From assembly GCF_000183725.1 (NCBI RefSeq), contig NC_014762.1:248001-312000 (forward strand): a stretch of DNA of 64,000 nt, given 5' to 3'. This stretch comes from Sulfuricurvum kujiense DSM 16994. GTDB taxonomy: Bacteria; Campylobacterota; Campylobacteria; Campylobacterales; Sulfurimonadaceae. How positions within the stretch are numbered: position 1 is the stretch's first letter; each line of letters begins with the position of its first letter. Both the position numbers and the translations under genes were made by a program. The notes beneath the pieces were generated by a model, which saw only the letters and a list, made by a program, of their open reading frames with translations, searched no databases and had not been told where the DNA came from. Positions 1 through 64,000 of the stretch are shown piece by piece.

Positions 1-215
1 TTCCCGAAGCGACGTTGGGGTACGAGCTTCCTGATGCGGATGCACTCATTGTATCGTTGGGCGGACGGTATAAAATGGATGAACATTGGGACATCGGTTT
101 GGCTGGACTGATCGATATGAAAAAAGACCGCTCAGTGCATAACAGTTCGATTAACGGTGAATTTACCAATGCCCGAGCCTACCTCGTTACTGCCGGAATC
201 GGGTATCGCTTTTGA
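1..215 (+). CDS. FadL/OmpP1-type outer membrane transport protein, C-terminal end (partial)
   Basis: Only the last 71 codons are inside the window; the reading frame is open to the left edge (frame of position 3). The visible part begins PEATLGYELPD, continues with SLGGRYKMDEHW and ends in GIGYRF. Alternating beta-strand character and a terminal Phe are typical of an outer membrane beta-barrel, and the PEAT-LG-ELPD-D pattern resembles the last strands of FadL/TodX long-chain fatty acid or hydrocarbon transporters. The stop codon overlaps the TTG start of the acyl-CoA ligase gene (TTGA), so the two are almost certainly co-transcribed, which supports a lipid-uptake role. The N-terminal hatch domain cannot be examined. 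Confidence 0.7.
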   Translation, partial: PEATLGYELPDADALIVSLGGRYKMDEHWDIGLAGLIDMKKDRSVHNSSINGEFTNARAYLVTAGIGYRF

Positions 216-1756
216 TTCACTACCCGTATGAAAATTTTTATGCGATGCTTTACGGCGTCGCAAAAGAGAATCCCCGTAAAAACGTTATTTTCATTGATAA
301 TGAACGTTATTCGTATCAGAGATTTTTAGAGAATGTCGATAGAACTGCCCGTGCGCTTGAAGTGATCGGTGTCGGGAGAGGGGATAAGATAGCCCTGATT
401 TGTCCCAACAGTGTCGAATTCGTCCAAAGTATTTTTGCCATCAGCAAACTCGGAGCGATCAGCGTACCGATTAACACGATGCTCAAAAATGAAGAATACC
501 GCTATATTCTGGGTGATTGCGGTGCCAAAGCGGTGATTACTGCTTTCAAGCTCGCTCAAGAGGTACGTGGGCTGCGCGATGATGTTGCATCGATTGAACA
601 TACGATTTGGATAGATAAGGCGCCGTTTGAAGATGCAAAACATCTGCTATTGGGTGAGATGGTTGCCGATCATGTGCATCACCACTCGCCCTCACCAGCA
701 AAGTTGGATGATACGGCGGTCATTTTTTATACGTCCGGGACGACGGGACACCCTAAAGGGGCCATGATCAGCAATCGCAACCTTTTCTCCAACCTCGTCG
801 CCGCGCAGGAACGGTTTGATCTAAGCCCGAAAGACCGTTTCATTGTCTATCTTCCAATGTTTCACTCGTTTACGTTTGCGATCATGGTAATACTTCCGTT
901 TTTTATGCGGGCCTCTTTTGTCATTATCCCCTCCATTTTGCCCTTTAGCAATATTGTTCGGCAGACGCTTCTAAAGAGAGTAACTATTTTTATGGGAGTT
1001 CCCGACATATATAACGCCCTGATCCGTGCAAGATTGCCGTGGTATTTTCTATGGTTTAATTCTGTCCGCTGTTTTATCTCAGGCGGTTCGGCTCTGAGCG
1101 AAGATACCCTGACCCGGTTTCGGTCGCTTTTTAAACGAGCCGTGATGTTGGAGGGTTACGGTCTCAGCGAATGTTCTCCGGCGGTAGCCGTCAATCTGCT
1201 CGAAAAACAAAAAACCCTTTCCGTCGGGCTGCCGCTGTACGGATACGAAGTAAAAATCGTCAATGACGAGATGGAAGAGCTCCCATGCGGGGAAGCGGGA
1301 GAACTGATCGTGAGGGGCGAGTGCGTTATGCAGGGGTATCTAAACAATCCGACCGCGACGGCGGAGACGATACAAAACGGATGGCTCCGCACCGGTGATA
1401 TCGCTAAAATCGACGAAGAGGGGTATATTTATATCGTCGATCGGATCAAAGATCTGATCATCTCTAAAGGGATCAATATCTATCCGCGACAGATCGAAGA
1501 ACACCTTATGCTGCTCCCGCATATCAAGCTCGCTGCCGTCATCGGTGTGAGCGATCCTCACAGCGGGGAAGTTCCGATTGCTTTTGTCGAGTTGGAAGAG
1601 GGGTATGAGACGACGACTCCCGCCTTTATCAAAGCTCAGCTCAAAGAACATTTGGCATTGTTTAAAATCCCTAAAACCATTACCGTGGTAGAATCACTTC
1701 CAAAGACTGCTACCGGCAAAGTACTCAAACGAGTATTAAAACAAGGAAACTATTGA
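212..1756 (+). CDS. AMP-dependent acyl-CoA synthetase/ligase (FadD-like)
   Basis: A 514-residue member of the ANL adenylating superfamily that would activate a carboxylic acid, probably a fatty acid, to its CoA thioester via acyl-AMP. The phosphate-binding loop YTSGTTGHPKG lies near residues 173-183, the hinge stretch GWLRTGDIAKIDEEGYIYIV with DRIKDLIISKGINIYP follows, and the C-terminal PKTATGKVLKR carries the catalytic lysine. Length is normal for the family. The start is TTG at 212 inside the upstream stop; an ATG at 245 would remove 11 residues that fit the family N-terminus. Preceded by a FadL-type porin and followed by an AAA+ ATPase, again with a TTGA overlap. The exact acyl substrate cannot be read from sequence. 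Confidence 0.9.
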   Translation: MIHYPYENFYAMLYGVAKENPRKNVIFIDNERYSYQRFLENVDRTARALEVIGVGRGDKIALICPNSVEFVQSIFAISKLGAISVPINTMLKNEEYRYILGDCGAKAVITAFKLAQEVRGLRDDVASIEHTIWIDKAPFEDAKHLLLGEMVADHVHHHSPSPAKLDDTAVIFYTSGTTGHPKGAMISNRNLFSNLVAAQERFDLSPKDRFIVYLPMFHSFTFAIMVILPFFMRASFVIIPSILPFSNIVRQTLLKRVTIFMGVPDIYNALIRARLPWYFLWFNSVRCFISGGSALSEDTLTRFRSLFKRAVMLEGYGLSECSPAVAVNLLEKQKTLSVGLPLYGYEVKIVNDEMEELPCGEAGELIVRGECVMQGYLNNPTATAETIQNGWLRTGDIAKIDEEGYIYIVDRIKDLIISKGINIYPRQIEEHLMLLPHIKLAAVIGVSDPHSGEVPIAFVELEEGYETTTPAFIKAQLKEHLALFKIPKTITVVESLPKTATGKVLKRVLKQGNY

Positions 1757-3489
1757 AATACCTTATCGATTTTCTAGAAAATAAAATCATTGAAGAGACT
1801 CATATCTTTTCGCAGCTCAAATGTACGGTAGAAGAGGCAAAAATTTTGCAGCTTCTTACCCGCAAATTTTTACAGTCCCAGGAAGATGTGATCGTCGCCG
1901 AACTGCTCCAAGAACTCTACGGTTCCGATGACTATTCGTATCTCGGACATTTCGGTGAGGTAAAGACCCTGCTTGAACTCGGATGGATCACCCATCACTC
2001 ATTCACGCCGCTTAAAATCAGCGAGCTATCCCATCTGGAACTTTATAACACGCCCGTCGCCGTGACATCAGTATTTATGAAGCTTCTCGAAGAAGGCTCG
2101 TTAGAGATGACACTGCCGGACATCAAACCCTATGCCGATCATCTGGAGTATTTGCAGGATCAGTTTTTTCGAATCGAACTGTATCAGAAAATGTCGATCA
2201 TACGCCATAGCGGTAACGAACACTCACTGGGTATCAACCGTATTCAGAATAAACTTGATCTTCTCGAAAAGCGGATCGACGAGCGGATTGCCCAAACGTC
2301 GCTCGATGTTGTGCTCGACCGCTTTTTCAAACAAAAAAAATTAGAGCCGAAAGAGCAGGTTATTTTTCTTGCTCTTCTCAAAGAAGAATACAGTGCGACC
2401 GAGGGGAATCTGCGGGAGATGAACACCCTTATCGATTTGATCAGTTTTGACGATTACGAGCGGATCAAAAATCGTGCCCTTCTCGAAGACGGTTCCCGTC
2501 TCATCAACGAAGAGGTGATCGATTATGAGGAGATGCTCAATCCGTTCGGCGGAATCAGCAGAGCATTTTACATCGTCGATGAGGTGCTGCAATCGATCAT
2601 GCACCCGCAGAAAAAGAAAAAAGTACGCAAACTCAAACTCGACATGCTGATTAAAGAGCAGGAAATTTTTGAGCTGATCGAACCGACGACATCATTAGAA
2701 AATGTTGTCCTAAACCCATCAACCGAACAGACCCTCTCCAATCTCATGCGTCAGTTGGACCGCGAAGTGATCGCGCGGCTTCATGAATGGGGGGTCAAAG
2801 ATAAAAAAGCGGGGATTGACGCACGGATCATTTTCTACGGCCCTCCGGGGACCGGGAAAACCCTTACGGCGCACTCTTTATCCCGGTCTCTGAAACGGCA
2901 GGTGCTCAGTTTCGACTGCTCTAAAATTCTCTCGATGTATGTCGGCGAATCCGAAAAAAATGTACGGAAAATTTTTGATACATATGCCGATTTGACACGT
3001 CAAACGAAGACTGAGCCGATTTTGCTTTTGAATGAAGCCGACCAATTTCTCTCGGCACGTTCAGCCGGGATCGGATCATCCGCCGATCAGATGCATAATC
3101 AGATGCAAAATATTTTCCTGGAGCAGATCGAGAAGTTTCAGGGGATTTTGATTGCAACGACCAACTTGCTGGAGAATATCGATCAGGCATTTTCACGCCG
3201 CTTTAATTACAAAATCGAATTCAAAAAACCGGATCAAAAACAGCGTGTTACTTTATGGAACATGATGCTTCCGAAAAATGCACCGTACGAAAAAGGTTTT
3301 AACGTAGAAAAACTTGCTTCGTATCCTCTCACCGGTGGGCAGATTAATCTGATCGTCAAAAATACGGCATATCAGGTTGCGGCTCGAAGTGAGGGAACTT
3401 TCAGACTCGAAGATTTTATTGCCGAAATTCAAAAAGAGCGTTCCGGCAGTTTTGAAGGGGAAAAATCGATGGGATTCATCAATCGCTAA
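1753..3489 (+). CDS. AAA+ ATPase with long N-terminal region
   Basis: A 578-residue protein with a single AAA+ module in the C-terminal half. Walker A is GPPGTGKT near residues 362-369. The Walker B region reads ILLLNEADQFL near residue 425, with Asn in place of the usual Asp before Glu. A sensor-like ATTNLLENID and an arginine-finger-like FSRRFNYK follow. Residues 1-340 are helical and charged without a recognised domain and may be a substrate or partner platform. The start TTG overlaps the ligase stop (TTGA), placing it last in a FadL/acyl-CoA ligase/ATPase operon. The NEAD variant occurs in other bacterial AAA proteins annotated only as ATP-binding, so activity is not excluded. Specific function unknown. 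Confidence 0.85.
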   Translation: MKYLIDFLENKIIEETHIFSQLKCTVEEAKILQLLTRKFLQSQEDVIVAELLQELYGSDDYSYLGHFGEVKTLLELGWITHHSFTPLKISELSHLELYNTPVAVTSVFMKLLEEGSLEMTLPDIKPYADHLEYLQDQFFRIELYQKMSIIRHSGNEHSLGINRIQNKLDLLEKRIDERIAQTSLDVVLDRFFKQKKLEPKEQVIFLALLKEEYSATEGNLREMNTLIDLISFDDYERIKNRALLEDGSRLINEEVIDYEEMLNPFGGISRAFYIVDEVLQSIMHPQKKKKVRKLKLDMLIKEQEIFELIEPTTSLENVVLNPSTEQTLSNLMRQLDREVIARLHEWGVKDKKAGIDARIIFYGPPGTGKTLTAHSLSRSLKRQVLSFDCSKILSMYVGESEKNVRKIFDTYADLTRQTKTEPILLLNEADQFLSARSAGIGSSADQMHNQMQNIFLEQIEKFQGILIATTNLLENIDQAFSRRFNYKIEFKKPDQKQRVTLWNMMLPKNAPYEKGFNVEKLASYPLTGGQINLIVKNTAYQVAARSEGTFRLEDFIAEIQKERSGSFEGEKSMGFINR

Positions 3490-3558
3490 AAGCATCACAA
3501 AAATATTACATTAATTTACCAATTTAATCTCTGTCAATAATAATTAGATCAACTCAGA

Positions 3559-3564
3559 GTATAA
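3559..3564 (+). promoter_or_regulatory. Putative -10 box upstream of the chemoreceptor gene
   Basis: A perfect TATAAT lies 42 bases before the preferred ATG at 3606. No clear -35 hexamer is visible, as is common in Campylobacterota. The 95-base gap behind the AAA ATPase gene suggests an independent transcript. Confidence 0.5.
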
Positions 3565-3605
3565 TCATCAAAAATGACGAATTAATGCCTCGAAAAGGGA
3601 TGAAA

Positions 3606-4700
3606 ATGGGTTGGTTTAGTGATGATACAGAGTTGAAAGAAGAACTCTCAGTATTGCAAAAAGAGAATACTGCACTACGAGATGAGAATCAAGAACTTGC
3701 AAGAAAGCTCCAAGAATGTGAAGCAAAAATCGCGAAAGAGGATGAACGGCATCGTTGTGAAAACGCATCGATGATCATGACCTATCAAAATGAGCAGCTT
3801 AAGAAAAATCTTGTCGATGTTCAGGGGAATATGGCCTCTTCCGTTGCCTCTTCAAAAGAGAATATCGCGCAATCTACCGCACTTTTAGAAAATATCGTTG
3901 AACTCGGGCAAAAGGCCTCCGGAATTTCACATACGTTAGAGGGGCTAAACCATTTGGCACTGGAGTCTATGGATACGGTAAAAGCACTCTCTGATCGGGC
4001 TCAGGACGTGGCAAGTATATTGGTATTGATTAAAGATATCTCCGATCAAACGAATCTCTTGGCTCTTAATGCGGCGATTGAAGCGGCCCGTGCCGGCGAG
4101 CACGGGCGGGGGTTCGCCGTTGTTGCCGATGAAGTGCGCAAACTTGCCGATCGAACCGATAAAGCGATCAGCGAGATCAATATTTCATTACAATCGATGA
4201 AACAGGACGTAACGACGATCGGTGAAAAATTTGATCAGGTACAAGAAAGCATTGCAGACTCCAATGAATCGATCGGAAGCTTTAATGCCAATATGGATCA
4301 TAATGCGCAGATGATGCGTGAAACCTTTGCCAGCACCGAACATACGGCTGAGAGAATTTTTATGAGTTTGGCGAAACTCGATCATATTGTCTGGAAAGTC
4401 AATACGTATCTCTCCGCAATCACCAGAAAAGAGCAGTTTAATTTTGTCGATCACCATAATTGCCGACTAGGTAAATGGTACTATGAAGGTGAAGGTGCTG
4501 ATTTCTTCAAGAAAACGCCAAGCTATTCGGCACTTGAAACACCTCATTCGGTTGTCCATAACTCGACCCATAAGATTTTCGATTTGATGAAAACAGAGAG
4601 TGTCGGATCTGAACGGTTTGTCAAAGTTTTTGAAGAGATGGAACATGCAAGCGACGGTGTGTTTGCGACGTTGGATAGAATGCTTCAAGAGAAAAATTAA
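3606..4700 (+). CDS. Soluble methyl-accepting chemotaxis protein with CZB domain
   Basis: A 364-residue chemoreceptor without transmembrane segments, so cytoplasmic. It begins with a coiled coil (residues about 8-60), then the MCP signalling domain with the conserved hairpin tip [19 protein letters not shown] followed by [18 protein letters not shown], which docks CheA/CheW. The C-terminus carries a chemoreceptor zinc-binding (CZB) domain with [13 protein letters not shown] and a later [14 protein letters not shown], giving the His/Cys zinc ligands. CZB chemoreceptors are linked to oxidant, pH or zinc sensing. The start at 3606 is preferred because AAAGGGATGAAA precedes it; in-frame ATGs at 3585 and 3600 have poorer ribosome binding sites. 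Monocistronic by position. Confidence 0.92.
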
Positions 4701-5016
4701 TACAATGCTTCAATAAGTAGCATATAGAGTTCTTTTCTATATGCTCAAATTTCTACAAATACGTATAGAATTGTTCCGTTTTGATACTAAACGAAAATAA
4801 TTTTCTAATTATGTTACGAAATATAACATTTATCTCCAAAACCCAATACAGCGATGTTTCTAATCGTGACAGAGTCGTCTAAATATCGGATCGATAAGGG
4901 TTTGTTTAATTCTCTTTTTGTTATAGTGCAACAACTGTTTTTATAAAAACCGTATACCGTGACGGAAAACTGCTTCGTAACGGGATATGCCATCAACCAT
5001 AATAAAGGTCGGAACT
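4701..5016 (+). promoter_or_regulatory. AT-rich nuo operon upstream region with candidate -10 and operator-like palindrome
   Basis: A 316-base gap without a credible gene. After the hairpin at 4719-4745 it holds an inverted repeat ATGTTA (4811-4816) with TAACAT (4824-4829) and a candidate -10 TATAGT at 4922-4927 behind a T-rich stretch, giving a leader of roughly 80 bases to nuoA. A possible hairpin CCGT/ACGG lies in the leader near 4950-4965. No -35 box is convincing. A 60-codon antisense frame at 4814-4996 shows no coding character. Confidence 0.4.
4719..4745 (+). terminator. Hairpin downstream of the chemoreceptor gene
   Basis: AGCATATAGA (4719-4728) pairs perfectly with TCTATATGCT (4736-4745) across a 7-base loop, 19 bases after the stop codon. 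The U-tract after it is weak (CAAATTTC), so terminator efficiency is uncertain. Confidence 0.5.
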
Positions 5017-5406
5017 ATGGAGCATTACAACACAGCAAATCCTTATTTCGGGGTATTTGTACTGTTCGTGTTGACGTTTGGTGCATTTTATGCCACAACC
5101 GTCATTGCACGTTTAGCCAGCCGCGCATTAGCGGCTAAAGACACAGAAAAACTTAAAATGACCGTCTACGAATGCGGACCGGAAGTGACAAAACAGCCGA
5201 ACCGTATTTCGACACAGTTTTATCTGTTCGCATTGTTGTTCTTGTTGTTTGATGTTGAGATTGTTTTCATGTTTCCGTGGGCAATCGATTTTAAACTCTT
5301 GGGTTGGTTCGGATTTGTCGAGATGATGATGTTCATCTTATTGTTGGCAATCGGTTTCGTTTACGCGTGGAAGAAGGGGGCTCTCGAATGGCACAACATC
5401 AAGTAA
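5017..5406 (+). CDS. nuoA: NADH-quinone oxidoreductase subunit A
   Basis: A 129-residue membrane subunit of complex I with three predicted transmembrane helices ([53 protein letters not shown]). The family signature around YECGPE and the acidic FDVEIVF loop are present. The start is set at the ATG at 5017 ([12 protein letters not shown]), nine bases after AAAGG; an upstream in-frame ATG at 4987 adds ten unsupported residues. First gene of the nuo operon; its end overlaps nuoB by 19 bases, so translation is probably coupled. Confidence 0.95.
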
Positions 5407-5897
5407 ATTACTTAAAAGACGGCGGACTTCCCGTCGCATTGACGACCATCGACAAAGTGGTCAACTGGGGACGCTCGAATTCACTTTGGGCATTGACGTA
5501 CGGTTTGGCGTGCTGCGGTATCGAAATGATGGCATCGGGTGCGTCACGGTATGACTTCGACCGTTTCGGTACGATTTTCCGGGCTTCTCCGCGTCAAGCC
5601 GAGCTGATGGTTGTTGCGGGAACGCTAACGAAAAAACATGCGGAATTTATTCGTCGTCTCTACGATCAAATGACGGAGCCTAAATGGGTTATCTCTATGG
5701 GTTCGTGTGCGAACACCGGCGGTATGTTTAATACTTACGCTACCGTTCAAGGGGTAGACCGCGTCATCCCTGTAGACTTGTACCTTCCGGGATGTGCTCC
5801 GCGCCCGGAAACTTTGCAATATGCGGTATTGCTGTTGCAGCAAAAAATCCGACGTGAAAGCGCATCGCGTGCGCAAAAACCGAAAAGGCTGATGTAA
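5388..5897 (+). CDS. nuoB: NADH-quinone oxidoreductase subunit B
   Basis: A 169-residue peripheral-arm subunit that binds the terminal [4Fe-4S] cluster N2 next to the quinone site. The adjacent cysteines in LACCGIEMM, the MGSCANTGG cysteine and the [11 protein letters not shown] cysteine are the four expected N2 ligands. The start ATG at 5388 ([13 protein letters not shown]) is used; the frame is open upstream to 5304 but that part lies inside nuoA and matches nothing in the family. The stop shares one base with nuoC (TAATG). Confidence 0.96.
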
Positions 5898-6703
5898 TGA
5901 GAGCTTACACCCCTAAAGACGACGTACAGAAAAAACCCTACTACACCGACCGCTATTGGGTTGCCCCGCAGGTAGCGAAGATCGATGTAAGTGAAGACGA
6001 AGTATTTGCTCATGATTTGGAAGCGATCAAAGCTTCATTTGACGTATTGGATGCTTATATCCAAGTAGGACAAATGGTGGTAATTATCAATGCCGCTGAT
6101 AACTACGGTGTCATTGAAATGATGAAAAATGAGCTCGGGTATAACCAGCTCTCCGAACTAAGTGCAATCGATTGGCTGGCGCAAGAGGGAAAATTCGAAA
6201 TTTTCTATCAAATGCTCAGTATGAACAAACGCAAACGTGTCCGTATCAAATGCAAAATAGACGAGAAAGAATCGATTCAAAGTGTCTCGTCTTTATTCCG
6301 TTCGGCTGATTGGTCAGAGCGTGAAATGTACGATATGTTCGGTGTCGTCATCAACAACCATCCGTACATGAAACGTATTTTGATGCCGGACGATTGGGAA
6401 GGCTTTCCATTGCGTAAAACGTATCCGCTTCAAGGGGATGAGTTCGCCCAATGGTACGAGGTGGACAAACTCTTCGGTAAAGAGGCCCGTGATATTATCG
6501 GGCCGGAAATCCGCGACAGTGCACGGGTTGATAGATACGATACCGAGCGTTTTGCCCGTTTGGGACACGAAGTTCCACGCGGTTCCGACATCAGTCAAGG
6601 TGAACCGGATACTCCGCTATGTTACCAAGAGAGCGACGGTGTGTTCCTCATCGAAAAATTTGACGCAGAGAAGAGTGTCGTGATCTCTGATCGCGACCGT
6701 TAA
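5897..6703 (+). CDS. nuoC: NADH-quinone oxidoreductase subunit C
   Basis: A 268-residue homologue of the 30 kDa complex I subunit, which holds the peripheral arm together near the quinone site. The family signature appears as [29 protein letters not shown] and [13 protein letters not shown]. It is separate from NuoD, unlike the NuoCD fusion of E. coli. The N-terminal 60 residues and the tail after the signature (about 75 residues) make it somewhat longer than minimal NuoC. It starts at the last base of the nuoB stop and ends nine bases before nuoD. Confidence 0.95.
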
Positions 6704-6712
6704 GGATCATGT

Positions 6713-7939
6713 ATGCAACAATCCAATAGATTAAGACCTTTTTTCGAAAATATTACGTTTGACCGTGCCGACAATGAATTGATTCTCAATTTCGGTCCTC
6801 AGCATCCTTCAGCTCACGGACAATTGCGTTTGATGCTCCATTTGCAGCAAGAGCAGATCACCAAAGCCCATCCGGATATCGGATACCTTCACCGCGGTAT
6901 GGAGAAGATGGCGGAAAACATGATCTACAATGAGTTCATGCCGACAACGGACCGTATGGACTACATCGCGTCGAGTTCAAATAACTATGGGTTTGCACTT
7001 GCGGTTGAGAGACTGATCGGGCTTGATGTTCCTCGCCGTGCAAAAGTTATCCGCATGATGCTCCTAGAGACTAACCGTCTTATGTCTCACCTTTTCTGGT
7101 TGGCGACTACGGCACTCGATATCGGTGCGATGACGGTATTTTTGTTCGCATTCCGCGAACGCGAATATTTGATGGATTTGATCGAAGACTACTGCGGTGC
7201 GCGTTTGACCCATGCGGCAGTTCGTATCGGCGGTGTTCCTCTTGATTTGCCGGATAATTTCATCCCTGATTTGCGTAAATTCTTGGATAAATTGCCGGAA
7301 AACATCAAAGACTACGAAGACCTTTTGGATACCAACCGTATCTGGAAAATGCGTATGGAAAACGTCGGTGTAATCTCTAAAGAGATGGCTCAAAGCTGGG
7401 GCTGTTCAGGAATTATGCTTCGTGCATCGGGTGTTGAATGGGATATCCGCAAAGAAGAGCCGTATGAGCTTTATGACGAAGTCGATTTCAACGTTCCGGT
7501 TTCCGATAAAGGGGATAACTACGCACGTTATAAACTTTATATGGCAGAGATGCGTGAATCGGCGAAAATCTTGTACCAAGTACTCGATATGTATGAGGGG
7601 ACTGGGCCGGAGTTGATGGCGCATGCGCCGCAATATATCTCGGCTCCGAAAATCGATATCATGACCCAAAACTACTCGTTGATGCAGCATTTCGTCTTGG
7701 TAACGCAAGGGATGCGTCCTCCGGTAGGCGAAGTGTATGTTGCGACCGAATCTCCGAAGGGGGAACTTGGCTATTTCATTAACAGCCAGGGTGGAGCTTA
7801 TCCGTACCGTCTAAAACTCCGTGCGCCGTCGTTCTGGCACACAGGGATTTTGACCGACTTACTGCCGGGTCACTACATTCCGGACGTTGTATCTATCATC
7901 GGGACGACTAACATCGTCTTCGGTGAAGTAGACCGCTAA
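6713..7939 (+). CDS. nuoD: NADH-quinone oxidoreductase subunit D
   Basis: A 408-residue 49 kDa-type subunit forming the quinone pocket together with NuoB. Recognisable motifs are [14 protein letters not shown] at the N-terminus, [31 protein letters not shown], and the C-terminal [14 protein letters not shown] and [10 protein letters not shown]. It is related to the large subunit of [NiFe] hydrogenases but, as expected for NuoD, lacks the metal-binding cysteines. Length and start are normal; a short GGATC-type ribosome site lies in the nine-base gap after nuoC. Confidence 0.97.
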
Positions 7940-7951
7940 AAGGAGCATGCA

Positions 7952-8176
7952 GTGAAACGTTACGATTTACGTCATTTAAAAGAAAATTTTGCAGGCCGCA
8001 TGTCCGAGATCATCAAAAATGAAGCAGTAAGCGGCGAAGTTGTGATTTTCTTGTTTGAGATCGGTGATTTTAGCCCCGTACAACAATCGGCTGATTTGGT
8101 TAAAGAGCTTGGGTGCGAACTCATGAATTCGTTGAAATTCAACGAAGCCGACTGGACCATTGTGGTCAAGAAATAA
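7952..8176 (+). CDS. Short NuoE-like complex I protein
   Basis: A 74-residue protein starting with GTG behind a strong AAAGGAG (7938-7944). It sits in the nuoE position, but at 74 residues is less than half the size of a canonical NuoE and has no set of four [2Fe-2S] cysteines; only one Cys is visible (KELGCELMN). The fold suggested by FLFEIGDFSPVQQSADLVKE and ADWTIVVKK resembles the small proteins encoded at this position in Campylobacter and Helicobacter nuo operons. It is therefore probably an accessory or remnant subunit and not a 24 kDa electron carrier. Its role is unproven. Confidence 0.8.
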   Translation: MKRYDLRHLKENFAGRMSEIIKNEAVSGEVVIFLFEIGDFSPVQQSADLVKELGCELMNSLKFNEADWTIVVKK

Positions 8177-8185
8177 GGAACCGTT

Positions 8186-10222
8186 GTGAGTAAAGTCTAT
8201 TTCTCCACGTGGCGGGGTGAGCAAATCAACAACATCGGCAAAAATGACGATGCTTGGGAAAATTCTGCTTATAACCTTCCGTTGGAATACAATGAACACG
8301 CCCATTCCAAAGCGTTTATCGGCTGGGACGGCGTAGCGCTTTTTAATCCTGATGTCGACGTGGTTCGTTTGGCAACAGAATACGCGGCGCAGTATCAGGT
8401 CTATTCCGAAGCGTGCGGGCGTTGTGCACCGGGACGATGGGGCGGACGTATTTTATACGACCTTCTCGATAAAATCGCTCGCGGTGAGGGATCAGTATCG
8501 GATATGGAGCATCTCAAAGAGGTTTCAAGAACGATGCAGGAAACTTCTAAATGTGAGATCGGTAAAACGGTTCCGAATCCGCTTCTTGATCTGATGACCC
8601 ATTTCGAGTCGGATTTTATGGATTGCATCAACAACCAAAAACCGTCAAAACATTATCATTTGGAAGATACCAGCTATATTGCCAAAATCACGGCGCCGTG
8701 TATGGACGCATGTCCGGCACATGTCGACATTCCGGCCTATATCGAGGGTGTTCGCGATTTGCGATTTGACGATTCATTGATGGCGACCCGCCAAACGATG
8801 CCGCTTGCGCATACGTGTGGACGTGTCTGTCCTCATCCGTGTGAGACGGAGTGCCGACGTACCAACCTTGACGAGCCGATTTCGATCATGGAACTTAAAC
8901 GTCTGGGTGCCGATTATGAGACCGATCACGGTTTCGGATTTTTTCATCCGAGTGAGAAAAAGCCTTCAATCGGCAAAAAAGTAGCGGTTATCGGTGCAGG
9001 TCCTGCAGGGCTTACGGGTGCGTATTATCTTGCATTGGACGGAATCGATGTCGATGTCTACGAAGAGCTTCCGGTTCTCGGCGGTGAAGTAGCGGTCGGG
9101 GTTCCGGAATACCGTATGCCGATCGATAAGTACAATCAAGATATTGAAGCGGTACGAAGTCTTGGGGTGAATTTTATCACCAATACGAAAGTGACCGCCG
9201 ATATGATGCGTCAATTCGAAAACGACTATGATGCGACGTTGGTGGCGACGGGGACCCGTATTTCGAAAAAAGTCTATTGTGATAATGAACGTCCTGAAAT
9301 TCAGGGTTATTGGGGAGCGATCGACTTTTTGGATAAAGTCAATCTCCAAGTGAAATACGACATTATGGTTCCTGAAGCGGATCAGAAACGTCATATGTTG
9401 CCTACGGATTTTGTCGATTTGACCGGAAAAACGCTTGTATGCGTCGGGGGTGGATTTACCTCAATGGACGTAGTCCGCTGCGCCATCCGTGCGAATGCCG
9501 CAAAAGTCGTCATGCTGTATCGCCGTGATGAAGCGACGATTATCAAAAATACGACGTATGAAGAGTATCACGAAGCGGTCGAAGAGGGCGTAGAGTTTAT
9601 TTTTCACTCGGCGGTCGCAAAGATGAACGATGAGAACGATGTTCTCAAATCACTTGTTATTGATCGTTTCGAACTCGTCCCGGATCCGAACGGCGGTCGT
9701 CCGACACTCGAGAAAGTCGAGGGTGCGAGCTTTGAGATGGAGTGTGATTATCTGATCCCTGCCGTATCCCAAAGTGCTGATTTGAAACTGCTCCCTGAAG
9801 AGTGGGAAATTGAACGTACCTCTTGGGCGACGATCAAAACGAACGGGAAAGATTACATGACCTCACGCAAAGGGATCTTTGCGGCGGGAGACTGTGAATA
9901 CGGTCCGATGACGATCGTTAATGCGGTCGGTCAGGCAAAGCGTGCCGCATCGGTCATGTCACGCTATGTCACCAGCGGAGAAATTACTTTGACGAATGAT
10001 GAGATTATGGAAGATCACCTCCGTAAACTCAAAGTCTATAACAAAAAAGAGAAGATTCAAGGTTGGCTTCCGGGACTAGCGCGCCAACACAGCGAAGTTC
10101 TTACGGTCGATGAACGCAAAGACAATAACCGTGAGGTTAAATACGGGTTTACCCAAGAAGAAGCACTCGCGGAAGCAGAACGCTGTATGCGCTGTTATTA
10201 CATTGCGATGGTAGCACACTAA
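8186..10222 (+). CDS. NuoF-like cluster domain fused to a GltD/NfnB-type FAD/NAD(P) oxidoreductase
   Basis: A 678-residue fusion in the nuoF position, starting with GTG. Residues about 70-140 resemble the NuoF C-terminal N3-cluster domain (Cys77, Cys80 and Cys123), but the third expected ligand is Gly83 (CGRCAPGRWGG). The NuoF FMN/NADH-binding domain is absent. From about residue 170 it is a glutamate synthase small-subunit-like module: CMDACPAHVDIPAYI and CGRVCPHPCETEC for [4Fe-4S] clusters, FAD loop VIGAGPAG near 268, second dinucleotide loop VGGGFTSMD near 419 with YRRDEATI, and a C-terminal FAAGDCEYGP FAD motif. By analogy with GltD/NfnB it may accept electrons from NADPH or exchange them with a small carrier and pass them to NuoG. 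The electron donor is inference. Confidence 0.9.
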   Translation: MSKVYFSTWRGEQINNIGKNDDAWENSAYNLPLEYNEHAHSKAFIGWDGVALFNPDVDVVRLATEYAAQYQVYSEACGRCAPGRWGGRILYDLLDKIARGEGSVSDMEHLKEVSRTMQETSKCEIGKTVPNPLLDLMTHFESDFMDCINNQKPSKHYHLEDTSYIAKITAPCMDACPAHVDIPAYIEGVRDLRFDDSLMATRQTMPLAHTCGRVCPHPCETECRRTNLDEPISIMELKRLGADYETDHGFGFFHPSEKKPSIGKKVAVIGAGPAGLTGAYYLALDGIDVDVYEELPVLGGEVAVGVPEYRMPIDKYNQDIEAVRSLGVNFITNTKVTADMMRQFENDYDATLVATGTRISKKVYCDNERPEIQGYWGAIDFLDKVNLQVKYDIMVPEADQKRHMLPTDFVDLTGKTLVCVGGGFTSMDVVRCAIRANAAKVVMLYRRDEATIIKNTTYEEYHEAVEEGVEFIFHSAVAKMNDENDVLKSLVIDRFELVPDPNGGRPTLEKVEGASFEMECDYLIPAVSQSADLKLLPEEWEIERTSWATIKTNGKDYMTSRKGIFAAGDCEYGPMTIVNAVGQAKRAASVMSRYVTSGEITLTNDEIMEDHLRKLKVYNKKEKIQGWLPGLARQHSEVLTVDERKDNNREVKYGFTQEEALAEAERCMRCYYIAMVAH

Positions 10223-10232
10223 GGAGGGATGG

Positions 10233-12488
10233 ATGATCAATTTTACGATTAACGGCCAGCCCGTCATAGCAAACAAAGGGGAGACGATTCTCCAAGCGGC
10301 ACGGAAAGCGGGATTCTATATCCCGACGATGTGTTATTTGGAAAAAACGACTCCGTGTGCATCATGCCGATTATGTGTGGTAGAGACCGACAAAACGGAC
10401 GGCTTGATTCTCAGCTGCCAAACTCCGCCGACCGAAGGGTTGGCGGTAGTGATCGATTCGGATCGTCTCAAGACTGAGCGAACGAACATTATGCGTCTTT
10501 ACGATGTTAATCATCCGTTAGAGTGCGGTGTGTGCGATAAATCGGGTGCATGCGACCTACAAAACAAAACGTTGGAGTTCGGTGTCTCTTCTCAGCATTT
10601 CAGTGCAAAAGATCAGCATCGTAAAATCGAGCACTGGGGACTGATCAACTACGATCCGTCTCTTTGTATTTTGTGTGAAAAATGTGTCCATGTCTGTAAC
10701 GAAATCATCGGTGATGACGCGATCGAATTGCAATTCGGCGGGTACAAATCATCGGTTATTCCGAAAAACAGCGATGCACTCGATTGTACGTTCTGCGGCG
10801 AATGTATCGCGGTATGTCCTGTGGGTGCGTTGGTAAGCTCAAACTTTCAGTACAGTGCCAATGCATGGGAACTTAGCCAGATCCCTGCAACCTGTGTTCA
10901 TTGTTCGGCAGGATGTTCATTGATGTACGAAGTGCGCCACACGTCAAACTTGACAGGCGCCAAAGATAAAATCTACCGTGTCACAAATGATTTCGAGCAT
11001 ACGACACTGTGCGGAGCGGGACGATTCGGATTCGATTTCAACGTAGAGGGAACCAAAGACGAAGCACAATTCGCTAAAGCGGTTGATGCGATCAAAAATG
11101 CGGACGCTATCCGTTTTAGTTCATTGATCACCAATGAAGAGGCGATGATCCTTCAAAGCCTCAAAGAGAAATTGGGTCTAAAACTTTACAATGAAGAGGC
11201 GCGTGCGTATCAAAACTTTATGAACGCATATGCATCGATCAGTGGAAAAACCGGTTTCGGCGGAAGTTTGGATGCGATTAAACAAAGCGACGGTATCATC
11301 GTTTTCGGCGGGCGTGTAACGACCGACAATCCTATGGTTCGTTATGCAATGACGACGGCTGCCCGCCATAACGGTGCGAAAGTCGTCTATATGCATCCGA
11401 TCGAAGACGATCTTCTTCAAAATGTCGTGACGCAGTACGTCAAATACGAAGTGGGTACCGAAGAGGGTGTTGTTGCGATGCTTGCAAAAACGCTTCTGGA
11501 AAATGCGGATGTAAGCGATGAAACACGCCATTTTTTCGAAGGTCTTGACGAAGGGTATCTATGCGCCGAGAGTAATATCGGTGATGAAGAGTATGCCCGT
11601 ATGGCCAAAACGTTTGCGAGAGCCAAACGCAAAACATTGGTGATCGGAAGCGACGTCCTCACTCATAAACGCGCAGCGAATATTTCCCGTTTGTGCGCAA
11701 TGATCGAAACCTATACGGAGTTTTCGGTTGTTGTAATCGCACCGAGTGTCAATACGATCGGTGTTTCATTGATCTGTGATCTGGATGCTGACAACAACGG
11801 CGAAAATGTTGTCGGATACAATGCGGCGGGTTCGTATACCATGGGCTCATTTGATGAAGCGATGTTGAAATTGCCGTCTCTTAACTCTCAGGAGGGGACA
11901 TTCGTCAGTATCAATCACCAAGTGCTTCCGACCAATGTTGCAGTCGCATTCGATGGGTATACGTTAAACGATTTGGCAAATGCTCTTGGACTATCGGCTC
12001 ACAATACGATCGACTATACCGCACAGCTTCCGGAATCAAAAGGGTTTAACGGATCATCGTTTGATGATTTGGGGAATTTTTACAGTGCATTGGGCGAAGA
12101 TAACCGCGGGTATGTCCTAGAAAATCGCGATGTAGAAGCTGACGGGAAACTAGAAGAGATTGATGATTTACCTGAGTTCAACGGTACGGTCGTATACCGC
12201 TGCAACCCGGTCAATCAGTTTAATACCTACACGGCTCGAACCGAACAGCTCGAAAAAGAGGCAATATTGCGCGGTTCGGCACAGTTTGCCGCTGCCGCAA
12301 AAATCGGTGATGGTGATAAAATTCGCATTGAATTTCCTCACAGCACCCAAGAGCGGATTTTTAAACTCGATTCTGCGATGAAAGGGACCATTGCATTGGT
12401 TCCGGCATACGATGTCGGATTCGGCGGTTTAAATGAGCAATACCGTTTTGAAAAGGTGAAAATTATGAGGATGGGGAGCGAATCATGA
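10233..12488 (+). CDS. nuoG: NADH-quinone oxidoreductase subunit G, first copy
   Basis: A 751-residue iron-sulfur subunit of the complex I electron-input arm. In order it shows an N-terminal [2Fe-2S] domain (CYLEKTTPCASCRLC), the His-Cys cluster motif HPLECGVCDKSGAC for N5, two ferredoxin motifs (CILCEKCVHVC and CTFCGECIAVCPVGAL), an N7-type CVHCSAGC with a later LCGAGRFG cysteine, and a molybdopterin-oxidoreductase-like C-terminal domain without obvious cofactor residues. A near-ideal AAGGAGGG (10221-10228) precedes the ATG at 10233. A second, similar nuoG follows with an ATGA overlap, so this is one half of a tandem duplication. Confidence 0.94.
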   Translation: MINFTINGQPVIANKGETILQAARKAGFYIPTMCYLEKTTPCASCRLCVVETDKTDGLILSCQTPPTEGLAVVIDSDRLKTERTNIMRLYDVNHPLECGVCDKSGACDLQNKTLEFGVSSQHFSAKDQHRKIEHWGLINYDPSLCILCEKCVHVCNEIIGDDAIELQFGGYKSSVIPKNSDALDCTFCGECIAVCPVGALVSSNFQYSANAWELSQIPATCVHCSAGCSLMYEVRHTSNLTGAKDKIYRVTNDFEHTTLCGAGRFGFDFNVEGTKDEAQFAKAVDAIKNADAIRFSSLITNEEAMILQSLKEKLGLKLYNEEARAYQNFMNAYASISGKTGFGGSLDAIKQSDGIIVFGGRVTTDNPMVRYAMTTAARHNGAKVVYMHPIEDDLLQNVVTQYVKYEVGTEEGVVAMLAKTLLENADVSDETRHFFEGLDEGYLCAESNIGDEEYARMAKTFARAKRKTLVIGSDVLTHKRAANISRLCAMIETYTEFSVVVIAPSVNTIGVSLICDLDADNNGENVVGYNAAGSYTMGSFDEAMLKLPSLNSQEGTFVSINHQVLPTNVAVAFDGYTLNDLANALGLSAHNTIDYTAQLPESKGFNGSSFDDLGNFYSALGEDNRGYVLENRDVEADGKLEEIDDLPEFNGTVVYRCNPVNQFNTYTARTEQLEKEAILRGSAQFAAAAKIGDGDKIRIEFPHSTQERIFKLDSAMKGTIALVPAYDVGFGGLNEQYRFEKVKIMRMGSES

Positions 12489-14971
12489 ACGAAATCACGA
12501 TTACCATAGACGGCCGCACTGTCCAGACGCAAGAGGGTGAATATATCCTTAATGCGGCACGGGCAAACGGGATATTTATCCCGGCGATCTGTTATTTGAC
12601 ACGATGTTCGCCGACACTGGCATGTCGTATTTGTTTGGTCGAAGCAGACGGCAAACAGGTCTATGCGTGTAATGCAAAAGCAAAAGAGGGGATGGAGATT
12701 ACGACAACGACTCCGAATATCCTCGAAGAACGCAGAGCGATTATGGAAGTTTACGACGTAAACCATCCTCTAGAGTGCGGTGTCTGTGACCAGTCAGGTG
12801 AATGCGAACTTCAAAATTACACCTTAGAAGTCGGCGTAGACTCACAAAACTATGCGATTAAAGATACCCACAAACCGGCGCAGGATTGGGGATTGATTCA
12901 CTACGATCCGGCACTGTGTATCATGTGTGAACGTTGTATTACCGTATGTAAAGATATGATCGGTGATGCGGCTCTCAGCACGGTTGCGCGCGGCAGTGAT
13001 GCGATTCACGGCGAATACAAAGCGATGATGCCGAAAGACGCCTATGCGATGTGGAACAAACTTAACAAATCGCTGATCGCTCCAAACGGCGGGGACACAC
13101 TCGATTGTACCAACTGCGGTGAATGTACGTCGGTATGTCCGGTCGGTGCGTTGGTGAGCAGTGATTATCAATACACTTCCAATGCATGGGAGCACAAACA
13201 AATCCCTGCAACGTGTGCCCACTGTTCTGCGGGATGTCAGCTCAGCTACGATATCAAACACACCAGTATCAGCAATCCGGAATCTAAAATCTACCGTGTC
13301 AAAAACGAGTGGAACTATGTATCACTGTGCGGTGCAGGACGCTACGGGTACGATTTCGAAAATCGTGATGTGAGCAAAGACAAAGCGGCATTCGATAAAG
13401 CGATCGAAGCGTTTAAAAAAGCCGATACGATTGCCTTTACCTCTACCATTACCAACGAAGAAGCAATGATTCTTCAACGTCTCAAAGAGAAATACGGATA
13501 TCGCCTGGTGAACAGCGAAGCATTGGCGTTGAAAAACTTTTTGGGCAGTTACAGTGCAATCAGTAAGACATCACTTTACGGCGGCGATTTGAAACAGGTT
13601 CATGAAGCCGACTTCGTCGTATCCATCGGAAGTGCTCTTAAAACCGATAACCCGAATGCACGTTTTGCGATGAACAATGCACTGAGCATGAATAAAGGCT
13701 CAGGGCTTTATTTCCATCCGATCAACGATCCGGTGATTCAAGATATGTCTAAAAACATTACCCAGTTCAATCACGCTCCGATGATGGAAGAGGCGGCATT
13801 GTATTTGATGCTGGATCTTTTCGGTGACAAAGCGGCAATGCCGTCAGCCGTTACGGAGTATTTGGCAGGGTTCCATTCGACCAAAACCGTAACGATCGAA
13901 GAGAGCGTTGATGAAAAAGTGACTGAAACGGTAACGAAAAAAGTGCTTAACGAAGAGACCGGTGTTGAGGAAGAGGTAAGCGAAGAAGTTACCAAAACAA
14001 TCAAGAAAAAAGTTTCCAAAGAGGTTGAAGTCGATGACAATGCCCTTTTCGGGCTTTTGAACGCGCCGGAAAAATTCGCTGAGACCTTGGAAAAATATTT
14101 GGCGAAAAAAGAAAAATTCGCCCTTATGGTCGGACCGGATCTTTATACCCATCCGAATGCGGCAAACTGCGCCCGTCTCGTCGCATTGATCGAAAAATAC
14201 ACTCCGTTCAGTGTTACAATGATTCCGAATCTTGCAAATACATTGGGTGCGGCGTTGATTTGTGATCTGGATTCGTCGCGCGGAAGCTATACCATCGGCT
14301 ATAACACACGCGGTGATTTCACCCTTAGCGCATTAGGGAACGGCGATTTGGATATGCCGGCTCTGAACCAGCAGGAAGGGACATTGACCGGCATCGACAA
14401 GCGGGTTAATCCGACCAATGCGGCACTCGGCTACGGCGGATACGTACTCAATGATATCGCCAATGCATTGGGCATAACTGCGAAGTATACCGTTGATTAT
14501 ACGGCACAGCTTCCGGTGAAAAACGGATTTAAAGCACTCTCTTTTGATACATTGCCGAACTATTACACCAATGCCGGTGAAGAAGTCCGCGGGTATGTAT
14601 TGGAAAACATTGCCGTAAACAGCGGGGGCGATGAGAGTGTTCAACCGTTGAATCCAAATGCGGCCATTCGTGAGAATGTGGTCTATTTGGCAAATCCGGT
14701 GTTGCAGTTTTCCGCGTTTACGGCAGCATCGCATCAACTTAACGCAAAAGGTGGTTTATACGCTTCGCATACGGCGATGCAGACGAACGGCTGGAGCGAA
14801 GGGGATGCATTGCGTGTTAAAACAGCACATGGCGAGCTGAGTGTCAATGTAATAGCTGACGGTAAGATCGGAGGAGATATTACATATCTCCCGACATTCG
14901 ATACCGCTATCAACTCTGAAGCACTGTTTGACGGTTACCGTTTTGCGTGCGTATCAATTCAAAAGGTGTAA
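12485..14971 (+). CDS. nuoG: NADH-quinone oxidoreductase subunit G, second copy
   Basis: An 828-residue paralogue of the preceding gene with the same cluster complement: CYLTRCSPTLACRIC for [2Fe-2S], HPLECGVCDQSGEC for N5, CIMCERCITVC and CTNCGECTSVCPVGAL ferredoxin motifs, and CAHCSAGC plus SLCGAGRYG for N7. Relative to the first copy it has an insertion between the second and third ferredoxin-like segments and a Val/Thr/Glu/Lys-rich stretch at about residues 467-517 inside the molybdopterin-like domain. All cluster ligands are kept in both copies, so both could carry electrons, either in two complex variants or in series. Starts at 12485 inside the previous stop (ATGA). Confidence 0.94.
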   Translation: MNEITITIDGRTVQTQEGEYILNAARANGIFIPAICYLTRCSPTLACRICLVEADGKQVYACNAKAKEGMEITTTTPNILEERRAIMEVYDVNHPLECGVCDQSGECELQNYTLEVGVDSQNYAIKDTHKPAQDWGLIHYDPALCIMCERCITVCKDMIGDAALSTVARGSDAIHGEYKAMMPKDAYAMWNKLNKSLIAPNGGDTLDCTNCGECTSVCPVGALVSSDYQYTSNAWEHKQIPATCAHCSAGCQLSYDIKHTSISNPESKIYRVKNEWNYVSLCGAGRYGYDFENRDVSKDKAAFDKAIEAFKKADTIAFTSTITNEEAMILQRLKEKYGYRLVNSEALALKNFLGSYSAISKTSLYGGDLKQVHEADFVVSIGSALKTDNPNARFAMNNALSMNKGSGLYFHPINDPVIQDMSKNITQFNHAPMMEEAALYLMLDLFGDKAAMPSAVTEYLAGFHSTKTVTIEESVDEKVTETVTKKVLNEETGVEEEVSEEVTKTIKKKVSKEVEVDDNALFGLLNAPEKFAETLEKYLAKKEKFALMVGPDLYTHPNAANCARLVALIEKYTPFSVTMIPNLANTLGAALICDLDSSRGSYTIGYNTRGDFTLSALGNGDLDMPALNQQEGTLTGIDKRVNPTNAALGYGGYVLNDIANALGITAKYTVDYTAQLPVKNGFKALSFDTLPNYYTNAGEEVRGYVLENIAVNSGGDESVQPLNPNAAIRENVVYLANPVLQFSAFTAASHQLNAKGGLYASHTAMQTNGWSEGDALRVKTAHGELSVNVIADGKIGGDITYLPTFDTAINSEALFDGYRFACVSIQKV

Positions 14972-14974
14972 AGC

Positions 14975-15964
14975 ATGGATGTAGCATTCATTATAGAAAC
15001 GATCGTTAAAATCGTTGTCATCTTATTAATTTTCTCTGCGCTTGCGGGTCTTGGAACCTATTTCGAGCGTAAAGTGCTGGCGTTTATGCAACGCCGTTTG
15101 GGACCGATGCACGTCGGGCCGTTCGGTTTGCTTCAAGTTGCGGCGGACGGGATTAAACTCTTTACCAAAGAGGACATCATCCCGCAAAACGTAGTTAAGC
15201 CGATTTTTAAAATTGCTCCGGTCATTACGGCGGCAACGGCGTTTATGGCTTCTGCGGCAATCCCGTTTTGGCCACAATTTACGGTATTCGGATACACAGT
15301 GCATCCGATCGTTGCCGATATCAATGTCGGTATCCTCTACGTACTAGGGGTTATGGCAATCGGTTTGTACGGGCCGTTGCTCGGGGGGATGGCATCGGCG
15401 AACAAATGGTCACTGATCTCGGCTGCACGTAGTGCCGCCATCTTCATCTCGTATGAAGTTATTTCAGGGCTTTCACTGTTGGCGCCGCTTATGATGGTCG
15501 GGTCATTGTCGTTGATCGATATCAACAACTATCAAGCCGGCGGAATCGGAAACTGGATCGTCTGGTCGCAGCCTGTGGCATTTATCCTTTTTTGGATTGC
15601 TGCATTTGCCGAAACCGGACGTACTCCGTTTCACCTCGTTGCGAACGATCACGAGATCATTGACGGTTTCGGTACGGAGTATTCGGGTATGCGCTGGGGG
15701 ATGTTCTTCATCGGTGAATATGCGAATATGTTCTTTATTTCGTTTGTAATCGCCATCATCTTTTTGGGCGGTTTTGGCGACGGTACGATTGCGGGAGCCA
15801 TTCAGTTGCTTCTCAAAGTAGCGTTTTTCTTTTTCTTTTTCCTCTGGACACGTGCAGCATGGCCGGATATCCGACCTGACCAGTTGATGTGGTTGTGCTG
15901 GAAAGTTTTAATGCCGATTGCGGTGATCAACATTGTTGTCACCGGTATCGTGATGATGTTCTAA
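14975..15964 (+). CDS. nuoH: NADH-quinone oxidoreductase subunit H
   Basis: A 329-residue membrane subunit with about eight transmembrane helices linking the peripheral and membrane arms at the quinone site. Family landmarks are YFERKVLAFMQRRLGPMHVG, LQVAADGIKLFTKEDIIP, the acidic stretch AAFAETGRTPFHLVANDHEI and GEYANMFFISF. Length and start are normal; only three bases separate it from the second nuoG, so it is translated from the same message. Confidence 0.97.
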   Translation: MDVAFIIETIVKIVVILLIFSALAGLGTYFERKVLAFMQRRLGPMHVGPFGLLQVAADGIKLFTKEDIIPQNVVKPIFKIAPVITAATAFMASAAIPFWPQFTVFGYTVHPIVADINVGILYVLGVMAIGLYGPLLGGMASANKWSLISAARSAAIFISYEVISGLSLLAPLMMVGSLSLIDINNYQAGGIGNWIVWSQPVAFILFWIAAFAETGRTPFHLVANDHEIIDGFGTEYSGMRWGMFFIGEYANMFFISFVIAIIFLGGFGDGTIAGAIQLLLKVAFFFFFFLWTRAAWPDIRPDQLMWLCWKVLMPIAVINIVVTGIVMMF

Positions 15965-15976
15965 GGGGGTTGTGCT

Positions 15977-16600
15977 ATGCATCATGAAGAAGTATTTACA
16001 GATCGAAATGTAAGTGAACACAGCGCTTATTATTACGTCGATATTGAAGCCTATCCGGAAAGCGGATGGGACAAGTTTAAACAAGTGCTCAAACGTGCGT
16101 TGCGCGGCGAGCTCTTTGTAGGGCTGTGGGTCGTATTGCGCGAGATGATCAAATTTGATATCCATACCGTTCAATATCCGAAAGAAAAACTGCCGATCGG
16201 GCCACGTTATCGTGCAGTACACAAACTTTTGCGTTTGTGGGAGTCGGGGTATGAGCGCTGTATCGGATGCGGATTGTGCGAAAAAATCTGTATTTCCGAT
16301 TGTATCCGTATGGATACGCGCATCGATGAGAACAGCCGTAAAGAAGTAACCGAGTACAGTATCAACCTCGGGCGTTGTATTTTCTGCGGTTATTGTGCCG
16401 AAGTGTGTCCTGAGCTTGCAATCGTTCACGGACAACGTTATGAAAATGCGTCGGAACAACGGGCCCATTTCGTGATCAAAGACGATATGCTCACCCCGCT
16501 TGATTTGCTTAAAGCAGGCGAACAGGCGGAATACCCAGGCTTTGGTGCCATTATCCCAGGAAGCGACGCGTCGGTCAAAAAGACCCCGCTGGCGTATTAA
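15977..16600 (+). CDS. nuoI: NADH-quinone oxidoreductase subunit I
   Basis: A 207-residue 2x[4Fe-4S] ferredoxin-like subunit carrying clusters N6a and N6b. The two motifs are [11 protein letters not shown] and [17 protein letters not shown]. The first lacks the usual CP at the end (CISDC), a small variation. An N-terminal amphipathic region precedes the clusters and an approximately 55-residue tail follows, which makes the protein a little longer than E. coli NuoI. A ribosome site AGGGGG lies in the 12-base gap after nuoH. Confidence 0.96.
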
Positions 16601-16609
16601 GGAGTAGGA

Positions 16610-17197
16610 ATGTTTGAAGCTATCGCTTTTTATCTGTTTGCAGCCCTCACCATTGTGATGTTTACCATCACCGTGATGACGTCTCAAGCACTGTATGCTA
16701 TCACCGCAATGGCGGCTGGGATGATTTTTATTTCGGCATTTTTCTTTATTTTGGGTGCCGACTTTTTAGGTGCAATCCAAATTATCGTTTATACCGGAGC
16801 CGTTATGGCGCTCTATGCGTTCGGGATGATGTTTTTCGATACGACCCGCGACGTAGTTGAAAAACGGACTAACCCGCAAATCGTTTTTGTCCTAGGCGTT
16901 TTAGCGGCGGTCATGGTCGTTGCTATTTTCGTCGCACCGATCGTTTCGAATAATATTCAAGCACTTTATCCGATCCAAGAGAATATCGGAAACTCTCAAG
17001 CCGTCGGTATGGTTTTGTTTACCAAATACCTCGTTCCGTTTGAAGTCGCGGCGGTCATGCTGCTTGTCGCAATGATCGGCGGAATTATTTTGGCAGGGAA
17101 GAAAATGGACAAATCGTTGACATTGATGGCGGAAGAAGAGATCAGCACAATGGATGATATGACCGAAGAAGAAGTACAAGCAGGGGGGCACCACTGA
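16610..17197 (+). CDS. nuoJ: NADH-quinone oxidoreductase subunit J
   Basis: A 195-residue integral membrane subunit with five predicted helices, beginning MFEAIAFYLFAALTIVMFTI and including the conserved helix IIVYTGAVMALYAFGMMFF, whose pi-bulge region couples quinone reduction to proton transfer. AAGGAG precedes the ATG by four bases. The hydrophilic C-terminus is acidic and ends GGHH. The stop shares a base with nuoK (TGATG). Confidence 0.95.
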   Translation: MFEAIAFYLFAALTIVMFTITVMTSQALYAITAMAAGMIFISAFFFILGADFLGAIQIIVYTGAVMALYAFGMMFFDTTRDVVEKRTNPQIVFVLGVLAAVMVVAIFVAPIVSNNIQALYPIQENIGNSQAVGMVLFTKYLVPFEVAAVMLLVAMIGGIILAGKKMDKSLTLMAEEEISTMDDMTEEEVQAGGHH

Positions 17198-17502
17198 TGG
17201 AAGTTACACTGAGCCATTATCTTGTTTTATCAAGCATATTGTTCTCGATCGGTTTGATCGGGGTTATGCGCCGCAAAAATCTTTTGATGCTCTTTTTTGC
17301 AACAGAGATTTTGCTAAATGCAACCAATATCGCATTCGCTGCTATTTCTCATTATATCGGGGATTTGAGCGGTCAAATGTTTGCGTTCTTTATTATCGCG
17401 ATTGCGGCATCTGAAGTGGCAATCGGATTGGGTCTTCTCATCGTATGGTACAAACGTACCGGTAAGATCGACCTAGATCAAATGAATTCAATGCGAGGAT
17501 AA
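17197..17502 (+). CDS. nuoK: NADH-quinone oxidoreductase subunit K
   Basis: A 101-residue subunit with three transmembrane helices, homologous to MrpC/NuoK. The buried glutamates of the proton channel are visible in LFFATEILLNATNIAFAA and IIAIAASEVAIGLGLLIV. Length is the family norm and it overlaps nuoJ by one base. Confidence 0.96.
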   Translation: MEVTLSHYLVLSSILFSIGLIGVMRRKNLLMLFFATEILLNATNIAFAAISHYIGDLSGQMFAFFIIAIAASEVAIGLGLLIVWYKRTGKIDLDQMNSMRG

Positions 17503-17505
17503 GCT

Positions 17506-19392
17506 ATGGAACTTTATTTATATATTGCACTCTTCGCTCCGTTGGTCGGATCATTGTTTTCGGCATTGTTCACAGCGACACCAAAATCAAGCATTACGGG
17601 GTACGTAGCCTCAGGTCTGTTATTTACGTCGTTTGTAAGCAGTGCTATTTTGCTCAATTATGTCATGGGAGGCCATACCGTACACGTTGAGATGATGACG
17701 TGGATGGCGACGGGTGATTTGTATATCCCGTTCGGATTTGTTGTTGATCAGGTAAGCGTGGTCATGATGATGGTTGTTACGATCGTTTCAACCGTTGTAC
17801 ACGTTTATTCCATCGGATATATGGACCACGACAAAGGGTTTAACCGTTTCTTTGCATGGCTTTCGGCATTCGTATTCTCGATGATGGTACTCGTTATGAG
17901 TGACAATTTCGCAGGTCTTTTCATCGGATGGGAAGGGGTCGGTCTTTGTTCATGGGGGCTCATCGGATTCTGGTATCACAAAGAATCGGCAACATGGGCG
18001 GCAAACGAAGCGTTCATTATGAACCGTATCGCCGACCTTGGGATGTTGATCGGTATTTTCTTGATTTACTGGAACGTCGGTTCATTGCAGTACGATGTCG
18101 TATTTGCCGAAGTCGGTAATCTTCAGCCGGTAATTATTACGTGGATCGGTATTTTCCTATTCATCGGTGCTATGGGTAAATCGGCACAGTTTCCGTTACA
18201 CACATGGCTTGCCGATGCGATGGAAGGTCCGACTCCGGTTTCCGCGCTGATCCATGCCGCAACCATGGTTACCGCAGGGGTATACCTTGTTGTCCGTGCA
18301 AATCCGATTTACGATCTGATTCCGAACGTCGGTATCTTTATCGCGAGCCTCGGTGCATTCGTTGCCCTTTTTGCGGCATCGATGGCATTGGTTAACCGTG
18401 ATATGAAACGTATCATTGCGTATTCTACATTGTCACAACTCGGCTATATGTTCGTAGCAGCCGGATTGGGAGCGTATTGGGTTGCATTGTTCCACCTTAT
18501 GGCACACGCATTTTTCAAAGCGCTCTTGTTCCTCGGTGCCGGTAACGTCATGCACGCAATGCACGATGAGCTTGACCCGTTCAAAATGGGGGGATTGCGC
18601 AAAGTGATGAAAGGGACATTCGTTATGATGACCCTCGCTTCGGTTGCGTTAGCGGGTATCTATCCGTTCGCCGGATTCTTCTCAAAAGATTTGATTTTAG
18701 AAGTCGGGTTTGTTGAGCATCATTATGTTATTTATACGGTATTGTTGTTGACGGCAGGGTTGACCGCATTTTATTCATTCCGTCTTGTCGCGTTGATCTT
18801 CCACGGGGAAGAGCGCTATAAACTTTTCGGTATCCATCCTCATGAGGCGTATAAATTTATGTTGGTGGCGATGTCGCCGTTGCTTGTACTGGCAATTATT
18901 GCAGGTTCGTTTAAAATGACCTACTACCAATTGGTGATCAATCTTCTTCCATCGACGCAGTACCATGTTCACAGCGCAACGACGTTTTGGATTATGACGA
19001 TCGGAACGCAGCTGTTTGTTATCCTTGCCATTCTTTTTGCGTACAAAAAATACAGCAACTGGAACAGTGTACCGGATGGAACGTCTAAAATGGAAAAAAG
19101 CTTTGGCTACAAATTGTTGTGGAATCAATATTACATTCCAAAAATCTATGACGAGGTTTTTTCGAAGCCGTATCTTGAACTTTCTAAAATCGCATGGAAA
19201 CAGATCGATCTTAAAATCGTCGATGCAACCGTCGATGCGATTGCCAATGCAATTTACAAAACGGGTGAGAATACACGCGATATCCAAAACGGAAATCTTT
19301 CATCTATGCTTCGTTGGATGGTTGTCGGTTTGGTTGTACTAATGACACTAGCCGTTGCCTTTAACGTTGGGTACAACGTGTTTGGCGCTTAA
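17506..19392 (+). CDS. nuoL: NADH-quinone oxidoreductase subunit L
   Basis: A 628-residue antiporter-like subunit with about 16 membrane helices, the distal proton pump of complex I. Motifs include FIGWEGVGLCSWGLIGFW with the key Glu, GKSAQFPLHTWLADAMEGPT with the channel Lys, and LINRDMKR-like LVNRDMKRIIAYSTLSQLGY. The C-terminal approximately 130 residues would form the lateral helix and terminal anchor helix. The gene begins three bases after nuoK. Confidence 0.97.
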   Translation: MELYLYIALFAPLVGSLFSALFTATPKSSITGYVASGLLFTSFVSSAILLNYVMGGHTVHVEMMTWMATGDLYIPFGFVVDQVSVVMMMVVTIVSTVVHVYSIGYMDHDKGFNRFFAWLSAFVFSMMVLVMSDNFAGLFIGWEGVGLCSWGLIGFWYHKESATWAANEAFIMNRIADLGMLIGIFLIYWNVGSLQYDVVFAEVGNLQPVIITWIGIFLFIGAMGKSAQFPLHTWLADAMEGPTPVSALIHAATMVTAGVYLVVRANPIYDLIPNVGIFIASLGAFVALFAASMALVNRDMKRIIAYSTLSQLGYMFVAAGLGAYWVALFHLMAHAFFKALLFLGAGNVMHAMHDELDPFKMGGLRKVMKGTFVMMTLASVALAGIYPFAGFFSKDLILEVGFVEHHYVIYTVLLLTAGLTAFYSFRLVALIFHGEERYKLFGIHPHEAYKFMLVAMSPLLVLAIIAGSFKMTYYQLVINLLPSTQYHVHSATTFWIMTIGTQLFVILAILFAYKKYSNWNSVPDGTSKMEKSFGYKLLWNQYYIPKIYDEVFSKPYLELSKIAWKQIDLKIVDATVDAIANAIYKTGENTRDIQNGNLSSMLRWMVVGLVVLMTLAVAFNVGYNVFGA

Positions 19393-19398
19393 GGAGTA

Positions 19399-20949
19399 AT
19401 GATGATAGATCATATTTTAACACTTTTAATTTTCTTCCCTGCATTGGCAGCAATGCTTGGATTTGTCGTCACAAAAGATAGTATGAGAGCCTACGGTATC
19501 GCCGTAGCATTCATCGAGTTTGTCCTCTCTTTGTGGTTGTGGTATGCATACGATCCGATGATTTCGGGAATGCAGTTTATGGAGTCTATGCCGTTGATTC
19601 CGGCGTTTGGTATTAATTACCTTCTCGGTGTTGATGGAATTTCGCTCTTTATCATCATTCTTTCAACGTTTTTCACGTTGATCGGCATCGCGTCATTGAC
19701 CGAAAAACGCCGTATAAAAGATTTGATTATCACGTTGTTGTTCCTTGAGATGACAATGGTGGGTGTTTTTGCGGCTTTGGATGCGATTGTCTTTTACGTA
19801 TTCTGGGAACTCTCTTTGGTTCCGATGCTCTACATCATCGGTGCATGGGGCGGACCGCTACGTATTTATGCGTCGATCAAGTTTTTCCTCTACACCTTTA
19901 CAGGGTCGTTGGTGATGTTGGTCGGTATGCTGTTTATGGCCTATTTTTATTACCAAGCGACCGGTCAATGGAGCTTCTCGATCCTTGAATGGTACCGTTT
20001 GATTTTGCCGGAAAACTTCCAATTGTGGCTGTTTGCGGCATTTTTCCTCGGTTTTGCGATCAAAGTTCCGATGTTCCCGTTTCATACATGGCTTCCGTAT
20101 GCGCACGGTCAGGCACCGACCATCGGTTCGGTTATCCTTGCGGCAATTTTGCTTAAAATGGGAACCTATGCGTTTGTCCGTTTCTCTTTGCCGTTGTTCC
20201 CGGATGCATCGGTATTTTTCATGTTCCCTATCGCAATCATTGCGATCATCATGATTATTTATACGGCGATGGTAGCGTATGCGCAAGAAGATATTAAACA
20301 AGTCGTTGCGTACAGTTCGGTATCCCACATGGGGGTTATTATCCTCGGAACTTTCGCATTGAACGTTGAGGGGGTGAGCGGATCGGTATTCTTGATGCTC
20401 GCTCACGGGGTCGTTTCCGGTGCTCTGTTCTTGCTTGTGGGTGTTATCTACGATCGTCGCCATACAAAACTGATGTCAGAGTTCGGTGGTCTTGCATCCG
20501 TAATGCCGCGTTATGCGACTATTTTCGGAATTATGATGATGGCATCGGTCGGATTGCCGCTTACGATCAACTTCGTCGGGGAGTTTTTAAGTCTTTTAGG
20601 CTTTTACAAACAATCTCATATGTTGACGTTGACGGCTGGGGTAGCGATTATCGTCGGTGCGATCTATATGCTTTCAGCGTATAAAAAAGCCTTTTTCGGC
20701 CCTGTAACGAATGAAGCTAACCGCCATCTAAAAGATGTCAATCGTACAGAGCTTTTAGGATTGATTCCTTTGGTTATCGTCGCTATCTGGCTAGGGGTTT
20801 ATCCGAAACCGGTTTTAGAGCCGATTAATAACAGTGTTGAATCGGTGATTCAGCTTATGCACGATAAAGCGCAAAGTCCTGAAGCGAAAGAGCGCATCCC
20901 TGATCTATCAGGTAAAAACGGGATTATTTCTATGAAGGAGGCGAACTAA
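19399..20949 (+). CDS. nuoM: NADH-quinone oxidoreductase subunit M
   Basis: A 516-residue antiporter-like proton-pumping subunit with about 14 helices. It shows [21 protein letters not shown] and [20 protein letters not shown] with the essential Glu, [20 protein letters not shown] with the essential Lys, and [18 protein letters not shown]. Two ATG codons stand in tandem (19399 and 19402); AAGGAG at 19391-19396 fits the second slightly better. The stop shares a base with nuoN. Confidence 0.96.
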
Positions 20950-22454
20950 TGTTAGAGCCGATTCATGTTTCTCTGGCGTCGCTTAATTTAGCGACGTTGG
21001 CTCCGATGCTCATTGCTATCGTCGGTGCATTGGGTATTTTAGTCATTGATATGGTGAAAGGTGGATTGAACAAAACGCTATACGTTATGGTCAGTCTTCT
21101 CTTTTTGCTTCTCGATTTGGGTGCATTGGTCGATTTCGCCGGTGTATTTATCAAAAACGGGACGGTGTTAGGATTCTTTGATGTCATGCTGATGGACGGG
21201 ATCGCTATTCTGTCTCAGATTATTATCGTTGTCGGATCGATGTTATTTATCCCATTGGCTTTAACGTCAAAACGATTCCACGAGTACAACTATCCGGAAT
21301 ATTTCGCTCTGTTCTTGTTTATGATTGCGGGATTTCAGTTTATGGTTGCAACCGACAATCTTATTTTGATTTTTGTCGGACTTGAGACCGCATCATTGGC
21401 ACTGTATACATTGATCGCATTGCACAACCGCTCAAAATCGTTTGAAGCGGCGGTAAAATATTTTACCATGGGTGCTTTAGCAGCAGGTTTTTACGCGTTC
21501 GGTTCCATGATCCTTTATGCGATCAGCGGTTCGGTTGAGATTAACCAAATCGCAACGATATTGGCGGAAGATCACTACAGAAACATAGGTTTTGTATTGC
21601 TTGCAATGGCGTTTATGATTGCGGCATTCGGATTTAAGCTTTCAATGGTTCCGTTTCATACATGGACGCCGGACGTTTATGAGGGTTCATCTGCGGCACT
21701 TGCCGGATACATGTCGATTGTTCCTAAGATTGCGGCATTTGTCGTGGCGATGCGCTTGTTTGAATTCTTGGTTCACAGCGGTATCGTATGGCTTCAAGTG
21801 ATCTTGTATATCGGGGTTGTCGTAACGATGACCGCATCAAATATCTGGGCGTTGGTTCAAACCGATGTCAAACGGATGCTGGCGTACAGTTCGATCAGTC
21901 ATGCCGGTTTTGTAATGTCGGCTATTTTGATCGGTACGACCCAAGCCAATACCGGCCTCTTTTTATATTGGGCATTGTTCAGCTTTACCAATCTCGGTGC
22001 ATTTACCATGCTGTGGGTAAACCGTCAGAAAAATCTTTTACCGGGACAAAGTTCGGATCATCCGTACGAAAAATTCTCGGGAATGATCAAAACGATGCCG
22101 ATGGGTGCGGTAATGATGGGGCTCTTTATGCTTTCACTCGCAGGGATTCCTCCGTTTGGTCTCTTCTGGGGTAAAATGTACATGATCGGAGCGGCGGTAA
22201 GTGCCGGATACACCGTGTTGGCACTTATTATGGCGCTTAACTCGGCAATCGCCGGGTACTATTATTTAAAACTCATCGTTTTCATGTTTATGAAAGAGCC
22301 GAGAGTGGGATATGAGAAATATTATTTTATGAATGCCTCCCTCTCCCTTAGAACCATTATCGGTCTTGCGGCGGTCGGAACGATTTTTGCCGTATTTGCG
22401 GTAAACCCTTTGTTGAAAGTTATTACGCTATTCGTGTATAATAGCGGCTATTAA
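20949..22454 (+). CDS. nuoN: NADH-quinone oxidoreductase subunit N
   Basis: A 501-residue antiporter-like subunit, the last structural gene of the nuo operon. Recognisable elements are [40 protein letters not shown] with the channel Lys, [19 protein letters not shown] and a [13 protein letters not shown] helix. It overlaps the nuoM stop by one base and is followed 21 bases later by pflA, which probably shares the transcript. Confidence 0.96.
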
Positions 22455-22475
22455 AAGGAAACAAAAGGGGAAGGA

Positions 22476-24833
22476 TTGAAGTTCTGGATTATTTTATCCC
22501 TTTGTCTTCCCCTCTTCGGACTTGAACTCTCTATTCAAAGCGGCAAAGAAGAGGGTGAAAAATTTAGTATTCTTCATCTTCGTCATACTGTCCCCTTTGC
22601 GTGTAAAGCAATGGACGATGAATTCGGTGAAACAAAGCGGATTGAGTGTTATCTTCCGACACCGCCTAAACAAAATTTTTCTCCTATCGATAACGGACAA
22701 CTGTTAGTATCCTCTTCAACAACATCGAATGGTTATACGATTACCGTACTTCCAAAATCAAAAATCAAACTTATTCCGGTCCTCTTTAATCTGACAAAAA
22801 CGAAAGAGACATATCAAAATGATGCGAAAAAAGCATTTCATTGGAATATTGTCGGATATCAAAGTAATCTTCCCCTTATTAGTCTTTCTTCATCCTCGGC
22901 AACCGCAATTAATTTCCCGATCAAAATTGCAAAAAGTCCCCCTCCCTTTGTCGGCGGGCTAGACCTAAAAGGTAATCCGATCAAAATTACGCGGGTACAA
23001 GATGTCACCGATTATATGGAGATGAAGAAAGCGTATGCGGCAAAAAATTATATCAAAGTCATTGACCGTGCCGAAAATACTCTAAAAGAATATCCGAATA
23101 CAGTTTTCAAAAATGAGCTGATGCTCTATCAAATCCGCTCATACCATCAGCTGGGGGAATTTGAAAAAGTTTTGGCATTATCCAAACGTTTTTTACGGGA
23201 ATTTTCGTCCGATCCTGGACTTGCGGAGGTTTTGACCTATACGGCCAACGCCTACAGTAAGATCGGACAAATAACCGATGCCGATTATTTCTTTGACAGG
23301 CTGTTTGATGAGCAAGGCGACAGTCCGTTTGCTCCGCAAGGAATGATTTATAAGGCAGAGCAGCTGGAGACGAACGGAGAACCGAAAAAAGCGGCGCAAT
23401 ATTATAAAAAAGCACTCTCGTCAACAACAGACGTAGCCATTGCGTCCAAAGCGGCATTTAAACTCGCCCAGAGTGAACTAATGAGCGGAGATGTTCAAAA
23501 AGCGGCACAGTATGTTGATAAAATCATAACGGTGAATCCTGATTATTTCAGTGAAGTAACAGATGACGCGATAAATATGGCCACTTCCTTTATGGATAAA
23601 AAAGATCCTAAAACGGCTGCCAGACTCACGGAAGCGCTATTGAACAAAAGTGATAAGAAGTCGGATAATTATCAGCTATTGCTTAAAAATCTCGGGCTCC
23701 AATTAGCAAAAGCCGGAAAGCGGGGCGAAGCATTAAAGCGCTTTAACGAATATTTAGAAAGTTTCAAATACGGTGATTATGCCGAAGAGGTAAGACGGGC
23801 AAAAGACGGCCTCTTTTTTAATGAAGGGGATACCAATACGACGGAAGAGATCAAGAAATACAACGACTTGATCGATCGCTACGGAGACGACAGTGTCGGA
23901 CGAAAAGCGCTGTATAAAAAAGCACAGCTATTGCTTAAAGAGAAAAAATACAAAGAGGTATTGGACATTGAGAGTGATCTTTATCGATTGGATTCGACCG
24001 AGTATCCCGAAACCAATCAGCTGATTTCAAAAAGCGCTATCGGATTTGAAAAGTCCCTTTTAAAAGAGGGAAAATGCGCCGATGCGATGAAATTCCAGAA
24101 AATGTATAAAATTAAACTTCTTCCGGAGTGGGATGAATCGCTATTTAACTGTGCATTGAAAACAGCACAATATCCGACGGCTAAGAAAATAGCGCAGAGT
24201 CATCTGAAATCTAATTCTGTAGCCGAACGGCAGATTTGGCTCTTTAGAATGGTAAAAACGCAGTTCGGGTTAGGAGAATATAAAGCGGCGAGCAAGGGAG
24301 GAGAAGAGCTGATCACCCTTTTGGGGGTACAAAAGAATCCGCCTCTCAATGAGATTTATCGTATCATGTTTGATGCCGCTCAACGTGTAGGGGACAGCGA
24401 TGCAATGATTCGCAATATCAAATCAATCGAAGGCGTTTTTCCGAATGATTTTACCGATATTGAACGCTATACCCAAATGGTGAGTTTAGGGCTGAAACGC
24501 AAAGACGAGGCGATGACACAGACATATTCACGCAAAGTCATTACGTTGCAGGAACGGACAAAGAGCTATACACAAAGCCCTTATATCGAGTTCACATTGG
24601 CACAGTCGTATCAAAATCTAGGTAAAGACACGGATGCTCTAAATGTATTAAAAACGTTAAACAAACAAAAACTTAATACGGAAAAACGTGCCCGACAGCA
24701 GTATCTTATCGGTGCGATTGAGCAAAAACTAGGGCGCAAACGTGAAGCACGTGATGCGTTTAACGCGAGTATCAAAGCGGACAAAAATTCCGCATGGGGC
24801 AAACTGGCTAAAGACGCACTAGCGCTGTTTTAA
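22476..24833 (+). CDS. pflA: PflA-like TPR protein (paralysed flagellum protein A)
   Basis: A 785-residue exported protein with a short signal peptide (MKFWIILSLCLPLFG) and an N-terminal beta-rich domain to about residue 170, followed by TPR-like helical repeats to the end (for example YAAKNYIKVIDRAENTLKEY and GEPKKAAQYYKKALSS). In Campylobacter jejuni a periplasmic TPR protein of nearly the same length, PflA, is encoded directly after nuoN and is needed for flagellar rotation as part of the motor scaffold; size, domain order and position match. The start is TTG at 22476 after AAAAGGGGAAGG. Convergent with miaA, the two coding ends overlapping by 15 bases. Confidence 0.82.
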   Translation: MKFWIILSLCLPLFGLELSIQSGKEEGEKFSILHLRHTVPFACKAMDDEFGETKRIECYLPTPPKQNFSPIDNGQLLVSSSTTSNGYTITVLPKSKIKLIPVLFNLTKTKETYQNDAKKAFHWNIVGYQSNLPLISLSSSSATAINFPIKIAKSPPPFVGGLDLKGNPIKITRVQDVTDYMEMKKAYAAKNYIKVIDRAENTLKEYPNTVFKNELMLYQIRSYHQLGEFEKVLALSKRFLREFSSDPGLAEVLTYTANAYSKIGQITDADYFFDRLFDEQGDSPFAPQGMIYKAEQLETNGEPKKAAQYYKKALSSTTDVAIASKAAFKLAQSELMSGDVQKAAQYVDKIITVNPDYFSEVTDDAINMATSFMDKKDPKTAARLTEALLNKSDKKSDNYQLLLKNLGLQLAKAGKRGEALKRFNEYLESFKYGDYAEEVRRAKDGLFFNEGDTNTTEEIKKYNDLIDRYGDDSVGRKALYKKAQLLLKEKKYKEVLDIESDLYRLDSTEYPETNQLISKSAIGFEKSLLKEGKCADAMKFQKMYKIKLLPEWDESLFNCALKTAQYPTAKKIAQSHLKSNSVAERQIWLFRMVKTQFGLGEYKAASKGGEELITLLGVQKNPPLNEIYRIMFDAAQRVGDSDAMIRNIKSIEGVFPNDFTDIERYTQMVSLGLKRKDEAMTQTYSRKVITLQERTKSYTQSPYIEFTLAQSYQNLGKDTDALNVLKTLNKQKLNTEKRARQQYLIGAIEQKLGRKREARDAFNASIKADKNSAWGKLAKDALALF

Positions 24834-25718
24834 AATCGAATCCGCAATGTTTTCCAGTTCGTGGGACGAAGCGCTTGCTCTTAGAGTAAACTGGTGAATA
24901 TTAAATGTCTGCTGACGCTTTGCCAGCTGTCCCGTATGGATACTAACGAGTTCTATTAGCTCAGGCTTTGAAATCTTTCCATCTAGGTATTCTAGTGTTT
25001 CAATAATGCCGATAGCTTTCATGCTATTCGGTACTCTTCCGTATTTTCGTTCCAGTTCGGCCACTTCATCAATTAATCCCGCATCTACCATTTTCCGGGT
25101 CCGCAGAGCAATTCTATCCCTCAACAACGTACGATCGATATCCAAATGCAATACGGGGCACTCTGTGATGATCGGCGAAGGGGGATTTGTACGAAACCAT
25201 TCGCTTGGAGCTGTTTGCGTCTCCAGATAGATCAAAAGCATCTTCTCGATACGGTAGGCATCGCTAGGAGCAATTTTTCCCATGCTGATAGGATCGACGC
25301 TGCTTAGCAGTTTATGGCACTCCGAGAGATCGCAGAGCATCTCTTTAGTTTTTAGGAGCGTATCGGATGAAAAATCGGGAATTTCGGATAACCCCTCAAT
25401 CATACTTTTGAGATAAAAACTGCTTCCGCCGACAATGATAACGTTTTTATCATTCAGTATCGCCTGATCGCAAATACGGTTATACTCATCGATAAAGGTC
25501 ATAACGCTGGCATTTTCATCAGGATTCAGACGATCAACCCCGAAGTGCTCAATTTTGGCTAATTCGCCTTTTGTAGGCTTTGCGGAGGCAATATCGATCT
25601 CTTTATAGATACTGAGAGAGTCGATTGAGAGGATCAACGCATTATATTTTTCTGCAAGTTTGAGGGCAAGATCACTCTTTCCTGATGCTGTCGAGCCGAT
25701 AAGCGCTAATTGTTTCAT
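24819..25718 (-). CDS. miaA: tRNA dimethylallyltransferase
   Basis: A 299-residue enzyme that transfers the dimethylallyl group to N6 of A37 in tRNAs reading UNN codons, the substrate of MiaB, which is also encoded in this window. Walker A is GSTASGKSDLA at the N-terminus, followed by SIDSLSIYKEIDIASAKPT and the FYLKSMIEGLSEIPDF region. The ATG at 25718 (MKQLALIGSTAS) is chosen; a TTG at 25736 would add six residues not seen in the family. The start codon follows a TATAAT after eight bases, so the message may be leaderless. Confidence 0.93.
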   Translation of the reverse strand: MKQLALIGSTASGKSDLALKLAEKYNALILSIDSLSIYKEIDIASAKPTKGELAKIEHFGVDRLNPDENASVMTFIDEYNRICDQAILNDKNVIIVGGSSFYLKSMIEGLSEIPDFSSDTLLKTKEMLCDLSECHKLLSSVDPISMGKIAPSDAYRIEKMLLIYLETQTAPSEWFRTNPPSPIITECPVLHLDIDRTLLRDRIALRTRKMVDAGLIDEVAELERKYGRVPNSMKAIGIIETLEYLDGKISKPELIELVSIHTGQLAKRQQTFNIHQFTLRASASSHELENIADSILKQR

Positions 25719-25726
25719 GAAGACAA

Positions 25727-25732
25727 TTATAC
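25727..25732 (-). promoter_or_regulatory. miaA: Candidate -10 of miaA immediately before the start codon
   Basis: On the minus strand TATAAT is followed by TGTCTTC-type bases and then the ATG at 25718. Transcription would begin at or next to the ATG, and there is no Shine-Dalgarno sequence between, both consistent with a leaderless mRNA. Confidence 0.4.
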
Positions 25733-25749
25733 CCAATAGGGCACAAGCT

Positions 25750-25763
25750 ACCCCAAAAGGGGT
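25750..25763. other. Short G/C hairpin in the miaA-mqnP divergent gap
   Basis: ACCCC (25750-25754) pairs with GGGGT (25759-25763) across AAAA. A near-identical hairpin lies before the NDH-2 gene (53173-53185). The remainder of the 154-base gap holds a candidate -10 TAAAAT for mqnP at 25838-25843. Confidence 0.35.
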
Positions 25764-25872
25764 GTATGAACTTCTAATGAGGACCCCAGCAGGGCAGAGA
25801 AGCTGTTTGATAAGGTACCCTTAAAGAGTATTTACGATAAAATAAAAGCCATTTGATTGCTAAAGGGATGCT

Positions 25873-26733
25873 GTGAATCGTTTGAGGAAAAGACTGCAAG
25901 ATTTTAATGAGCTGGTAATGTTTCAGCACAGTATATTTTCGCTTCCTTTCATCTTCATAGCTATGATAGTTGCTGCAGAGGGATGGTTCGGGTTCAAGCT
26001 CCTTTTGTTAGGTGCTTTTGCAGCCATAAGTGCCCGAAATGCGGCGATGGGTTTTAACCGATATATCGACCGCTCTTTTGACATTCATAATCCGCGCACA
26101 TCGGGGCGGCCCAGTGTCGACGGACGGCTTGACGGTGCATCGATTGCCATTTTTACGGCGGTCAATGCGCTTGTTTTTATGGCAGTAGCCTATTTTATCA
26201 ACGATTTGGCATTTTATCTCAGCTTTCCGGTGTTGATCGTTTTGTTCAGCTATTCGTTTTTCAAACGGTTCAGTTCGATGGCACATATCGTATTGGGTAT
26301 ATCGCTGGGGCTGGCTCCGATAGCGGGGGCTATAGCGGTACTCGGCACCGTTCCGCAATGGTCGCTCTGGCTGAGTATCGGCGTCGTATTTTGGGTTGCG
26401 GGATTTGATCTGCTGTATTCATTGCAGGATATGGAGTTTGATAAAACGAACAATCTTCATTCGATCCCTTCTAAATACGGCTCTCAGGCAACATTGAAAA
26501 TTTCGGCTTTTTTTCACGTTCTAACGGTTGTCTTCTGGGCGATTTTTGTACATAAAGCCGCTCTAGGGATGTTTGCATCCGGTGCGGTGTTGTTTTCAGC
26601 ATTGATGTTGACGTATGAGCATATTCTTGTCCGTCGTGATTTTACTCAGATAGACCGTGCATTCTTTACCGTAAACGGCTATTTGGGATTTGTGTTTATC
26701 GGATTGATTATTTTAGATAAGGTGGCAGTATGA
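25873..26733 (+). CDS. mqnP: UbiA-family prenyltransferase of the futalosine menaquinone pathway (MqnP-like)
   Basis: A 286-residue integral membrane prenyltransferase with about eight helices. The first Asp-rich motif is NRYIDRSFD and the second DLLYSLQDMEFD, which bind Mg-prenyl diphosphate. In this phylum such UbiA homologues attach the polyprenyl tail to the naphthoate nucleus in menaquinone synthesis via futalosine, and mqnC lies elsewhere in the window, so MqnP is a better name than UbiA. GTG start after AAAGGGATG. The last bases overlap the next gene (ATGA). Confidence 0.85.
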   Translation: MNRLRKRLQDFNELVMFQHSIFSLPFIFIAMIVAAEGWFGFKLLLLGAFAAISARNAAMGFNRYIDRSFDIHNPRTSGRPSVDGRLDGASIAIFTAVNALVFMAVAYFINDLAFYLSFPVLIVLFSYSFFKRFSSMAHIVLGISLGLAPIAGAIAVLGTVPQWSLWLSIGVVFWVAGFDLLYSLQDMEFDKTNNLHSIPSKYGSQATLKISAFFHVLTVVFWAIFVHKAALGMFASGAVLFSALMLTYEHILVRRDFTQIDRAFFTVNGYLGFVFIGLIILDKVAV

Positions 26734-27251
26734 GCGATATAAGATTAGTACAGGCGACAATCGATTTGGCATACGAAGAGGTGCTTGACAACAATGAGAA
26801 ATTTGAACATGAATTTAATTTAATCGGGGTAGCGGAAGAAAATTCGATCACGCAGGGGATAAAACATGTCAAGGTTCGCGGAGAGTTGGATGAAACGAAC
26901 GCTTTGATGCTCAATATTATGGCTGAGTTGTATCGTAAGATGGAAAAAATTGAGATGCTTCTGAGCAACGGGAAAATAAACCGTCTTGAACTTTCGTCCA
27001 AAGGGCTCATTGATAGTATCGGGCTGGAACATTTTAAACTCAGCTCGGATTCTTTAGAGGTCGGAAAACATTATTACGGAAGAATGGAAATCGCAACGTT
27101 TCCGAAACGGGAAATCGCCCTCTATTTCGAAGCAGTTGAGCCGTCGTTGGCAAAAATAGAAAATATCCATGTTCGGGACAAAGAGGCATGGGGGTATTAT
27201 ATGACAGCGTGCGAACGTGTTATGATTCGTCAAATGAAAGGGCTTGAATGA
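26730..27251 (+). CDS. Conserved hypothetical protein, possibly PilZ-like
   Basis: A 173-residue soluble protein I do not recognise with certainty. An N-terminal helical part contains ALMLNIMAELYRKMEKIEMLL, followed by a beta-rich second half (LELSSKGLIDSIGLEHFKL, GKHYYGRMEIATFPKREIAL). That arrangement resembles proteins with an atypical PilZ fold, but the RxxxR c-di-GMP-binding motif is not evident. Overlaps mqnP by four bases and the next gene by four bases (ATGA), so it belongs to the same transcript. Confidence 0.6.
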   Translation: MSDIRLVQATIDLAYEEVLDNNEKFEHEFNLIGVAEENSITQGIKHVKVRGELDETNALMLNIMAELYRKMEKIEMLLSNGKINRLELSSKGLIDSIGLEHFKLSSDSLEVGKHYYGRMEIATFPKREIALYFEAVEPSLAKIENIHVRDKEAWGYYMTACERVMIRQMKGLE

Positions 27252-27763
27252 ATCACTCTATCGAGATAGCATTGGTTGCTCTGGCCGTTGTGGTCGTGGG
27301 ACTGATCTATTATGTAGTCACTAAAGAGAGTGAAGTCTCTACACAGATCCGCTCAATTGCGAAAGTAGTGGAAGATTTGCACCGCGAACTGTTCATGATG
27401 GACAAACGGCTCAAACAGGAGCTTGAGATTATTACCTCTTTGCAAGAGAGCGTACCGCGTGAGCAAACGTCGCTTCATGCGGAGCTCGGACGAGAAGTCA
27501 ATGAACTTTCGGTTCCGATATTAGAGTCCCTTACCCATATTGAAGAGAGCTTTGGCGGGTACAAAGAGAAAACCGAAAATCGTCTCCGTTATTTAGAAGA
27601 ACGTATCCGAAACCTTTCGCTTCCAACATCGATCAGCGGGCTCGACGATGAAAAAGTCATTAGCCGTTATAATCAGGGGATAGAAATCGATGCGATTGCC
27701 AAAGAGCTTCGTTTGTCAAAAGCGGAAGTGGAATTTGTTCTAAAAATTAATCAACTCAGATAG
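27248..27763 (+). CDS. Membrane-anchored coiled-coil protein with C-terminal helix-turn-helix-like segment
   Basis: A 171-residue protein with one N-terminal transmembrane helix (IALVALAVVVVGLIYYVV), a long coiled coil over residues 30-130, and a terminal segment (VISRYNQGIEIDAIAKELR with LSKAEVEFVLKI) that looks like a small helix-turn-helix of the type found in DUF2802/DUF6115-style proteins. No enzymatic motif. Its overlap with the preceding gene implies co-translation. Function unknown; a membrane-tethered scaffold or regulator is only a guess. Confidence 0.6.
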   Translation: MNHSIEIALVALAVVVVGLIYYVVTKESEVSTQIRSIAKVVEDLHRELFMMDKRLKQELEIITSLQESVPREQTSLHAELGREVNELSVPILESLTHIEESFGGYKEKTENRLRYLEERIRNLSLPTSISGLDDEKVISRYNQGIEIDAIAKELRLSKAEVEFVLKINQLR

Positions 27764-27780
27764 TTATAAGGTTTGTTAGC

Positions 27781-27786
27781 TATAAT
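27781..27786 (+). promoter_or_regulatory. -10 box of the tRNA-Arg gene
   Basis: A perfect TATAAT 20 bases before the mature 5' end of the tRNA. No convincing -35 element. Confidence 0.6.
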
Positions 27787-27806
27787 TTCGTTCTCTTTAA
27801 AAAGAT

Positions 27807-27883
27807 GCGTCCGTAGCTCAGCTGGATAGAGCACCGGTTTGCGGTACCGGCGGTCAGGGATTCGAATTCCTTCGGGCGCACCA
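27807..27883 (+). tRNA. tRNA-Arg (anticodon GCG)
   Basis: A complete 77-base cloverleaf with encoded CCA. The acceptor stem GCGTCCG pairs with CGGGCGC including one G-T pair, the D-arm is GCTCAGCTGGATAGAGC, the anticodon stem CCGGT/ACCGG closes the loop TTGCGGT with anticodon GCG (reads CGC and, by wobble, CGT), and the T-arm contains GATTCGAATTC. The downstream TTTCATTTTTAG is T-rich but has no hairpin. Confidence 0.97.
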
Positions 27884-27893
27884 TCTTTCATTT

Positions 27894-28640
27894 TTAGAGA
27901 CTTCCTTTTAACTTCTCCCACAATAAACCTAAATATTCATGAAATGCACATTCTGAGCGACGCAATCCGCCTGATGAGGGAAACTGCCATAGGGTATCTT
28001 CTTTTTTGACGAGAAAATCAGTTGGGGCTTCAATAACACAAATACCGTTTTTACGAAAAATAGATGATGCCCGAACCATATGGGAAGCTGATGTCACAAG
28101 AATAAGCGGCTGCGATCCGACAATCTTTTTAACCGCTATCGCTTCTTCCGCAGTATCCTTTGCTTCTTCCAGAATAACTATATCATTGGAATTGACGCCG
28201 AGTGCGATTGCCAGTTGGGAATTTTTTCGGGCATTGCTGACACTGTCTCCTCCCCCGTATCCGCTAAAAATCAATTTCATACCCGGATGACTTTTATAGA
28301 GCAATATTCCTTCGTTGACGCGTGCCAATGATGTAAGGCTCAGCTCAGATGAGAGCGGAATGTTTTGACTCGAAGTATGGCCGTTTCCGAGAACATGAAT
28401 ATAGCGCGGAAACGGAGAATGCAGCTGTACTTTGGGATAAGCATTTTCAAGAGGTTTGAGCAGCAGTGCCGAAAATGGGGGATAGGACAAAATAGTAATC
28501 CAAGCGAAAGAGAAGACAAATAGAATTTTGGCTCGTCGTCTATTTCCTCTTTGCAAAAGGTATAAGGCAAGGGCACTAGAGATCAAAAAGATCGGAAAAG
28601 GGTAGATGAAAGAGGATATAAGCTTTTTTAGTTCAAACAT
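27894..28640 (-). CDS. ElyC/SanA/YdcF family protein (DUF218)
   Basis: A 248-residue protein with two N-terminal transmembrane helices (FPIFLISSALALYLL and ILFVFSFAWITILSYP) followed by a DUF218 domain. Typical stretches are IHVLGNGHTSS, ARVNEGILLYKSHPGMKLIFSGYGG and LVTSASHMVRASSIFRK. Family members such as ElyC act in envelope/peptidoglycan precursor homeostasis, but the biochemical reaction is unsettled. Convergent with the tRNA gene, with ten bases between. Confidence 0.85.
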   Translation of the reverse strand: MFELKKLISSFIYPFPIFLISSALALYLLQRGNRRRAKILFVFSFAWITILSYPPFSALLLKPLENAYPKVQLHSPFPRYIHVLGNGHTSSQNIPLSSELSLTSLARVNEGILLYKSHPGMKLIFSGYGGGDSVSNARKNSQLAIALGVNSNDIVILEEAKDTAEEAIAVKKIVGSQPLILVTSASHMVRASSIFRKNGICVIEAPTDFLVKKEDTLWQFPSSGGLRRSECAFHEYLGLLWEKLKGSL

Positions 28641-28657
28641 AGCGTCAAAAATGACGG

Positions 28658-28987
28658 TTATGCTTTATTTTTTCGTGCGGCAATCTCACCCAAGAAGCTT
28701 TCCAAATCGTATTTGACACGGTATTGTGGGGTGAGGATGTGAACGAGAATATCGCCTAGATCGATAGCGACCCAGTCTCCGCTCTCATCAACATACAAAA
28801 ACTGCTCTTCAGGCTTTAGCCCTTTTTTGAGATGATCGAGAAGTGCCAGCGTATGGCGTTCCCCTAATGATGAGGCGATAACAACGTAGTCAGCGAAGTA
28901 ATCGCCACCTTGAAGATCGAATACTTCGATTGCTTCGGCTTTGTTTTGGTCTAAGATCGCGCTGATTTTTTCAATTCGTGGATTCAC
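28658..28987 (-). CDS. rsfS: Ribosomal silencing factor
   Basis: A 109-residue RsfS/Iojap protein that binds L14 on the large subunit and blocks subunit joining under starvation. Family features are AEAIEVFDLQGGDYFADYVVIASSLGERH-type core (positions about 17-45) and DWVAIDLGDILVHIL. Overlaps the nadD stop by four bases (ATGA). The pair nadD-rsfS is a common bacterial arrangement. Confidence 0.95.
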   Translation of the reverse strand: MNPRIEKISAILDQNKAEAIEVFDLQGGDYFADYVVIASSLGERHTLALLDHLKKGLKPEEQFLYVDESGDWVAIDLGDILVHILTPQYRVKYDLESFLGEIAARKNKA

Positions 28988-29517
28988 AGATGTTCCTTAT
29001 AATAGGTAATAATTTTTTGTTCGATCTTCGGGTCCAATCCTAATGTGACATAGGAAGAACGAAAATCGGTTGAGCTGATCGGCACATGGGTAGTAAGCCG
29101 AATCATATTTTCCGGGATGGATATCCCATCCCGATCAGCAACAACCCAATGCACCATTGCATCGAGTTCATCAAAATTGTGCCAGTGAGACAGTTTTTCG
29201 AGATTGTCCGCTCCGATGATGAGGTAGAGTTCATCGCAAAACGGAGCGAAATGTTTAACGGTTTCAATCGTATAAACGCTGCGGTCATGAGCAATTTCAA
29301 AATCGCTGATAACTACTCTCTCGTAGGGTTTAAAAATCTCTTTCAGCCACTCGAAACGAACGGCACCGTCAACCGTGACGGAAGGCTTGAACGGATTTCG
29401 TGATGCCGGAACGACGATGAGTCTGTCTATCGGCAAAACACGTAAAGCTTCTTCTACAACAGCAACGTGTCCGGCATGCGGCGGATCGAAACTTCCGCCG
29501 TAGAGTGCAAGCTTCAT
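28984..29517 (-). CDS. nadD: Nicotinate-nucleotide adenylyltransferase
   Basis: A 177-residue nucleotidyltransferase making deamido-NAD from nicotinate mononucleotide and ATP. The N-terminal GGSFDPPHAGH holds the HxGH motif, and the C-terminal ISSTDFRSS is the second nucleotide-binding motif. Length is slightly short of the family mean but complete. Divergent from gap, with a minus-strand TATAAT at 29542-29547 upstream. Confidence 0.94.
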   Translation of the reverse strand: MKLALYGGSFDPPHAGHVAVVEEALRVLPIDRLIVVPASRNPFKPSVTVDGAVRFEWLKEIFKPYERVVISDFEIAHDRSVYTIETVKHFAPFCDELYLIIGADNLEKLSHWHNFDELDAMVHWVVADRDGISIPENMIRLTTHVPISSTDFRSSYVTLGLDPKIEQKIITYYKEHL

Positions 29518-29541
29518 AAGCCTTAACTTCTTTTAATCGAA

Positions 29542-29565
29542 ATTATAACCGATTTTTGGTAAAAT
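29542..29565. promoter_or_regulatory. Divergent -10 boxes for nadD and gap
   Basis: Minus-strand TATAAT (29542-29547) points to nadD and plus-strand TAAAAT (29560-29565) to the gap operon. They lie only 12 bases apart, so the two polymerase sites overlap and may compete. Confidence 0.45.
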
Positions 29566-29598
29566 CATCCCCTATTTTGTGTTTGTAGGATTATGGTA

Positions 29599-30603
29599 AT
29601 GGCGTTGAAGATTGCATTAAACGGATTCGGTCGCATAGGTCGCTGTGTTACCCGTCTTATCGCCATGCGCACCGATGTTGAGCTTGTCGCCATAAACGAC
29701 ATGGCTTCAGTCGAGATGATGCTTTACTTATTGCAAAATGATTCGGTACACGGCCAATTCGGAATCGATGCGGCGATAATAGGAGATGACTACCTGCAAA
29801 TCGCCGGTCAAAAGGTACGGATTTTTTCTGAAAAGAACCCTGAGAATCTGGATTTTGCCTCACTGGGAGCGGATGTCGTTTTTGAGTGCAGCGGTTTGTT
29901 TCTAACGGGGGCCTTGACAAAACACCATTTGGAAAAAGGGGTGAAAAAAGTTATTTTGTCCGCCCCGACTCAGGACAGTGCGATCCCTACTTTTGTATTG
30001 GGAGTCAATGAGCATTTGTATGCGGGGGAAAATATTATTTCGAACGCATCGTGTACGACCAATTGCTTAGGACCGATTGCAAAAATCCTTGATGAAACAT
30101 ACGGCATCGAAAAAGGGCTGATGACGACGGTTCATGCCTATACCAACGGCCAGGCGATTATTGACTCGGCGCACGGAAGCGATATGAGACGTTCCCGTGC
30201 TGCGGCGCTTAATATGATCCCGACGACTACCGGTGCGGCAAAGGCTATCAGTCTGGTACTGCCGTCGTTAGAGGGCAAGCTGCACGGTCAAAGCGTACGG
30301 GTTCCGACAGCGGATGTGTCGATGGTCGATTTGAATGTTCTCATCAGCCGTTCTACTTCCAAAGAGGAACTGAGTAACCTTTTTAAATCGTATGCCGAGG
30401 GCAGTTTGAAGGGAATTTTGGAAGTAGATGAGCGTTATCGTGTTTCGCAGGATTTTGTCGGATCACCTTTCAGTGCCACAGTGGCAGATGACTTGATACA
30501 GGTCGTCGATGGAAATATGGTCAAAATCATGGCGTGGTATGATAATGAATGGGGTTATTCCAACCGTCTTATCGAAATGGCATTGTTTATTACAAAACAG
30601 TAA
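29599..30603 (+). CDS. gap: Glyceraldehyde-3-phosphate dehydrogenase
   Basis: A 334-residue GAPDH. NAD-binding loop NGFGRIGR is at the N-terminus, the catalytic thiol is Cys152 in SNASCTTNC, and the C-terminal WYDNEWGYSNR is present. An Asp follows the second strand (AINDMASV), favouring NAD over NADP. ATG at 29599 is preferred because AGGA (29587-29590) is eight bases before it; an ATG at 29593 adds two residues. First gene of a gap-pgk-tpiA-fabI operon, which in an autotroph would mainly run towards sugars. Confidence 0.97.
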   Translation: MALKIALNGFGRIGRCVTRLIAMRTDVELVAINDMASVEMMLYLLQNDSVHGQFGIDAAIIGDDYLQIAGQKVRIFSEKNPENLDFASLGADVVFECSGLFLTGALTKHHLEKGVKKVILSAPTQDSAIPTFVLGVNEHLYAGENIISNASCTTNCLGPIAKILDETYGIEKGLMTTVHAYTNGQAIIDSAHGSDMRRSRAAALNMIPTTTGAAKAISLVLPSLEGKLHGQSVRVPTADVSMVDLNVLISRSTSKEELSNLFKSYAEGSLKGILEVDERYRVSQDFVGSPFSATVADDLIQVVDGNMVKIMAWYDNEWGYSNRLIEMALFITKQ

Positions 30604-30648
30604 AAATAGTCTGAATTTAATTTTAATCTTACAGTAAGAAGGAAAAAA

Positions 30649-31839
30649 ATGCAGTTACTCGGTATCAAAGAGTGTGACATCCACGGCAAGAAAGTATTTA
30701 TTCGATGTGATTTTAACGTTCCGATGGACGATTACGGCAATATTACCGATGACAGACGAATCCGCTCAGCACTAGCAACAATCAATTATTGTCTTGATCA
30801 AAAATGTGCAATTATTTTGGCATCACACTTCGGACGTCCTAAAGGGGAACCGGATGAAAAATATTCACTTGCACCTATAGCCCGTCGGTTGCATCAGCTT
30901 CTTAAAATTGATGTTCAGGTGGCGGATGACGTTGTCGGAGAGAGTGCGTTAAAACTTGCTCACGAGCTTAAAAACGGAGAAGTATTGCTTCTGGAGAACC
31001 TCCGTTTTGAAAAAGGGGAGACGAAAAATGACCCTGATTTAAGTGCTGCATTGGCTTCGATGGCAGAAGTGTATATTAATGACGCATTCGGTGTCAGCCA
31101 CCGTGCTCATGCTTCGGTTGAGGGGATAACTGCACATTTTGATAATGCACATAAAGCAGCCGGTTTCTTGCTTCAAAAAGAGATTCAATTTTTCGGAACT
31201 TTACTAGAGCATCCTGTAAGACCGTTTGCCGCGATTGTCGGCGGAAGCAAAGTTTCAGGGAAGCTTGAAGCATTGATAAACCTGCTGCCGAAAGTGGATA
31301 AAATGCTGATCGGCGGGGGGATGGCCTTCACATTTCTCAAAGCGTTGGGGCATGACGTCGGAAATTCCCTTGTTGAAGACGATTTGATTCCTGAAGCTCT
31401 CAAAATCATGGAAGAAGCGAAACGGTTGGGAGTCAAGTTTTATTTGCCGGTAGATGTCGTTGCGGCAGAAAAATTTGCCCCTGATTCCGCCAGCCGTCTT
31501 TGCAGCGTTCAAGAGATCCCTTCAGGATGGATGGGACTCGATATCGGGCCTGCGACTGTAAGACTGTATCGTCAGGTACTCGGTGATGTTCAGACGATCC
31601 TATGGAACGGGCCGATGGGAGTTTATGAGATGGATCGATATGCACGCGGATCCAATAAAATTGCCCATTTTGTCGCCGATTCCTATGCGACGAGCGTCGT
31701 CGGCGGAGGCGATACGGCTGATTTGGTTCAACGTGTCGGGTTGGATGAAGAGATTACCTTTATCTCTACCGGAGGCGGAGCATCACTGGAGTTGCTTGAA
31801 GGGAAAATTCTTCCCGGAGTTAAACCGTTGTTGAAATAA
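30649..31839 (+). CDS. pgk: Phosphoglycerate kinase
   Basis: A 396-residue kinase interconverting 1,3-bisphosphoglycerate and 3-phosphoglycerate. It carries [20 protein letters not shown] near the N-terminus, [29 protein letters not shown], the nucleotide-binding [13 protein letters not shown], and the C-terminal [11 protein letters not shown] and [25 protein letters not shown] precedes the ATG. The 45-base gap to gap has no terminator. Confidence 0.97.
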
Positions 31840-31852
31840 AAAGGAGAATGTC

Positions 31853-32572
31853 ATGATATTGTGTGCCAACTTTAAAGCGAACAAAACACGTCAAGAGACA
31901 CGTGCCTATATGGCTGTAGTAGAGTCATTTGTAAGTGCAAACGATATCACCGATACGATTATCGTATTTCCTCCGTTTACGGCATTGGAGCATGATCCCC
32001 GCAACGTATTGATCGGAGTCCAAAACGGCTATCCGGTAAAAAACGGCGCCTTTACCGGAGAGATAGCATTGGAGCAGCTCGAAGAGTTCGGAATCAAGAC
32101 GATTCTGATCGGTCACTCCGAACGCCGTCATATCCTCGGTGAGACGCAAGAGCAGATAGCGGCTAAATTCCGGTTTTTTGCCGAACAGGGATTTTTGATC
32201 GTTTACTGTGTCGGTGAACCTTTAGAGATTAGAGAACAGGGACATGAAGCTCTCATGGCCTATATAGAAAAGCAGTTTGAAGGGATTGATCTGACCTATT
32301 CGGATCTGGTTCTTGCCTATGAACCGGTATGGGCTATCGGTACGGGGCTGACCCCTTCAAATAGCGATATAGAGCTTTTACACGGAGCGTTAAGAATGAA
32401 AACGACTGCGCCTCTTTTATACGGGGGGAGTGTCAAAGTGGACAATGCGGGTGAAATTATGGCCTTGGAAAACGTTGACGGCGTTCTTGTAGGCTCAGCG
32501 GCACTCAGTGCCAACGATTTTTGCGATATGATCGCACAAGCAGTGGAATTAAACACAGAAAAAGGAGAATAA
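31853..32572 (+). CDS. tpiA: Triosephosphate isomerase
   Basis: A 239-residue TIM barrel, a little shorter than E. coli TpiA, as seen in Campylobacter. N-terminal Asn/Lys in LCANFKANKTR, the catalytic His in IGHSERRHILGE, the catalytic Glu in VLAYEPVWAIGTG, and the phosphate-binding LLYGGSVKVDNAGEI are all present. A strong AAAGGAG precedes the start. Confidence 0.96.
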   Translation: MILCANFKANKTRQETRAYMAVVESFVSANDITDTIIVFPPFTALEHDPRNVLIGVQNGYPVKNGAFTGEIALEQLEEFGIKTILIGHSERRHILGETQEQIAAKFRFFAEQGFLIVYCVGEPLEIREQGHEALMAYIEKQFEGIDLTYSDLVLAYEPVWAIGTGLTPSNSDIELLHGALRMKTTAPLLYGGSVKVDNAGEIMALENVDGVLVGSAALSANDFCDMIAQAVELNTEKGE

Positions 32573-32575
32573 TAG

Positions 32576-33400
<825 letters not shown>

Positions 33401-33406
33401 TGGTGA

Positions 33407-33656
33407 ATATACTTTTCTTATGAAAAAGAAAAGTATGCAAAAGAAAATCGCCCTCTCAACAAAACGCTTCCAATCGCTTTGGCACTTCTGCCAGCGATTG
33501 GGCTCTATGTGAGTTTCGGGGGCATATTTATTGAATAAAGAATTCCGTGATCCAACACCAAGAGCCGTTCCGGAGGCAGTAGTGCCGAGAGGAACGAGCG
33601 TTCTTGGATCACGGTATGTTCTTTTGGTACTTTTCTGGCTAAATAGAAAAGTATAT
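33407..33656. repeat. Structured intergenic repeat, copy A
   Basis: A 250 bp element present again in inverted orientation at 36831-37073 with only scattered differences. Its ends form a perfect 12-base terminal inverted repeat ATATACTTTTCT (33407-33418 and 33645-33656). Inside lie a TACTTTTCTT/AAGAAAAGTA hairpin at the left end, an outer stem GCCCTC/GGGGGC enclosing CAATCGCT/AGCGATTG and GGCA-CTTC-TGCC, a stem CCGTGATCCAA/TTGGATCACGG enclosing CGTTCC/GGAACG and GGCA-GTAG-TGCC, and a terminal TACTTTTCT/AGAAAAGTA hairpin. Located between the convergent ends of fabI and the lipoprotein gene. Frames across it are not credible genes. Confidence 0.85.
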
Positions 33657-33670
33657 TGTGTTACGAAACG

Positions 33671-34210
33671 TTACTTGCCGATAACCGGCATACCATTTAT
33701 TTTTTCGATATGAGACGGCTCTTTCGGTTTTCCCTCATTCATCTTCTCTTTCTTTTCCAAATAGGATTTCCATTTATCGGCGTATTTTTGCAGGGTAAAC
33801 GGCGTATTGTCTTCATCCAGAGGGACAACTTCGGTTTTAGTTGTGACGGTGCCGTCGGGAGCTTTCATGGTAGTCGTAATCTGTGTGGCGTTTGTCATTT
33901 TTTGAACCGTTTTACCGTCGGAAGTTTGTGTGGTAACAGACATTTTAGTCGGTTCGGTTTTGGTCGTTATCACTGTGCCGTCGCTTTGTTGCTTGGTATT
34001 CACCGTAGGTTCGTTTGCCATCATAGGGTTCCACTCCTCTTTGAGCCAGATGTCGAGAGAACGCTGCATTATTCCCCCTTCACTGGCGGCGGTAGTGCTG
34101 GGAGAGACGGCTTGCAGATTTGTGTTTTGTGACGGCGTTACTCCCATATGATTGGCGGCACAGCCGCTGAGTATCAACAGGGCAATGGATAAGCTAAGAG
34201 AATGGCGCAT
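33671..34210 (-). CDS. Hypothetical lipoprotein
   Basis: A 179-residue protein with a lipoprotein signal peptide ending in the lipobox LILSGC (Cys17). The mature part is Thr/Lys-rich, with imperfect repeats of the form DGTVITTKTE, DGKTVQKMTN and DGTVTTKTEV that suggest short beta-hairpin units, then a helical C-terminus (KYADKWKSYLEKKEKMNEG). No known domain recognised. GAGGAAAT precedes the ATG. Divergent from the porin gene, with a candidate minus-strand -10 TATAGT at 34253-34258. It lies inside the interval bounded by the inverted repeats. Confidence 0.75.
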   Translation of the reverse strand: MRHSLSLSIALLILSGCAANHMGVTPSQNTNLQAVSPSTTAASEGGIMQRSLDIWLKEEWNPMMANEPTVNTKQQSDGTVITTKTEPTKMSVTTQTSDGKTVQKMTNATQITTTMKAPDGTVTTKTEVVPLDEDNTPFTLQKYADKWKSYLEKKEKMNEGKPKEPSHIEKINGMPVIGK

Positions 34211-34304
34211 GGTATTTCCTCTATTAAGGTTGAATTTTTCAGATTAGTTCGTACTATAACATAGAATTTACATGATAGTGTCTAAAAATAGGTGAGTATT
34301 AAAA

Positions 34305-34320
34305 GTGACAAAATTGTCAC
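34305..34320. promoter_or_regulatory. Operator-like palindrome upstream of the porin gene
   Basis: GTGACAA (34305-34311) and TTGTCAC (34314-34320) form a perfect seven-base inverted repeat around AA. Position and symmetry suit a dimeric regulator, perhaps of the CRP/FNR type; the regulator is not identified. Confidence 0.4.
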
Positions 34321-34387
34321 ATTCCCTAATTAAGGGGTTTGCATTTAGTAAACGGACAGAAAACAAAATTATTTTTTTACAGCATTG

Positions 34388-34410
34388 TTTAAGAATAGCG
34401 GGGTTACAAT
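34388..34410 (+). promoter_or_regulatory. Candidate promoter of the porin gene
   Basis: TTTAAG at 34388-34393 and TACAAT at 34405-34410 resemble the extended, -35-less promoters of Campylobacterota. A leader of about 45 bases ending in TTAAGGAGAATCA precedes the ATG at 34461. Confidence 0.4.
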
Positions 34411-34460
34411 TAACCTCGACGAAACAAAAACATAGGTCAAGCTTAACTTAAGGAGAATCA

Positions 34461-35801
34461 ATGAAGTTAGTTAAAATGAGTCTTGCAGCAGCAGTGTTGC
34501 TCGGAGCGAGCGCATTCGCAATCGATAATGTAAAAGTTAGCGGTGATGCTAAACTTTATTACAACACAAACAATGCTGATTATCTAGATGGCAGTGGTAA
34601 TAAACAAAGTGGTCTGTTTGACAAAGCAGCAAGTGCAGCGGATACAGCTCTTACTCTTGGTGTAACAGGTGATTTGACAAAAGGTGTCTCTTTCGGCGTT
34701 AAAGGTATTGCTGTTAGTACTCTTGGTCTTGAAAACAACCTTGTAAGCAACACATGGACAGGTGCACATGATGCGAAAGCAAACGGTTCATCTTTTGGTG
34801 CTCAAGTTGATGACCAAGCATGGATCAGTGAAATGTGGGTTGCTGCAACTCTTGGGAAAACTACGGCAAAACTTGGACGCATGGAGCTAGATACTCCATT
34901 TGCTTTCTCTGAAAAATGGTCTATCGCGACAAACACATTTGACGCAGCGGTTCTTATCAACCAAGACATCCCTGATACAACTCTAGTAGGTGCATGGGTA
35001 GGAAAAGGAAATGGTGTTAATGCTATTGGAGCATACTCATTGAATGGTGTTCCTAGCAACACTCCTGCTGTTGGAATCGATGGTATCGTAGGTGCTGGTG
35101 CAAACTTCGATACATTTGCTAGTGACGGCGCGTATGCAGCAGCATTGGTAAACAACTCTTTCAAACCTCTTACATTCCAAGCATGGTACTACAACGTTGT
35201 TGACGTTGCTGATACTTACTGGTTGCAAGCAGACATCGATTGCCAATTGGTTAAAGGTGTAAAAATCGGTGCACAATATGCAAATATGTCACCAAAAGGT
35301 AACATTGAATCAACATTGGATGGAATCGGATCAAACGATAATTCATCTGCATATGCATTCAAACTTGGATATGAAGGTGTTCAAAATCTAAAAGTTTCTG
35401 CTGCATATTCAAAAGCAGATTCAGACGGTGTATTGAAAATTGCTAACGTTGCAACAAATAACCTTGGTGCTGCTCAATCTAAATTGTACACTGAAGCATG
35501 GTGGAACTACGGATACGTTGGTGCTCCGGATGCTCGTTCTTGGAACGTAACGGCTGAGTACGATGCAGGTCTTGCTAAACTTGGCGCATACTATACAGAT
35601 GTATCAATCGATGATACGAATGTGGTCAACCAAGCGGTTGGTGGAAAAGACAATGTCGATATGAAAGAAATTGCAGTTACTGCAACTAAATCGTTCGGAC
35701 CGTTGGATGCGACTTTGGCTTATATCTCTACAGATGCTGACGATCAAAATACCGGTGATCGTTACGACACTGTACAAGCTTACTTGACTCTTAACTTCTA
35801 A
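34461..35801 (+). CDS. Major outer membrane porin (OprD-like family of Campylobacterota)
   Basis: A 446-residue beta-barrel protein. The signal peptide is about 21 residues (ending GASAFA), the mature protein starts IDNVKVSGDAKLYYNT, and it ends in LTLNF with the C-terminal Phe recognised by the BAM machine. Alternating strands and turn motifs such as KLGRMELDTPFAFSEKW match the major porins of Sulfurimonas and relatives. Codon choice differs from its neighbours (many GGT, GCA, ACA and AAC), consistent with very high expression. Its own promoter and operator-like palindrome lie in the 250-base gap upstream. Confidence 0.85.
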   Translation: MKLVKMSLAAAVLLGASAFAIDNVKVSGDAKLYYNTNNADYLDGSGNKQSGLFDKAASAADTALTLGVTGDLTKGVSFGVKGIAVSTLGLENNLVSNTWTGAHDAKANGSSFGAQVDDQAWISEMWVAATLGKTTAKLGRMELDTPFAFSEKWSIATNTFDAAVLINQDIPDTTLVGAWVGKGNGVNAIGAYSLNGVPSNTPAVGIDGIVGAGANFDTFASDGAYAAALVNNSFKPLTFQAWYYNVVDVADTYWLQADIDCQLVKGVKIGAQYANMSPKGNIESTLDGIGSNDNSSAYAFKLGYEGVQNLKVSAAYSKADSDGVLKIANVATNNLGAAQSKLYTEAWWNYGYVGAPDARSWNVTAEYDAGLAKLGAYYTDVSIDDTNVVNQAVGGKDNVDMKEIAVTATKSFGPLDATLAYISTDADDQNTGDRYDTVQAYLTLNF

Positions 35802-35817
35802 GAGTTTTTTTTGCTTC

Positions 35818-35835
35818 TCACCCTCTCGGGGGTGA
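35818..35835. terminator. Weak hairpin after the porin gene
   Basis: TCACCC (35818-35823) pairs with GGGTGA (35830-35835) across six bases, preceded by a T8 run at 35805-35812. The T-run is on the wrong side for a classical terminator of the porin message, so the assignment is tentative. Confidence 0.3.
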
Positions 35836-35862
35836 ACCCTTCTTGTATCTTTCCCTCTTTCG

Positions 35863-35868
35863 CTATAA
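35863..35868 (+). promoter_or_regulatory. Candidate -10 of the permease gene, leaderless arrangement
   Basis: TATAAT ends only seven bases before the ATG at 35876 and no Shine-Dalgarno sequence is present, as at miaA. Confidence 0.4.
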
Positions 35869-35875
35869 TCATTTT

Positions 35876-36829
35876 ATGAAATATTTTTTCCATTCATTGC
35901 TCTATACGTTTTTAATGCTGTTCTTGATCTCTGTTCTCTCCTTCGGGGCAATCCATATGGCACCCAACAGTTTTATGGGTGGTGAACTGAATCCCAATAT
36001 GACCCCTGAAGCTATCTCGCAGCTGCGTGCGGTTTACGGATTGGATAAGCCTCTGCTGAAGCAATACGCCGATTGGGTAGACAATTTGGTTACCCTCAAC
36101 TTCGGTATTTCATTCGTCAGCGGAGCGCAAGTCTCTAATGTAGTAGCCGATAGACTGCCTGTGACCTTGTGGATGAATATGATTGCTTTGACTTTGACAT
36201 TTGTTCTCTCATTAGGGATGGGGATTAAAGCGGCACTCTCGTATGGTAAGAAAACGGATACGATTATCAGCCAATTTTCACTGCTCAGTTTTGCTATGCC
36301 ATCGTATTATCTGGCTTTGGTAGCGATGATGGTTCTTAGCGTAGCGTTAGGATGGTTTCCGATTGCTGGGATACATTCGCTCGAACCGCCGGAGGGAATA
36401 GGGTATTATAGTGATATGGCGTGGCATTTGACACTGCCGATTGCAGTTATGGTTTTTGTCGGGGTGGGGAGTTTAGCCCTTTATATCCGCTCTTTGACGA
36501 TTGAAATCCTCAAAAGTGACTATATCTATTTTGCCCGTTCGCGGGGAATCGGAGAAGGTAAAATAATCCGCTATTACATACTTCCCAATCTTCTTCCTCC
36601 CATTGTAACGATGTTGGGTTTATCGTTGCCTGGCCTTATCGGCGGATCGGTGATACTTGAATCGATTTTCGGAATTGAGGGGATGGGGCAGCTGTTTTAT
36701 CTGAGTGCAATGAGTCGGGACTATCCGGTGATAATGGGGATTTTGATGATGAGTGCATTTTTGGCGCTTATCGGCAATCAGATTGCCGATGCGGTACTAT
36801 TGAAGTTAAATCCGTTTGTGAAGCGATAA
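35876..36829 (+). CDS. ABC transporter permease, DppB/OppB family
   Basis: A 317-residue inner membrane permease with about six helices. The N-terminal MKYFFHSLLYTFLMLFLISV helix, the periplasmic MTPEAISQLRAVYGLDKPLL motif and the cytoplasmic EAA loop near YFARSRGIGEGKIIRYYILP identify the dipeptide/oligopeptide/nickel permease family. No second permease, ATPases or binding protein lie nearby, so its partners must be encoded elsewhere. The ATG at 35876 is chosen since a TTG or ATG further up (35843) would overlap the -10 box. Confidence 0.88.
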   Translation: MKYFFHSLLYTFLMLFLISVLSFGAIHMAPNSFMGGELNPNMTPEAISQLRAVYGLDKPLLKQYADWVDNLVTLNFGISFVSGAQVSNVVADRLPVTLWMNMIALTLTFVLSLGMGIKAALSYGKKTDTIISQFSLLSFAMPSYYLALVAMMVLSVALGWFPIAGIHSLEPPEGIGYYSDMAWHLTLPIAVMVFVGVGSLALYIRSLTIEILKSDYIYFARSRGIGEGKIIRYYILPNLLPPIVTMLGLSLPGLIGGSVILESIFGIEGMGQLFYLSAMSRDYPVIMGILMMSAFLALIGNQIADAVLLKLNPFVKR

Positions 36830-36830
36830 T

Positions 36831-37073
36831 GTACTTTTCTCTTTGTGCTAGAAAAGTACCAAAAGAGCATACCGTGACCCAAGAACGCTCGTTTCTTCCG
36901 GCACTGCTGCCTTCGAAACGGCTCTAGGTATTGGATCACGGGAATTTTATTAAATAATGCCCCCGAAACTCACATATAGCCCAATCGCTGGCAGAAGTGC
37001 CAAAGCGATTGAAAGCGTTTTGTTGAGGGGGCGATTTTCTTTTGTTTCTTTTCTTGTGAAAAAGAAAAGAAAG
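36831..37073. repeat. Structured intergenic repeat, copy B (inverted relative to copy A)
   Basis: The reverse complement matches copy A along its whole length. Stems are preserved through paired changes: CGTTCC/GGAACG of copy A is CGTTTC/GAAACG here, the left-end TAC.../...GTA pair is TTTC.../...GAAA here, and the outer stem is a perfect GCCCCC/GGGGGC. The end nearest nusA carries TTTCTTTTCTT (37045-37055) and AAGAAAAGAAA (37062-37072). Lies between the convergent ends of the permease and nusA genes, where it could terminate both messages. Confidence 0.85.
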
Positions 37074-37114
37074 AGAGTATTTGATATTTAGGAATGGAAA
37101 AAGTCCGGAAAGGA

Positions 37115-38248
37115 CTAGTTTCCAAAAAGCGCTTCGAGCGAGCTAAGCCCCTCTTTTTTCTCTTCCTGAGCTTTTTCACCCATTTGAGCGCTTCCGCCCA
37201 CTTCATTCAGCTCGATTGTATATCCTGTTAGCATTGATGCTAAACGGATGTTGATACCGCTTTTCCCGATTGCTTTGGATTTTTGGTCGCTTGGGAGGGT
37301 AACAACCGCTTTTTTCTCTTCGCCTTCATTTTCAGTTACGACAACGGCACTGATAATGGCAGGAGACATCGCACGGGAGATGAAAAGTTCGGGAGACGAA
37401 CTGTATTCGACACAGTCGATGTTTTCACCGCACAGCTCTTCGCTTACCGCGTTGATACGGACACCGCGTACCCCGACGGTTGCACCGATCGGATCGATTT
37501 GAGGTCGGTTGGTGTAGAGGGCGATTTTCGCACGCTCACCCGGAATACGGGCGCATTTTTCGATAACGACGATGCCGTCTTTGATCTCAGGAACTTCCAA
37601 TGCCAAAAGCTCTTCGAGAAATTTCGGAGCGGTTCGTGAGAGCTCCATCGAAATACCGTTGCTTTTGTCAACGTGGACACGGCGAACGATGGCACTCACA
37701 ACATCGCCGACTTTGAATTTTTCACCTTTGATACGGCTTTTCATCGGCAATACCGCACGGATCTCATCAATTTCGATGGTGGTATTTTGGTCGCTGTCTA
37801 CACGGGTAACGCGGCCGGATACGATTTGATTGATTTTACTTTTGTATTTGTCGTAAAGCTCGTTTTCAACAAGGCGCTGGATATGAAATTCGATTTCTCG
37901 GTGCAAGGTGGCAAACGCGCTTCGTCCGTAGCTTTCGATGTCGTGTTCCATTTGGAGCTGATCGCCGATTTCCGCTTCGTCATCGATTTCCAATGCTGCG
38001 GTAATACCCATATACGCGCCCGCCTCTTCACCCTCAAGTTCCGGAGCATCGTCGGCAACGACGGTAATGATTTGTCGTAGCCTAACCTGTTTGGTACGAT
38101 CGTCAATATCAGCTTCAAAAGCAAAAGTTGGATTAATTATTCGTTTGGCGGTTTGGATAAACGAGGTTTTAATCGCCTCTTGAACACGATCCGGATTAAG
38201 CCCTTTTTCGTTTGCGATAGATTCAATAATATCTAAAATATTTTCCAC
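37115..38248 (-). CDS. nusA: Transcription termination/antitermination protein NusA
   Basis: A 377-residue NusA with the N-terminal RNA polymerase-binding domain, an S1 domain around residues 135-205 (IVSGRVTRVDSDQNTTIEID), and two KH domains with GATVGVRGVRINAVSEEL and AIGKSGINIRLASMLTGY. It lacks the C-terminal acidic repeats of E. coli NusA, as in other Campylobacterota. GTG start at 38248 after GAGGAT. Upstream on the minus strand TATAAT is found at 38326-38331. Confidence 0.95.
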   Translation of the reverse strand: MENILDIIESIANEKGLNPDRVQEAIKTSFIQTAKRIINPTFAFEADIDDRTKQVRLRQIITVVADDAPELEGEEAGAYMGITAALEIDDEAEIGDQLQMEHDIESYGRSAFATLHREIEFHIQRLVENELYDKYKSKINQIVSGRVTRVDSDQNTTIEIDEIRAVLPMKSRIKGEKFKVGDVVSAIVRRVHVDKSNGISMELSRTAPKFLEELLALEVPEIKDGIVVIEKCARIPGERAKIALYTNRPQIDPIGATVGVRGVRINAVSEELCGENIDCVEYSSSPELFISRAMSPAIISAVVVTENEGEEKKAVVTLPSDQKSKAIGKSGINIRLASMLTGYTIELNEVGGSAQMGEKAQEEKKEGLSSLEALFGN

Positions 38249-38325
38249 AGTATTATCCTCTTGATTGTTGGTAACTCATAAAAAATTGGGTTGGGTTGGG
38301 AAAGCTTTTTTATGAAGGAGTATGT

Positions 38326-38376
38326 ATTATACATAAATTTCTCTTAATAGGATATTTATCATATCACCGCTATAAT
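38326..38376. promoter_or_regulatory. Divergent -10 boxes for nusA and the HP0268-family gene
   Basis: Minus-strand TATAAT (38326-38331) faces nusA and plus-strand TATAAT (38371-38376) faces the gene at 38420. The rest of the 171-base gap is AT-rich, with a GGGTTGGGTTGGG run (38288-38300) in the nusA leader. Confidence 0.45.
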
Positions 38377-38419
38377 CCCCCTAATATCAAGAACTCTAAA
38401 AACTAAAAAGGGAAACAGA

Positions 38420-38662
38420 ATGGAACTCAAACTCGCCCGCAGCGAACATGACTCAAAACCAAAAAAAATCGATCTCAAAAAAATTACCGAAATGGTAGAG
38501 AAAAGCAACTCTTCTATCCTCTATTTCGACCGTGAAAACTCACACAAAGACCTTCTTGCACTTCAAGACCATTTCGAGGGAGAAGGGAAAAGTTTTTACA
38601 TGCGTGAAGTGAAATACGGACTCTCTGCAAATGAATACATGTATGAGGTTCATATATTATAG
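38420..38662 (+). CDS. HP0268-family protein
   Basis: An 80-residue protein with the pattern SILYFDRENSHKDLLALQDH and FYMREVKYGLSANEYMYEV. This matches my recollection of the small HP0268 family, which in Helicobacter pylori lies next to miaB and has been described as an Smr-like nuclease. Here too miaB follows. GGGAAACAG precedes the ATG. The gene is flanked by its own -10 box and a downstream hairpin, so it is probably monocistronic. Confidence 0.8.
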   Translation: MELKLARSEHDSKPKKIDLKKITEMVEKSNSSILYFDRENSHKDLLALQDHFEGEGKSFYMREVKYGLSANEYMYEVHIL

Positions 38663-38670
38663 TTTTGAAC

Positions 38671-38695
38671 GCAAAAGGGATTTTATTCCTTTTGC
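38671..38695 (+). terminator. Hairpin downstream of the HP0268-family gene
   Basis: GCAAAAGG (38671-38678) pairs with CCTTTTGC (38688-38695) across nine bases, eight bases after the stop. The A-rich/T-rich arms suit a bidirectional weak terminator; no long T-tract follows. Confidence 0.5.
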
Positions 38696-38701
38696 TACGT
38701 T

Positions 38702-38746
38702 AACACTGTGTTCTCTTCAGCAGAGAGCTCACGCACGCTTGCGTGC
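38702..38746. other. Cluster of three short palindromes upstream of miaB
   Basis: AACAC-T-GTGTT (38702-38712), CTCT-TCAGC-AGAG (38713-38725) and GCACGC-TT-GCGTGC (38733-38746) follow each other closely, right after the hairpin at 38671-38695. They could form a structured miaB leader or be the trace of a repeat element. Confidence 0.4.
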
Positions 38747-38777
38747 TTTATAAGTCACAGTAGATGAAAGTAGTTGA

Positions 38778-40079
38778 ATGAGTAAGAAACTTTTTATCGA
38801 GACACTCGGATGTGCTATGAATGTGCGCGATTCCGAGCATATGATCGCTGAGTTGAATGCCCATGAGGGGTACGAACTCACCGATGACGCGGCTTCGGCC
38901 GATCTGATCCTCATCAATACCTGTTCGGTACGCGAAAAACCGGTTCACAAACTTTTTTCCGAACTCGGTGTCTTTAACAAACTCAAAAAAGCAGATGCCA
39001 AAATCGGTGTATGCGGATGTACGGCATCCCATCTGGGTAAAGAGATTATCAAGCGTGCCCCTTATGTCAATTTTGTCCTCGGTGCCCGCAATGTTTCTAA
39101 AATTGCCGATGTCCTTCATCGTGATCGTGCAGTCGAAGTCGAGATCGATTACGATGAATCTCAATTTGCGTTTAAAGATTTCCGCAGCAGCCCTTATAAA
39201 GCCTATATCAACATCTCCATCGGCTGCGACAAGCAGTGTACTTTTTGTATTGTCCCTAAAACCCGTGGAGATGAGATATCGATTCCGCCCGATTTGATTG
39301 TTGCCGAAGTACGAAAAGCGGTAGAGAACGGAGCCAAAGAGGTTTTTCTCCTCGGTCAAAACGTCAACAACTACGGGCGCCGTTTTTCAGACGTAAACGA
39401 CAAAATGAACTTCACTGAATTGCTTCGACGTGTAAGTGCGGTGGAGGGATTGGAGCGTATCCGATTCACCTCTCCTCATCCGTTTCACATGGACGATGAA
39501 TTTCTCGAAGAGTTTGCCCGGAATCCGAAAATCTGCAAATCGATGCACATGCCGTTGCAAAGCGGATCGACCGATATTCTCAAAGCGATGAAACGGGGAT
39601 ATACCAAAGAATGGTTCTTGAACCGTGCCCGCAAACTGCGCGAACTCGTTCCTGATGTCAGTATCAGTACCGATATCATCGTTGCGTTCCCCGGTGAGAG
39701 TGATGCCGATTTCGAAGATACCCTCGATGTGATGAAAGAGGTACGGTTTGAGCAGGTATTTAGTTTTAAATACTCTCCCCGTCCTCTTACGGAGGCGGAA
39801 AGTTTTACGAACGTCGTAGACTCGGAACTTGGTTCATTTAGACTGAGCACCCTTCAAGCCTATCAGGACACGATTCTCGATTCCATCAGTGCAGGATTGT
39901 TGGGAAAAGAATATGATGTCTATTTTGAAGAATTGCGCTCAGACGGGTATGTTGCCGGACGGAGTGATAACAATATCATGATAAAGGTCAAAGGGAGTGA
40001 AGAGTGGCTCGGCAAGATCGCACGTGTAAAAATCACCGAGGTCTCACGATCGGTTCAATACGGAGAGATCATTGCGTAA
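38778..40079 (+). CDS. miaB: tRNA-2-methylthio-N6-dimethylallyladenosine synthase
   Basis: A 433-residue radical SAM methylthiotransferase acting on the product of MiaA. The N-terminal UPF0004 domain has three auxiliary-cluster cysteines (LGCAMN, NTCSVRE, CGCTAS), the radical SAM motif is [15 protein letters not shown], and a C-terminal TRAM domain binds tRNA. The sequence differs from the RimO paralogue at 49103-50419 in the radical SAM surroundings (PKTRGDE against PSFKGKL). Overlaps the next gene by eight bases. Confidence 0.95.
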
Positions 40080-40695
40080 ACGTTTTTTACGTGCTTTGGC
40101 TTTATGGCTTATCCCTCCGATCGGGACGCTGTTAATCCGTCTTATCTACCTTACCAATCGAAAACGGTTTCATCTCCCGATGAGTATCCCGAATGAACCG
40201 GTCATTTTTGCTTTTTGGCACGGCGATCTCTTGATGCAGCCGTATCTCTACTATCAGTTCCGTCGCAATCCGAAGGCCAATGTTTTGATATCCGATCATT
40301 TCGACGGCCAGATTATCGCCCGTATAATGCGCTATTTCAAACTGGGAACCATTCACGGCTCAACAACTCGCGGCGGAGCCAAGGTTCTTATTCAAGGGCT
40401 TAAATCGCTCTCGGAAGGGTATGATATCGGAATCACCCCTGACGGACCTAAGGGACCGCGCCATGAGATGAGCGACGGTGTCGTAGTTATGGCGCAAAAA
40501 CGCAATGCCAAAGTGATCGTATACAGCTGTGTCCCTTCCACATTTTGGCAGCTTCCGAGCTGGGATCGATTTACCGTTCCAAAACCGTTCGGAAGGTTGG
40601 ATTTTTATGCCTCCGAGCCGATCGATCTGGGTGGGTTGGAGATGGAAGCGGCAAAGGCTCTTATCAAAGCAAAGCTGATGGAGCATGTTCTTTAG
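40072..40695 (+). CDS. DUF374 family protein, lysophospholipid acyltransferase-like
   Basis: A 207-residue protein with an N-terminal membrane-associated helix ([20 protein letters not shown]) and a DUF374 core: [44 protein letters not shown] and [21 protein letters not shown]374 proteins are distant relatives of glycerolipid and lipid A acyltransferases. The substrate is not known here. TTG start at 40072, overlapping miaB by eight bases, hence likely coupled. Confidence 0.82.
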
Positions 40696-40698
40696 GTC

Positions 40699-41550
40699 GT
40701 GATGCAGATGAATGAACTTTATCGACAAAAAGAAGCGTTTTTAAAATACCTGGATACGATACGAGGTTATTCTCCCCTGACGATTCGAAGTTACAATGAT
40801 GCTATCGATGAAATGCTCACCTTTGCAGAAATGGATGCAAGCAGCAATCTCCTTTCCATCAATCTGATGCCGCTGCGTTTAAAAATATCTTCTCTTAAAG
40901 CCAAATCGATTGCCGCCAAACTCAGTGCTATACGCAGCTTCGTCAAATATCTTCGCTCACAAGGGAAAACGGTTGAACTGAGAGGTGATGAGAGTATTAA
41001 AACACCTAAAACTCTGCCGAAACCAATTACACATGAACAAATTCTCCATGCACTGCAATATGCCGAACCGCAAGCTGCATTGGCGATTACACTTCTGTAT
41101 ACCATGGGACTTCGTATCTCCGAACTTACCCACTTGCGTCTTTCGGATATCTCGGAAGGATGGTCACGTATCCATGGAAAAGGGTCTAAAGAACGCGATA
41201 TTCCGATGATGGATAATATTCGTACAATGGTACAGGAATATCAGAAGATCAACCCTTCACGAGAGTATGTTTTTGAACTTAAAGGTGAAAAATTAAGCGA
41301 AAATAGTCTAAGATATACCATTATTAAGGCATTTGCAAAGGTTGGACTGAAAGTGACTCCTCATCAATTGCGGCATACATATGCGACCGAGTTGTTAAAC
41401 AACGGAGCACGTATTGCCGATGTTAGTGAATTATTGGGGCATGCAAGCATGGCGACCACACAGATTTATACCAAACTCGGGAATGCTTTGAAAATGGAGC
41501 ATTACCTGCAATCGCATCCGTTATGCCAAACTCATGAGGACTCTAAGTGA
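40699..41550 (+). CDS. Xer-type tyrosine recombinase
   Basis: A 283-residue site-specific recombinase with an N-terminal SAM-like core-binding domain (FLKYLDTIRGYSPLTIRSYN) and a C-terminal catalytic domain. Active-site residues are Arg in GLRISELTHL, Lys in GKGSKERDIP, HQLRHTYATELL, His in LLGHASMATT, and Tyr near 257 in QIYTKLG. It is a good candidate for the chromosome dimer resolvase of this organism, but shorter than the XerH of Helicobacter, and a dif site was not found in the window. Start candidates are GTG 40699, ATG 40702 and ATG 40708. Overlaps the following PilM-like gene (GTGATAG). Confidence 0.85.
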   Translation: MMQMNELYRQKEAFLKYLDTIRGYSPLTIRSYNDAIDEMLTFAEMDASSNLLSINLMPLRLKISSLKAKSIAAKLSAIRSFVKYLRSQGKTVELRGDESIKTPKTLPKPITHEQILHALQYAEPQAALAITLLYTMGLRISELTHLRLSDISEGWSRIHGKGSKERDIPMMDNIRTMVQEYQKINPSREYVFELKGEKLSENSLRYTIIKAFAKVGLKVTPHQLRHTYATELLNNGARIADVSELLGHASMATTQIYTKLGNALKMEHYLQSHPLCQTHEDSK

Positions 41551-42584
41551 TAGAACGGTTTTACCGAAAAATTTTCGTCGCTATTGTTCAAGACGGAGGA
41601 GCGCATGACGTTCGTGTGGTTGTTCAAAAGAAAAGGAAGCTTCTTAATAAACAGAGCCGAAAATTTGAGGGCAAATCAGCACTAGACGAGATCCGTTCGT
41701 ATCTTGGCAAATACCTTGACGAATCTCCGCTTCATTACGTCGCAGTATTGAATCCTGCCGTAAAACAAGGAGCACTGCCCGGATGCAGGAACCATCTGGA
41801 CGAGGAGATGGAAGAGATAAGCGGCGCAAAAACCCTCTGCCAAAATGAAGATTGGCTTTTGTACAGTTCGATGAGAGAACTGGATTCGCTTCAAACGGAA
41901 TACAAAAGTATCGGACTTGATTTTATCTTTTCCCCTTTTTCCGTTTTAGAACATTTTTTCAAAGATAAAGTACATGGCGGATTTGCCCTCTATGCGTTGG
42001 CCCAAAAAGATTCATTCAGTGTCGCTTTTTTCGAAGACGGGAAGCTCGAATATGCACACCATTATCCGATGCAGGAAAAAAACACGCTGACCCTTGAAGA
42101 TGAAAGCAGCACTATGGGCTTTGCCGTCGGAATTAAAGAAGAGGACGAGATAGACAAGGGGATCAGCTTAGATGACATAGAATCGCTGGATGATCTGGAT
42201 ATTCTCGAAGAGCTGGATGATTTGAGTGAAATAGAGGATTTGGACAATCTTGATGAGATTGTAGAATTTAGCGAGGATGAACCGACCTTTGAAGAAAAGC
42301 GTATTGTTTTCCCGCGCGGCAGTGAAATCAAACAAGAGATGGATATGTTTAATAATGACTATCGCCGGTTTGAGTTGATTCAGCGGACATTGGCACGGTT
42401 TTACAGGGGAGAACATTGTAATGACCGTTTTGTTGAGACGATTTTCATTGCCGATGCCTACGGAAGCGGTGCTGAACTGAAACAATATCTCGAAGAAGAA
42501 CTTTTCTTGAATGTATCGATACGACATATTGATGTTGCTGATGAGGTTATAGCGTTAGCTATGGCTGAAGAGGAAGAACTGTGA
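41547..42584 (+). CDS. PilM/GspL-like protein with acidic linker
   Basis: A 345-residue soluble protein. I do not recognise it directly; the call rests on its place ahead of two short, single-helix, coiled-coil proteins, as in pilMNO operons, and on its actin-like alternation of strands (FVAIVQDGGAHDVRVVVQKK, HYVAVLNPAV, GGFALYALAQKDSFSVAFFE). Residues about 204-250 form a highly acidic Asp/Glu/Leu/Ile stretch with repeated LDDLD/LEELDD units. The C-terminal part (FVETIFIADAYGSGAELKQY) looks like the second half of the fold. ATGA overlaps join it to the recombinase and to the next gene. Confidence 0.6.
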   Translation: MIERFYRKIFVAIVQDGGAHDVRVVVQKKRKLLNKQSRKFEGKSALDEIRSYLGKYLDESPLHYVAVLNPAVKQGALPGCRNHLDEEMEEISGAKTLCQNEDWLLYSSMRELDSLQTEYKSIGLDFIFSPFSVLEHFFKDKVHGGFALYALAQKDSFSVAFFEDGKLEYAHHYPMQEKNTLTLEDESSTMGFAVGIKEEDEIDKGISLDDIESLDDLDILEELDDLSEIEDLDNLDEIVEFSEDEPTFEEKRIVFPRGSEIKQEMDMFNNDYRRFELIQRTLARFYRGEHCNDRFVETIFIADAYGSGAELKQYLEEELFLNVSIRHIDVADEVIALAMAEEEEL

Positions 42585-43105
42585 AGTACAGTTTTATTGC
42601 TCCCCGTAAAAAACGGCTGATCAGCGGTGAGTTGCGTCTCGTCCTTTTCTTTTTTGCGGTAACGATTGCGATGCTGGTCGGAACCTATGTTTTTCTTGAA
42701 TACAAAACGTATGATTTTGTAAACGAGCGAAAAAATGTTGCACTTAAAGAGAAATCGATCAAACGTTCTGTTGAAGTAATGCAAGAGCAGATCAAAACGA
42801 TTGAGAAAGAGGCGAAAATCGTCGAGCAGGTGACAACAAGCAATGCCGTCATGAAAGAGAGTATCCGAAACCTTTTTGACCTTGTACCGGAAGATATTAC
42901 TCTCTCACGCGCTGAATTGGAAGAAAAGTCGCTGATTCTTTACGGTATGACTCCGAATAAAGATACCTATGAATATATGCTTCATGCGCCGTTGCGATCG
43001 ATTTTTAACCGCAGCTATACGAGTTTTTATCCGATCGAAAACGGATGGTACCGTTTTGTTTCGTCCAACTATCTGGATGATGAGACGGTAGAGGAGATCA
43101 AATGA
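42581..43105 (+). CDS. PilN-like membrane protein
   Basis: A 174-residue protein with a basic N-terminus, one transmembrane helix (LVLFFFAVTIAMLVGTYVFL), a periplasmic coiled coil (residues about 50-95) and a small ferredoxin-like domain (ITLSRAELEEKSLILYG, NGWYRFVSSNYL). This is the layout of PilN in type IV pilus and type II secretion alignment complexes. Overlaps its neighbours on both sides by four bases. Sequence similarity to PilN is too low to be certain by eye. Confidence 0.6.
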   Translation: MKYSFIAPRKKRLISGELRLVLFFFAVTIAMLVGTYVFLEYKTYDFVNERKNVALKEKSIKRSVEVMQEQIKTIEKEAKIVEQVTTSNAVMKESIRNLFDLVPEDITLSRAELEEKSLILYGMTPNKDTYEYMLHAPLRSIFNRSYTSFYPIENGWYRFVSSNYLDDETVEEIK

Positions 43106-43617
43106 AGCGTCAGACGTTATTGGTTGTCATACTTTCGCTCTTTTTGCTGATCGGTGTCATTGCATTTTCATTTTTATTGTTGATTCCGAAAGGGAAAGAG
43201 TACCGTTCTCTTCGCTTGGAGAGCAAAAAAGAGTTTCAACAGCTGGAATTGGCTCAAAACCGCTTTGACAATACCAATAACCGCCTGAAAGACCTTCAGG
43301 CACAAAATCGCCATACCATCGGGGCTTTTGAGAAAACGTTTGACCCTGGACGCTTTGAACGCCTTTATAAAAAAGAGTTTACCGATTTGTATTTGACGGA
43401 AGTAACGACGAAGGATAGCAACGGGACGTTTAGGGTGTATGAAGTAAACGCGACTTCGAAAATTACGTCCCCGCAAAGTTTTTACAATTTTTTAGACAAT
43501 ATCAATAAAAGTGAATGGGTAATCGGCGTTAATTTCCCGATCCATTTTGAGAGGGACGGGGATGAAATACGCTCCAGTTTTACGATGAAAGTGCATAATA
43601 AAAAAGAGGAAAAATAA
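43102..43617 (+). CDS. PilO-like membrane protein
   Basis: A 171-residue protein with one N-terminal transmembrane helix (LLVVILSLFLLIGVIAFSFLLL), a coiled coil to about residue 75 and a C-terminal alpha/beta domain including NATSKITSPQSFYNFLDNIN and VIGVNFPIHFERDGDEI, the usual PilO plan. Third of the PilM/N/O-like set. No secretin, PilQ partner or pilin is in the window, so the rest of the machine would be elsewhere. Ends six bases before the convergent proC. Confidence 0.62.
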   Translation: MKRQTLLVVILSLFLLIGVIAFSFLLLIPKGKEYRSLRLESKKEFQQLELAQNRFDNTNNRLKDLQAQNRHTIGAFEKTFDPGRFERLYKKEFTDLYLTEVTTKDSNGTFRVYEVNATSKITSPQSFYNFLDNINKSEWVIGVNFPIHFERDGDEIRSSFTMKVHNKKEEK

Positions 43618-43622
43618 ACGTT

Positions 43623-44381
43623 TTAGAGCTTTTTAGCCCTCTCATGAGCACAGCGTATCGCTTCCATGCATCCTTCACGAACTTTTCCTTTTTCAAGTGC
43701 TCCGTATCCTGCAGCCGTGGTTCCGCCCGGACTCATGACATTATCTTTTAAAAGTGCGGGGTGGGTTGTTTGAATAAGGCGTCCGAACCCGTCGAACAGC
43801 CCGCGCATCAAGGTCATCGCATCATCTCGTTTCAGCCCTTCGCGTACCGCGCCGTCACACAGAGCCTCCGCAATAAGCGCTAAATACGCCGGCCCGCTTC
43901 CTGCAAGTGCGGTTGCAATGTCGAGTTCTTTTTCGTTACTCAGCCAAAGGACGCTGCCGATGGTGCCGAAAAGTTCCAGCGCAAATGTTTTTATTGCCGT
44001 ATCTCCGACCAAAGAGGTCATAGAAGCACCTGTTTCTGCCGCAAGATTAGGCATGGCACGGCAATAATGGTGGGCATCGACCGATTTAAGAGATTCCAAT
44101 GTCGTTCCCGCGAGGACGGAATAAAGGGCTTCGGCTTTCCCTTTTAACAAAGGGGCTATTTCACTGAGATTAGCCGGTTTGACACAAATGATAATATTTT
44201 TGTTGTTTATGTCGGCATTTTGGTAGAGGGTTTTGGTAATAGCTACTCCAAGGGAAGCTTCAAAACGCTCCACAGCTTCCGTAGTTCGTCCTATCACTTC
44301 AATGCTATGGGTTGTAGACAGCCCTTTTGCTAAGGCAAGCGCCATTTTCCCGTTGCCGATAAAAGTGACAGACCTACTCAT
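43623..44381 (-). CDS. proC: Pyrroline-5-carboxylate reductase
   Basis: A 252-residue enzyme of proline synthesis. N-terminal dinucleotide loop FIGNGKMALALAKGL, the conserved RAMPNLAAETGASM stretch, ALAGSGPAYLALIAEAL and the C-terminal VMSPGGTTAAGYGALE signature are all present. The ATG at 44381 is used; the frame continues upstream into fliW but that part is not ProC-like. It overlaps fliW by eight bases. Confidence 0.95.
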   Translation of the reverse strand: MSRSVTFIGNGKMALALAKGLSTTHSIEVIGRTTEAVERFEASLGVAITKTLYQNADINNKNIIICVKPANLSEIAPLLKGKAEALYSVLAGTTLESLKSVDAHHYCRAMPNLAAETGASMTSLVGDTAIKTFALELFGTIGSVLWLSNEKELDIATALAGSGPAYLALIAEALCDGAVREGLKRDDAMTLMRGLFDGFGRLIQTTHPALLKDNVMSPGGTTAAGYGALEKGKVREGCMEAIRCAHERAKKL

Positions 44382-44763
44382 CGGTAGAACTTTTGAGATA
44401 GTTTTTGATCGGTTCGGCAATTCCGAAATCGGAACGGTTATCAACAATGATCTGAGCCATAGTCTGATTGTCGGTATTGAAAATCAAGGGGGCGACAAAA
44501 TTTATCGTCGATTTTTCAATCGGGGTTTGCAAGATCATAATATTATAGATCAGTAGATTGCTTTCAGGGGTGATTCCCATTAAGGCCTGAAGAGAAGAGG
44601 GGATGTCAAAAGAATATTCGCGTAAAGCAAATGGGCTGATAAGGGTAAAAGAAGGTCCTTCGCCTATGCTTTCCAGACGGAAAAAAATCTCATCAATTTT
44701 TTGGAGTTCCATTTTCGAAACCGTTTCAAAGCCGAGGAGGGGAAGTTTTAAATCAAACTGCAT
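44374..44763 (-). CDS. fliW: Flagellar assembly factor FliW
   Basis: A 129-residue FliW, which binds flagellin and relieves CsrA-mediated repression of flagellin translation. Family features are the N-terminal FETVSKMELQKIDEIFFRLE and the central NLLIYNIMILQTPIEKSTINF-type core (positions about 70-90) with APLIFNTDNQTMAQIIVDN. GAAGG is six bases before the ATG. In Campylobacter fliW also neighbours proC and the bamD-lon genes. A minus-strand TAAAAT at 44795-44800 is a candidate -10. Confidence 0.92.
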   Translation of the reverse strand: MQFDLKLPLLGFETVSKMELQKIDEIFFRLESIGEGPSFTLISPFALREYSFDIPSSLQALMGITPESNLLIYNIMILQTPIEKSTINFVAPLIFNTDNQTMAQIIVDNRSDFGIAEPIKNYLKSSTDE

Positions 44764-44794
44764 AAATTACCTTCTTCTATCATTCAATGGTCTG

Positions 44795-44861
44795 ATTTTA
44801 ACACAGTAAAGTAAAAAGTTTCAACTTAATGCAGGGGTGTTTAATCTCTTTACGGTAAAAT
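44795..44861. promoter_or_regulatory. Divergent -10 boxes for fliW and bamD
   Basis: TAAAAT on the minus strand (44795-44800) for fliW-proC and TAAAAT on the plus strand (44856-44861) for bamD-lon, in a 133-base gap without other features. Confidence 0.4.
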
Positions 44862-44896
44862 AGCCGATAATTTCAATAAGAGCGTAGGTTTTATCA

Positions 44897-45673
44897 ATGA
44901 TTAGAACATGGTTAATCGCAATAACGACACTTATTCTGCTTACCGGATGCGGTAGTAAAGACCTCGAAGAGTTTAATAAACCTGCGGAATATTGGTATGA
45001 AAAGATGGTAACGGCCGTTTCCAACGGTAATTTGGAAAGAGCTGACAGCTATTTTAGTTCACTGCAAAGTGAACATATCAGTTCACCGTTTTTATCCGAA
45101 GCAACTATGATTATGGCACAAGCGCATATGGCACATGAAGAGTATTTGTTAAGCGAGCATTTTTTGGATGAATATATCCGCCGTTATGCCACCCCTGAAG
45201 GGCGTGAATATGCTGAATTTTTGAAGATTAAAGCAAAATTCTTAGCCCTCCCGAATCCGGGACGCGATCAAGGGTTGATCGATGAAACCTTGAACAGCGT
45301 TGAAACGTTTAAAAGAAGTTATCCGAACTCAATGTATTTGCCGTTGGTTCATTCGATGGAGACACAATTACAACTGGCTCGAGGAGTCCTTAATGAACAA
45401 ATTGCAGAGCTCTATGAGCGTTTGGGAAAACCAAAGGCGGCAGGCTCTTATCGTACAATTGCACCGGTAACATGGATTGATTCTAAAAATATCGTCCGTG
45501 CCGAGGTCCCTTGGTATCGGGAGATGTTTGAAGGGGACGGTACCAGCAGCTGGTATGCTTTTATGATTCCGAAAACTCGCAGCGTCGTCTCTATGGATGA
45601 TAATGAGAGTACGGCATCACCGAAAAAACAAGATAACGGCAGCTGGTACGATTTTTTGATTCCACATTTCTAA
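44897..45673 (+). CDS. bamD: Outer membrane assembly lipoprotein BamD
   Basis: A 258-residue lipoprotein with lipobox LILLTGC (Cys18) and TPR-like repeats: PAEYWYEKMVTAVSNGNLERA, SEATMIMAQAHMAHEEYLLSE and SVETFKRSYPNSMYLP. BamD supports beta-barrel insertion by BamA in the outer membrane. Compared with E. coli BamD the tail is extended and contains a repeated motif SWYAFMIPKT and SWYDFLIPHF separated by about 30 residues, the second forming the C-terminus. Followed by a perfect palindrome and lon. Confidence 0.88.
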   Translation: MIRTWLIAITTLILLTGCGSKDLEEFNKPAEYWYEKMVTAVSNGNLERADSYFSSLQSEHISSPFLSEATMIMAQAHMAHEEYLLSEHFLDEYIRRYATPEGREYAEFLKIKAKFLALPNPGRDQGLIDETLNSVETFKRSYPNSMYLPLVHSMETQLQLARGVLNEQIAELYERLGKPKAAGSYRTIAPVTWIDSKNIVRAEVPWYREMFEGDGTSSWYAFMIPKTRSVVSMDDNESTASPKKQDNGSWYDFLIPHF

Positions 45674-45688
45674 AACCGTATACGGTTT
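45673..45688. promoter_or_regulatory. 16 bp perfect palindrome between bamD and lon
   Basis: AAACCGTATACGGTTT begins in the bamD stop codon and lies 29 bases before the lon start. The symmetry without a loop favours a protein-binding site over an RNA hairpin. It does not match CIRCE or the HspR site. Confidence 0.4.
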
Positions 45689-45716
45689 GAGTGAATTTTA
45701 TGAATAAGGTTTTTTA

Positions 45717-48140
45717 ATGCAACTTAGTAATTACAGCTCTTTTCCTACTAATTTACCTGTTATTGCGGAGGATGAACTTTTTCTATACCCGTTTATGATT
45801 TCTCCTCTTTTCTTGAACGATGAAAAGAATATTGCGGCGGCTGCCGAAGCGATCGAGAATAATTCACTCGTGATCGTTTGCCCTGTGAAGCCTGAACATG
45901 AAGGGGAACGCGAAGGTGATTCGATCTATGATGCGGGGGTCATCGGCTCAATTATGCGTAAAGTCGTATTACCCGACGGTCGAATCAAAGTTCTGTTTCA
46001 GGGATTGGCTCGAGGACATATTACAGAGATGATACATGAAAACCCTCTGCGTGCTCATGTTGATTTGATTCAATCCACAAGTGTGAATGAACTTAAAATG
46101 GACGCCATTTTAGAAGTACTGCGCGAAAAAGTGCGTGCCCTGTCTCAGGTGAGTAACTATTTTCCCCCTGATCTGCTCCGAACGATCGAAGAGAATCATG
46201 AGTACAACCGTATCGTCGATTTGATCTGCAGTTCGATCAAGATTAAAAAAGAGAATGCCTATCAGCTCTTTATCGAACGCGATCCTGAAAAGCGTTTTTT
46301 GATGCTGATCGATGAGCTGATCGAAGAGACCGAAGCGAACAAACTCCAAAAAGAGATCCGTTCAAAAGTCCATTCGCGTATCGAAAAAGTGAACAAAGAG
46401 TATTTTCTCAAAGAGCAGCTCAAGCAGATTCAAAAAGAGTTGGGGACCGATACTCACCGCGACGAAGAGATCGAAGAATTTAGAAAAAAACTCGAAGCCA
46501 AAAAAGATAAAATGCACGCTGATGCGTACAAAGAGATCAACAAACAGCTGGAGCGTTTTGCGCGGATGCATCCGGACAGTGCCGATGCGGGGATGATTCA
46601 GACGTACCTCGAATGGGTACTTGAGATTCCGTACGGCGAAGAGGCGAAAAAAGCACTTAATATTCACGATGTCGAAAATCAGCTCAACAAAGACCACTTT
46701 TCATTGAAAAAACCGAAAGAGCGGATCTTGGAATTTTTCTCGGTCAAAGAACTCCTTGAGCTTCGCGGTATTGCCGATAAAGAGGGGCGCGGTGCGATTC
46801 TTTGTTTTGCAGGCCCTCCGGGTGTCGGTAAGACCTCACTTGCCAACTCTATTGCAACGGCACTTAAACGTCCCCTTGTGCGGATTGCTTTGGGCGGATT
46901 GGAAGATGTGAACGAATTACGCGGGCACCGCCGTACCTATATCGGTGCGATGCCGGGGCGCATTGTTCAAGGGGTAATCGAAGCTAAAAAGATGAACCCC
47001 GTCATCGTCCTCGATGAGATCGATAAAGTGGCAAAATCGCATCGCGGCGATCCGACGGCAGTATTGCTGGAGATTCTCGATCCGGAACAAAATACCCATT
47101 TCAGAGACTATTATCTGAACTTTAACCTCGATCTTTCCAAAGCGATTTTTATCGCGACAGCAAACGATGTAGGTCAGATTCCCGGGCCGCTACGCGATCG
47201 CATGGAGTTTATCTCGGTGAGTTCGTATACGCCGCAGGAGAAATTTCAGATTGCCAAACAGTATCTGATTCCTCAGGAACTGAAAAAACACGGATTAAAA
47301 ACCTCTGAACTCTCTATCTCAAAAACGGCATTAGCCGAAGTGATCGAGAAACATACCCGTGAAGCGGGGGTTCGTAACCTTCGCCGCCGTGTCGCCGATA
47401 TCGTCCGTAAAGCGGCGAAAAAGATTCTCGAAGAGCCGACGACCCAAAAAGTAACGGTGAGTTTGAAAAATCTTAAAGAGTTTTTAGAAAAAACGATATT
47501 TGAGATCGACCGTACCGATCATGTCGATCGAATCGGTGTAGTAAACGGTCTAGCCTGGACGGCTGTCGGGGGTGATGTACTTAAAATCGAAGCGATCCGT
47601 ATCAACGGCAAAGGGGTATTGCAGCTGACGGGAAGTTTGGGAGATGTGATGAAAGAGTCTGCCCGTATCGCCCTCTCTGTCGTTAAAACCTTGATCGATG
47701 AGGGGAAAATCAGTGTCGATCACTCGATTATCCCTCTTAGTCCTGCGGAGCGAGAGAGTGATGTTCCGGTTGATGCAAGCGAGGTCTATAAACGCTTTGA
47801 CTTGCATGTCCACGTTCCCGACGGGGCTACCCCTAAAGACGGCCCGAGTGCGGGGATTGCAATGTCCACCGTCATCGCATCAATTTTGACCAATAAAAAA
47901 GTACGTGCCGATATCGCGATGACAGGGGAAGTTTCATTGACCGGAAATGTTCTTCCGATCGGCGGGCTCAAAGAGAAGCTGATTGCCGCTCATCGTGCCG
48001 GGATGAAGCTAGCCCTTATCCCTCAGAAAAATTATGATCGCGATCTAGCCGATATTCCCGACGAGGTTAAAGGGGCTTTGGAAATCGTCGGCGTCAGTCG
48101 GATCGAAGAAGTTCTTGAGCGCCTTTTAATTGACGCATAA
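45717..48140 (+). CDS. lon: ATP-dependent protease Lon
   Basis: An 807-residue Lon protease degrading misfolded and regulatory proteins in the cytoplasm. Order: N-terminal substrate domain starting LPVIAEDELFLYPFMISPLF, coiled coil (residues about 200-280), AAA+ module with Walker A GPPGVGKTSLA and Walker B VIVLDEIDKV, and the peptidase domain with catalytic Ser711 in KDGPSAG and a Lys near 754 in GGLKEKLIAAH. Its 3' end overlaps the convergent tilS coding end by 47 bases. Confidence 0.97.
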   Translation: MQLSNYSSFPTNLPVIAEDELFLYPFMISPLFLNDEKNIAAAAEAIENNSLVIVCPVKPEHEGEREGDSIYDAGVIGSIMRKVVLPDGRIKVLFQGLARGHITEMIHENPLRAHVDLIQSTSVNELKMDAILEVLREKVRALSQVSNYFPPDLLRTIEENHEYNRIVDLICSSIKIKKENAYQLFIERDPEKRFLMLIDELIEETEANKLQKEIRSKVHSRIEKVNKEYFLKEQLKQIQKELGTDTHRDEEIEEFRKKLEAKKDKMHADAYKEINKQLERFARMHPDSADAGMIQTYLEWVLEIPYGEEAKKALNIHDVENQLNKDHFSLKKPKERILEFFSVKELLELRGIADKEGRGAILCFAGPPGVGKTSLANSIATALKRPLVRIALGGLEDVNELRGHRRTYIGAMPGRIVQGVIEAKKMNPVIVLDEIDKVAKSHRGDPTAVLLEILDPEQNTHFRDYYLNFNLDLSKAIFIATANDVGQIPGPLRDRMEFISVSSYTPQEKFQIAKQYLIPQELKKHGLKTSELSISKTALAEVIEKHTREAGVRNLRRRVADIVRKAAKKILEEPTTQKVTVSLKNLKEFLEKTIFEIDRTDHVDRIGVVNGLAWTAVGGDVLKIEAIRINGKGVLQLTGSLGDVMKESARIALSVVKTLIDEGKISVDHSIIPLSPAERESDVPVDASEVYKRFDLHVHVPDGATPKDGPSAGIAMSTVIASILTNKKVRADIAMTGEVSLTGNVLPIGGLKEKLIAAHRAGMKLALIPQKNYDRDLADIPDEVKGALEIVGVSRIEEVLERLLIDA

Positions 48141-49110
48141 CACGCATGGCTTCGGGGACACCGAAAAGGTACCCTCGCAGTTTGGTTGCGATTTTTAGTT
48201 TCCTGCACTCTTCTTTAAACCCTTTATCCATGACGACATTGGCCTCATAGGGGGCGACAAACGTATACTTCATTTCGATAGAGACGATAAATCGTCTTCC
48301 GATGATGTGATCTCCCCCCCCCTTTAACGCCTCTTTATCGTGCTTGCTGAGCAGATAACTGCGGGATTTAAAATAGCGGTCAATCCCATAGAGAAGTGAT
48401 CGGATATTTGTGGGATTTTCGGCATACGCAAATTCATTCACCGTTTTGAAATCCATCGATTCGATCAACGATTCACTGTCCTCTTCCAAATATCGGAAGC
48501 TTCGTCGGATGGCGTCACGGTAGTCGCGCATTATCGGAGTGCTGTAGCGGTGACGAAAAAAATTGCGGGTATAGCGTTCATCCGCATTGCTCTCATCAAT
48601 ATGATGAGGAATTTTGCGTTCATGCAGATAGGCTTCAATGGAGTCGCGGTCCCATTCCAAAAGAGGGCGTAAAATTTCTATCCCGTCACGTGAGTCATGG
48701 GAACGTATGCCGAGCATTTCAGGCAAGCCTGAACCTCGGCAAATTTGCATCATCAGCCATTCCAAACGATCATTGAGCTGATGGGCGGTGAGAAGATAGG
48801 TATAGCCATGCTTTTTCATCAGATAGCCGAAAAAACGGTACCGTTCTTCTCGGGCGCGATGTTCGAAATTGATCCCCCCTAGCCGGCAGGAATGGGCATA
48901 GCATTGAAGAGAATGTCGTGCTGCGAGTCGTTCGGCATTTTTTTCTTCGGCATCGCTTGTTTCTCGTGTGTGATAGTTGACGTGAGCAATATCAAAAGCG
49001 ATATTATTTTCGAGTAAAAGGTGAAAAAGGGCGGTGGAATCGACCCCCCCGGAGAATGCGAGGAGGACTCTCCCCTCGCGTAATCGATCAAGGTGGAGAA
49101 GTTTAGACAT
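48094..49110 (-). CDS. tilS: tRNA(Ile)-lysidine synthetase
   Basis: A 338-residue N-type ATP pyrophosphatase that converts C34 to lysidine in tRNA-Ile(CAU). The PP-loop is SGGVDSTALFHLLL near residues 20-33; AHVNYHTRETSDAEE and LLTAHQLNDRLEWLMMQICRG are family signatures. The short C-terminal region is normal for Campylobacterota. The coding end runs 47 bases into the antisense strand of lon. Overlaps rimO by eight bases. Confidence 0.92.
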   Translation of the reverse strand: MSKLLHLDRLREGRVLLAFSGGVDSTALFHLLLENNIAFDIAHVNYHTRETSDAEEKNAERLAARHSLQCYAHSCRLGGINFEHRAREERYRFFGYLMKKHGYTYLLTAHQLNDRLEWLMMQICRGSGLPEMLGIRSHDSRDGIEILRPLLEWDRDSIEAYLHERKIPHHIDESNADERYTRNFFRHRYSTPIMRDYRDAIRRSFRYLEEDSESLIESMDFKTVNEFAYAENPTNIRSLLYGIDRYFKSRSYLLSKHDKEALKGGGDHIIGRRFIVSIEMKYTFVAPYEANVVMDKGFKEECRKLKIATKLRGYLFGVPEAMRVMRQLKGAQELLRSD

Positions 49111-50419
49111 TTCCCGTTACGGTAGCCAGAGGCCGTTTTTCGGCGAGTTCGGTGATGCGGGCACGATACATTTTTCCAAAGGCCAGTTCACCTTCGATTT
49201 CGCGGTCATTGACATAGATCTCACCGTCGACATCGGGTGCCCAATTGAGGGCGCGGGCGCTGAGGAGGAATTCGTGTTCGTCACTCTCTCCATCGATAAC
49301 AAGTGTAATTTCTGTTCCGACCAACTTTTGCAGACTGGACAGCTCAACATCCGAAGCAATTTTCCCCAGTTTTTTGGCACGTGCGTTGATGGTTTTGGAA
49401 GGGATTTTCTCTTCCATCGTATAAGCGCTCGTCCCCTCCTCATCGGAGTAGCTGAAGACATTAAGACGGTCAAATCCAAACGTTGCCGAAAACTCCGCCA
49501 TCTCTTCGAACATGGCTTCTGTTTCCTGCGGATGCCCGACGATGAAACTGGTACGGATAAAGGCATTTGGCAATGCTTTCATGGCACCCAGAAGCTCAAG
49601 TGTTTTGGCTTTTCCGAATCCCCGTTTCATGATTTTCAGCATCTCGTCGTTGATGTGCTGGATCGGCATATCGAAGTAGTTATGGAACACTTTCGAATCC
49701 CCGATTGCTTTGATCAGTTTCAATGATGTTGTCGAAGGGTACAGATACAAAATACGGGCGCTTTTGACACCGTCGATCAGCTCGATTCTCTTAATCAGAT
49801 GGATAAGTCCGTCTTGAATGTTTTGATCGCGCAGATACGAACTGGAGTCTTGAGAAACGAAGCTGAAATCATAGTACCCTTTGGCGACAAGGGTTTCGAC
49901 TTCATGGGCGATGCTCTCCAAATTACGGGAATTGAGTTTTCCTTTGAACGAGGGGATAGCGCAGAAGCTGCATTGCTGATTACACCCCTCGCTTAGTTTG
50001 ATATAGGCGTGGTACGTCGATCCTGTCACAACCCGCTCTGCTCCATCTATCAAATAAACCTCTGGGGTAAAACGGCTCTGTTTCGCGGCGAGTAATTCAT
50101 CGATTTTGTCATAATCGCCGACACCCGTAAAGATGTCCACTTCGCTGAGTTCTTTGGAAAGCTCCTCTTTGTAACGTTCAGAGAGGCATCCCGCCATGAC
50201 AAGTACGGAATCTTTTTTACGTCCCGCATCGAGATTGAAAATTGTATTGAGCGATTCTTGTTTGGCCGCATCGATAAATCCGCACGTATTGACGATGATG
50301 ACATCCGCCTCACCGCTCGCATCGGTCATTTCGAAATCTTTGAGACGCCCAAGCATTACCTCGGTATCGACGAGATTTTTGGTGCAACCGAGTGACACGA
50401 TGTGAAGTTTTTTGGACAT
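49103..50419 (-). CDS. rimO: Ribosomal protein S12 methylthiotransferase
   Basis: A 438-residue radical SAM methylthiotransferase modifying the conserved Asp of ribosomal protein S12. N-terminal auxiliary cysteines are in SLGCTKNLVDTE, NTCGFIDAAKQES and AGCLSERYKEEL, the radical SAM motif is CNQQCSFCAIPSFKG, and a TRAM domain forms the C-terminus. SLGCTKNLVD and ERVVTGSTYHAYIK distinguish RimO from MiaB. tilS follows with an eight-base overlap. Confidence 0.95.
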   Translation of the reverse strand: MSKKLHIVSLGCTKNLVDTEVMLGRLKDFEMTDASGEADVIIVNTCGFIDAAKQESLNTIFNLDAGRKKDSVLVMAGCLSERYKEELSKELSEVDIFTGVGDYDKIDELLAAKQSRFTPEVYLIDGAERVVTGSTYHAYIKLSEGCNQQCSFCAIPSFKGKLNSRNLESIAHEVETLVAKGYYDFSFVSQDSSSYLRDQNIQDGLIHLIKRIELIDGVKSARILYLYPSTTSLKLIKAIGDSKVFHNYFDMPIQHINDEMLKIMKRGFGKAKTLELLGAMKALPNAFIRTSFIVGHPQETEAMFEEMAEFSATFGFDRLNVFSYSDEEGTSAYTMEEKIPSKTINARAKKLGKIASDVELSSLQKLVGTEITLVIDGESDEHEFLLSARALNWAPDVDGEIYVNDREIEGELAFGKMYRARITELAEKRPLATVTGNV

Positions 50420-50437
50420 TTACCAACCCTTGGATAA

Positions 50438-50452
50438 TATAATGCAATTATA
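50438..50452. promoter_or_regulatory. Closely spaced divergent -10 boxes for rimO-tilS and msrPQ
   Basis: Plus-strand TATAAT at 50438-50443 and minus-strand TATAAT at 50447-50452 lie within 15 bases in a 51-base gap, so the promoters overlap physically. Confidence 0.45.
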
Positions 50453-50470
50453 GCCAACTGGAGGTTGAAG

Positions 50471-51397
50471 ATGCTTAGACGAGATAATTACGATTTGATC
50501 CATTCCTCCGAGATTACCTCCGAAGCGGTCTATCATGAGCGAAGAGCCTTAATGAAATTAGGGGCATCAGCCGCATTGCTCGGAGCATCACCGCTGATGG
50601 CGGCATTAGGGTTTGAAAAATCCAAAAGCAAAAGTACGCTGGAATTGACACCTTATGATCAGGTTATCACCTACAATAATTTTTATGAGTACGGAACCGA
50701 TAAAGAGTCCCCCGCCAAGCTGTCCAAAAATCTTAAAACCCGTCCGTGGACACTCAGTGTCGGCGGAGAGGTACAAAAGGGGCGTACGTACGATATCGAT
50801 GAGCTGATAAAAAAGATACCGCTTGAGGAGCGGATTTATCGTTTCCGCTGTGTTGAGGGGTGGTCAATGGTCGTGCCATGGGTCGGTTTCAGCCTCTCAT
50901 CGTTGCTGAAAGCTGCGGGATTGACATCAAAAAGCAAATACGTTGAATTTGAGACACTCTTTGACCCCGCCCAGTTTCCCGGACAAAAACAAAGTTTTGG
51001 TACTATACCGTTTCCATACCGCGAGGGGCTTCGGATCGATGAAGCGATGCATCCTCTGACGATCTTGGCGGTCGGGCTTTACGGCAAAGAGCTTTTGCCG
51101 CAAAACGGTGCTCCGATCCGTTTGGTCGTCCCGTGGAAATACGGGTTTAAAAGTATCAAAAGCATTGTAAAAATCACCCTTAGCGAACATCAAACCCGTT
51201 CGACCTGGAACCAAATCGCTCCGAGTGAGTACGGGTTTTATGCCAACGTCAATCCCTTAGTCGATCATCCGAGATGGTCGCAAAAGAGAGAGCGGGTACT
51301 GGGGAAATTTTTTAAGCAGGATACATTAGCTTTTAACGGCTATGCAAATGATGTGGCATATTTGTATAAAAATATGGATTTGAAAAAGTTTTATTAA
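50471..51397 (+). CDS. msrP: Protein-methionine-sulfoxide reductase catalytic subunit MsrP
   Basis: A 308-residue periplasmic molybdoenzyme repairing oxidised methionines. A twin-arginine signal ([20 protein letters not shown]) is preceded by an N-terminal extension. The molybdopterin-ligating Cys127 is in [14 protein letters not shown], with [20 protein letters not shown] and [12 protein letters not shown] following, as in YedY. The ATG at 50471 has GGAGG (50460-50464) six bases upstream; a TTG at 50465 is too close. msrQ follows after nine bases. Confidence 0.94.
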
Positions 51398-51409
51398 AAA
51401 AGAGGGTTG

Positions 51410-52012
51410 ATGAGAATTATCATTTGGATCGGAGCACTGCTTCCGATTGTTTTTGCACTGTTTCGTTTTAGCGCAGCGTTTCATCCGGTGTGGCTCAATG
51501 ACATTTTACTTTTTATCGAAGGATATGTGCATCTGAGTTTGACAAAATTCCCTAACGATCCGTTAAAATTTTTAATCAATCTCAGCGGAGAGAGTGCATT
51601 ATGGCTGCTGGCACTATCATTAACGATTACTCCGCTGCGAAGCTATTTGAAAATCAATCTCTTTTCATACCGTCGTCTTTTGGGGCTGTTCGCCTTTTTT
51701 TACGCGTTGATTCATGCACTGCTTTTTATCGGAATTGATCAGCAGTTTGATTTCGATGGCCTGATTCATGAAGTGACGACAAAGCCGTTTATCGCTTTTG
51801 GAATGGGGGCATTTCTCATCCTTTTGTTGATGGCGCTTACGTCGACGAAAAAACTTTTTTCAAATTTCAAAGGGTGGCATAGACTCGTCTATATTGCAGT
51901 CGTATTGATTGTAGTCCACTATCTGATGAGCCACAAAACGATCACTTGGGATAACCTCTCAACAGCAGGAGTTCTGATATTTTTACTGGTATTGCGGCTG
52001 ATTAAACGATGA
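51410..52012 (+). CDS. msrQ: Heme-binding membrane subunit MsrQ
   Basis: A 200-residue inner membrane protein with about six helices that passes electrons from the quinone pool to MsrP. Heme-ligand histidines fit RRLLGLFAFFYALIHALLF and GWHRLVYIAVVLIVVHYLM. AGAGGG lies just before; the ATG at 51410 is preferred over the TTG at 51407. Ends in an ATGA overlap with the next gene. Confidence 0.92.
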   Translation: MRIIIWIGALLPIVFALFRFSAAFHPVWLNDILLFIEGYVHLSLTKFPNDPLKFLINLSGESALWLLALSLTITPLRSYLKINLFSYRRLLGLFAFFYALIHALLFIGIDQQFDFDGLIHEVTTKPFIAFGMGAFLILLLMALTSTKKLFSNFKGWHRLVYIAVVLIVVHYLMSHKTITWDNLSTAGVLIFLLVLRLIKR

Positions 52013-53154
52013 AACACTACGATGTTATCATTTTAGGAGCCGGGGCGAGCGGGTTGATGTGTGCAGCGCAACTCCGTCAAAACAGCTCCCTGTCTATCGC
52101 CATCATCGAGGGGAATAACCGTCCTGCCCTGAAGCTTAAAGCCAGCGGCGGTGGCAAATGCAATCTGACGAATGTCGAAGTGGATGAGACCCATTTTCTC
52201 GGCGATGAGAGATTGGTCTTGAGTGCTTTGTCGACTTTTTCGCAAAAAAAACTTTTGGACTATTTCAAAGCAGGCGGATTACGTCCCGTAATCCGAAAAG
52301 AGCGGTACTATTTTTGCCCGAAAAGTTCCGATGAGGTGATCTCCATTTTACTGGGCAAAGCTGCCGGGACCGATTTATTATTGGGGCATAAAATTCTTTC
52401 CGTAGAGGGGAAAAATCCTTTTGTCGTTACGACCGATAAAGGAAAATTTCAAGCCTGCCGTGTGGTTGTTGCAACGGGGGGAGCGAGCTATAAAGAGCTC
52501 GGAGCGAGCGATATCGGGTTGAAAATCGCACAGCATTACGATATTAAAACAATACCTTTTTCTCCGGCATTAGTGGGACTGACACTGCAGCCGAAAGAGT
52601 TTTGGATGAAAGAGCTCAGCGGGATCAGTTTCCCAGCCCGCATCCATGTAGCGGGAAAAACACTCGATGAAGATTTGCTCTTTGCGCACAAAGGGATCAG
52701 CGGACTGGTTGTCCTTTCGGCATCGCTGTATTGGCATAGAGGGGAAATCGTGATCGATTTTCTCCCCGATTTCGAACTAAACACCCTGAAATATGAGAAA
52801 AAAAGTGTCTCTACGGCAATCCCTCTTCCGAAACGGTTTATGAAAGCCTTTTTGGAAGCTGTGGGATTGGAAGATAAAGCGTGCAACCGTTTGGATTCAC
52901 AAGATTGGGAAAAACTGATCCGTATCCGTCAGTATGCGATGGCTCCCTCGGGGACATTCGGATTTTCAAAAGCTGAAGCGTGCCGAGGCGGGGTAGCGTG
53001 CGAGGAGATCGATCCTTTAACAATGGAGAGTACCAAAATCAAAGGGCTCTATTTTATCGGTGAAACAGTCGACGTGACGGGAGAGTTAGGAGGCTATAAT
53101 TTTCAATGGGCGTTCAGTTCGGCGGTAGTCTGCTCCATTTCCGTTATGCTATAA
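52009..53154 (+). CDS. BaiN/HI0933-like flavoprotein
   Basis: A 381-residue FAD-dependent oxidoreductase of the YhiN/HI0933 family. The N-terminal FAD loop is ILGAGASGLMCAAQLR, followed by LKASGGGKCNLTNV, a hallmark of this family, VVATGGASYKELGASDIG, and a C-terminal GLYFIGETVDVTGELGGYN flavin motif. The reaction in this organism is not known; some relatives reduce bile-acid intermediates and others act in tRNA or cofactor metabolism. Overlaps msrQ by four bases (ATGA), an unusual association. Confidence 0.88.
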   Translation: MKHYDVIILGAGASGLMCAAQLRQNSSLSIAIIEGNNRPALKLKASGGGKCNLTNVEVDETHFLGDERLVLSALSTFSQKKLLDYFKAGGLRPVIRKERYYFCPKSSDEVISILLGKAAGTDLLLGHKILSVEGKNPFVVTTDKGKFQACRVVVATGGASYKELGASDIGLKIAQHYDIKTIPFSPALVGLTLQPKEFWMKELSGISFPARIHVAGKTLDEDLLFAHKGISGLVVLSASLYWHRGEIVIDFLPDFELNTLKYEKKSVSTAIPLPKRFMKAFLEAVGLEDKACNRLDSQDWEKLIRIRQYAMAPSGTFGFSKAEACRGGVACEEIDPLTMESTKIKGLYFIGETVDVTGELGGYNFQWAFSSAVVCSISVML

Positions 53155-53185
53155 TCGTATCAAATACTTAATACCCCAAAGGGGT
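53150..53185 (+). promoter_or_regulatory. -10 box and Shine-Dalgarno hairpin before the NDH-2 gene
   Basis: TATAAT at 53150-53155 overlaps the end of the preceding coding region. The leader then folds ACCCC (53173-53177) onto GGGGT (53181-53185) with an AAA loop, burying the GGGG of the ribosome site five bases before the ATG at 53190. Confidence 0.4.
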
Positions 53186-53189
53186 GAAT

Positions 53190-54419
53190 ATGAAACGTCA
53201 GCGCGTCGTTATCGTAGGCGGGGGATATGCGGGGGTAAAAGCACTCCAAACATTGGCCCCTTCCGGTCAGTGTGATATTGTTCTGATCGATCAGCACCCC
53301 TATCATTATCTTCAAACCGAAGCATATGAACTTATCGCCAATGAATGCAGTATGACCCGTGTTACGATCGACTTGGTCGCGTTGTGTCTGAGCTACGGCG
53401 AGCACGTAACGTTTATCAAAGATACGATACGCGAAATCGATTTTGAACACAAATGTGCCGGCGGACAAAGTTCTTGCCACCCGTATGATTATCTCCTCCT
53501 CTGCAGTGGAAGCCGTACCGCTTTTCACACTTCGGTACCGGGGCTGCGTGAACATTCCCACGGTGTAAAAACATTGCCGAGTGCCCTTGCCTTTAAGCAT
53601 CAGTTTGAGCAGCGTCTGTATGATCGAATGGAAAGCGAGGGGGGATGGTGCAGCGAACCCTTTAATGTGGTGATCGGGGGAGGGGGACTGAGCGGCGTCG
53701 AGATTGCGGCGGAGATGGCAAATTATATTCGTGTTTTTCATCTGGACAATACCCTTACCTGCGATAATATTCATATCTTTTTGATTATCCCTCATGAAAA
53801 TGTTTTGGAGGGGATGGAACCTTATCTCATCCAAAAAGCGACAGAGCGTTTGACCCGGCTCGGGGTAAAAATCATTAGACATTCCCGTATTACTTCGGTG
53901 GAAGAGCATACGTTGATTTTAAACAACGAGGAGAGCATTTGTTTCGATTTTATGATTTTTACGGGAGGGATTATCGCATCGACATTGACGACGACGATAG
54001 AGAGCGAAAAAAACAAAAAGTCGCAGCTCATTATCGATGAGTATCTTCGCGTTCCGTTGTACGAGGGGGTATTTGCCGCCGGCGATATTGCCGAAATACG
54101 AAGTACGGACGGAAAGATTCTTCCCCCTACGGCACAGATCGCCGAACAAAGCGGAACCGAAGCGGGAAAAAATATCCTAGCACTGATCGAGGGGCGGGAA
54201 ATGGACCGTGTATCGATGAAAATTGAGGGGATGATGGTCGCTTTGGGGGGAAAATATGCCGCAATTTCTCTTTTTGGACGGATTCGTTTCAGTGGATTTG
54301 CGGGGTACCTTATCAAAACGGTAATTATGAGAGGGTACCGTTATCTTCTCCATCGTCAATGTACCAAAGGGATGGATGGACTCTCTAAAACTAAAGCACA
54401 ATGCCACACGGGATTTTAA
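53190..54419 (+). CDS. Type II NADH dehydrogenase (NDH-2) family protein
   Basis: A 409-residue flavoprotein with two dinucleotide-binding loops, VVIVGGGYAGVKAL at the N-terminus and VVIGGGGLSGVEIAAEM near residue 165, and FAAGDIAEI plus PPTAQIAEQSGTEAGKNI, all typical of non-pumping NADH:quinone oxidoreductases. The C-terminal RGYRYLLHRQ region may be the membrane-binding helix. In a cell whose complex I lacks an NADH module this enzyme may be the main NADH oxidase. Sulfide:quinone reductase is a related alternative, but the paired redox cysteines expected for SQR are not obvious. Confidence 0.82.
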   Translation: MKRQRVVIVGGGYAGVKALQTLAPSGQCDIVLIDQHPYHYLQTEAYELIANECSMTRVTIDLVALCLSYGEHVTFIKDTIREIDFEHKCAGGQSSCHPYDYLLLCSGSRTAFHTSVPGLREHSHGVKTLPSALAFKHQFEQRLYDRMESEGGWCSEPFNVVIGGGGLSGVEIAAEMANYIRVFHLDNTLTCDNIHIFLIIPHENVLEGMEPYLIQKATERLTRLGVKIIRHSRITSVEEHTLILNNEESICFDFMIFTGGIIASTLTTTIESEKNKKSQLIIDEYLRVPLYEGVFAAGDIAEIRSTDGKILPPTAQIAEQSGTEAGKNILALIEGREMDRVSMKIEGMMVALGGKYAAISLFGRIRFSGFAGYLIKTVIMRGYRYLLHRQCTKGMDGLSKTKAQCHTGF

Positions 54420-54430
54420 TTTTTTCTCAG

Positions 54431-54436
54431 TACAAT
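54431..54436 (+). promoter_or_regulatory. Candidate -10 box of kdsA
   Basis: TACAAT 29 bases before the ATG at 54465, with GAGGGAAG as ribosome site between. No -35 seen. Confidence 0.4.
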
Positions 54437-54464
54437 TACACCAATTAACATCGAGGGAAGCCCT

Positions 54465-55265
54465 ATGATACTTTTAGCCGGACCGTGTGTCATCGAGAGT
54501 GAAGAGTCGATTTTTAAAATCGCCAAATCGCTCGAACGCTACCAAAATGACCCGCGTTTTGATTTTTATTTCAAATCGAGTTTTGATAAAGCCAACCGTA
54601 CGTCATTGGACAGCTATCGCGGACCGGGAATCGAAGAGGGGCTTCGGATTCTTCAAAAGGTTAAAGATGATTTCGGTTACAAGATTGTGACCGATGTCCA
54701 TGAGAGTTATCAGGTTCCTATCGCTGCCGAAGTGGTCGATATGCTCCAAATTCCCGCTTTTTTATGCCGCCAAACCGATTTGCTGGTAGCGGCGGGGAAA
54801 ACCGATAAAATCGTCAATATCAAAAAAGGGCAGTTTATGACGCCCGGCGATATGCAATATTCCGTGATGAAAGTACTCAAAACGCGCGGATGCGACGAAT
54901 TGAGTTTTGAAGCGTCTCAAAAATACGGAGTATTGCTGTGTGAGAGAGGCTCGAGCTTCGGATATGGAAATCTGGTCGTCGATATGCGCTCACTCGTCAT
55001 CATGCGTCAATTCGCCCCCGTTATTTTCGATGCGACCCATTCGGTGCAGATGCCGGGGACGGGGACGGGCAAAACGGGGGGGGACAGCTCTATGGTCCCT
55101 CACTTGGCACGGGCGGCGGCTGCCGTCGGAGTAGACGGATTTTTCTTCGAAACCCATTTCGATCCTATCTGCGCTTTGAGTGACGGGCCGAATATGCTAA
55201 AATTAGAACAACTCGAAGCGTTAAGTGAAACGCTGTTACAAATCAATTCAGTCAAAGGAAATTAA
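54465..55265 (+). CDS. kdsA: 2-dehydro-3-deoxyphosphooctonate aldolase (KDO-8-phosphate synthase)
   Basis: A 266-residue aldolase condensing phosphoenolpyruvate with arabinose-5-phosphate for lipopolysaccharide inner core. N-terminal [65 protein letters not shown] and [11 protein letters not shown] are family hallmarks. Opens the kdsA-ribH-nusB-mqnC run of closely packed genes; the same kdsA-ribH-nusB order is known in Campylobacter. Confidence 0.96.
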
Positions 55266-55269
55266 TTTT

Positions 55270-55740
55270 ATGAAACTAATCGAAGGACAACTTCGTGTTC
55301 GCACGGATAAAAAAGTCGCTATCGTCAGTACGCGCTGGAACCATTTTATCGTTGACCGCCTTGTCGAAGGGGCAAAAGACGCCTATTCGCGCCACGGCGG
55401 AAACGCTGATGATTTGACTCATGTGTTGGCACCGGGCGCGTTTGAGCTTCCGATGGTGATCGAGCAGCTTTTAAGCAGCGGTAAATTTGACGCCGTGTGT
55501 GCGTTGGGTGCGGTTATCCGCGGTTCGACTCCTCACTTTGATTATGTGTCGGCTGAAGCGACAAAAGGGATTGCAACGGTGAGTTTGAAACACAAAAAAC
55601 CGGTCTCTTTCGGATTGTTGACGACCGATACGATCGAGCAGGCGATTGAGCGTGCCGGAACCAAGGCGGGGAACAAAGGTTTCGAGGCGATGACCGTTGT
55701 TATCGAGATGCTTGATCTGTACGCTGAGATCGGCGCATAA
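55270..55740 (+). CDS. ribH: 6,7-dimethyl-8-ribityllumazine synthase
   Basis: A 156-residue lumazine synthase, the penultimate riboflavin step, forming a 60-mer capsid in most bacteria. Motifs are [48 protein letters not shown] and [17 protein letters not shown]. The ATG at 55270 ([10 protein letters not shown]) follows AAGGAAA; the frame is open further upstream inside kdsA. Its stop shares one base with nusB. Confidence 0.96.
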
Positions 55741-56138
55741 TGGCGACGCGTCATCAAGCCCGCATGGCGGTTGTCAGTCTTTTGTACGCATACGATTTGG
55801 GGAATCAAACGATTGCCGACTTCAGTGATGAGATTCTCGAAGAAAAAAAGATCCGTAACAAACAACGTGATTTTGCCCTCGATTTATTCAAAGGGGTAAC
55901 GGAACACCTTTCAGAGATCGATGAAGCGATTGTAAAACACCTCAAAGACTGGGATTTTGATCGTTTGGGTTCGATTGAGAGGGCGACTCTTCGCTTGGGC
56001 GGTTATGAAATTATGTTCGGTGAACTCGATTCGGCGGTAATTATCAATGAAGCGATCGAAGTGGCTAAAGCGTTCGGAAGCGAACAATCACCTAAGTTTA
56101 TTAACGGCGTTTTAGACGCTATTTCGAAAGACAAATAA
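55740..56138 (+). CDS. nusB: Transcription antitermination factor NusB
   Basis: A 132-residue all-helical protein acting with S10 in rRNA antitermination. Typical stretches are RHQARMAVVSLLYAYDLGN, WDFDRLGSIERATLRLG and VIINEAIEVAKAFGSEQSPKF-type C-terminal signature (positions about 100-120) ending NGVLDAISKDK. One-base overlap with ribH; seven bases before mqnC. Confidence 0.96.
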   Translation: MATRHQARMAVVSLLYAYDLGNQTIADFSDEILEEKKIRNKQRDFALDLFKGVTEHLSEIDEAIVKHLKDWDFDRLGSIERATLRLGGYEIMFGELDSAVIINEAIEVAKAFGSEQSPKFINGVLDAISKDK

Positions 56139-56144
56139 CCTATC

Positions 56145-57191
56145 ATGCGCCTTAGTAAAGAACAAGCCTTAGAACTTATCCGTCACGGGGATTTAAAAGA
56201 ACTCGGCCGTATGGCGACGGCTCGCAAAAAAGAGCTTCACCCGGACGGTATTACGACGTTCGTCGTCGATCGTAACATCAACTATACGAATGTCTGCTGG
56301 GTCGACTGCAAATTTTGCGCCTTTTATCGCCACGGAAAAGATGAAGACGCTTATGTTCTTACGTTTGAAGAGATCGATCAAAAGATCGAAGAACTTCTCG
56401 AAATCGGCGGAACCCAGATTTTGTTTCAAGGGGGCGTTCACCCGAAGCTAAAAATCGAATGGTATGAGGATCTGGTAGAGCATATCCATACCAAATACCC
56501 TCAAATCACTATCCACGGATTTTCTTCGATCGAGCTTGATTTTATCGCCAAAGTTTCCCATATCACCATTCAGGAGTGTCTTTCACGCCTTCATGCCAAA
56601 GGATTAGCCTCCATTCCGGGTGCGGGAGCCGAGATTCTCAGCGACCGAGTACGCGATATTATCGCTCCGAAAAAAATGGATTCGCTAGATTGGGTGGATG
56701 TCCACCGCCAGGCGCATAAGCTGGGTATTAAATCGACGGCGACGATGATGTATGGAACGGTCGAGACCGATGAAGAGATTATCGAGCATTGGAATTTGAT
56801 TCGTAATCTTCAGGATGAGACCGGAGGATTCCGCGCTTTTATCATGTGGTCGTTTCAGGGACAAAATACCCAATTGATGGAGGAACATCCGGAAATTGAG
56901 AAACAATCCAGCAACCGCTATCTCAGACTGTTAGCGGTTGCACGCCTTTATTTGGATAACTTCCCGAACATCCAAAGTTCTTGGGTGACGCAGGGGCCTT
57001 ATATCGGGCAAATGGCACTTTTGTTCGGTGCAAACGATCTGGGTTCGACGATGATGGAAGAGAATGTCGTCCGCAGTGCGGGGGCAGGGTTTCGGATGGC
57101 GAAAGAGGAGATGATTCGACTTATCCGTGATATCGGAGAGACTCCCGCAATTCGTAACACGGCGTATGAGATTTTGGAAAAATTTGAGTGA
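56145..57191 (+). CDS. mqnC: Cyclic dehypoxanthine futalosine synthase
   Basis: A 348-residue radical SAM enzyme of the futalosine menaquinone pathway. The cluster motif is CWVDCKFCAFYRHG near residue 50, with ILFQGGVHPKLKIEWYED and IPGAGAEILSDRVRDII following, typical of MqnC and different from the MqnE paralogue. It supports menaquinone as the respiratory quinone. Its stop overlaps the GTG of the next reading frame (GTGA at 57188). Confidence 0.94.
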   Translation: MRLSKEQALELIRHGDLKELGRMATARKKELHPDGITTFVVDRNINYTNVCWVDCKFCAFYRHGKDEDAYVLTFEEIDQKIEELLEIGGTQILFQGGVHPKLKIEWYEDLVEHIHTKYPQITIHGFSSIELDFIAKVSHITIQECLSRLHAKGLASIPGAGAEILSDRVRDIIAPKKMDSLDWVDVHRQAHKLGIKSTATMMYGTVETDEEIIEHWNLIRNLQDETGGFRAFIMWSFQGQNTQLMEEHPEIEKQSSNRYLRLLAVARLYLDNFPNIQSSWVTQGPYIGQMALLFGANDLGSTMMEENVVRSAGAGFRMAKEEMIRLIRDIGETPAIRNTAYEILEKFE

Positions 57192-57210
57192 AATACATCA
57201 ACTTGAAACG

Positions 57211-57290
57211 CCAAAGGAGCAAAGCCCCTATGGGCTACGCTAACGCTGAGTTTTCCTCGGCGGAAAGCCCGCGCACTGCAAGCCGCGCTT
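57211..57290. repeat. GC-rich palindromic insert at the 5' end of the M16-like gene
   Basis: Between the mqnC end and the signal helix lies an 80-base stretch with nested symmetry: AGCCC/GGGCT (57223-57227 and 57232-57236), CGCT-AA-CGCT repeats near 57238, TTTCC/GGAAA (57252-57256 and 57262-57266) and GCGC/GCGC (57271-57274 and 57285-57288). Base composition and codon use differ from both flanks. Confidence 0.5.
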
Positions 57291-58576
57291 TTAAAAAACT
57301 TTTTCTTATTTTGTTATTAACAGGGCAGGCACTTATGGCAAGCACATTGGATTTTATTGACGTTCACGGGACAAAAGTCCCTTTTATCTACGAAGAGGAC
57401 AAACGGCTTCCGATCGTCTCGATGCAGATTGTATTCACCCACAGCGGCAGTATCGATGAGGGGAAACATTTCGGTTTGGCACGTCTTAGTGCCAAAATGT
57501 TGAATGAGGGTTCTCTAAAGCGGGGTTCGGTCGGTTTTGCCGATGCTTTGGATGCCCGTGCGATTCAACTGAGCAGCAATGCAGGGAATGAGACGTTTGT
57601 GATTGAACTCGGATCCCTTAAAGAGGAGTTTGATACGGGGCTCTCTCTTTTAAGCGAGCAGTTGCGCGAGCCGAACTTCACCGCAAAATCGCTCGAAAAA
57701 GTCAAAACGATGGCACTCAGCGACATCGCTCGCAAAGAGGCCGATTTTGATACGGTTGCATCCGATGAGCTAAAAGCGGTACTCTTCGAGGGGACGCCGA
57801 TGGCCGTTCCAAATATCGGAACCAAAGAGAGTATTAAAGCGATTAAGCTAAGTGATGTCGAAGCATTTAAAAAAGAACATTTGGTTCTCTCCAATGCCCT
57901 CATCGTCATGGGGGGTGATATCTCACTAAACGATGCCAAGCACAAAGCACAATCTCTTCTTGGTATATTGGAGAAGGGAAAAATCGGTAAAGAACGTCAT
58001 TATGAGCCGCGTAAAGAGCCGAAAGAATCATTACTCAAACGCCCTCAAACCGAGCAGGCTTATCTCTATTTCGGAGCGCCGTTTGCGATGAAAGAGGGTG
58101 ATCCGGAGTTTTATAAGGCGCGTGTCGCGATGTTTATCTTAGGAAGCAGCGGATTCGGAAGCCGTTTGATGGAAGAGATACGGGTTAAGCGCGGACTTGC
58201 CTATTCTGCCTATTCACGCCTCTCTGTGGCGAAAACCAATACCTATTTCAGCGGATATCTTCAAACGAAATTAGAATCGCAGGATGAAGCGAAAAAAACG
58301 GTAGTCGAGGTGATCGATACATTTGTCCGTGACGGAGTGACACAAAGCGAGCTGGATCAAGCCCGCAAGTTCTTGCTCGGTTCCGAACCGCTTCGTGTAG
58401 AGACTCTTTCTCAGCGTTTGGGTCGGACATTCAGTGAATATTATCAGGGGAAACCGCTCGGGTATTCGCTTCAGGAACTCGAGCTTATCCGCACACTTAC
58501 CCTTGATGAAGTGAACGATTTTATCAAGCGTCACGGCGAAATCCGCGATCTTAGTTATGCTATTGTTACCAAGTGA
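57230..58576 (+). CDS. M16 peptidase-like protein lacking the HxxEH motif
   Basis: A protein of about 448 residues with the two-lobe insulinase (M16) fold. The first lobe begins VPFIYEEDKRLPIVSMQIVF. The zinc motif HxxEH is absent; its position reads EGKHFGLARLSAKMLNEGS. The second lobe has SSGFGSRLMEEIRVKRGLAYSA, a strong M16 signature. A hydrophobic signal-like helix (KKLFLILLLTGQALMA) follows an odd palindrome-encoded N-terminus. The ATG at 57230 has AAAGGAG ten bases upstream; a GTG at 57188, coupled to mqnC, is the alternative (462 residues). Probably periplasmic. It may work with a partner subunit, as in heterodimeric M16 systems. Confidence 0.78.
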   Translation: MGYANAEFSSAESPRTASRAFKKLFLILLLTGQALMASTLDFIDVHGTKVPFIYEEDKRLPIVSMQIVFTHSGSIDEGKHFGLARLSAKMLNEGSLKRGSVGFADALDARAIQLSSNAGNETFVIELGSLKEEFDTGLSLLSEQLREPNFTAKSLEKVKTMALSDIARKEADFDTVASDELKAVLFEGTPMAVPNIGTKESIKAIKLSDVEAFKKEHLVLSNALIVMGGDISLNDAKHKAQSLLGILEKGKIGKERHYEPRKEPKESLLKRPQTEQAYLYFGAPFAMKEGDPEFYKARVAMFILGSSGFGSRLMEEIRVKRGLAYSAYSRLSVAKTNTYFSGYLQTKLESQDEAKKTVVEVIDTFVRDGVTQSELDQARKFLLGSEPLRVETLSQRLGRTFSEYYQGKPLGYSLQELELIRTLTLDEVNDFIKRHGEIRDLSYAIVTK

Positions 58577-60344
58577 GGACGCTGAAAAGTTTCACCGCTT
58601 AGGGGTAGGAAGTGTTACGGCACTCTCTCTGATCGCCCCCGCTTCTTTTGAAGATCGCCGTCTCAGTCATGAACTCTTTCATAACGCTTCATGCGTCATC
58701 GATGCGAGGGTAGAGCATGTTGTCCGCACCCCCAAAACCCTTAAAATCACTTTTTTTGCCCATAATCTGGAGTGTGTGATCGAAGGGGTAATTTTTCACC
58801 CCAAGCCCTATATGCTCCATCAATTCCCTAAGCACGAACGTGCTTTTTACATCGGCAAAGCTCAGTGGGAACTGGGAAAATGGACGATCGTCCATCCGGT
58901 GAAGATCAGCGCCGTAGGTTCCCTCGTCCCGATCTATAAAACGCCTCTTCGCGCCGATGTGATGCGTCGTTTGATTCTGAAATACGTTAGCGTTGAAAAT
59001 CTCATCGCTGACGGGCTTCCGGAGAAAATAGCCAGTGAGCTTTACGGTATCCATTTTCCCGACATCCCAAAAGCTTTGAGTGAAGTGCAGACGTATGCCC
59101 TTAAATTTGCCGAACTGTTTGAATATATGCGCCGTCTCCGTCTCAAACGCCGTTATCACAAAACGTCGTATCGCGCTCTCGGCGATGTGAAAAAGTGGAT
59201 AAAAACACTCCCGTTTGCACTCACAACGGATCAGCAAAATGCGATAGCGGATATAGGATCTGATTTACGGGGCGAAAATGCGGCACGCCGGATGATCGTC
59301 GGGGATGTCGGATCGGGGAAAACAATGGTTATTCTGGCTTCGGTCATTTTGATGCACCCCTATCGCTCTATTTTGATGGCACCGACGACGATTCTTGCCG
59401 CACAGCTGTATGAGGAGGCGCAAAAATACCTGCCGAATCTGCGGATTGCTCTCGTCACCAATGCCACGAAAAAAGCTCCGTTGGAGGAGTTTGATTTTAT
59501 CATCGGTACTCACGCACTACTTCATCGCCCGCTCCCTGAAGCGGGTCTCGTAATGGTGGATGAACAGCACCGTTTCGGCACCGCTCAGCGCCATGCCCTT
59601 ACCCGCCTCACCGATAACGACACCTCGCCGCACTATCTGCAATTTTCCGCCACCCCGATTCCCCGTACGCAGGCGATGATCGACTCGGCGCATATCGACG
59701 TGAGTTTGATCGTCCAGACACCGTTTACAAAAAATATCATGACCCGCATCATTCATAAAAGCGATTTTTCCGCTTTGTTGGATCATATCCGATCCGAGAT
59801 AAAGCAAAATCACCAAGTTCTCATCGTCTATCCGCTGGTAGAACAGAGCGAAATGATCGATTATCAAAGTATTGACGAAGCACGGGGATATTGGGAAAAG
59901 AATTTCGAGAATGTCTACGTTACCCACGGCAAAGACAAGGAAAAAGAGGCGGTTTTGATGGCATTTCGCGAGAAGGGGGCTATTCTTTTGGCTACAACGG
60001 TCGTCGAAGTGGGGATCTCGCTTCCGCGCCTTTCTACGGTCGTAATCGTCGGGGCGGAGCGTTTAGGGCTATCGACGCTTCATCAGCTGCGCGGACGGGT
60101 GAGCCGTACCGGATTGCAGGGGTATTGTTATCTCTATACCAATAAAAGCGGAAAGAATGAGAGACTAGAATCATTTAGCAGATGTAACAGCGGTTTTGAG
60201 ATTGCGGCACTCGATTTGAAATTCCGCTCAAGCGGCGATTTGCTGGATGGAAGCATCCAAAGCGGTAAAGCGTTCCGGTGGGCGGATATTGCTGAAGATG
60301 AGAAAATAGTTCGAGAAGTGAAAAGTTGGCTAGATAAAAATTAA
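58557..60344 (+). CDS. recG: ATP-dependent DNA helicase RecG
   Basis: A 595-residue helicase for regression of stalled forks. The N-terminal wedge domain is shortened (HNLECVIEGVIFHPKPYML region), as the protein is about 100 residues shorter than E. coli RecG. Helicase motifs: Walker A GDVGSGKTMVILAS near residue 250, LMAPTTILAAQ, DEQHRFG near 334 as the RecG-type motif II, SATPIPRT, and LRGRVSRTG. The ATG at 58557 overlaps the M16-like gene by 20 bases. Followed by the third structured repeat. Confidence 0.93.
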   Translation: MLLLPSEDAEKFHRLGVGSVTALSLIAPASFEDRRLSHELFHNASCVIDARVEHVVRTPKTLKITFFAHNLECVIEGVIFHPKPYMLHQFPKHERAFYIGKAQWELGKWTIVHPVKISAVGSLVPIYKTPLRADVMRRLILKYVSVENLIADGLPEKIASELYGIHFPDIPKALSEVQTYALKFAELFEYMRRLRLKRRYHKTSYRALGDVKKWIKTLPFALTTDQQNAIADIGSDLRGENAARRMIVGDVGSGKTMVILASVILMHPYRSILMAPTTILAAQLYEEAQKYLPNLRIALVTNATKKAPLEEFDFIIGTHALLHRPLPEAGLVMVDEQHRFGTAQRHALTRLTDNDTSPHYLQFSATPIPRTQAMIDSAHIDVSLIVQTPFTKNIMTRIIHKSDFSALLDHIRSEIKQNHQVLIVYPLVEQSEMIDYQSIDEARGYWEKNFENVYVTHGKDKEKEAVLMAFREKGAILLATTVVEVGISLPRLSTVVIVGAERLGLSTLHQLRGRVSRTGLQGYCYLYTNKSGKNERLESFSRCNSGFEIAALDLKFRSSGDLLDGSIQSGKAFRWADIAEDEKIVREVKSWLDKN

Positions 60345-60454
60345 TAGGTCTTCGCAACACACAAAGAGTGAGGTCGCCCGCAGAAGTGCGAAGGCGTACC
60401 GATAGCGATTTGTTGCGGAGACGATTTTCTTTTCTTATGAAAAAGAAAAGAAAG
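60345..60454. repeat. Structured intergenic repeat, copy C (diverged, shorter)
   Basis: Related to copies A and B by the conserved core GCAGAAGTGC and by the end TTTTCTTTTCTT (60425-60436) with AAGAAAAGAAA (60443-60453). The outer stem is GTCTTCGCAACA (60348-60359) with TGTTGCGGAGAC (60411-60422), one wobble pair. The inner hairpin reads CGCC-CGCA-GAAG-TGCG-AA-GGCG, where copy B has CGCT-GGCA-GAAG-TGCC-AA-AGCG, so two pairs change in step. The CCGTGATCC half of A and B is missing. Sits between the convergent ends of recG and hpf. Confidence 0.75.
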
Positions 60455-60462
60455 ATAACTCA

Positions 60463-60999
60463 TTAATAAAGCCCGAACCGCCCGTCTGAACGTTTATAAA
60501 GAACACGCATTTTCCCGTCGATATCATAAAAGACTTCAAATACTTTGCCGCTCTCTTTGAGCTTCTCTAATATTTCGGCTACCTCTTGCGGTTTAAAAAG
60601 GATCGGTTCGGCAGGGACGATTTCATCTTCCATCGCTTCGGTTGCGGCATGGAGATCGATGGAATTGGATGCCGCTAATTTGGCTTCATTCAACCCTTCG
60701 TTTTTATGATCCGAGAGTCGGTCGTGCAAACGGCGAAGCGCTTTTTGGGCACGGTCGATCGCGATGTCGATCGCGGCGTAGAGATCGTCGTCGCGTTGGG
60801 TGATGACAATAGTATTTTTTCCGGCAACATTGATCGTAAATTCGATCGTTACCCCTTTTTTACGTTCATTTGCACTGGCGACGGCATTGACGCTTATAAG
60901 GTCGAGATGGTATTTGGTTAGTGTATCGATAGAGTGCATCAGATGATCTTTGATGGCATCGCTGAGCTCGATGTGGCGTCCGACGAGAGAGATATTCAT
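60463..60999 (-). CDS. hpf: Ribosome hibernation promoting factor, long form
   Basis: A 178-residue protein with an N-terminal ribosome-binding domain (MNISLVGRHIELSDAIKDHL, DDDLYAAIDIAIDRAQKAL) and a C-terminal dimerisation domain (ILFKPQEVAEILEKL, RVLYKRSDGRFGLY). The long form links two 70S ribosomes into inactive 100S particles. The ATG at 60999 (MNISLVGRH) is used with AAGGTGG upstream; an in-frame start at 61050 adds residues that lack family support. Minus-strand TATAAT at 61039-61044 is the likely -10. Confidence 0.94.
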   Translation of the reverse strand: MNISLVGRHIELSDAIKDHLMHSIDTLTKYHLDLISVNAVASANERKKGVTIEFTINVAGKNTIVITQRDDDLYAAIDIAIDRAQKALRRLHDRLSDHKNEGLNEAKLAASNSIDLHAATEAMEDEIVPAEPILFKPQEVAEILEKLKESGKVFEVFYDIDGKMRVLYKRSDGRFGLY

Positions 61000-61038
61000 G
61001 ATTAGGTACCACCTTGGTATAAAAATAGAGGAATTTTG

Positions 61039-61044
61039 ATTATA
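61039..61044 (-). promoter_or_regulatory. hpf: -10 box of hpf
   Basis: Minus-strand TATAAT 40 bases upstream of the chosen ATG, giving a leader of roughly 30 bases. Confidence 0.5.
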
Positions 61045-61147
61045 ACACACAAAAACGAAACGTCAAGAGCTTTAGAAAAAAAACAAAATAAGAGAATATT
61101 AAAATAATTATTAACACATTTTAATGGCGCTTTAATCAACATAGCAC

Positions 61148-61290
61148 TACAATCGAAAAATAGCGTCCTCTCTCGATAATATTTAAGAAAAGAGGGATGA
61201 TGGTCGATAGTAATCGATTGGGCGTATCGGGTCTATAAGCAGTGCTACCGAGCCCTGTTTTTGAGTGCCGTAAAATCCGAGGAGGATGAA
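61148..61290 (+). promoter_or_regulatory. Promoter and structured attenuator-like leader of the surface protein gene
   Basis: A -10-like TACAAT (61148-61153) is followed by about 130 bases with three possible hairpins: TCCTCT with AGAGGGA (61166-61171 and 61191-61197, one bulge), TCGAT-AGTA-ATCGA (61204-61217), and GGGC/TCGG with CCGA/GCCC (61220-61255). The last is followed by TTTTT (61258-61262), as in an intrinsic terminator. GAGGAGG (61279-61285) then precedes the ATG. No known riboswitch class was recognised. Confidence 0.45.
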
Positions 61291-64000
61291 ATGAAAATAA
61301 ATAAACTTTTTTTGCGGTGGATGACAACATTTGGAATGGTAATGGTGTGCACTACATTTGGACATAGTGCAGAAGTAGCATTTAATACACCATATTATAG
61401 CACGAATGTGAATGGTGATATGACAACATTGGGTAACACTATTGTTTGGAAAGATACTGTCGCAGCTAATGCTTACGGCGTGGACGTGAGTACATCTATA
61501 CCAACTGATCGCAATAACGCTTATAACATGAAATTTATCGATGTTCTATCAGATGGAGTGACGACATTCAATTCGTCTAGCTCATCTCTAGATTTACCTG
61601 CTGGGTGTACAGTTAAGTGGGCTGGTCTTTATTGGCAAGGACATATTGTAAATAAAAATTTAGAAGGTGGTGCAGATAATAGTAAAATCGGGACAGGTGT
61701 TAATAATACAGCTGTTTATGATGATGCTAAGAGTAAAGCCAATACAGTTTATTTTAGACGTCCGGATGGTACAAGTTATAATTTGACAGCACAAGTATTT
61801 TATGATTATCCTACAGATATTAGCGGGGGAAAGGATAGACGATATTTATATAGTGGTTTTTATAATGTTACAAATTATGTTAAAGCAGTAGGCAGCGGTA
61901 GTTATACAGTAGGAAATATCCGTACGTCAGAAGGAACAATTGCCACATGGGGTGGCCTTGGTGGATGGGCAATGCTGGTTATATATGAAGATATAACAGG
62001 GACATTACAGCTTAAAAATGTATCAGTATTCCACGGTTATCGGGTTTTAAATTCAGGTGATGTACAAGACATAAATGTAAATGGCTTTTTGACACCATCG
62101 GGGGGAACGATTAACGCTTCTCTCGCTATTTTTGTTGCTGACGGGGATAAATTAGGTTCAAACAGTACTGGGGAACATTTAAAAATATGGAATACTTCTA
62201 GTGTTCTGACAGATATTGTAAACGGGACGAATCCGCTTAATAATGTTTTTAACTCTACTATTACAAATTTGGGAGTTGATAATGTTACGAGGACGCCAAA
62301 TTTCACAGATAATTTGGGTATTGATATCGATCGTTTTGATGTCAGCAGTTACATGAATCATTCACAGAACAATACAAGGATACAAGTAAGTACAGTTGGG
62401 GATCTTTATACAATTGATTTGATAGCTTTTGCCACCGACATCTATCAACCGTTTATCTCTATCGCAAAATCAACAGACAGTAGTGGGACTGTGACATCAA
62501 ATCAGACGATTACTTATACGGCTAATATTAAAAATACAGGAAATGAAGGGGCAAGTAACATTGTTATTTATGATAATTTTGATGATAACAATTTGACAAA
62601 AATTGATGGCAATATCACCAATCCATTGGTGACGTTAGGTGATTTATTGGATCATAATACGACAACTATTTTAGATTCGGTCGTATGTAATTACGGCCCT
62701 TCGCATACGGATTGTAAAAGTTTATGTACCGTAGGTTTAAGCCCGTTTAAAATCGCATGTTCTATTCCATCGATGGCGGTGGGAGAGACAGCCTTTATGC
62801 AGTTTCAAACGAAGATTGCATCCAATCCTGATACACACGGGCAAAGTGTAAAAGTTGAAAACAAGATGTATGCAACGTACTACAATGCGCTCACCGGAGC
62901 GGCAGTCGATCAAACCTCTTCCAATCTTGCCGATGCGGGGCAGTATTTGTATGCACAGAATATACCGGCCAGCGGTTTTGACGCTCGAGAGACGTCGATT
63001 GCCGAAGCGGATAACGATCGATCCATTAAGACGAAGATCGTCAACAAAACGTTTCAGCTCAACATTGTCTCTCTCGATACGGCGGGGGCGATCGCTCCTT
63101 ATACCGTACCGACGGGAAACAGGGTCTATCTATTCCCGGTAGATTCGAGTCTCTGCTTGCTCTCGGATAGCGAAAAATTAACGCAGATCGAATCGTTGCC
63201 GCGCAATACGTATGTCGATTTTGCCAATGGGGACACGACGAAACCTTCGCCCGCAATCGATCTCTCCAATGCGCTGCTCAGCGCGGTGGCGGGGAGAGAT
63301 AAACGGATCGCATTGAACTATGTCGACTGGGGGACAAGTTTTCAGGCCGCGAGTTTCAGTTGCAGCAACAGTAACACGCAAGCCGTGTTGTTGGGGGTTC
63401 CTCAGTGTTTGAACGCAGATCATAAAATCGGAGATGTTTTTGGTCAATTGACACAAGATGTGTGTGCGGGCGGTGCGGCACACGGGATGAATCCCGCTTT
63501 GGCGAATCCTCCGTGCCAGTCGAACAGCTATACTGCCGGAAATCTCCCATCTGCCCCTTTTGACAACGCGTATGGGTGCTATCAATGTATCGCCGGAATG
63601 GCCGGAAAAGTGAGCTGTTCGACCGATAATTTCGCAATCCGTCCTGACCATTTTTCTTTTACGGCCCCGGTGGCTAAGATGAAAGCGGGTGAGGATTATA
63701 GTCTGAATGTTATTGCATATGACAATAATGGCAATAGCGCGCAAGAGTATGATCAAAGTGTTGCTAATCTAGCCGGTGCTCCTGCTACATGGTGGCAGAG
63801 GGATGCAAACGTCGTGTTAAATCCGGTCAATACCCAAGGGACTATTACGATTTCGGGGGCTGGAACTTTTAGTAATGGTGCAGGTGCAGTTCCTATACGC
63901 TATAGCGATGTCGGAAAGTTTACATTGGAATTGAAAGATAGTAATTGGGCGGCAGTCGATCTAACTGATACGGGAATAACAGAGAATGAATATACCATTC
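61291..64000 (+). CDS. Large secreted surface protein with DUF11- and MshQ/DUF6701-like regions (partial, runs off the window)
   Basis: An open frame of more than 900 codons without a stop before the right edge. A signal peptide ends near FGHSA (residue about 27). Residues 30-380 resemble the N-terminal domain of large repetitive surface proteins (AGLYWQGHIV, YLYSGFYNVTNYVKAVGSG, GGWAMLVIYEDITG). Residues about 385-510 look like a DUF11 repeat (ITYTANIKNTGNEGASNIVI). A Cys-rich stretch with many CxxC-like pairs follows, and from about residue 785 (FAIRPDHFSFTAPVAKMKAG) it resembles the DUF6701 region of MshQ. Codon use is AT-rich at first and GC-richer from about 62880 to 63660. Likely an adhesin or pilus-associated surface protein. 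Confidence 0.78.
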   Translation, partial: MKINKLFLRWMTTFGMVMVCTTFGHSAEVAFNTPYYSTNVNGDMTTLGNTIVWKDTVAANAYGVDVSTSIPTDRNNAYNMKFIDVLSDGVTTFNSSSSSLDLPAGCTVKWAGLYWQGHIVNKNLEGGADNSKIGTGVNNTAVYDDAKSKANTVYFRRPDGTSYNLTAQVFYDYPTDISGGKDRRYLYSGFYNVTNYVKAVGSGSYTVGNIRTSEGTIATWGGLGGWAMLVIYEDITGTLQLKNVSVFHGYRVLNSGDVQDINVNGFLTPSGGTINASLAIFVADGDKLGSNSTGEHLKIWNTSSVLTDIVNGTNPLNNVFNSTITNLGVDNVTRTPNFTDNLGIDIDRFDVSSYMNHSQNNTRIQVSTVGDLYTIDLIAFATDIYQPFISIAKSTDSSGTVTSNQTITYTANIKNTGNEGASNIVIYDNFDDNNLTKIDGNITNPLVTLGDLLDHNTTTILDSVVCNYGPSHTDCKSLCTVGLSPFKIACSIPSMAVGETAFMQFQTKIASNPDTHGQSVKVENKMYATYYNALTGAAVDQTSSNLADAGQYLYAQNIPASGFDARETSIAEADNDRSIKTKIVNKTFQLNIVSLDTAGAIAPYTVPTGNRVYLFPVDSSLCLLSDSEKLTQIESLPRNTYVDFANGDTTKPSPAIDLSNALLSAVAGRDKRIALNYVDWGTSFQAASFSCSNSNTQAVLLGVPQCLNADHKIGDVFGQLTQDVCAGGAAHGMNPALANPPCQSNSYTAGNLPSAPFDNAYGCYQCIAGMAGKVSCSTDNFAIRPDHFSFTAPVAKMKAGEDYSLNVIAYDNNGNSAQEYDQSVANLAGAPATWWQRDANVVLNPVNTQGTITISGAGTFSNGAGAVPIRYSDVGKFTLELKDSNWAAVDLTDTGITENEYTI

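What the first reader, a model, noticed from the sequence alone, without database searches (positions are those of the whole stretch)
33407..37073. Inverted pair of a 250 bp multi-hairpin element with covarying stems
Copies A (33407-33656) and B (36831-37073) match as reverse complements over nearly their full length. Differences fall so that pairing is kept: CGTTCC/GGAACG against CGTTTC/GAAACG, and the left-end stem TAC/GTA against TTC/GAA. TTGGATCACGG becomes TTGGGTCACGG, which still pairs as a G-T wobble. Loops vary while stems stay. Such covariation points to selection on a folded RNA or cruciform, not on primary sequence. I know no named element with this design. Copy A also has a perfect 12-base terminal inverted repeat, so a MITE origin is possible.
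Basis: seen in the sequence. Interest (0 to 1): 0.75.

Follow-up and report, generated by a model that had tools for sequence, protein, structure and literature searches.

The report
Repeated two-hairpin element at gene ends
The two copies belong to a family of small repeated DNA elements, scattered at the ends of genes in this sulfur-bacterium genus and a few relatives, whose folded shape is conserved while its sequence changes; they most likely spread as passenger mobile DNA and act, when transcribed, as two-way transcription stops.

Summary
Copies A and B are two of 26 loci (38 half-units) in this genome. Each full element is two unlike ~115-nt half-units (alpha, beta) placed head to head. 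Each half-unit has an outer hairpin (TACTTTTCT...AGAAAAGTA), an A/T-tract (CAAAAGAAnAT) and a long stem whose sequence varies but stays paired. In 139 half-units from the genus the stem covaries far above controls, including a tree-based null. Orthologous sites in other species are empty, or hold alpha alone, beta alone, a full copy, a remnant, or unrelated hairpins, and some halves have opposite orientation. So the family turns over and is modular. 64 of 122 elements lie between convergent genes and 2 between divergent ones. Non-Watson-Crick pairs are wobbles mainly on the outward strand, where the stem is followed by a U-rich tract; part of that bias may be mutational. Best reading: a non-autonomous, MITE-like family whose halves work as outward terminator-like RNA hairpins. 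Not shown: transcription, termination, mobiliser, target duplication. RAYT transposases are an unlikely mobiliser. The outer motif recurs in many phyla, there sometimes next to Rfam TwoAYGGAY RNA. No Rfam family and no paper found names it.

The parts
33407..33656 (.). Copy A, full element (beta half left, alpha half right), between fabI (+, stop 33400) and a lipoprotein gene (-, stop 33671)
33409..33436 (-). Copy A, outer hairpin P1 of the beta half
   Evidence: exact coordinates; structure
33438..33449 (-). Copy A, linker CAAAAGAAAATC; on the - strand the U-rich tail after the beta stem
33449..33523 (-). Copy A, beta long stem-loop (S1/S2/tip GCACTTCTGC)
33545..33614 (+). Copy A, alpha long stem-loop (CCGTGATCCAA...TTGGATCACGG)
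33615..33626 (+). Copy A, alpha U-rich tail TATGTTCTTTTG
33627..33654 (+). Copy A, outer hairpin P1 of the alpha half
36831..37073 (.). Copy B, full element (alpha half left, beta half right), between an ABC permease gene (+, stop 36829) and nusA (-, stop 37115)
36831..36859 (-). Copy B, outer hairpin P1 of the alpha half
36872..36941 (-). Copy B, alpha long stem-loop
36959..37032 (+). Copy B, beta long stem-loop (GCCCCC...GGGGGC)
37033..37044 (+). Copy B, U-rich tail GATTTTCTTTTG after the beta stem
37045..37072 (+). Copy B, outer hairpin P1 of the beta half
60347..60453 (+). Copy C, single beta half-unit (linker largely lost)
   Evidence: (L028)

Best explanation
A and B belong to a family of non-autonomous, MITE-like repeats made of ~115-nt half-units. 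When neighbouring genes are transcribed into it, each half folds as an outward-facing, terminator-like RNA: a long covarying stem, a U-rich tract, then the outer hairpin P1. Two unlike halves head to head (alpha plus beta) give a block with one such hairpin facing out on each strand, so the element sits mostly between convergent genes and just after stop codons. Shown here: the repeat family, half-unit modularity, covariation, presence/absence turnover at orthologous sites, and gene-end location. Inferred: RNA rather than DNA as the selected form, terminator-like or 3'-end-protecting activity, and spread by an unidentified mobiliser that recognises the terminal P1 hairpins.
For: 38 half-units in the genome; hits in 35 of the 41 genus genomes searched, own included, at 1-38 per genome. 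Covariation in 139 half-units: 90.7% of cells paired vs 34-49% when slid by 1-3 columns, 763 double-change cells vs 261 in shuffles, all 11 S1 pairs with changes on both sides. Sequence-only alignment of 27 own-genome units agrees. Tree-based null: 10 of 31 structure pairs significant vs 1 other column pair. Wobble asymmetry: 68 A.C vs 21 G.U events on the P1-to-S1 strand, i.e. G.U on the outward strand. U-rich tract on the outward strand conserved. Context: 64 convergent, 56 codirectional, 2 divergent. Orthologous sites: 0-12 bp gap, alpha only, beta only, full copy, or other hairpins.
Against: No transcript or termination data. In codirectional gaps single halves show no orientation bias (20 vs 22), so a strictly one-way terminator is not supported; each half would have to work in both directions. 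nusA has a simple terminator-like hairpin of its own at 37102-37116, so copy B is not needed there. The alpha U-tract starts about 5 nt after the stem. The simple terminator scan did not flag A or B. The wobble bias may be partly mutational: unpaired columns show G>A at 2.2 times C>T; against that background the excess remains (p 0.0005 for all helices, 0.009 for S1-S3). No target-site duplication and no mobiliser found.
Confidence: 0.55

Rival explanations
1. Selfish DNA only: the fold matters as single-stranded DNA or cruciform recognised by a transposase during mobilisation. The gene-end location only reflects loss of insertions that damage promoters or genes.
For: Turnover and modularity at orthologous sites; sequence-conserved terminal hairpins P1; near absence from divergent gaps is also expected from purifying selection; no orientation bias in codirectional gaps.
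Against: Wobble bias is strand-specific, whereas a cruciform uses both strands; convergent gaps strongly over-represented against 7 of 53 gene pairs in the window; RAYT, the known recogniser of such DNA hairpins, is missing from copy-rich genomes.
Confidence: 0.25
2. Covariation by mutation rather than selection: imperfect palindromes are corrected by template switching during replication, which makes compensatory changes without any function.
For: The elements are long quasi-palindromes in DNA; remnants with the stem cleanly lost (G014, G001, G027) show that stem-associated replication errors occur here.
Against: Does not explain the conserved loops and internal motifs (ACGC, GCTCT, GCACTnCTGC), conserved P1 and U-tract, strand bias of the wobbles or gene-end location.
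Confidence: 0.1
3. The element makes a discrete trans-acting small RNA (as the Xanthomonas sRNA-Xcc1 family does).
For: The outer motif occurs in other phyla next to TwoAYGGAY RNA and a Burkholderia sRNA candidate.
Against: No promoter-like site within A or B apart from one weak match at 33432-33459 (promoter-like sites in that region are fewer than in shuffles); two dissimilar halves facing outwards; different stem sequences across copies.
Confidence: 0.07

Closest known systems
REP/REPIN elements mobilised by RAYT transposases (PMC3733652, PMC3116915)
   Same: Intergenic repeated palindromes, often downstream of genes, occurring singly or as inverted pairs, many plausibly transcribed.
   Different: Half-unit is ~115 nt with two stem-loops rather than 20-40 nt; no conserved GTAG or CGTC tag; 22 of 41 genus genomes have no Y1_Tnp match, copy-rich ones among them. 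In this genome the three RAYT genes sit among other palindromes (GGTGCCTGACACC, GGGGTCAGACCCC).
MITEs (non-autonomous transposon derivatives)
   Same: Short, non-coding, terminal inverted repeats, several copies, presence/absence between species.
   Different: The terminal repeat is itself a closed hairpin at each end; halves occur alone; no target-site duplication or parent transposon found.
TwoAYGGAY RNA (RF01731; PMC2864571) and Burkholderia sRNA Bp1_684 (RF02421)
   Same: In other phyla the same outer motif (ACTTTTCTTT...AAGAAAAGT..AAAAGAA) lies at the edge of loci that match these families.
   Different: A, B and C match neither family; the tip here is GCACTnCTGC, not AYGGAY; a stem after the linker is not enriched over controls in the other phyla.
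Bidirectional intrinsic terminators between convergent genes
   Same: A-tract, stem, U-tract layout and location.
   Different: Repeated in the genome, sequence-conserved outer hairpin, long branched stem with conserved internal loop and tip.

Membership tests
REP/REPIN with RAYT | 20-40 bp palindrome with GTAG or CGTC tag at one end | tested here: not met
   Half-unit alignments A2/A3 show a ~115-nt unit and no conserved tag; definition from PMC3733652
REP/REPIN with RAYT | Associated Y1 tyrosine transposase in the genome or next to copies | tested here: not met
   PF01797 absent from 22 of 41 genus genomes including G035 (19 hits), G015 (16), G012, G013, G017, while the elements are present there; no copies at the RAYT cluster L034
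REP/REPIN with RAYT | Two units in inverted orientation | tested here: met
   39 full head-to-head elements among 131 examined; the rest single halves
MITE | Terminal inverted repeats, short, non-coding, multicopy | tested here: met
   12-base TIR in A, 26 loci, intergenic
MITE | Target-site duplication | tested here: inconclusive
   Empty and filled orthologous sites are too diverged to define a duplication
MITE | Related autonomous transposon | tested here: inconclusive
   No [half - gene - half] arrangement seen among the hits of the own genome, but no systematic transposase search was made beyond PF01797
TwoAYGGAY RNA RF01731 | Match at the Rfam gathering score; two AYGGAY loops | tested here: not met
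Bidirectional intrinsic terminator | GC-rich stem followed by a U-tract on the transcribed strand | tested here: met
   Sequence and conservation; weaker for the alpha half (5-nt spacer)
Bidirectional intrinsic terminator | Measured termination | not testable with these tools
   No RNA data available

The most novel reading that the evidence does not exclude
The P1-plus-linker motif marks one very widespread, unnamed superfamily of mobile, structured terminal RNA elements in many bacterial phyla (Campylobacterota, Proteobacteria, Bacteroidota, Negativicutes, Clostridia and others). The alpha/beta repeats described here and the TwoAYGGAY/sRNA-Xcc1-like RNAs would be different cargo hairpins in the same outward-terminating frame, spread by a common unknown mobiliser.
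Probability: 0.2. Interest if true: 0.8.

Novelty: new variant of a known kind. Interest (0 to 1): 0.52.

Why it matters
It gives a family with clear, testable structure in which a mobile repeat supplies convergent genes with terminator-like hairpins. Orthologous sites occupied in turn by unrelated hairpins make turnover of gene-end structures directly visible. The near-identical outer motif in many phyla, next to orphan Rfam RNAs, offers a handle on RNAs such as TwoAYGGAY whose role is unknown.

Tried and rejected
RAYT mobilisation: rejected as a general mobiliser. Integron-like arrays in a related genus: the tight clusters in G249/G343 looked array-like, but the loci read show ordinary genes between copies and no array organisation was found (impression from ORFs, no integrase search). 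Shared long stem across phyla after the linker: not enriched (7.5 vs 9.0 bases paired). Recent local duplication as the cause of neighbouring copies: neighbouring alpha halves are not more alike than distant ones; the beta halves of A and B, 97% alike, are an exception seen. Plasmids and phages: no match. Papers holding the motif strings: none. Target-site duplication: inconclusive.

Full report
Observation. Copies A and B are present as described. Both fold much better than dinucleotide shuffles (z -8.7 and -7.4), and A also on its other strand (z -8.1). Rfam has no match at its gathering scores in the 64-kb window other than a tRNA, and nothing credible at relaxed thresholds over A.

Anatomy. 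BLAST with A gives 33 matches in the own genome, about 10 of them full length. Aligning these shows that every full element is two unlike half-units, alpha and beta, in inverted orientation. Reading inward, a half-unit is: outer hairpin P1 (TACTTTTCT-loop-AGAAAAGTA), linker CAAAAGAAnAT, long stem S1, motif ACGC, stem S2, tip GCACTnCTGC, S2', motif GCTCTnGGT, S1'. S1 and S2 differ widely between copies (for example CCGTGATCCAA, GCCCCCTCAA, GCCCTCACACC, GCCGCTCAAAC), whereas P1, linker, internal motifs and tip are conserved. Most full elements are one alpha with one beta; beta-beta elements occur as well, mostly in other species.

Covariation. On a sequence-only alignment of 27 own-genome half-units, 87.5% of cells pair, against 39-48% with slid partners. 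A covariance model (R1) collected 139 half-units from the genus. There 90.7% of cells pair, all 11 S1 pairs show changes on both sides, and 763 cells carry double changes against 261 in shuffles. Among 5995 column pairs ranked by background-corrected G statistic, 13 of the top 14 are structure pairs. My own R-scape-like null, which re-places substitutions along the tree, leaves 10 structure pairs and one other pair significant; the other one extends P1. Caveats: A3 is fitted to the model, the null is my own implementation, and with only the 27 own-genome sequences a single pair is significant.

RNA or DNA. A structure used as DNA on both strands should show A.C and G.T mismatches equally. On the P1-to-S1 strand, A.C exceeds G.U 68 to 21 in parsimony events (p 6e-7), so the wobbles lie on the opposite, outward strand. 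That strand reads stem, then U-rich tract (TTCTTTTG), then P1. A mutational strand bias exists in unpaired columns; measured against it, the excess remains (p 0.0005 overall, 0.009 for S1-S3). I take this as moderate support for an RNA read outward.

Context. With a simple home-made gene caller (checked against the ORF list), 64 of 122 elements with both neighbours called lie between convergent genes, 56 in codirectional gaps and 2 in divergent gaps. In the window, 7 of 53 neighbouring gene pairs are convergent (a small baseline, and some of the 122 are orthologous sites, so the printed p-value is too optimistic). Elements often start a few bases from a stop codon. Single halves in codirectional gaps point either way equally (20 vs 22), so each half would have to act in both directions, which its A-tract/stem/U-tract layout allows.

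Turnover. At the fabI-lipoprotein site most relatives have 3-24 bp or an unrelated hairpin; G000 has a full copy, G035 an alpha, G012 and G025 a beta. At the permease-nusA site, gaps of 0-9 bp occur in G026, G038, G023, G032, G007, G040 and G034; alpha alone in G011 and G009; beta alone in G019, G029, G002 and G013; full copies in G000, G017, G010, G024 and G035; only P1 in G001 and G027. The alpha of G011 and G009 has the orientation opposite to the alpha of G000 and G017, so one cannot derive from the other by simple loss. On a tree of fabI, nusA and permease genes the states are scattered. Species lacking the element but with a longer gap usually carry another stable hairpin.

Distribution. 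In the genus, 35 of 41 genomes have hits, own included; outside it, 1 of 39 weakly. A sample of 298 genomes of the phylum adds two further genera with many copies (g37, same family; g58, same order) and weak hits in two more. In the own chromosome copies are clustered: 9 gaps below 8.3 kb against 2.0 expected (p 0.0001), and a 1.0-Mb stretch (1.10-2.10 Mb) without any. There are none on the other contigs.

Mobiliser. Three RAYT-type Y1 transposase genes exist in the genome, but among other palindromes, and 22 of 41 genus genomes, copy-rich ones included, have none. No other candidate was found. Target duplications could not be defined.

Wider link. The exact P1-linker pattern was found in 120 stretches before the scan hit its limit, in many phyla. 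Some lie beside Rfam TwoAYGGAY or a Burkholderia sRNA candidate, and RTCCNY hairpin loops follow the motif in 35 of 110 cases against 12 of 220 controls. A common long stem was not detectable there, so homology beyond the motif is unproven. No paper in the held library contains the motif strings.

Conclusion. A real, apparently undescribed, modular repeat family with strongly conserved RNA-like structure at gene ends. It works like a mobile bidirectional terminator (inferred) and is MITE-like in distribution. It is not a REP/RAYT member by the tests made.

Noticed in passing
perm-nusA site of G025, G036, G005 (L109, L117, L118) and fabI-lip site of G011, G026 (L070, L074): A second ~100-nt structured repeat, with a GAAGAGAACTTAGCGTTAGCGTAGCC-like core, occupies the same convergent sites in other species.
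   Followed up: no
L104 (G012) and L112 (G016), remnant in L116 (G008): At the permease-nusA site a small ORF (it reads like a GIY-YIG-type protein; no family search made) is flanked by ATTCCCGC...GCGGGAAT palindromes, a possible separate mobile unit.
   Followed up: no
L034:3472-7225 (own genome C4:2.124 Mb): Three RAYT-like genes, one apparently truncated, lie among GGTGCCTGACACC and GGGGTCAGACCCC palindromes and duplicated segments.
   Followed up: partly
L342, L343, L344, L349 (genus g37: G249, G343): Copies in that genus are locally clustered, and often one P1 hairpin is flanked by a stem on each side, a different arrangement of the same modules.
   Followed up: partly
own chromosome C4, 1.10-2.10 Mb: A megabase without any copy; 15 of 17 clusters lie within 0.5 Mb of coordinate 0. 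Cause unknown.
   Followed up: partly
window 10967-11039 and 13285-13357: A 73-nt direct repeat at 75% identity, probably paralogous coding sequence.
   Followed up: no
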